Origin: a virus
Virus record (IMG/VR): IMGVR_UViG_3300020392_000098
Span: 1-21,320 of that record
Strand: one strand, 5' to 3'
DNA: 21,320 nucleotides
Shown piece by piece: positions 1 to 21,320 of this stretch. The translations under genes were made by a program, and so were the position numbers. The first letter of the stretch is position 1; every line of letters begins with the position of its first letter. The notes under the pieces were generated by a model. The model ran no database searches, was not told where the DNA came from, and was given only the letters and a program-made list of their open reading frames with translations.

Positions 1-609
1 CGCTCAAACGTTCGTCGTTTCTTCGCTTCCAACCCAAGTGATGAGTATCTAGTTGAGCACTTCCGTGGACGCATGGTCAACGAAGCTCAAAACATGTATG
101 CCATCGCTGGTCAGGTTGCCTCCTCTGATCCTTCTACAGATGTAAAAGACTTAGAACTTCTAAGCCGTCAAGCTATGGACGAAGCAAAGCACTTCCGTAT
201 GGTAAAGGAAGTAATCGAGCACATCACAGGTGAACCACTTGATGTTGCTGCTGCATTCGCTGCTGAAGCAGAGAAACCTCAAGCAAAAGGTGCTGAACTT
301 TTAGATAAGTACGAAGCATCAGAAGATGAGGCAGCACTTGCTGCATACCAATTGGTAGCAGAGGGCAGAGCAGAAGCAGTATGGAATGAAATGGGAGAGT
401 GTGTAAACGACAAGTTTATCTCTTCACGTTACAAGACTATTGCAAAGGATGAAGGGTTCCACTCAAACTTAGGTGGACGTGCACTTTCTAGACTTGTAGA
501 GGGTAATGCAGAATTACAAACTCGCATCCTAGATATGGTAGAGAAAATGAGAGCAGATCTTCTTGAGATCTCAAACAAGAACACTGCTACTCCTTTAGCC
601 GTGATCTAA
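1..609 (+). CDS. Ferritin-like di-iron protein (5' partial)
   Basis: The frame is open from base 1, so the start lies upstream; 202 residues are visible before TAA at 607-609. The protein is predicted all-helical and carries the six-ligand pattern of ferritin-like di-iron carboxylate proteins. Counting from the first visible codon, there is a Glu at 28, an ExxH at 61-64 (EAKH), Glu at 121 or 125, and a second ExxH at 151-154 (EGFH). The Glu-to-ExxH spacing is about 30-33 residues in both halves, as expected for a four-helix bundle with two metals. Known members include oxidases, hydroxylases and iron-storage proteins; the sequence does not say which reaction is carried out here, and MiaE-like or PaaA-like hydroxylases are only analogies. 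The gene converges on, and overlaps by 23 nt, the leftward gene ending at 587. A metabolic or iron-related accessory gene is the likely role. Ferritin-like fold fairly sure, function unknown. Confidence 0.7.
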   Translation, partial: RSNVRRFFASNPSDEYLVEHFRGRMVNEAQNMYAIAGQVASSDPSTDVKDLELLSRQAMDEAKHFRMVKEVIEHITGEPLDVAAAFAAEAEKPQAKGAELLDKYEASEDEAALAAYQLVAEGRAEAVWNEMGECVNDKFISSRYKTIAKDEGFHSNLGGRALSRLVEGNAELQTRILDMVEKMRADLLEISNKNTATPLAVI

Positions 610-1204
610 AAGGTTTACGACCTTTACGGATTTCTTTATCTAACCAGTGCTCTTCGCACGGATAAACATACTTATGGTTGGCATCGACAGTTACAAAATT
701 GTCGATGCCTTCTTTTGTTATAGGAAACTCTAATATTCTTCCAAGATATTCTAAATATTTCTCCTTATACAAGAAGAATGCCTCATGATCAATGAAGTGA
801 ACTGCTAGATCTTTATAGTAATCTAGAGCAATATCCATAGTCACTTCACCACCCACACGTCTTTGTTGTAGTTCATTTATATTTCTATCCCTTACAATGA
901 CTGCTATGATTGGCATCACACCGAGAGATATTGCCTTGCGAGCAACCTCACATATTTTTGGTGTTTGTCTTACACCATCATAGAAGAATGGCACAGATAC
1001 ATTTGCACAGAAAAAGTCTCCCTCTGGAAACTTAAGTTCATCTGGATATACCCAATATCTTGCAAAAGGTTCCTCATCACTTGGCACCCAATAATTATCT
1101 TTGAGTGAATCCCAACCCTTTACATTAGGATGTGCTGAGAATAGTCTTGCAAATAAATGATTACCTGACCCTTGAGGTCCTGTCACTATCAATAATTTTT
1201 TCAT
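587..1204 (-). CDS. P-loop/sulfotransferase-like protein A
   Basis: This 205-aa protein starts with a hydrophobic strand and a glycine-rich loop (TGPQGSGNH, residues 8-16) like the PAPS-binding loop of sulfotransferases or a relaxed Walker A. Then come an HP motif (25-26) and, after a second hydrophobic strand, an RDRNINELQQRR block (105-116) that resembles the sulfotransferase 3'-phosphate-binding segment. The ATG at 1204 is chosen over the longer frame from 1255 because the paralog ending at 1379 starts MKK at the same alignment position and the 17 extra residues have no counterpart. No good Shine-Dalgarno precedes 1204. The gene overlaps the end of the membrane-protein gene by 44 nt, so translation is probably coupled. 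A nucleotide-dependent group transferase, perhaps modifying host or phage glycan or lipid, is inferred. A kinase-like activity is the main alternative. Confidence 0.6.
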   Translation of the reverse strand: MKKLLIVTGPQGSGNHLFARLFSAHPNVKGWDSLKDNYWVPSDEEPFARYWVYPDELKFPEGDFFCANVSVPFFYDGVRQTPKICEVARKAISLGVMPIIAVIVRDRNINELQQRRVGGEVTMDIALDYYKDLAVHFIDHEAFFLYKEKYLEYLGRILEFPITKEGIDNFVTVDANHKYVYPCEEHWLDKEIRKGRKPFRSRLKE

Positions 1205-1394
1205 AAGATGGTGGAATGTGATGATCGTTCCAATGTCTGATGTTACCACCGACAATAAAACAGTTTGTAATTATAAGTTGTAGGAAGATGAAGGTTCTAA
1301 TAATAGCGACATAATCTGCTTCTCTATCTGTGTTGCCTGACTTGTCACCTAATGCCTTTGCCCATATCCTCCATACCTTTAGCAACAACCGCAA
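1161..1394 (-). CDS. Small membrane protein, TTG start
   Basis: A 77-aa protein with one long hydrophobic segment (about residues 28-50, YVAIIRTFIFLQLIITNCFI), a charged amphipathic N-terminus and a polar C-terminal tail. I chose the TTG start at 1394 because a perfect Shine-Dalgarno, AAGGAGGT, lies at 1408-1401 on the same strand, with ideal spacing and no competing ATG in frame. It overlaps the end of the upstream gene (2164-1379) by 16 nt and the start of the downstream one by 44 nt, which places it inside a leftward three-gene operon. It is probably a single-pass inner-membrane protein. The flanking paralogous P-loop proteins suggest, without proof, that they act together at the membrane. 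No function is recognised. A gene caller requiring ATG could miss it. Confidence 0.65.
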   Translation of the reverse strand: MRLLLKVWRIWAKALGDKSGNTDREADYVAIIRTFIFLQLIITNCFIVGGNIRHWNDHHIPPSYEKIIDSDRTSRVR

Positions 1395-2164
1395 TCAGGA
1401 ACCTCCTTTCCTGTAACAATTTCGTGTCGATATGAACGGGGATCTGTAGGATCCCATTCACCTGTGGCATTTGTGCCCTCTTCATCGAATGGATGATCTC
1501 TATCTCTTGTCGGTTGTTTCTCACGTATGTTAGGATTCCAAGGAGAAGGAACACCTGTCTTATTACAATCATCTAATGGACTGTCCTTGATATAATCAAT
1601 ATACTTTGCATTTGCATCTAACTCCAATATCTCTCTAATTTTGTCTCTCTCATACCATGCGATAGGTATACCTATGTCTAGTGATTTTAAATATTCCTCT
1701 TTATACAGATATAATAACTCATAACTCAGAAACTGTGGTTTCTCAAACTTTGGTAATTGGTCTAGGAAGTGTCGTATCGTAGACTCTTCTCTTATTCTTT
1801 TTTGTTGATTTTCTAGTATGTTTTGATCCCTTCCTATAACTAAGATCTTAGTTTTTATACCCGATCTTTGTGCATTCATGCAAAACTGCATCACGTTTGG
1901 ACTCCATTTCGTCCCTTTACTTTCTATGCCAAGTGGGATACTAATCGATGTAAAGTAATATTGACTTTGTGACCAGTCGAATTTATGCAGTGTTTCTGGA
2001 TTTCTCCAATACTCTGCAAAGGGTTCGCTAAAACGATGTGCTTCCCAATAATTATTAAGCAATGTTTTCCAACCAAAGACATCTTGGTGAAGTGATAAGA
2101 TTTTAGACCAAAGGTGGTTGCCCGAACCTTGCGGTCCCGTGAGCACGACAAGTGTCTTCTTCAT
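1379..2164 (-). CDS. P-loop/sulfotransferase-like protein B
   Basis: This 261-aa protein is a paralog of the one at 1204-587. Both start MKK plus a hydrophobic strand, then GPQGSGNHL (residues 10-18 here), then a GW..L..NYW stretch, an EPFA.YW block and a RDxNIxExQQ(K)R block (112-123 here). The layout matches sulfotransferase-type P-loop proteins, with nucleotide-binding loop and 3'-phosphate segment, though no catalytic histidine can be assigned with confidence. Protein B is longer: its C-terminus adds about 50 polar residues and ends in a cysteine cluster, DCGCC, which could bind metal or be modified. The start at 2164 follows an AGGG element 9-12 nt upstream. It is the first gene of the leftward operon and is served by the promoter at about 2187-2215. 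Substrate and reaction are unknown. Confidence 0.62.
   Translation of the reverse strand: MKKTLVVLTGPQGSGNHLWSKILSLHQDVFGWKTLLNNYWEAHRFSEPFAEYWRNPETLHKFDWSQSQYYFTSISIPLGIESKGTKWSPNVMQFCMNAQRSGIKTKILVIGRDQNILENQQKRIREESTIRHFLDQLPKFEKPQFLSYELLYLYKEEYLKSLDIGIPIAWYERDKIREILELDANAKYIDYIKDSPLDDCNKTGVPSPWNPNIREKQPTRDRDHPFDEEGTNATGEWDPTDPRSYRHEIVTGKEVPDCGCC
1401..1408 (-). promoter_or_regulatory. Perfect Shine-Dalgarno deciding a TTG start
   Basis: The minus strand reads AAGGAGGT here, 6 nt before the TTG at 1394. It is the strongest ribosome-binding site noticed in the window and lies inside the 3' end of the preceding coding region. Most other phage genes here have weak or no such site. Confidence 0.75.
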
Positions 2165-2186
2165 ACATAATATTCCCTACGAACTA

Positions 2187-2215
2187 ATTATAACATAAAT
2201 ATCCTTGACTGTATA
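2187..2215 (-). promoter_or_regulatory. Sigma-70-type promoter for the leftward operon
   Basis: On the minus strand there is an extended -10, TGTTATAAT (hexamer at 2192-2187), and 17 nt upstream TATACA (2215-2210), matching 4 of 6 consensus -35 bases. Transcription would begin near 2180, leaving a leader of about 16 nt before the ATG at 2164. A host-sigma promoter suggests early expression of the operon. It overlaps the rightward late promoter region. Confidence 0.5.
2194..2201 (+). promoter_or_regulatory. T4-like late promoter (CATAAATA)
   Basis: CATAAATA matches the NATAAATA late-promoter motif of T4-like cyanophages and the T4 consensus TATAAATA. It would drive the fibre-like gene at 2250, with a start near 2207 at the edge of the palindrome. 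It abuts the -10 of the opposing promoter at 2187-2192. Confidence 0.65.
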
Positions 2216-2223
2216 TACAGTCA
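2206..2223. repeat. 18-bp perfect palindrome in the divergent control region
   Basis: TGACTGTATATACAGTCA is its own reverse complement over all 18 bases. It covers the -35 of the leftward promoter and begins near the expected start of the rightward late transcript. It could be a dimer-bound operator or, as RNA, a 6-bp stem with an AUAU loop at the mRNA 5' end. The sequence alone does not decide between them. Confidence 0.6.
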
Positions 2224-2249
2224 TTTTAGGTATATACCAAATGTAACTG

Positions 2250-3635
2250 ATGGCATCACCCGTAATTAAGATAAAGCGTTCTGCTGTGCAGGGGAACGCA
2301 CCCACCGTTGAGCAATTAGAACTAGGTGAATTAGCACTAAACACGTATGATGGTAAACTCTTCACAGAAATTAATACTGGTAGTGCATCGATAGTAGAGA
2401 TAGGGTCAAACTTAAATACCCTACAAGTAAACACAATAACTTCAAATGTATCATTTACAGCAGATGTAACTTTTACAGGTGATGATTATAATGTCGTTTG
2501 GGATAAAAGTGATAGTTCATTAGAATTTGCAGACAATGCAAAAGCAGTTTTTGGTGCAGGTTCAGATCTTTCCATATACCACACAGGAAGTCATTCATTT
2601 ATTGATGATACAGGCACAGGTAATCTAAAGGTTAGATCAAATAATTTTAGAATATCAAACGGAGATGAGTCAAAATTATATGGGGCATTTACACCTACAA
2701 CAGTAGAATTATATAACAATAATACAAAACGTTTTGAGACCACCTCGATAGGTGTGAATGTAACAGGGCATAGTGAATTAGATAATATTAAATCGGTTGG
2801 TATTGCAACTTTTAGTAATGATGCTATACATGCAAACATATATTCAACTGGTGTATCAACTATATCAGGATTTAGATTCCCTACCTCAGACGGGAGTTTA
2901 GATCAAGCTTTAGTTACAGATGGAAGTGGTTCTCTCTCATTCAAGACTCTATCAGGTGGTGGAGGAGGTGCAGCAGGTGCTGCAACAACAATCTCTGCAG
3001 GTATCACTACAGCAACACAAGGACAAACAGTATTCTCCACACCTCATCCTCACAATGATGGTACAGACACTTTTAGTGCTCAAGTCTTTGTAAATGGTAT
3101 AAAGCAAAGACCACAAGGAGCTGGTGCGACAAAAGACTTTACAACATCAAGTAATTCTACAATAACATTTGAGGAAGGGATAACTGCAGGTAGTGAGGTT
3201 GTTTCAATTGTTTATTTTGGACATACAATTGATGAGGAATATTTTACTGCAACAGAAGGTCAGGTTCTTTTTCCTCTAAGTGGGAGTTTGTCAGCACAGA
3301 AAAACTTCCGTGTGTTTCTTAACGGAGTAAAACTTAGAAGTGGCACAGACTATGGTGTTTCTGCTCCTGTGACCTTAGTGACAGCATGTGCAGAGGGTGC
3401 TCATGTAGAGATAGTCTGTGATAATGCAGAGGATGCTTTTGTCGCCACAGATCAACAAACAAACTTCACACCCACATCATCCGATATATCTTCAAGTAAT
3501 ATGCAGGTGTATGTAAATGGTGTGCAACTATTCAAAGGTCTTGATTTTACTATTGGAAGTCCGTCTGTAACTTTGGTGGATGCAAATGCTGCTACAGTTG
3601 GTGATGAGATAGATGTTTGTATCAGACGTTCATAA
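2250..3635 (+). CDS. Fibre-like virion structural protein
   Basis: A 461-aa modular protein. Residues 1-50 form an N-terminal module with the LELGELALNTYDGKLF signature that is frequent in tail-fibre-like proteins of marine T4-like phages. Residues about 51-235 are beta-rich and contain SDLSIYHTGSHSFIDDTGTG (105-124). A glycine/alanine linker (236-244) leads to three tandem C-terminal repeats, about 252-323, 330-391 and 397-459. Each reads roughly T.GQ..F, then V(F/Y)(V/L)NG, then a short loop, a D(F/Y) pair and a final hydrophobic strand. This is a common fibre beta-domain. No Shine-Dalgarno is visible before the ATG at 2250; the late promoter at 2194 and the downstream gene 13 support late expression. 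Probably a virion appendage or baseplate fibre subunit. No receptor specificity can be inferred. Confidence 0.72.
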   Translation: MASPVIKIKRSAVQGNAPTVEQLELGELALNTYDGKLFTEINTGSASIVEIGSNLNTLQVNTITSNVSFTADVTFTGDDYNVVWDKSDSSLEFADNAKAVFGAGSDLSIYHTGSHSFIDDTGTGNLKVRSNNFRISNGDESKLYGAFTPTTVELYNNNTKRFETTSIGVNVTGHSELDNIKSVGIATFSNDAIHANIYSTGVSTISGFRFPTSDGSLDQALVTDGSGSLSFKTLSGGGGGAAGAATTISAGITTATQGQTVFSTPHPHNDGTDTFSAQVFVNGIKQRPQGAGATKDFTTSSNSTITFEEGITAGSEVVSIVYFGHTIDEEYFTATEGQVLFPLSGSLSAQKNFRVFLNGVKLRSGTDYGVSAPVTLVTACAEGAHVEIVCDNAEDAFVATDQQTNFTPTSSDISSSNMQVYVNGVQLFKGLDFTIGSPSVTLVDANAATVGDEIDVCIRRS

Positions 3636-3638
3636 ATA
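3631..3638 (+). promoter_or_regulatory. T4-like late promoter before gene 13
   Basis: CATAAATA ends 20 nt before the gene 13 ATG. The TAA stop of the upstream fibre-like gene (3633-3635) is the TAA inside this motif. Confidence 0.65.
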
Positions 3639-3657
3639 ACAGAAATAGTGTAATTAT

Positions 3658-4503
3658 ATGGCAGCACCCACCACTAGAGCAGAACTAATTGAATACGGGA
3701 AAAGACAATTAGGTCATCCTGTGTTGGAGATCAACGTTGCTGATGAACAGATTGAAGATGCACTAGATGATACCTTTACATTATATCAAGACCGCCACAT
3801 GGATGGTGTTGAACTGATGTACCTCAAGTACAAGGTGACAGAGGATCTTGTTGACAGAATAAAGGCAAGAAGAGATGATGTCGCTACAGGTATTACAACA
3901 ACTACAGCGTCAACTACCATCACTGGTATTGGTGCAACCACACATACATTTGAAGAAAATCAAAACTACATTCAAGTTCCTGATACTGTCATAGGAATAG
4001 AGAGAGTATTCAAGTTGGACAATCGTGTGATAAGCACAAACATGTTCAATATCAATTACCAATTATTCTTGAATGAAATATACTACTTCAGTTCTATGGA
4101 GTTATTACAGTATACACAGATCAAAAGATATCTTGAGGACATTGATTTTATACTACATCCTGACAAACAGATTAGATTTAACAGAAGACAAAGTAGATTG
4201 TATCTTGATGTAGATGCAGCATCAATGCAGATTGGTGATTATCTTGTCATAAGATGTTATAGAATTCTAGACCCAAATGATTTCCCAAAAATATTTGGTG
4301 ATAGATTTATCAAAAAATACTTCACTGCAAAACTCAAGAAGCAGTGGGGTCAAAATCTTATCAAGTATCAAGGTGTGAAATTGCCAGGCGGTGTAGAACT
4401 CAATGGTAGACAAATATATGAAGATGGTGTTGGTGAGATAAATGAACTAGAGAGTAAGATGAATAATGAATTTGAATTACCACCACTAGACCTCATAGGA
4501 TAA
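3658..4503 (+). CDS. 13: Neck protein gp13
   Basis: At 281 aa this is close to T4 gp13 (309 aa) and occupies the gene 13 position directly before gene 14. gp13 joins gp14 in the neck that seals the DNA-filled head and receives the tail. The N-terminus (AAPTTRAELIEYGKRQLGHP, residues 2-21) and the aromatic-rich central part (about 125-225, with QLFLNEIYYFSSMELLQY) are what I recognise from cyanophage gp13 proteins. A short Thr-rich stretch at about 80-93 looks like a surface loop. The ATG at 3658 lies 20 nt after a late promoter, with no clear Shine-Dalgarno. The stop overlaps the next ATG as TAATG, so translation of the following small gene is likely coupled. Confidence 0.85.
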   Translation: MAAPTTRAELIEYGKRQLGHPVLEINVADEQIEDALDDTFTLYQDRHMDGVELMYLKYKVTEDLVDRIKARRDDVATGITTTTASTTITGIGATTHTFEENQNYIQVPDTVIGIERVFKLDNRVISTNMFNINYQLFLNEIYYFSSMELLQYTQIKRYLEDIDFILHPDKQIRFNRRQSRLYLDVDAASMQIGDYLVIRCYRILDPNDFPKIFGDRFIKKYFTAKLKKQWGQNLIKYQGVKLPGGVELNGRQIYEDGVGEINELESKMNNEFELPPLDLIG

Positions 4504-4658
4504 TGAAAACATTTAAACAATTCTTTGAAATGACAGGGAAGAAAAAATTTGGCAAAGATATAAATCCTAAAATCAATCCATTGCTAAAGGATGTACCAGG
4601 TATTTTGAGAAAAATTAAACTTGATTTAGACGGACCAGGAACACGTAAAGAAATCTAA
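4503..4658 (+). CDS. 51-aa basic protein between genes 13 and 14
   Basis: Starting at ATG 4503 the frame encodes 51 residues: MKTFKQFFEM at the start, a lysine-rich middle and DLDGPGTRKEI at the end. Both junctions are exact one-base overlaps of the form TAATG, with the gene 13 stop (4501-4503) and with the gene 14 start (4658). That spacing leaves no gap in the translational chain and argues strongly that this is a real gene. The protein is basic (about a quarter Lys/Arg) with no membrane segment. MKTFKQF-like starts occur in other small cyanophage proteins, as far as I recall. Function unknown; a small virion or neck-assembly factor is a guess from position. Confidence 0.72.
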   Translation: MKTFKQFFEMTGKKKFGKDINPKINPLLKDVPGILRKIKLDLDGPGTRKEI

Positions 4659-6046
4659 TGGCACTCAATCCGTTCTTCTTACAAGGTAGCAAAGGTGAGC
4701 AAAGACTCCTACAGGATCTTGCTAATGAGACTATTCAAATACATGGCATAGAGTTTATCTACATGCCTCGCATTTTTGTGAACACAAAAACTGTATTGAG
4801 AGAGGTAACAACATCTAAATTTGATAAATCATTTCCTCTAGAGGGTTATATACAATCTTACGAAGGATTTGATTCTGGATATAATTTACTTACAAAATTT
4901 GGTGTAAGATCAACAGCTAGCATGGATGTTCTTATATCACAAGAAAGATATAGCGAATATATCACACCTCTTTTATCTGGTGTTACAGGTTTATCTAAAG
5001 ATCCTACAAGACCATTGGAAGGAGATCTGATATATTTTCCACTGAGAGATATATTATTTGAAATCAAGTATGTAGATGATGTTCATGAATTCTATCAACT
5101 ACAAAAAAATTACACATATAAATTGACTCTCGAACCATTCGAGTACGGAGAAGAAGAAATAAACACTGGTTTAGATGAGGTTGACGATGACTTTAAAACA
5201 GCAGGTTACAATGTCACAATGACATTAGTAGCAGCAGGGGCAACTGCAACTGCATTTACATCTCTAGCGAGTGGAGCGATACATAAAATTGATATTATAT
5301 CAGGTGGGACAGGATACACAAACGCCCCCCAAATACAAATATCTGCACCTTTATCAGGTGGTGTAACTGCAGAGGCAGTCGCCATCACAACAACAAGTGG
5401 AACTTCTCAATTCAAAACTTTATCAGTATCTGAGGTTATTATAACAAAACCTGGTTTTGGATATACAAGTCAACCGACAATACAATTCATCCCAGCTGAC
5501 GGTAAGGGATCAGGCACGACTGCAATAGCTGGTATAGCGACATCAGGTAGTGTTGGAATCGTTACATTATCAAGTAGTGGTTCTCAATACTCCGTGAATC
5601 CTCCAGTGACATTTACTGCTGCACCTGCAGGGGGCGTGACTGCTATTGGTACAGCGTTTATCAATACAACAACAAAACAAGTTTCAAGAATTGAAATTTC
5701 AAATAGTGGTTTCGGTTATACAGTTGCTCCTACTATCACAATCGGTGCTGCATCTACAATTGGATTTGGTACATATCAATATGGAGAAATTATAACAGGA
5801 CAATCATCACTCACAACCGCTTTTGTTACTGATTGGGATAAACCAAATGGCATCTTACTTGCTCGTAATCTATCTGATAAATTCGCTGTAGGTGAAACAA
5901 TTACAAATAGTAATGGTGCTGCATATGTTCTAAATAACATCAACTATGATGATGACGACGTTGTGAATACAGGTGATGAGATACAAACTTTCTCGGATTC
6001 AAGTATTCTAGACTTTACAGAAAGGAATCCATTTGGTGAAGTATAA
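4658..6046 (+). CDS. 14: Neck protein gp14 with extra repeat domain
   Basis: A 462-aa protein, against 256 aa for T4 gp14. The first 170 residues (from MALNPFFLQGSKGEQRLLQD) and the C-terminal tail (ILDFTERNPFGEV, 450-462) match the gp14 family in character. gp14 forms the neck with gp13 and connects head and tail. Between them are four degenerate repeats at about 208-242, 258-292, 299-334 and 343-370. Each is built on G.GYT..P.I.I followed by a GG.TA-type strand; the third has QYSVNPPV in place of GYT..P. A further beta-module at 372-428 (GEIITG...VGETITNSNGAA) follows. These look like surface-exposed beta-domains inserted into the neck protein. The start overlaps the preceding stop as TAATG, and the stop overlaps gene 15 the same way. 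Confidence 0.82.
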   Translation: MALNPFFLQGSKGEQRLLQDLANETIQIHGIEFIYMPRIFVNTKTVLREVTTSKFDKSFPLEGYIQSYEGFDSGYNLLTKFGVRSTASMDVLISQERYSEYITPLLSGVTGLSKDPTRPLEGDLIYFPLRDILFEIKYVDDVHEFYQLQKNYTYKLTLEPFEYGEEEINTGLDEVDDDFKTAGYNVTMTLVAAGATATAFTSLASGAIHKIDIISGGTGYTNAPQIQISAPLSGGVTAEAVAITTTSGTSQFKTLSVSEVIITKPGFGYTSQPTIQFIPADGKGSGTTAIAGIATSGSVGIVTLSSSGSQYSVNPPVTFTAAPAGGVTAIGTAFINTTTKQVSRIEISNSGFGYTVAPTITIGAASTIGFGTYQYGEIITGQSSLTTAFVTDWDKPNGILLARNLSDKFAVGETITNSNGAAYVLNNINYDDDDVVNTGDEIQTFSDSSILDFTERNPFGEV

Positions 6047-7098
6047 TGATAGGTAATTTTTTCTACAACGAAACAATAAGAAAGTCTGTTATTGCTTTCG
6101 GTACATTGTTCAATAATATCAACATAAAAAAATTTGCTGCAGATGGTAAATCTATAAGCACAGTCAAGGTACCGATTGCATACGGTCCTATGCAAAGATT
6201 TTTAGCAAGAGTAGAACAACAATCTAATTTTGATGATAATGTTGCTATAACACTACCAAGATTATCTTTTGAGTTGCAATCATATACGTACGATCCATCT
6301 AGAAAAGCATCACCAATACAAAAATTCTTTTTTCAAACTCCTGATGATAAAAAGAAAGTAAAGAAAATGTTTCTTCCTGTACCATATGATATAGGATTCA
6401 GACTTAGTTTTGCTACTAAATTGCAAGATGATGCTCTGCAGATTATAGAGCAGATACTACCTTTCTTTCAACCATCATATCAAGTTACAGTGAATATGCT
6501 TGAGGGTGCAGATGAAAAAAGAGATATACCATTCACTCTTAGAAACGTATCATTTGTAGATGAGTACGAGGGTGATTTTTCAACTCGAAGATTTATACAA
6601 TATGATCTTGATTTTGTTTGTAAAACATATTTTTACCAAGAAGTTCCTACTGATGAATCTGGTGTTATCAAGAAAGTACAAATAGATTACGCTACAAATA
6701 TAAGGGCACCACGAGCACAAAGATATACAGTTACACCTACAGCAACAAAAGATTATAATGATGATACTGCTACAACAATTACAACAGATATCAATAAAAC
6801 AAAGACACTTGTTAAAGTTAGTTCTGCTGCTTCTCTCTCTGTCAAGACTTATATTCAGATAGATAGTGAAGTCATGTATATAAATGAGATTGATGGTACC
6901 AATGTTATTGTCAAGAGAGGGCAATACGGATCAACCATCACTGAACACTTTGATGGTGCTATCGTGAATCAAGTAGATGCTGTTGATAATGAACTCATAC
7001 CAGTTGGTGATGATTTTGGATTCAGTGAAACAAAATCATTCTTTGGACCTGACGGTAAAACATATAGTCCAACATTAGGACGGGATGTAGATGTCTAA
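6046..7098 (+). CDS. 15: Tail completion / sheath stabiliser gp15
   Basis: The N-terminus (MIGNFFYNETIRKSVIAFGT, residues 1-20) and the block KVPIAYGPMQRFLARV (41-56) line up with T4 gp15 (FYNSSFRRY..., VPITYASKEHF). T4 gp15 is a 272-aa protein that caps the proximal tail and stabilises the sheath. Residues 1-225 are the core. Residues about 243-315 form an extra module with the pattern IQIDSEVMYINEIDG, IVKRGQYGST, HFDGAIV, which recurs in phage structural proteins as a small beta-domain. The last 30 residues (DDFGFSETKSFFGPDGKTYS, 322-341, and on) look like the family's C-terminal tail. It shares TAATG overlaps with genes 14 and 16. Extended but otherwise ordinary gp15. Confidence 0.83.
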   Translation: MIGNFFYNETIRKSVIAFGTLFNNINIKKFAADGKSISTVKVPIAYGPMQRFLARVEQQSNFDDNVAITLPRLSFELQSYTYDPSRKASPIQKFFFQTPDDKKKVKKMFLPVPYDIGFRLSFATKLQDDALQIIEQILPFFQPSYQVTVNMLEGADEKRDIPFTLRNVSFVDEYEGDFSTRRFIQYDLDFVCKTYFYQEVPTDESGVIKKVQIDYATNIRAPRAQRYTVTPTATKDYNDDTATTITTDINKTKTLVKVSSAASLSVKTYIQIDSEVMYINEIDGTNVIVKRGQYGSTITEHFDGAIVNQVDAVDNELIPVGDDFGFSETKSFFGPDGKTYSPTLGRDVDV

Positions 7099-7517
7099 TG
7101 GAAAATTACGATGCTATCGACAAGGCACTCGAAGTAAAGGCAGAGATTGATCAACGTATCAAACCTAAAAAGATTGCTAAAAAATCTCAAGATGATGATC
7201 CTCAAAAGGATTATGAATACAGTCGTGCACAATTATACAGTTTAGTTGAGAAAGGACAAGAAGCGGTAGATGGTATACTTGATGTGTGTTCAGATTCACA
7301 ACATCCCAGAGCATATGAAGTTGCAGGTCAACTTATAAAACACGTAGCAGATACCACAGATAAATTAGTGGATCTTCAGAAAAAAATGAAGGCATTAGAA
7401 GAAGATCAAGGACCTAAGAAGGTAACCAATAACGCACTATTTGTTGGAAGCACGTCAGATTTACAAAAAATGTTAAAGAAAGGTATTCTAAATAATAATG
7501 ATTCAGAAAAATCATGA
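7098..7517 (+). CDS. 16: Small terminase subunit gp16
   Basis: A 139-aa helical protein in the gene 16 position, immediately before the large terminase region; T4 gp16 is 164 aa. Small terminase subunits form rings that recognise concatemeric DNA and stimulate the gp17 motor. Visible features are a charged N-terminus, a Lys-rich stretch (about 22-30) and long helices from about 45 to 110 (SRAQLYSLVEKGQEAVDGIL, then HVADTTDKLVDLQKKMKALE) that suit a coiled-coil oligomerisation core. The short C-terminal tail (LFVGSTSDLQKML) may contact gp17. The start overlaps the gene 15 stop (TAATG) and its TGA stop overlaps the next ATG (ATGA). Confidence 0.82.
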   Translation: MENYDAIDKALEVKAEIDQRIKPKKIAKKSQDDDPQKDYEYSRAQLYSLVEKGQEAVDGILDVCSDSQHPRAYEVAGQLIKHVADTTDKLVDLQKKMKALEEDQGPKKVTNNALFVGSTSDLQKMLKKGILNNNDSEKS

Positions 7518-8206
7518 TAGAAGAGTCCCTCAATAATGCAATAAAAAGAATACAGAAGAAGAAAAAGATGCAAGAAGCATCTGGACTTGCTGCGAGGATG
7601 TCTGCTGCATATACAAAAAATAAAGATGTTATAAAAGCAAGAAGGGGAGTAAAAAAACCTAAGAAGGGTGGTGCTTTAGCAACTACTAAGGGTTCTGATA
7701 TCAAAAAAACAGGTAGTAGTGCATTGACTCCTGTGAAAGATGCAAGGGCAGGGATAACAAAACCAGAACCTGAAGCAAAAGATCAGACTATAAATGTAAA
7801 AGCAACTGAGGTTGGTGGTGATCTTGCAAAAAAAGGTGGTAAGATAACAAAATCTAAAGTAGGATCTATGGTTAACAGTGGTAAAAAAACTGTTGATCCA
7901 AAGAAAAATACTGTAACGTCAGGTGCACAACAAGGAGCGAAAAGACCAGGTTTACCTAAAGACTCTAAGGATCGTGATTTAAAAAGAGATATTGATCAAA
8001 ATTCTGATGAGAAAAGAAGAAAAAAAGCAGAGAAGGCAGAAGCAGAAGCAAAGGAAAAAAGAAGTAAGTTAGCAAAGGGAGTCAGAAGTGCTGCAAAAAG
8101 TGCCATCGGTGGTGCAGCAGCAGCGTATGGTAAAAGTTCATTCAGTGTAAGAGAGGGTATCACATTTGAAAACTTCATAGATAGGGCAGTTCCAGACGAA
8201 GAGTAA
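7514..8206 (+). CDS. Lysine-rich unknown protein between 16 and 17
   Basis: I do not recognise this 230-aa protein. It is strongly basic and low in complexity: an N-terminal Lys/Arg helix (IKRIQKKKKMQEA, residues 11-23), a long disordered-looking part with repeated GGK, KKG and TVDPKKN-type segments (about 40-150), a Lys/Glu/Ala-rich helix (about 165-190), an Ala/Gly stretch (about 190-203), and a distinct acidic-aromatic tail (FSVREGITFENFIDRAVPDE, 210-229). The gene sits between the two terminase genes, with ATGA overlap upstream and TAATG overlap downstream. Its position suggests a DNA-binding or packaging-associated protein, but a head-packaged internal protein is equally possible. T4 has no protein of this kind between genes 16 and 17. 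Confidence 0.68.
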   Translation: MIEESLNNAIKRIQKKKKMQEASGLAARMSAAYTKNKDVIKARRGVKKPKKGGALATTKGSDIKKTGSSALTPVKDARAGITKPEPEAKDQTINVKATEVGGDLAKKGGKITKSKVGSMVNSGKKTVDPKKNTVTSGAQQGAKRPGLPKDSKDRDLKRDIDQNSDEKRRKKAEKAEAEAKEKRSKLAKGVRSAAKSAIGGAAAAYGKSSFSVREGITFENFIDRAVPDEE

Positions 8207-9864
8207 TGCCTACCAGTGACATCTATCTTGGTAATCCAAATCTAAAGAAGGCAAATACCACACAAGAATTTACAGAGGAACACATAGTAGAGTTTCTCAA
8301 ATGTAAGAGTGATCCTGTATATTTTACTGAGAATCATATCAAAATCGTAAACGTGGATGAGGGATTGGTGTCCTTCAACATGTATAAGTATCAGAAGAAA
8401 TTACTCAAAAGATTTCATAAGAATAGATTTAATATATGCAAGATGCCTCGTCAGACTGGTAAGTCAACGACTGTGGTATCATACCTTCTACACTATGCTA
8501 TTTTCAATGATAATGTCAACATCGGAATCCTTGCAAACAAGGCAGCGACTGCTAGAGATCTACTCGGACGATTACAGATGGCGTATGAGAACTTGCCGAG
8601 GTGGATGCAACAAGGAATTGTGGCATGGAATAAAGGTTCACTCGAATTAGAAAATGGATCAAAAATAATAGCAGCATCAACATCTGCATCAGCAGTTCGA
8701 GGTATGTCATTCAATATAATATTCCTTGATGAGTTTGCTTTCGTACAGAATCATCTAGCTGATGACTTCTTTGCATCTGTGTATCCTACAATATCTTCTG
8801 GTAAATCTACAAAAGTTATAATAGTATCCACACCTCATGGTATGAACCATTTTTATAGGATGTGGCATGATGCTGAACGTGGGCAGAACGAGTATGTTGC
8901 CACGGAGGTGCATTGGTCTGAAGTGCCAGGTCGTGATAAGAAATGGAAAGAACAAACGATAAGAAATACAAGTAAACAACAGTTTGCTATTGAGTTTGAG
9001 TGTGAGTTTCTTGGATCAGTAGACACACTTATAGCAGCAGCAAAACTCAAGGCACTTGTGTACGAGCAACCCATAGAACAAAATGGTAAGTTGTCTGTGT
9101 ACGAGAAACCATTTAGTAAACGAGATTATATCATCACAGTTGATGTAGCGAGAGGTGTAGGAAAAGATTACAGTGCATTTATTGTCGCTGACATCACAGA
9201 GTTTCCGTATAAAATTGTTGCCACATACAGAGATAATGAAATCAAACCAATGCTTTTTCCCTCTGTAATTGAAGATGTAGCAAAGGCATATAATAATGCA
9301 TATGTTCTATGTGAAGTTAATGATATAGGAGATCAGGTAGCATCTATATTATTCTATGATCTAGAGTATGAAAACTTACTCATGGTTGCCATGCGTGGTA
9401 GAGCAGGTCAGATTGTGGGTTCAGGATTCTCTGGTGTCAAAACACAACTAGGTGTCAAGATGAGCACTACCACTAAGAAGGTTGGTTGTTCAAACCTGAA
9501 GACACTGATTGAAGAGGATAAACTTACCTTCTGTGATTATAATATTATAAGTGAACTTACCACCTTTATACAAAGAAAACAATCATTCGAGGCAGAAGAG
9601 GGATGTAATGATGACCTTGCCATGTGTCTGGTCATATTCTCTTGGTTGGTTGCACAGGATTATTTCAAGGAGATGACTGACTCTGATGTTAGAAAGAGGA
9701 TATATGAAGAACAAAAAAATGCTATTGAACAAGACATGGCACCATTCGGTTTTGTAAGTGACGGATTTGAATTAGAAGAACAAACCACAGTAGAGTCTGA
9801 TGGCACTGTGTGGAAGACAGATGAGTATGGTGATAGATCATATATGTGGGAGTATCTCTCCTAA
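8206..9864 (+). CDS. 17: Large terminase subunit gp17
   Basis: At 552 aa it is slightly shorter than T4 gp17 (610 aa). It is the ATP-driven DNA packaging motor with a C-terminal nuclease that cuts the concatemer. The ATPase domain carries Walker A PRQTGKST at 81-88, Walker B IIFLDE at 171-176 (catalytic Glu 176) and the coupling motif STP at 208-210. The nuclease domain shows an RNase H-like acidic triad: D313 in TVDVARG, E370 in LCEVND, and D469 or D470 in CNDDLAM, equivalent to T4 D401, E458 and D542. All key residues appear intact, so the protein should be active. The start overlaps the preceding stop as TAATG. It ends the coupled gene chain that begins at gene 13. Confidence 0.95.
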   Translation: MPTSDIYLGNPNLKKANTTQEFTEEHIVEFLKCKSDPVYFTENHIKIVNVDEGLVSFNMYKYQKKLLKRFHKNRFNICKMPRQTGKSTTVVSYLLHYAIFNDNVNIGILANKAATARDLLGRLQMAYENLPRWMQQGIVAWNKGSLELENGSKIIAASTSASAVRGMSFNIIFLDEFAFVQNHLADDFFASVYPTISSGKSTKVIIVSTPHGMNHFYRMWHDAERGQNEYVATEVHWSEVPGRDKKWKEQTIRNTSKQQFAIEFECEFLGSVDTLIAAAKLKALVYEQPIEQNGKLSVYEKPFSKRDYIITVDVARGVGKDYSAFIVADITEFPYKIVATYRDNEIKPMLFPSVIEDVAKAYNNAYVLCEVNDIGDQVASILFYDLEYENLLMVAMRGRAGQIVGSGFSGVKTQLGVKMSTTTKKVGCSNLKTLIEEDKLTFCDYNIISELTTFIQRKQSFEAEEGCNDDLAMCLVIFSWLVAQDYFKEMTDSDVRKRIYEEQKNAIEQDMAPFGFVSDGFELEEQTTVESDGTVWKTDEYGDRSYMWEYLS

Positions 9865-9870
9865 TACGCA

Positions 9871-9878
9871 CATAAATA
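9871..9878 (+). promoter_or_regulatory. T4-like late promoter before gene 18
   Basis: CATAAATA lies just after the gene 17 stop and 55 nt before the gene 18 ATG. A second AT-rich element, CTAAATAA at 9888-9895, is nearby and is less like the consensus. Confidence 0.65.
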
Positions 9879-9932
9879 CTCCTTTTCCTAAATAATTTCA
9901 GTCAAAAAGCTATGGTACTGTAGGGAGTTAGA

Positions 9933-12140
9933 ATGGCACTTCGATTAGCATCTCCAGGTATATCAGTAAGAGAAGTTGATTTGACCCGTGGGGCGGTAGA
10001 TTTCACCCTCAACGTCGTAGCGGGTTTAGCGGCTCCTTTCAAACGAGGACCTGTCAATGAAATTACTAGAATAAACAATGAGAAAGAATTAATAGATGTT
10101 TTCGGCACACCTGGTGTTGGAACAACTGACAGACATTATGAGTGCTGGTATTCAGCAGCGAATTTTCTTTCATACGGTGGTAAATTAGACGTAGTAAGAT
10201 CAGCAGGTGGTGACCTCAATAATGCGAACGCAGGTGTGAATACCTCTGCGTTAGGCGGTATCTATGGTGGTGCACTCGTTGTTGAAAACTATGAAGATTG
10301 GGAAAACAATCACGAGGATGATACAAACTGGTATTGGGCAGGTAAATATCCTGGCAATTACAACAACGGAGTAAAGGTTTGCGTCATTGACAACTTTGCT
10401 GATCAAATTATTACACCAAACACCTTTACAGGTGGTAATATGGCAGCAGTGGTTGTTGGAGCAGGGGTAACACAGGCACTGACAGGTAAATCAATTGGTG
10501 TTGGTACGGTTACTGATGCAAGTGGATTCCTAAAAGGTATTGTTGCCAAGAAAACTGATACAACAGTCGAGGTGAGAGTTGTAAGCACAGTTATCGGTGG
10601 CACTGAAACAGAGGTTGATTACCAACCTAACTCACAATTTGAGTTCAAGACAGGTTCGGGAGTATTCTTCACTAATGCTTCAGGCACAAACGTTGCTTCA
10701 TCATCAGGTGGATCACCTGATCACACAGTTACAGATTGGTATGATTCACAGAATCTACTGACAAGTGTGGCAGACGGAGGAACCGATGCATTCACTGTGA
10801 CATGGAGATCTGTTCTCAACAAACCAAAAGACAGTAATTGGACAAGAGCAAGAAAAGGTAGAAATGACGCACTGAACATTGTGGTCATTGATGTAGACGG
10901 ACTTGTGACAGACGAACCTGGTTCAATCATAGAGAAGTTTGGCAATCTATCAAAAGCTGGAGACGCACAAGGTATAGGTGGTGCTCCAATATACTATAAG
11001 AATTTCTTAGCAGAGAAATCAGAATTCATTTGGTCTGGACAACACGTTACTGCTGCTGATGATGCTCATCATGGCACTACGGTTACAGCAAGTGGATACT
11101 CATCTGGATTTACTGCAGTTACAGACGCAGCAGGTTCATGGGGACAAGACGCTAAGAACAATAAGTTCTCCTCAATCGGTAACGCAAGTTACTCCTTAGA
11201 ATCAGGAAGAGATTATCAAGGTATAGGATTGTATGATCCCCCACTTGGTGACATCTTGAACGCATATGATAAGTTCAATGATGACGTGAATAGCGACATC
11301 AGGTTCTTATTACAAGGTAGTGCACATAAGACAAAAGAGGAGGAGCAAGCGAAAGCAAATAAACTCATCTCTATATGTGAACTAAGAAAAGATTGCATCA
11401 CATTCATCTCACCAAATAGAGGAGCAACAGTAAACGTTGCAGACCCTGCTGATCAACTCAAGAATGTATTAAGTTTCTTCGGTCCTATCACCGCATCATC
11501 ATATGCAATATTCGACACAGGATATCAGTATGTGTATGATAGATTCAATAAGAAGTTTATTTACATGCCAATCTCTGCAGACATTGCAGGTTTGTGTGTA
11601 AGAACTGATAGGGATCAATTCCCATGGTTCTCACCTGCAGGTTTGGTAAGAGGTGGACTCAACTTTACAGTGAAGTTGGCATTCAATCCTGGTCAGGATG
11701 CGAGAGACCAGTTGTACTCAAATAGAATCAACCCTGTTATCTCAAGAGCTGGCGACGGTGTTATTCTATTCGGTGACAAAACTGCTATGGCGGTTGAGAG
11801 TGCATTCGATAGAATCAACGTTAGAAGATTGTTTATCACACTTGAGGTTGCAATCGAGAACGCTGCTAAGTCAGTGCTCTTTGAACTCAATGATGCTGGA
11901 ACTAGACAAAACTTTGTCAATATCGTTGAACCATTCTTACGTGACGTACAAGCGAAGAGAGGTATTCAAGACTTCCTATTAGTTTGTGACGAGACAAACA
12001 ACACACCTGATGTAATTGACCGCAATGAGTTCCTTGCAGACATATTCATCAAACCCGCAAGATCAATTAACTTCATTGGTCTAACATTCGTTGCTACAAG
12101 AACTGGAGTATCCTTCAGTGAAGTTGTAGGAACTGTGTAA
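9933..12140 (+). CDS. 18: Tail sheath protein gp18
   Basis: A 735-aa contractile sheath protein (T4 gp18 is 659 aa). The N-terminus LASPGISVREVDLTRG (residues 5-20) is the sheath-family opening, followed by an AAPFKRGPVNEITRIN-like strand and the conserved C-terminal region with FITLEVAIENAAKSVLFELN (about 635-654) and the closing FVATRTGVSFSEVVGTV. The central part (about 150-460) is Gly/Thr/Asp-rich and likely forms the exposed protruding domains that vary between phages and account for the extra length. The ATG at 9933 has AGGGAG upstream (GTAGGGAGTTAGA), one of the better ribosome sites in the structural cluster. It begins a late unit with gene 19 18 nt downstream. Confidence 0.94.
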   Translation: MALRLASPGISVREVDLTRGAVDFTLNVVAGLAAPFKRGPVNEITRINNEKELIDVFGTPGVGTTDRHYECWYSAANFLSYGGKLDVVRSAGGDLNNANAGVNTSALGGIYGGALVVENYEDWENNHEDDTNWYWAGKYPGNYNNGVKVCVIDNFADQIITPNTFTGGNMAAVVVGAGVTQALTGKSIGVGTVTDASGFLKGIVAKKTDTTVEVRVVSTVIGGTETEVDYQPNSQFEFKTGSGVFFTNASGTNVASSSGGSPDHTVTDWYDSQNLLTSVADGGTDAFTVTWRSVLNKPKDSNWTRARKGRNDALNIVVIDVDGLVTDEPGSIIEKFGNLSKAGDAQGIGGAPIYYKNFLAEKSEFIWSGQHVTAADDAHHGTTVTASGYSSGFTAVTDAAGSWGQDAKNNKFSSIGNASYSLESGRDYQGIGLYDPPLGDILNAYDKFNDDVNSDIRFLLQGSAHKTKEEEQAKANKLISICELRKDCITFISPNRGATVNVADPADQLKNVLSFFGPITASSYAIFDTGYQYVYDRFNKKFIYMPISADIAGLCVRTDRDQFPWFSPAGLVRGGLNFTVKLAFNPGQDARDQLYSNRINPVISRAGDGVILFGDKTAMAVESAFDRINVRRLFITLEVAIENAAKSVLFELNDAGTRQNFVNIVEPFLRDVQAKRGIQDFLLVCDETNNTPDVIDRNEFLADIFIKPARSINFIGLTFVATRTGVSFSEVVGTV

Positions 12141-12158
12141 TAGGAGACCCACACAATT

Positions 12159-12794
12159 ATGGCATTAGACAGAAACATTTTTTCCATACCAAACAATGAG
12201 AGGTCGATTGACTCTTTCAAATCAAGGTTGGTTCAGGGTGGTGCTCGTCCTAATCTCTTCGAGGTTGAGATGGACTTCCCTTCAGGTGTAGGTATTTTCG
12301 ACGAGGAGATTGAGAATACAAGACACAGAATGATGATCAAGGGTGCACAGTTACCTGCATCAAACATCGCTGAAGTTGTCGTTCCTTTTAGGGGAAGACA
12401 ACTCAAGGTGGCAGGTGACAGGAGATTTGATCCTTGGACAATCACAGTCATCAATGACGGTGACTTCAAACTCAGAGAAGCATTTGAACGTTGGTCAAAC
12501 TTCATAGTCAAAGTATCTGACGGATCTGGTACTATCAATCCATCTGATTACTTTGCTGATTGGATAGTCAACCAGTTAGGACGTGCATCTACTGATTTGA
12601 ATCTAAGAGGAGAAAACAATCCAGCAACTCTTCCAGTTCTAAGAAGATATCAAATGCATGGATGTTGGCCGAGTCAGGTAAGTGCAGTTGAATTATCATA
12701 TGATACTGCTGACGTAATCGAAGAATTCCAAGTTACCCTCCAAGTACAATGGTGGGAAGCATATGATAGCAATTCTGATGATTCTGTAGTATAA
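12159..12794 (+). CDS. 19: Tail tube protein gp19
   Basis: 211 aa, compared with 163 aa for T4 gp19. It polymerises into the inner tail tube through which DNA passes. Recognisable parts are GARPNLFEVEMDFPSG (28-43), the AQLPASNIAEVVVPFRGRQL block (64-83), GDRRFDPWTITVINDGDFKL (86-105) and the closing strand VTLQVQWWEAY (191-201), all typical of myovirus tail-tube beta-barrels. TAGGAGACC upstream supplies a Shine-Dalgarno (AGGAG), 18 nt after the gene 18 stop; no separate late motif is present in that gap, so it is likely co-transcribed with 18. Confidence 0.93.
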   Translation: MALDRNIFSIPNNERSIDSFKSRLVQGGARPNLFEVEMDFPSGVGIFDEEIENTRHRMMIKGAQLPASNIAEVVVPFRGRQLKVAGDRRFDPWTITVINDGDFKLREAFERWSNFIVKVSDGSGTINPSDYFADWIVNQLGRASTDLNLRGENNPATLPVLRRYQMHGCWPSQVSAVELSYDTADVIEEFQVTLQVQWWEAYDSNSDDSVV

Positions 12795-12800
12795 TAAATA
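12793..12800 (+). promoter_or_regulatory. T4-like late promoter before gene 20
   Basis: AATAAATA ends 24 nt before the gene 20 ATG. The gene 19 stop TAA (12792-12794) overlaps the 5' end of the motif. Confidence 0.6.
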
Positions 12801-12823
12801 GGTCAACACAGTAAAATATAATT

Positions 12824-14494
12824 ATGGCTAAGCTTTTTGGGTTCTCAATTGATGAACCCAACAAAGAGAATAAGAATATAATCAGTCCTGTCCCCCAAAA
12901 TAACGAGGACGGGGCTGATTATTTTCTGTCGAGTGGATTTTACGGACAGTATGTAGATATTGAAGGTGTATTTCGCACAGAGTTTGATGTAATAAAAAGA
13001 TATCGTGACATGTCACTTCATCCTGAGTGTGACACTGCAATAGAACATGTTGTCAATGAGGCAATTGTATCTGATAGTAATGATAGTCCAGTAGAAGTCA
13101 ATCTGGATAACTTGAATGTAAGCAACTCGATGAAGAATGTCATCAGGGAGGAGTTCAAGGGAGTAAAAGACTTACTTAATTTTGATAAGAAGGCACATGA
13201 GATATTCAGAAACTGGTATGTAGATGGTAGATTATATTATCATAAGGTTATTGACTTACAAAAACCTGATGAGGGAATACAAGAGCTGAGATACATCGAT
13301 TCTCTCAAACTCAAGTTGATGAGAGTTCAACAAAAAGATGGTAAAGAGAAAGGAGTACCAGTATTACCTTACTCAGGTGCAGGCACAGTAACAAAAGATG
13401 CAAAGGTGGTAGAGTTTTATACTTACTATCCACAGGGCATGGCACAGAAGTATGGATCTGTTGCAGGTAAAGGTGTGAAGATAGCAAAGGATGCAATCAC
13501 ACACGTTCACTCAGGATTGATTGACAGAAATAAAAAACTGACTCTTTCTTATCTTCATAAAGCAATCAAAGGTCTCAATCAATTACGTATGATTGAGGAT
13601 TCTCTTGTCATTTACAGGTTATCAAGGGCACCAGAACGTAGAATATTCTACATTGACGTTGGTAACTTACCAAAAATAAAGGCAGAACAATACTTGCGTG
13701 ATGTTATGATGAGATATCGTAACAAGTTGGTTTACGATGCAAACACAGGTGAGATCAAAGATGACAAGAAGTTTATGTCTATGTTGGAAGACTTCTGGTT
13801 ACCAAGAAGAGAGGGTGGAAGAGGAACCGAGATTTCTACATTGCCAGGTGGGCAGAATCTAGGTGAATTAACAGATATTGATTACTTCCAGAAAAAATTA
13901 TATCGTTCATTGAATGTGCCTGAGTCAAGAATTGGTGCTAATGATGGATTCAATTTAGGTAGATCATCTGAAATTTTGCGTGATGAACTTATGTTTAGTA
14001 AGTTTGTAGGTAGACTCAGAAAAAGATTTAGTGGTTTGTTCATAGACATTCTAAGAACACAACTTATACTGAAAAACATTGTGACACCAGAAGACTTCGA
14101 TAAGATGTCTGAGCACATACAGTTTGATTATAAGTATGATAATCATTTTGCAGAACTCAAAGATCATGAATTGATGACTGAGCGTCTCAACATAATGGTC
14201 GCAATTGAACCATACATCGGTACATACTATTCAAGAGATTATGTCAAGCGTAAGGTCTTACGTCAAACAGATGATGAGATAGAAGAGATGGCACAAGAGA
14301 TGGAAGAGGAAAACGCATCAGGTGTTGGTGTACCTCTTGAAACTCAGAATATGATGGTTCAAGGTAGATTAGATACAGAGAAAGAGGCAGCAAAGAATTT
14401 AGGTAAGACACCAAAGGAACCTGACATAGCAAATGCAAAGGGAGAAGGGAGCACTGAAGCACCTGGCATAGATATCAAGAAGGCGAAGATATAA
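12824..14494 (+). CDS. 20: Portal vertex protein gp20
   Basis: 556 aa (T4 gp20 is 524 aa). It forms the dodecameric portal that nucleates the prohead and serves as the DNA channel. The N-terminal part contains VFRTEFDVIKRYRDMSLHPE (49-68) followed by CDTAIEHVVNEAIV (69-82), a hallmark of T4-type portals. The middle holds the conserved stretch LRMIEDSLVIYRLSRAPERR (254-273) and IFYIDVGNLPKIKAEQYLRD (274-293), widely used as a cyanophage marker region. DFWLPRREGGRGTEISTLPGG follows. The C-terminus (about 480-556) is acidic and Lys/Glu-rich, probably flexible. Intact; no clear Shine-Dalgarno, but a late promoter lies directly upstream. Confidence 0.96.
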   Translation: MAKLFGFSIDEPNKENKNIISPVPQNNEDGADYFLSSGFYGQYVDIEGVFRTEFDVIKRYRDMSLHPECDTAIEHVVNEAIVSDSNDSPVEVNLDNLNVSNSMKNVIREEFKGVKDLLNFDKKAHEIFRNWYVDGRLYYHKVIDLQKPDEGIQELRYIDSLKLKLMRVQQKDGKEKGVPVLPYSGAGTVTKDAKVVEFYTYYPQGMAQKYGSVAGKGVKIAKDAITHVHSGLIDRNKKLTLSYLHKAIKGLNQLRMIEDSLVIYRLSRAPERRIFYIDVGNLPKIKAEQYLRDVMMRYRNKLVYDANTGEIKDDKKFMSMLEDFWLPRREGGRGTEISTLPGGQNLGELTDIDYFQKKLYRSLNVPESRIGANDGFNLGRSSEILRDELMFSKFVGRLRKRFSGLFIDILRTQLILKNIVTPEDFDKMSEHIQFDYKYDNHFAELKDHELMTERLNIMVAIEPYIGTYYSRDYVKRKVLRQTDDEIEEMAQEMEEENASGVGVPLETQNMMVQGRLDTEKEAAKNLGKTPKEPDIANAKGEGSTEAPGIDIKKAKI

Positions 14495-14497
14495 ATA
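14490..14497 (+). promoter_or_regulatory. T4-like late promoter before gene 67
   Basis: TATAAATA, identical to the T4 consensus, ends 28 nt before the ATG at 14525. The gene 20 stop TAA (14492-14494) sits inside it. Confidence 0.7.
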
Positions 14498-14524
14498 ACA
14501 CTAAGTGTTTATTAGAATTATTTT

Positions 14525-14776
14525 ATGGAACCGCAAGAAATTGTAGACCTTGTTGGAACAGACGCACCTTCATCGGAAGTGTCTGATGCTATCAAGCAAG
14601 CATTATATGCGAAATCAGTTGAAAGGGTTGATGCTGTAACACCTGATGTTGCATCAGTATTGTTTGGTGGGGAACCAGAAGAACAAGAAGTAGAAGATGA
14701 AGCACCAGAGGCAGAAGCAGAAACCGAAGTAAACGCTGAACTTGAACAAGAACCTGAACAGGAAACAGAAGAATGA
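14525..14776 (+). CDS. 67: Prohead core protein gp67
   Basis: 83 aa, similar in size to T4 gp67 (about 80 aa) and in the same position between the portal and protease genes. gp67 is a small internal core protein needed for correct prohead shape and is later cut by gp21. The N-terminal half is helical (IVDLVGTDAPSSEVSDAIKQ, 6-25, then ALYAKSVERVDAV). The C-terminal 35 residues are almost entirely Glu/Ala/Pro/Gln, giving a strongly acidic tail like that of T4 gp67. The stop overlaps the following ATG as ATGA. Confidence 0.75.
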   Translation: MEPQEIVDLVGTDAPSSEVSDAIKQALYAKSVERVDAVTPDVASVLFGGEPEEQEVEDEAPEAEAETEVNAELEQEPEQETEE

Positions 14777-15339
14777 GTGCATCACAACCACTATCATTAG
14801 TAACAGATTATGGTGAACTAAGCAGTGCTAACGCAACATCTGCTGTAACATCTGCTCAGACAGTGAAGACTGGTGTGCTTTACGTGGTCTGCTCAGAGGC
14901 AAAGGCAGGTGGACACATCGCAGTTTGCAATACCGCAAACCAAGCAGGTGTTGGATCATTTCATGTAGCAAAAGGAGATTCATTCCTATATCGTTACGGA
15001 CATCCAGCTAAAGCACCAGTTTCTGCCATCAGTAAAGCAAACGGTGCAGTAATAACTATTGATCATACAGATACAAAATTACGAGTAGGTGATTTCGTTA
15101 CCCTCTCTGGATCATCTGTAGGAACTTACAATAGTACAATCGCACACAAAGAGATTACAGCAATTCAAAAACCACAAAGGGTAAATGAATTTAAAACAAC
15201 AATCACTGTTGATGCTAATACATCATCTCTAGCAGATTTTACTGGTACAGCAACATTATCAAAGTCTGTGATTTTCAGACTTGCACCTGAGACAGCATCA
15301 GGATGCACACTCCACTTACACGAGGTAGGAATAGGATGA
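14773..15339 (+). CDS. Unknown, probably structural protein between 67 and 21
   Basis: A 188-aa protein I do not recognise. It is rich in Thr, Ser, Ala and Val with alternating hydrophobic residues, consistent with a beta-sandwich: strands around TGVLYVVCS (33-41), GHIAVCN (47-53), an SFLYRYGHP turn, GDFVTLSGSSVGTYN (102-116), TTITVDANTSS (138-148) and a C-terminal SGCTLHLHEVGIG. No signal peptide or membrane segment. T4 has the core gene 68 at this place, but this protein is not helical and does not look like gp68. Overlaps at both ends (ATGA with gene 67 and ATGA with gene 21) put it inside the head-assembly operon. A head decoration or tail-associated virion protein is the most plausible role. 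Confidence 0.7.
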   Translation: MSASQPLSLVTDYGELSSANATSAVTSAQTVKTGVLYVVCSEAKAGGHIAVCNTANQAGVGSFHVAKGDSFLYRYGHPAKAPVSAISKANGAVITIDHTDTKLRVGDFVTLSGSSVGTYNSTIAHKEITAIQKPQRVNEFKTTITVDANTSSLADFTGTATLSKSVIFRLAPETASGCTLHLHEVGIG

Positions 15340-15983
15340 AATTAATTTCAGAAGAAATAGAATCAGTTGATATTCTTACTGAAGAAAAAGATGGTAAGAA
15401 GACTCTTTATATTCAAGGTCCGTTTTTACAGGCAGAGATAGTGAATCGCAACAAACGTTGCTATCCTCTCTCTACCATGATGAATGAAGTAAAGAGATAT
15501 AATGAAGCGTTCGTATCAAAAGGAAGGGCACTAGGAGAACTAGGGCATCCAGACGGACCGCAAATAAATCTTGATCGTGTATCACACAAAATCGTATCAC
15601 TCAATCAAGAGGGAAATAATTTTGTAGGTAAAGCACAAATCTTGAGCACACCTATGGGTAAGATAGCAGAATCACTTTTAGATTCTGGTGTAAAACTCGG
15701 TGTATCATCAAGAGGTATGGGATCTATCGTGAGCAGAGAGGGTGTCAATTATGTTGGCGAAGACTTCATGCTTGCTACTGCTGCTGATATTGTAGCAGAT
15801 CCAAGTGCACCAGACGCTTTTGTAGATGGTGTGATGGAAGGTAAAGAGTGGGTATGGGAAGGATCAGTTTTGCGTGAAATGAAAACTGTGTCTATTAAAA
15901 AGGAAATAAATACCCTTGTAGATCAGAAGATTCTTGACGAACATAAGCTCAGACTTTTCCAAAAGTTCTTGTCAGATCTATAA
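15336..15983 (+). CDS. 21: Prohead protease gp21
   Basis: 215 aa from ATG 15336 (T4 gp21 is 212 aa). This start is preferred over 15303 because GAGGTAGGA precedes it, the upstream stop overlaps it as ATGA, and the length then fits T4. It is the serine protease that degrades the scaffold and trims capsid proteins before DNA packaging. The family signatures are present: His 71 in GELGHPDGP and Ser 124 or 125 in LGVSSRGMGS. An aspartate-rich stretch ADIVADPSAPDA (150-161) matches the downstream conserved segment. All appear intact. Its expected [LI]xE target occurs in gp23 (LSE at 50-52) and several times in gp22. Confidence 0.92.
   Translation: MKLISEEIESVDILTEEKDGKKTLYIQGPFLQAEIVNRNKRCYPLSTMMNEVKRYNEAFVSKGRALGELGHPDGPQINLDRVSHKIVSLNQEGNNFVGKAQILSTPMGKIAESLLDSGVKLGVSSRGMGSIVSREGVNYVGEDFMLATAADIVADPSAPDAFVDGVMEGKEWVWEGSVLREMKTVSIKKEINTLVDQKILDEHKLRLFQKFLSDL
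15905..15912 (+). promoter_or_regulatory. Possible intragenic late promoter before gene 22
   Basis: AATAAATA lies within the 3' part of gene 21, 121 nt before the gene 22 ATG. It matches the motif exactly but could be chance coding sequence. Another AT-rich element, CTAAATAA, follows the gene 21 stop at 15988-15995. Confidence 0.35.
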
Positions 15984-16032
15984 TTGTCTAAATAATAACA
16001 GAAAAATTCTTAGGAAAATACGGAATTAACCA

Positions 16033-17121
16033 ATGGCTGCGAAAAAACAACTACATGAAATGGAGAACCAGGTTACTAAGGGTGCAGCGAAAGCAGACCC
16101 AATGCCAAAGGCTCCAAATTATGTTCCAGATGCGGGTAGTGCAAGCGTAGAAGACTTAGGAGGTCCTACACCTACCAACAATTCACCAACAGATGACTCT
16201 AATAAGTTAAAAACTCCATCAAAAGAGTTTAGTCAAGCAGGTAATCCTGTAACTAAAGGAGCAACTGGACACATTCAATTGCCAGGACCTGGTGCTATGA
16301 AGAGTAGCGGATATGGTCGTGGTGCGAATGAAGAGACAGCACCAGAGGGTGAGGAAGTAGTATCCGAAGAACCCACTACCGATGAGGTGGTTGCAGAAGT
16401 TCAAGAACTAGAGATCGACCTTGAAGATGATGTGAAAGCATTATTAGAGGGCGAGGACTTATCTGCAGAATTCAAAGAAAAGACCAAGACAATTTTTGAA
16501 GCAGCAATCAAATCAAAAATTGAACTTGTTCAAAGCAATCTAGAAGCTCAGTACGAAAGTGCACTAACTGAAGAAGTTAGTAACATCCGTAATGAGTTGA
16601 CCGAACGTGTTGATTCCTATCTAGAGTACGTCGCAAACGAATGGATCAACGAGAATGCGTTACAGGTCGAATCAGGAATCAGAGGGGAACTCTCTGAATC
16701 CTTTATGACTGGTCTCAAAGGACTTTTTGAAGAACATTATGTTGCAATCCCTGAAGAAAAATATGATGTACTTGAGGCAATGGTCAGCAAATTAGATGAA
16801 ATGGAGACAAAACTCAACGAACAGATTGACAGCAATGTCGCTCTTACACAGCGTCTATCTGCATCTGTCTCCGACAACATCCTTGATGAAGTTAGCAATG
16901 GTTTAGCACTCTCTCAAAAAGAGAAGTTAGCAGAACTAGCAAAAGGTGTTGAGTTTGAAAGTGAAGAACAATACAGGGAAAAACTCTCAACGTTGAAGGA
17001 AGGTTATTTTACCAAACCTGCAGCAACAGAGAACCCAGAAGTCATTTCTGAAGAAGCACCTGTAGTAGATACAACTCCAGCGATGGATGCTTACATTCAG
17101 GCACTGACTAAGTTCCAATAA
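16033..17121 (+). CDS. 22: Prohead scaffold protein gp22
   Basis: 362 aa (T4 gp22 is 269 aa), lying just before the major capsid gene as in T4. gp22 forms the internal core on which the capsid assembles and is destroyed by gp21. Residues 1-110 are low-complexity and polar; from about 115 the protein is acidic and predicted coiled coil (EFKEKTKTIFEAAIKSKIEL, then long Glu/Leu heptads to about 320). Several [LI]xE sites suit gp21 cleavage (for example LLE in the ALLEGE segment, IFE, LTE, LDE). No clear Shine-Dalgarno beyond TTAGGA well upstream. The extra N-terminal part relative to T4 is the main difference. Confidence 0.9.
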   Translation: MAAKKQLHEMENQVTKGAAKADPMPKAPNYVPDAGSASVEDLGGPTPTNNSPTDDSNKLKTPSKEFSQAGNPVTKGATGHIQLPGPGAMKSSGYGRGANEETAPEGEEVVSEEPTTDEVVAEVQELEIDLEDDVKALLEGEDLSAEFKEKTKTIFEAAIKSKIELVQSNLEAQYESALTEEVSNIRNELTERVDSYLEYVANEWINENALQVESGIRGELSESFMTGLKGLFEEHYVAIPEEKYDVLEAMVSKLDEMETKLNEQIDSNVALTQRLSASVSDNILDEVSNGLALSQKEKLAELAKGVEFESEEQYREKLSTLKEGYFTKPAATENPEVISEEAPVVDTTPAMDAYIQALTKFQ

Positions 17122-17124
17122 ATT
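17117..17124 (+). promoter_or_regulatory. Degenerate late promoter before gene 23
   Basis: AATAAATT matches seven of eight bases of NATAAATA and ends 25 nt before the gene 23 ATG. The gene 22 stop TAA (17119-17121) lies inside it, the same arrangement as at the better matches. T4 gene 23 has a strong late promoter here. Confidence 0.45.
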
Positions 17125-17148
17125 ACTCAAACTTTAACCTAAAAAACC

Positions 17149-18558
17149 ATGTTTAACTCTGGACAACTCCAGAAGAAATGGCAACCACTTTTAGAGGCTG
17201 AAGGAATTGATAAAATTTCAGACAACCATAGAAAGGCGGTTACCGCACAACTTCTAGAAAACCAAGAAAGATTTCTAAGAGAAGAGAGAGCATTCTTATC
17301 TGAAGCTCCTCCTACAGTAAACACAGACCCATCAGGAACTGGAGCCGCAGGTTTCAGTGGTGGTGCAACAGCTGGTGGACCTGTAGCTGGTTTCGACCCA
17401 GTTCTTATTTCATTGATCAGAAGATCAATGCCAAACCTCGTTGCATACGACCTAGCAGGTGTTCAACCAATGAACGGACCTACAGGTTTGATTTTCGCAA
17501 TGAGATCACGCTTTGACAACCAGAACGGTACAGAAGCATTATTCAATGAACCAGATTCAGCATTCTCTGCTCAGAACAATGCTGCTTCACTCACACAGGG
17601 TGATTACACTGGTGCAACTGATGGTGGTTCAGACGTTGGTTTTGGTACAACTGCTCAAGGCGGTGACAACCCATCAATCTTGAACGGTGGTGCCAACAAT
17701 GCATATAGCGTTGGACAAGGTTTCAAGACACAGAATTTGGAAACATTAGGAGACAATACTTCTAATAACGATTTCCGTGAAATGGCATTCAGTATTGAGA
17801 AGATATCTGTGACTGCGAAGTCCAGAGCACTCAAAGCTGAGTACAGTTTAGAATTAGCACAAGACCTTAAAGCAATTCATGGTCTAGATGCTGAAGCTGA
17901 ACTAGCAAACATTCTTTCTACTGAGATCTTAGCAGAGATCAACAGAGAGATCATCCGTACAATCTACAAATCTGCAGAAGCAGGTGCTCAGACAAACACA
18001 GCAACAACTGGTGCGTTTGACTTAGACACAGACAGTAACGGAAGATGGATGGTTGAGAAGTTCAAAGGAATGATCTTCCAACTAGAAAGAGATGCAAACG
18101 CCATCGCACAAAGAACTCGTCGTGGCAAGGGGAACATCATCCTCTGCTCCGCAGACGTTGCTTCAGCACTAACAGCTGCAGGTCAACTAGACTACACACC
18201 TGCACTAAACAGCAACTTGACAGTTGATGACACAGGTAACACATTCGCTGGTACACTCAACGGACGTTACAAAGTATACATCGACCCATTTGCTGCTAAC
18301 CTAGATGCTAACCAGTACTACGTTATGGGTTATAAGGGAACTTCTCCTTATGACGCAGGTCTATTCTACTGCCCATATGTACCTCTACAGATGGTAAGAG
18401 CAGTGGGACAAGACACCTTCCAGCCAAAGATTGGTTTCAAGACCAGATATGGTATGGTTGCCAACCCATTCGCAGAAGGTACAACACAAGGTCTTGGTAG
18501 AATCACTGCTAACAGCAACAGATACTACAGAAGAGTAAAAGTACTCAACCTAATGTAA
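17149..18558 (+). CDS. 23: Major capsid protein gp23
   Basis: 469 aa (T4 gp23 is 521 aa). It aligns well with T4: KKWQPLLEAEGI (9-20) equals KWKPLLEGEGL, AYDLAGVQPMNGPTGLIFAM equals the T4 FDICGVQPMNSPTGQVFAL block, and KAEYSLELAQDLKAIHGLDA equals KAAYSIELAQDLRAVHGMDA. The C-terminus YRRVKVLNLM is like T4 YFRRVYVKGI. The prohead-protease site is conserved: FLSE|APPTV with cleavage after E52, equivalent to T4 FLTE|AEIGG after E65, giving a mature protein of 417 aa. No Shine-Dalgarno is apparent before ATG 17149. It is followed by an intrinsic terminator, as expected for the most abundant late transcript. Confidence 0.97.
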   Translation: MFNSGQLQKKWQPLLEAEGIDKISDNHRKAVTAQLLENQERFLREERAFLSEAPPTVNTDPSGTGAAGFSGGATAGGPVAGFDPVLISLIRRSMPNLVAYDLAGVQPMNGPTGLIFAMRSRFDNQNGTEALFNEPDSAFSAQNNAASLTQGDYTGATDGGSDVGFGTTAQGGDNPSILNGGANNAYSVGQGFKTQNLETLGDNTSNNDFREMAFSIEKISVTAKSRALKAEYSLELAQDLKAIHGLDAEAELANILSTEILAEINREIIRTIYKSAEAGAQTNTATTGAFDLDTDSNGRWMVEKFKGMIFQLERDANAIAQRTRRGKGNIILCSADVASALTAAGQLDYTPALNSNLTVDDTGNTFAGTLNGRYKVYIDPFAANLDANQYYVMGYKGTSPYDAGLFYCPYVPLQMVRAVGQDTFQPKIGFKTRYGMVANPFAEGTTQGLGRITANSNRYYRRVKVLNLM

Positions 18559-18575
18559 ATTCCTTTACATATTTC

Positions 18576-18605
18576 AAAAAGAGACCTTTACGGGTCTCTT
18601 TTTTT
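18576..18605 (+). terminator. Intrinsic terminator after gene 23
   Basis: GAGACC at 18581-18586 pairs with GGTCTC at 18593-18598. The flanking A-run (18576-18580) pairs with the following T-run, giving about 11 bp of stem around a TTTACG loop, then continuous Ts to 18605. It lies 18 nt after the gene 23 stop. It is the only strong rho-independent terminator I see. Confidence 0.9.
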
Positions 18606-18621
18606 GTGCTAAATTACTAAC

Positions 18622-18816
18622 ATGAAAGATCAAAACACTATCGTAAATCAGGAAACTGAAACACAGAAGTTCAATCGTGCACTGGATTTATACATAGAAT
18701 CAGTACACAAACCAGACCCTGCCTTGAGAAGTTGTGCACATAATCAAAAGTGTTACAACGAACTTATGGATGTTAGGCAGCAGGTATTGGACTATGTTCA
18801 AACGCTAAGAAAATGA
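18622..18816 (+). CDS. 64-aa unknown protein
   Basis: A small charged protein, helical by appearance, starting 17 nt after the terminator. It has two cysteines (in LRSCAHNQKCYNE, 36-48), separated by six residues, within a stretch between two amphipathic helices (FNRALDLYIESVHK, 17-30, and DVRQQVLDYVQTLRK, 50-64). A CX6C pair could form a disulfide or bind metal, but nothing proves it. Its TGA stop overlaps the ATG of the next small gene (ATGA). I do not recognise the family. Expression may depend on readthrough of the terminator or on an unseen promoter. Confidence 0.6.
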   Translation: MKDQNTIVNQETETQKFNRALDLYIESVHKPDPALRSCAHNQKCYNELMDVRQQVLDYVQTLRK

Positions 18817-18977
18817 ATGGCAGACTTTCAAAAGTAGACATGACTTTCAAATTGACTCAACTTAAACAAGAAGTTGATTATAAATGTGAAATAGGAGACA
18901 TGGGAGAATGGGAATGCGTAGGTGCAAAAAAATATATAAACAGAGCATTTGATATCCTTGATGAGTATTGGCAATAA
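18813..18977 (+). CDS. 54-aa unknown protein before gene 3
   Basis: From ATG 18813 the frame encodes 54 residues, beginning MNGRLSKVDMTFKLTQLKQE and ending with an aromatic helix, AFDILDEYWQ. The middle carries CEIGDMGEWECVGAKKYINR (25-44), with cysteines at 25 and 35. The ATGA overlap with the upstream stop supports translation. The TAA stop (18975-18977) forms part of the AATAAATA late promoter of gene 3. Function unknown; the residue pattern is clearly protein-like rather than random, with ordered amphipathic segments. A start at ATG 18840 (M10) is also possible. Confidence 0.62.
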   Translation: MNGRLSKVDMTFKLTQLKQEVDYKCEIGDMGEWECVGAKKYINRAFDILDEYWQ

Positions 18978-18980
18978 ATA
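18973..18980 (+). promoter_or_regulatory. T4-like late promoter before gene 3
   Basis: AATAAATA ends 19 nt before the ATG at 18999 and contains the TAA stop of the upstream 54-aa gene. Confidence 0.6.
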
Positions 18981-18998
18981 ACTAGAAAGTATATCATA

Positions 18999-19577
18999 AT
19001 GGCACAAATCAATAGACGAGTAGGTCACCCAATGAAACTGAAACAGGTTTCTAATAGAAACTTTTTGTCTATTGTTGGATTCAAGTTTATACTCAATAGG
19101 TGTCCAAAGGTTGATTTTCTATGCAACTCTGCAAACCTACCTCAAATCACTCTTGGTGTAGCAGAACAAGCAACTTATCTTAGAAACATACCAGTGCCTG
19201 GTGATAAGTTGCAGTATGATGATCTTAGAATAACTTTTATGGTGGATGAAGATATGGAAAATTATCTTCAAATATATCAATGGATGACTTCTCTTGGATT
19301 TCCAGAATCTATTGGACAATATAGTGAATTATTAAATAACAAACCCTTAGTAGAAGACCCTGATGATAAGCAAAATGAACGATCAGATGCTACAATACAG
19401 ATATTGAGTAGTAATCTTAATCCTAGTGTAACTGTAAAATTCAAGGATGTATTCCCATATTCATTGACAGGAATACCATTCAACGCTACAGCAGAAGAAC
19501 AAACATATTACACTGCTGAAGCTGCTTTCAAATATACTTTATATGATGTAATTGATGTCAACGGAAAGAAAGTCTAG
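18999..19577 (+). CDS. 3: Tail completion protein gp3-like
   Basis: 192 aa, near the 176 aa of T4 gp3, which caps the head-proximal end of the tail tube and stabilises the sheath. In marine T4-like phages gp3 is commonly placed between gene 23 and uvsY, the context seen here. The protein looks like a tail-tube-fold relative: FLSIVGFKFILNRCP (23-37), ANLPQITLGVAEQATYLRNI (45-64), PGDKLQYDDLRITFMVDEDM (67-86) and a C-terminal block PYSLTGIPFNAT with YTAEAAFKYTLYDV. The assignment rests on size, fold-like pattern and position rather than on a diagnostic motif; a baseplate or tube-initiator protein such as gp54 is the alternative. It overlaps the uvsY start by 23 nt. Confidence 0.68.
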   Translation: MAQINRRVGHPMKLKQVSNRNFLSIVGFKFILNRCPKVDFLCNSANLPQITLGVAEQATYLRNIPVPGDKLQYDDLRITFMVDEDMENYLQIYQWMTSLGFPESIGQYSELLNNKPLVEDPDDKQNERSDATIQILSSNLNPSVTVKFKDVFPYSLTGIPFNATAEEQTYYTAEAAFKYTLYDVIDVNGKKV

Positions 19578-20013
19578 TCCTCTATCTATTGAAGGGATAC
19601 AGAACATGTGGAGTGCAGACTCCAAGATGAATCAGGATGAATTAGATACAGAGAGTCTTAGAATACCTCAATTACACGCTAAGTATTACGAACTATATAA
19701 TACAATACTCCTCATGCGAAAACGTGATGAGCAGGTGTATAGTTCTATGTTATTAGATCGTAGAAAGTATTACACAGGGAAAGCAACAGCACAAGTATAT
19801 GCTGAAGAACCCTTTCCTTATAAGGTCAGAGATAAAGATGACCTCAAGTTATATCTTGACTCAGATGAAAAACTGAGTAAGACAAAACTAAAGATAGAAT
19901 ACTATGATACGATGCTCAAATATCTTGAAGAGATATTAAAGCAGGTGACAAATAGAACCTACCAAATCAAGAATGCAATTGAATGGAGAAGGTTCTCGTC
20001 TGGTTATGGCTGA
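19555..20013 (+). CDS. uvsY: Recombination mediator UvsY
   Basis: 152 aa from ATG 19555 (T4 UvsY is 137 aa). UvsY loads the UvsX recombinase onto gp32-coated single-stranded DNA during recombination-dependent replication. The similarity to T4 is visible in order: LSIEGIQNMW with RLEDLQEELK near the N-terminus, RRKYYTGK with RLDYYSGR in the middle, and the C-terminal IKNAIEWRRFSSGYG with IKHIQDMRAFEAGK. Start choice: TTG at 19552 is adjacent but unneeded. ATG 19606 has a better Shine-Dalgarno (AAGGGA) but would cut the conserved N-terminal helix. The next gene, uvsW, starts inside its last codons. Confidence 0.87.
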   Translation: MSTERKSSPLSIEGIQNMWSADSKMNQDELDTESLRIPQLHAKYYELYNTILLMRKRDEQVYSSMLLDRRKYYTGKATAQVYAEEPFPYKVRDKDDLKLYLDSDEKLSKTKLKIEYYDTMLKYLEEILKQVTNRTYQIKNAIEWRRFSSGYG

Positions 20014-21320
20014 TGTAATCATCAAAAAGAAGAATGAGGTTTTTCTACAGATCTCATGTGAACCGCACATAGAGCACGAATTACAGGATGAGTTTACATT
20101 CGACGTGCCAGGTGCAAAGTTTATGCCTCAGTATAGAAGTAAATACTGGGATGGTAAGATAAGATTATATAATTTACAAAAGAAAGAAATATACGTAGGT
20201 TTACTTGATAAGGTTACTTCATTTTGTCAAAGATACGATTACGATTTTGAATTTGAGAACTCCAAGTATTACGGACTGCCTTATCAAGAGACGGAAGGAG
20301 TGTCTCATGAGGGAGTAAAGGAATACCTAACGGGAATCTCGAAGTACAAACCTCGTGACTATCAGATTGAGGGGGTGTTTGATGCATTACAAAAAAATCG
20401 TAGACTAATTATATCACCTACAGGATCTGGTAAGTCCTTGATGATCTATGCAGTTACAAGATACCACGTATCTTATGAAAGGTCAACCCTTATTGTGGTG
20501 CCTACCACATCATTGGTTGAGCAAATGTATAAGGATTTTGAGGATTACGGTTGGGATGTCGAAAGATTTTGTCACAAAATTTATGCAGGTAAAGATTTAC
20601 TCAGTAAAAAACCAGTCATAATCTCAACTTGGCAATCTATATACAAGTTACCTAAGAAGTGGTTTGAACGATTTGACGTAGTAATTGGTGATGAGGCACA
20701 TCAGTTCAAGTCTAAATCATTAGTAAGTATCATGACTAAACTCTATGACACAAAATACAGATATGGTTTCACGGGTACGCTTGATGGTACACAAACTCAT
20801 AAGTGGGTACTTGAAGGTTTGTTCGGACCCTCTTATAAGATCGTCAACACTAAGGAGTTACAGGAGAAAGGTTATCTAGCACATCTAAACATCAAAGTGT
20901 TGTTACTCAAGCATGATCCTATCACGTTTGATACTTATCAGGATGAAATAGAGTATCTTATCACTCACGAAAAAAGAAATAAATTTATAAAAAACCTAGT
21001 CTGGGACTTGAAAGGTAACACTTTGATACTCTACAGTAGGGTTGCTACCCATGGAGAGGTCTTGTACGATATAATAAATAAAGTTGAACGAAAGATATTT
21101 TTTGTTCACGGTGGAGTAGACGTTGAAGAGAGAGAATCAGTAAGAAAAATTACTGAAAAAGAAGACAATGCAATTATCATTGCATCCTTCGGCACATTCT
21201 CTACAGGCATCAACATCAAGAATCTACACAATGTTATCTTTGCATCTCCTAGTAAATCTAGGATAAGAACACTTCAATCTATAGGTAGAGTTCTAAGAAA
21301 AAGTAAAGATAAACTCAATG
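20006..21320 (+). CDS. uvsW: UvsW helicase (3' partial)
   Basis: The first 438 codons are visible; T4 UvsW is 503 aa, so the C-terminus lies beyond the window. UvsW is a superfamily 2 helicase that unwinds R-loops and branched DNA, helping the switch from origin- to recombination-driven replication. The N-terminal domain (1-90; PGAKFMPQYRSKYWDGKIRL at 35-54) matches UvsW. The helicase core has KPRDYQ (115-120), motif I PTGSGKS (138-144), motif II DEAH (229-232), motif III TGT (256-258) and motif VI QSIGRVLRK (about 421-429). All are intact. The start ATG at 20006 overlaps the uvsY end by 8 nt. Confidence 0.93.
   Translation, partial: MADVIIKKKNEVFLQISCEPHIEHELQDEFTFDVPGAKFMPQYRSKYWDGKIRLYNLQKKEIYVGLLDKVTSFCQRYDYDFEFENSKYYGLPYQETEGVSHEGVKEYLTGISKYKPRDYQIEGVFDALQKNRRLIISPTGSGKSLMIYAVTRYHVSYERSTLIVVPTTSLVEQMYKDFEDYGWDVERFCHKIYAGKDLLSKKPVIISTWQSIYKLPKKWFERFDVVIGDEAHQFKSKSLVSIMTKLYDTKYRYGFTGTLDGTQTHKWVLEGLFGPSYKIVNTKELQEKGYLAHLNIKVLLLKHDPITFDTYQDEIEYLITHEKRNKFIKNLVWDLKGNTLILYSRVATHGEVLYDIINKVERKIFFVHGGVDVEERESVRKITEKEDNAIIIASFGTFSTGINIKNLHNVIFASPSKSRIRTLQSIGRVLRKSKDKLN

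Follow-up and report, generated by a model that had tools for sequence, protein, structure and literature searches.

The leftward genes of the window

The window analysed here, the whole viral record of 21,320 bases, carries T4-type virion genes and, near its beginning, a short set of genes read leftward (Table 1). The major head protein gp23 was assigned to phrog_138 by profile search of the window (E 4.5e-169), and its nearest kin belong to a marine single-cell virus and to cyanophages. Photosystem (psbA-type) genes were found in two long relatives (two in G001, one in G003) and none in the window, which is a fragment. From the psbA-type genes of these relatives, the closest group is the cyanophages, and the T4-type gp23 of the window together with the photosystem genes of its relatives places it among T4-like cyanophages.

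The leftward genes B, M and A overlap one another (B and M by 16 nt, M and A by 44 nt) and are bounded by a tail-fibre-like gene (2250-3635) on one side and by the 3' end of Fer (609) on the other, where Fer converges with A and the two 3' ends overlap by 23 nt. Terminase, gp13-like, gp23 and other virion genes run rightward. The open reading frames thus confirm the layout described in an earlier sequence-only reading, a leftward three-gene set with overlaps on both sides of M and opposed to the virion genes, and its claim that A and B are paralogues holds as well: they are 37% identical over 191 aa (E = 1e-35) and share the blocks GPQGSGNHL, NYW, EPFA.YW and RDxNIxExQQ.R that it had named. 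As a listed open reading frame, A extends to a TTG at 1255, upstream of its ATG, and would then measure 222 aa. The dN/dS values of A and B against their relatives (~0.03-0.12) indicate strong purifying selection, and both are therefore real, constrained genes. B is extended at its C-terminus, and the tail of this extension is Cys-rich in most members. In a tree of 56 diverse members, all B sequences stand apart from all A sequences, with weak support (0.49), so the duplication is probably older than the split between cyanophages and other phages.

The TTG start of M lies just behind a strong AAAGGAGG site within the end of B. Ten relatives share with the window, upstream of B, a TATGTTATAAT-type site and a palindrome of the ACTGTATATACAGT type, the core of the palindrome (TGACTGTATATACAGTCA in the window) being kept with small changes. 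This conservation suggests that the leftward genes are probably transcribed from a promoter of their own, and the palindrome is possibly its operator.

Table 1. Features at the beginning of the window.
Feature	Position	Strand	Description
Fer	1..609	+	di-iron ferritin-like protein; 5'-truncated by the record boundary
A	587..1204	-	predicted sulfotransferase-fold protein; 205 aa from ATG
M	1161..1394	-	small membrane protein, phrog_1679; 77 aa, TTG start, strong SD
B	1379..2164	-	paralogue of A; 261 aa, ATG start; C-terminal extension ending DCGCC
Promoter-like site for the leftward genes	2187..2215	-	TATACA, 17 nt, TG-TATAAT; kept in 10 relatives
Palindrome TGACTGTATATACAGTCA	2206..2223		perfect, 18 bp; overlaps the -35 region; possible operator

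Predicted fold of A

A was modelled with AlphaFold2 (pLDDT 89), and the model was compared with known structures by two methods. In Foldseek, tyrosylprotein sulfotransferases with bound PAP took the lead (E 2.4e-4 for TPST1), and in VIA-align ranks 1-9 were all sulfotransferases, with TPST1/2 as the best structural match (Z 10.9 for TPST1, 156 residues, 3.0 A). The predicted fold of A thus fits the sulfotransferase-like assignment of the sequence-only reading. The lead over nucleotide kinases is modest, the first other structure being a nucleotide-type kinase at Z 9.6. Profile searches of Pfam, NCBIfam and PHROGs gave no sulfotransferase match for A or B, none was found in Pfam across 52 members of the A/B family, and neither PADLOC nor a sequence search of the PDB gave anything useful for A and B.

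The loop GPQGSGN is almost invariant in the family and holds no lysine, and Asn-His stands at the position of the kinase P-loop Lys-Ser/Thr in 52 of 52 members. The residues R105-D106...Q113-Q114 are likewise invariant and may be the counterparts of PAPS ligands. ATP-using kinases need the Walker A lysine, and the loop of A therefore argues against an ATP kinase. A rival view takes A and B for P-loop kinases or nucleotide-binding proteins and not for transferases of the sulfotransferase type; it would accord with the kinase structures that follow closely in the ranking (Z 9.6 and below), but the invariant Asn-His and the nine sulfotransferases at the top of that ranking make this reading improbable.

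A conserved gene set and the pathway it may encode

Fer, which converges with A throughout the cyanophages, has weak Pfam matches to the RNR small chain, PaaA and AurF, and its profile gave only weak symerythrin matches in the PDB (E 0.17); its di-iron ligands (E50, E83xxH86, E143 and E173xxH176) are invariant in 11 diverse members. A methyltransferase gene adjoins Fer; some cyanophages have two S2 proteins ahead of the methyltransferase. S2 is a second sulfotransferase-like protein: Sulfotransfer_3, the sole Pfam family found, matched 10 of 50 members, and a PDB fold search with its model (pLDDT 88) mixed kinases and sulfotransferases in the ranking.

We surveyed the neighbourhood of A in loci that were the best matches of the scans, among the matches listed, deduplicated by A sequence; loci retrieved with the window's own proteins are termed cyano-type, the host being shown for two contigs only. 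Among the matches listed, A, B, Fer and the methyltransferase were present in all 34 deduplicated cyano-type loci with enough context. In the other phages and bacteria (72 loci among the matches listed), A is accompanied by Fer in 70, by the methyltransferase in 63, by S2 in 63, by an amidotransferase (GATase) in 55, by a 2OG-oxygenase-like protein in 35, by a cupin in 29, by B in 23 and by an APS-kinase-like protein in 18. No locus of these 72 held both B and the cupin (Fisher p 3e-7, uncorrected for phylogeny), and no cupin was found in the cyanophage contigs tested. The A/B set recurs in other phages, in keeping with the accessory system that had been proposed from the sequence. Separately, a membrane protein of 76-77 aa other than M (WYIKYASA..HVNGWTPWNSF) recurs in the module of other phages (L243 6085-6318, L289 4966-5196), and genes resembling tripartite tricarboxylate transporters lie within the module of several phages (L115 1269-2243, L183 7561-8541, L272 5325-7917).

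IMG/VR contains at least 578 encoded relatives, while tblastn with A, B and Fer found no match in 50,697 phage records and tblastn with the A protein of Massilia found none in deposited phage records. Fer, the cupin and A stand in a row in two Burkholderiales genomes, Massilia atriviolacea and Janthinobacterium sp., the only two of 392 Oxalobacteraceae genomes with A. In Massilia, we read the genes that follow this row as AhpC- and AhpF-like. Near the Janthinobacterium row, S2 and the methyltransferase have a sulfatase-like gene (PF00884, E 3e-17; L126 1480-2823) as their neighbour. No description of the module was found in the literature. Hundreds of uncultured phage contigs carry the module, as do at least two bacterial chromosomes, and it is apparently undescribed.

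We propose a phage tailoring pathway in which A and B act as group transferases with a sulfotransferase fold and whose conserved core is A, Fer and a SAM methyltransferase; we regard this proposal as evenly poised between right and wrong. In cyanophages, this core is always joined by B and often by S2. Fer would act as a di-iron oxygenase or oxidase on a small or glycan-linked acceptor, the methyltransferase would then methylate the same acceptor, and A and B would each transfer a charged group to it, most simply sulfate from host PAPS. The product would be a modified host-surface or virion molecule, serving for example to block superinfection. Within this scheme we infer the 3'-phosphonucleotide donor, the order of the steps, the acceptor and the purpose. 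Host PAPS is the simplest donor for the window; the search of three cyanophage contigs turned up no APS-kinase-like gene, so any PAPS used there would need to be supplied by the host.

The gene content of the other phages brings in a different donor. A and B might be phosphoramidate-type transferases that use a 3'-phospho-CDP-amidate-like analogue of PAPS, made by the amidotransferase and the APS-kinase-like enzyme of the module, on the model proposed for the O-methyl phosphoramidate (MeOPN) capsule modification of Campylobacter; 3'-phospho-CDP-amidate itself is an intermediate of that pathway (PMC6429109; PMC3907429), the former paper providing the precedent for the donor. Among NCBIfam families, the five module amidotransferases that were scanned match gamma-glutamyl-CDP-amidate hydrolase best (NF045546, 48-105 bits), with a top score of 105 bits versus 53 for the next family, and the frequency of this gene beside A in the non-cyano loci listed also favours the phosphoramidate reading, as do matches above cut-off to the APS-kinase-like family PF01583 (12 of 19 contigs), whose substrate is putative. 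Every one of the five amidotransferases scanned, however, scores far under the curated NF045546 cut-off of 250 bits. Moreover, no PPDK_N domain, such as a glutamine kinase should have, was found in 16 module-bearing phage contigs, with the control positive in 13 of 14 genomes, and A and B persist in cyanophage contigs without the kinase or the amidotransferase, the latter being absent from the three tested. We therefore consider a phosphoramidate donor for A and B unlikely.

The acceptor could also be the phage itself. Tail-fibre-like genes flank the cyanophage module on either side, which would suit transferases that modify the virion or tail fibre and so alter the phage's own proteins; yet the module has no tail-fibre genes next to it in other phages, and the same core is present in bacterial chromosomes, so that we rate this rather improbable. 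A broader proposal is that uncultured T4-like phages make an unusual activated group (e.g. phosphoramidate) and attach it by means of sulfotransferase-fold enzymes from a non-PAPS 3'-phosphonucleotide donor, with di-iron oxidation, thereby changing the surface of the infected cell, and that B and the cupin are interchangeable for one step; we offer it as a long shot. For the tailoring pathway built on A, Fer and the methyltransferase, the constant gene set makes a directly testable pathway. Were the host surface modified, it would be a multi-enzyme system for superinfection or receptor change, and were the donor not PAPS, known sulfotransferase-fold chemistry would be extended.

The slot between B and A, and comparison with known systems

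M belongs to phrog_1679 ('Rnf-Nqr'; profile search, E 1.2e-32, residues 6-68); its relatives occur in 215 phage records, almost exclusively of cyanophages, where they frequently neighbour replication genes, among them that of the clamp loader. We surveyed the slot that M occupies in 66 deduplicated loci of the cyano type that carry A as well as B, among the matches listed: the slot was empty in 28 and held M in 18, and other contents were a bilin reductase, a pyrE-like gene, a cytidylyltransferase with an oxidoreductase, TRAP components and unassigned genes. The trio singled out by the sequence-only reading thus does occur elsewhere, but its description as a self-contained unit is not supported, since the slot is so often empty and the constant partners (Fer, the methyltransferase and often S2) lie on the other strand and beyond the coordinates of the trio. 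The natural unit is the core of A, Fer and the methyltransferase, not the B-M-A trio. M is probably a passenger, one of a number of alternative inserts that can occupy this slot; the survey led us to reject M as an essential partner of A and B. That B-M-A is nonetheless the functional unit, with an A/B complex anchored by M, is very unlikely: the gene overlaps have the geometry of translational coupling and the trio is kept in the 18 loci, but the slot is vacant or holds unrelated metabolic genes in others, and cyanophages that lack A and B commonly carry M.

Two further features of the slot were observed. The bilin reductase genes are of the ferredoxin-dependent type (L066 5384-6001, L082 5332-5961). 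In some cyanophages, including L086, L099 and L106, the slot holds proteins of 310-380 aa with a P-loop-like start (FILFLG.G.SATTPL) and no Pfam match, in several alongside a TRAP solute-binding gene.

In comparison with known systems, M is 90% identical to its P-TIM68 homologue, and phrog_1679 members elsewhere lie beside replication genes such as that of the clamp loader, whereas M here lies between B and A. PAPS sulfotransferases (TPST1/2, Sulfotransfer_3) share the predicted fold of A over ~156 residues and, like A, have a P-loop with a conserved H(P).V stretch after it, and a conserved RD motif. Their sequence families, by contrast, have no detectable match to A, and the basic residue usual in their 5'-phosphosulfate loop is missing from GPQGSGNH, so that PAPS use by A is not assured. 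Cyanophage auxiliary metabolic genes are likewise metabolic genes set among virion genes; the present case differs from them in being a co-conserved module of several genes, with key families that match nothing among deposited phage records.

The C. jejuni MeOPN capsule pathway comprises Cj1415-Cj1418 and the transferases Cj1421/Cj1422; Cj1418, the glutamine kinase, bears a PPDK_N domain. The phage module differs from it in the lack of this domain in the 16 contigs searched and in its additional di-iron and cupin enzymes, and the cyanophages tested differ further in having neither amidotransferase nor kinase. Because of the missing PPDK_N domain and of the cyanophages without these two genes, we do not claim membership in the MeOPN pathway. 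In the non-cyano phages, the features shared with it are a methyltransferase, an enzyme resembling APS kinase, transferases potentially able to use a donor of the PAPS type, and an amidotransferase whose closest family is gamma-glutamyl-CDP-amidate hydrolase.
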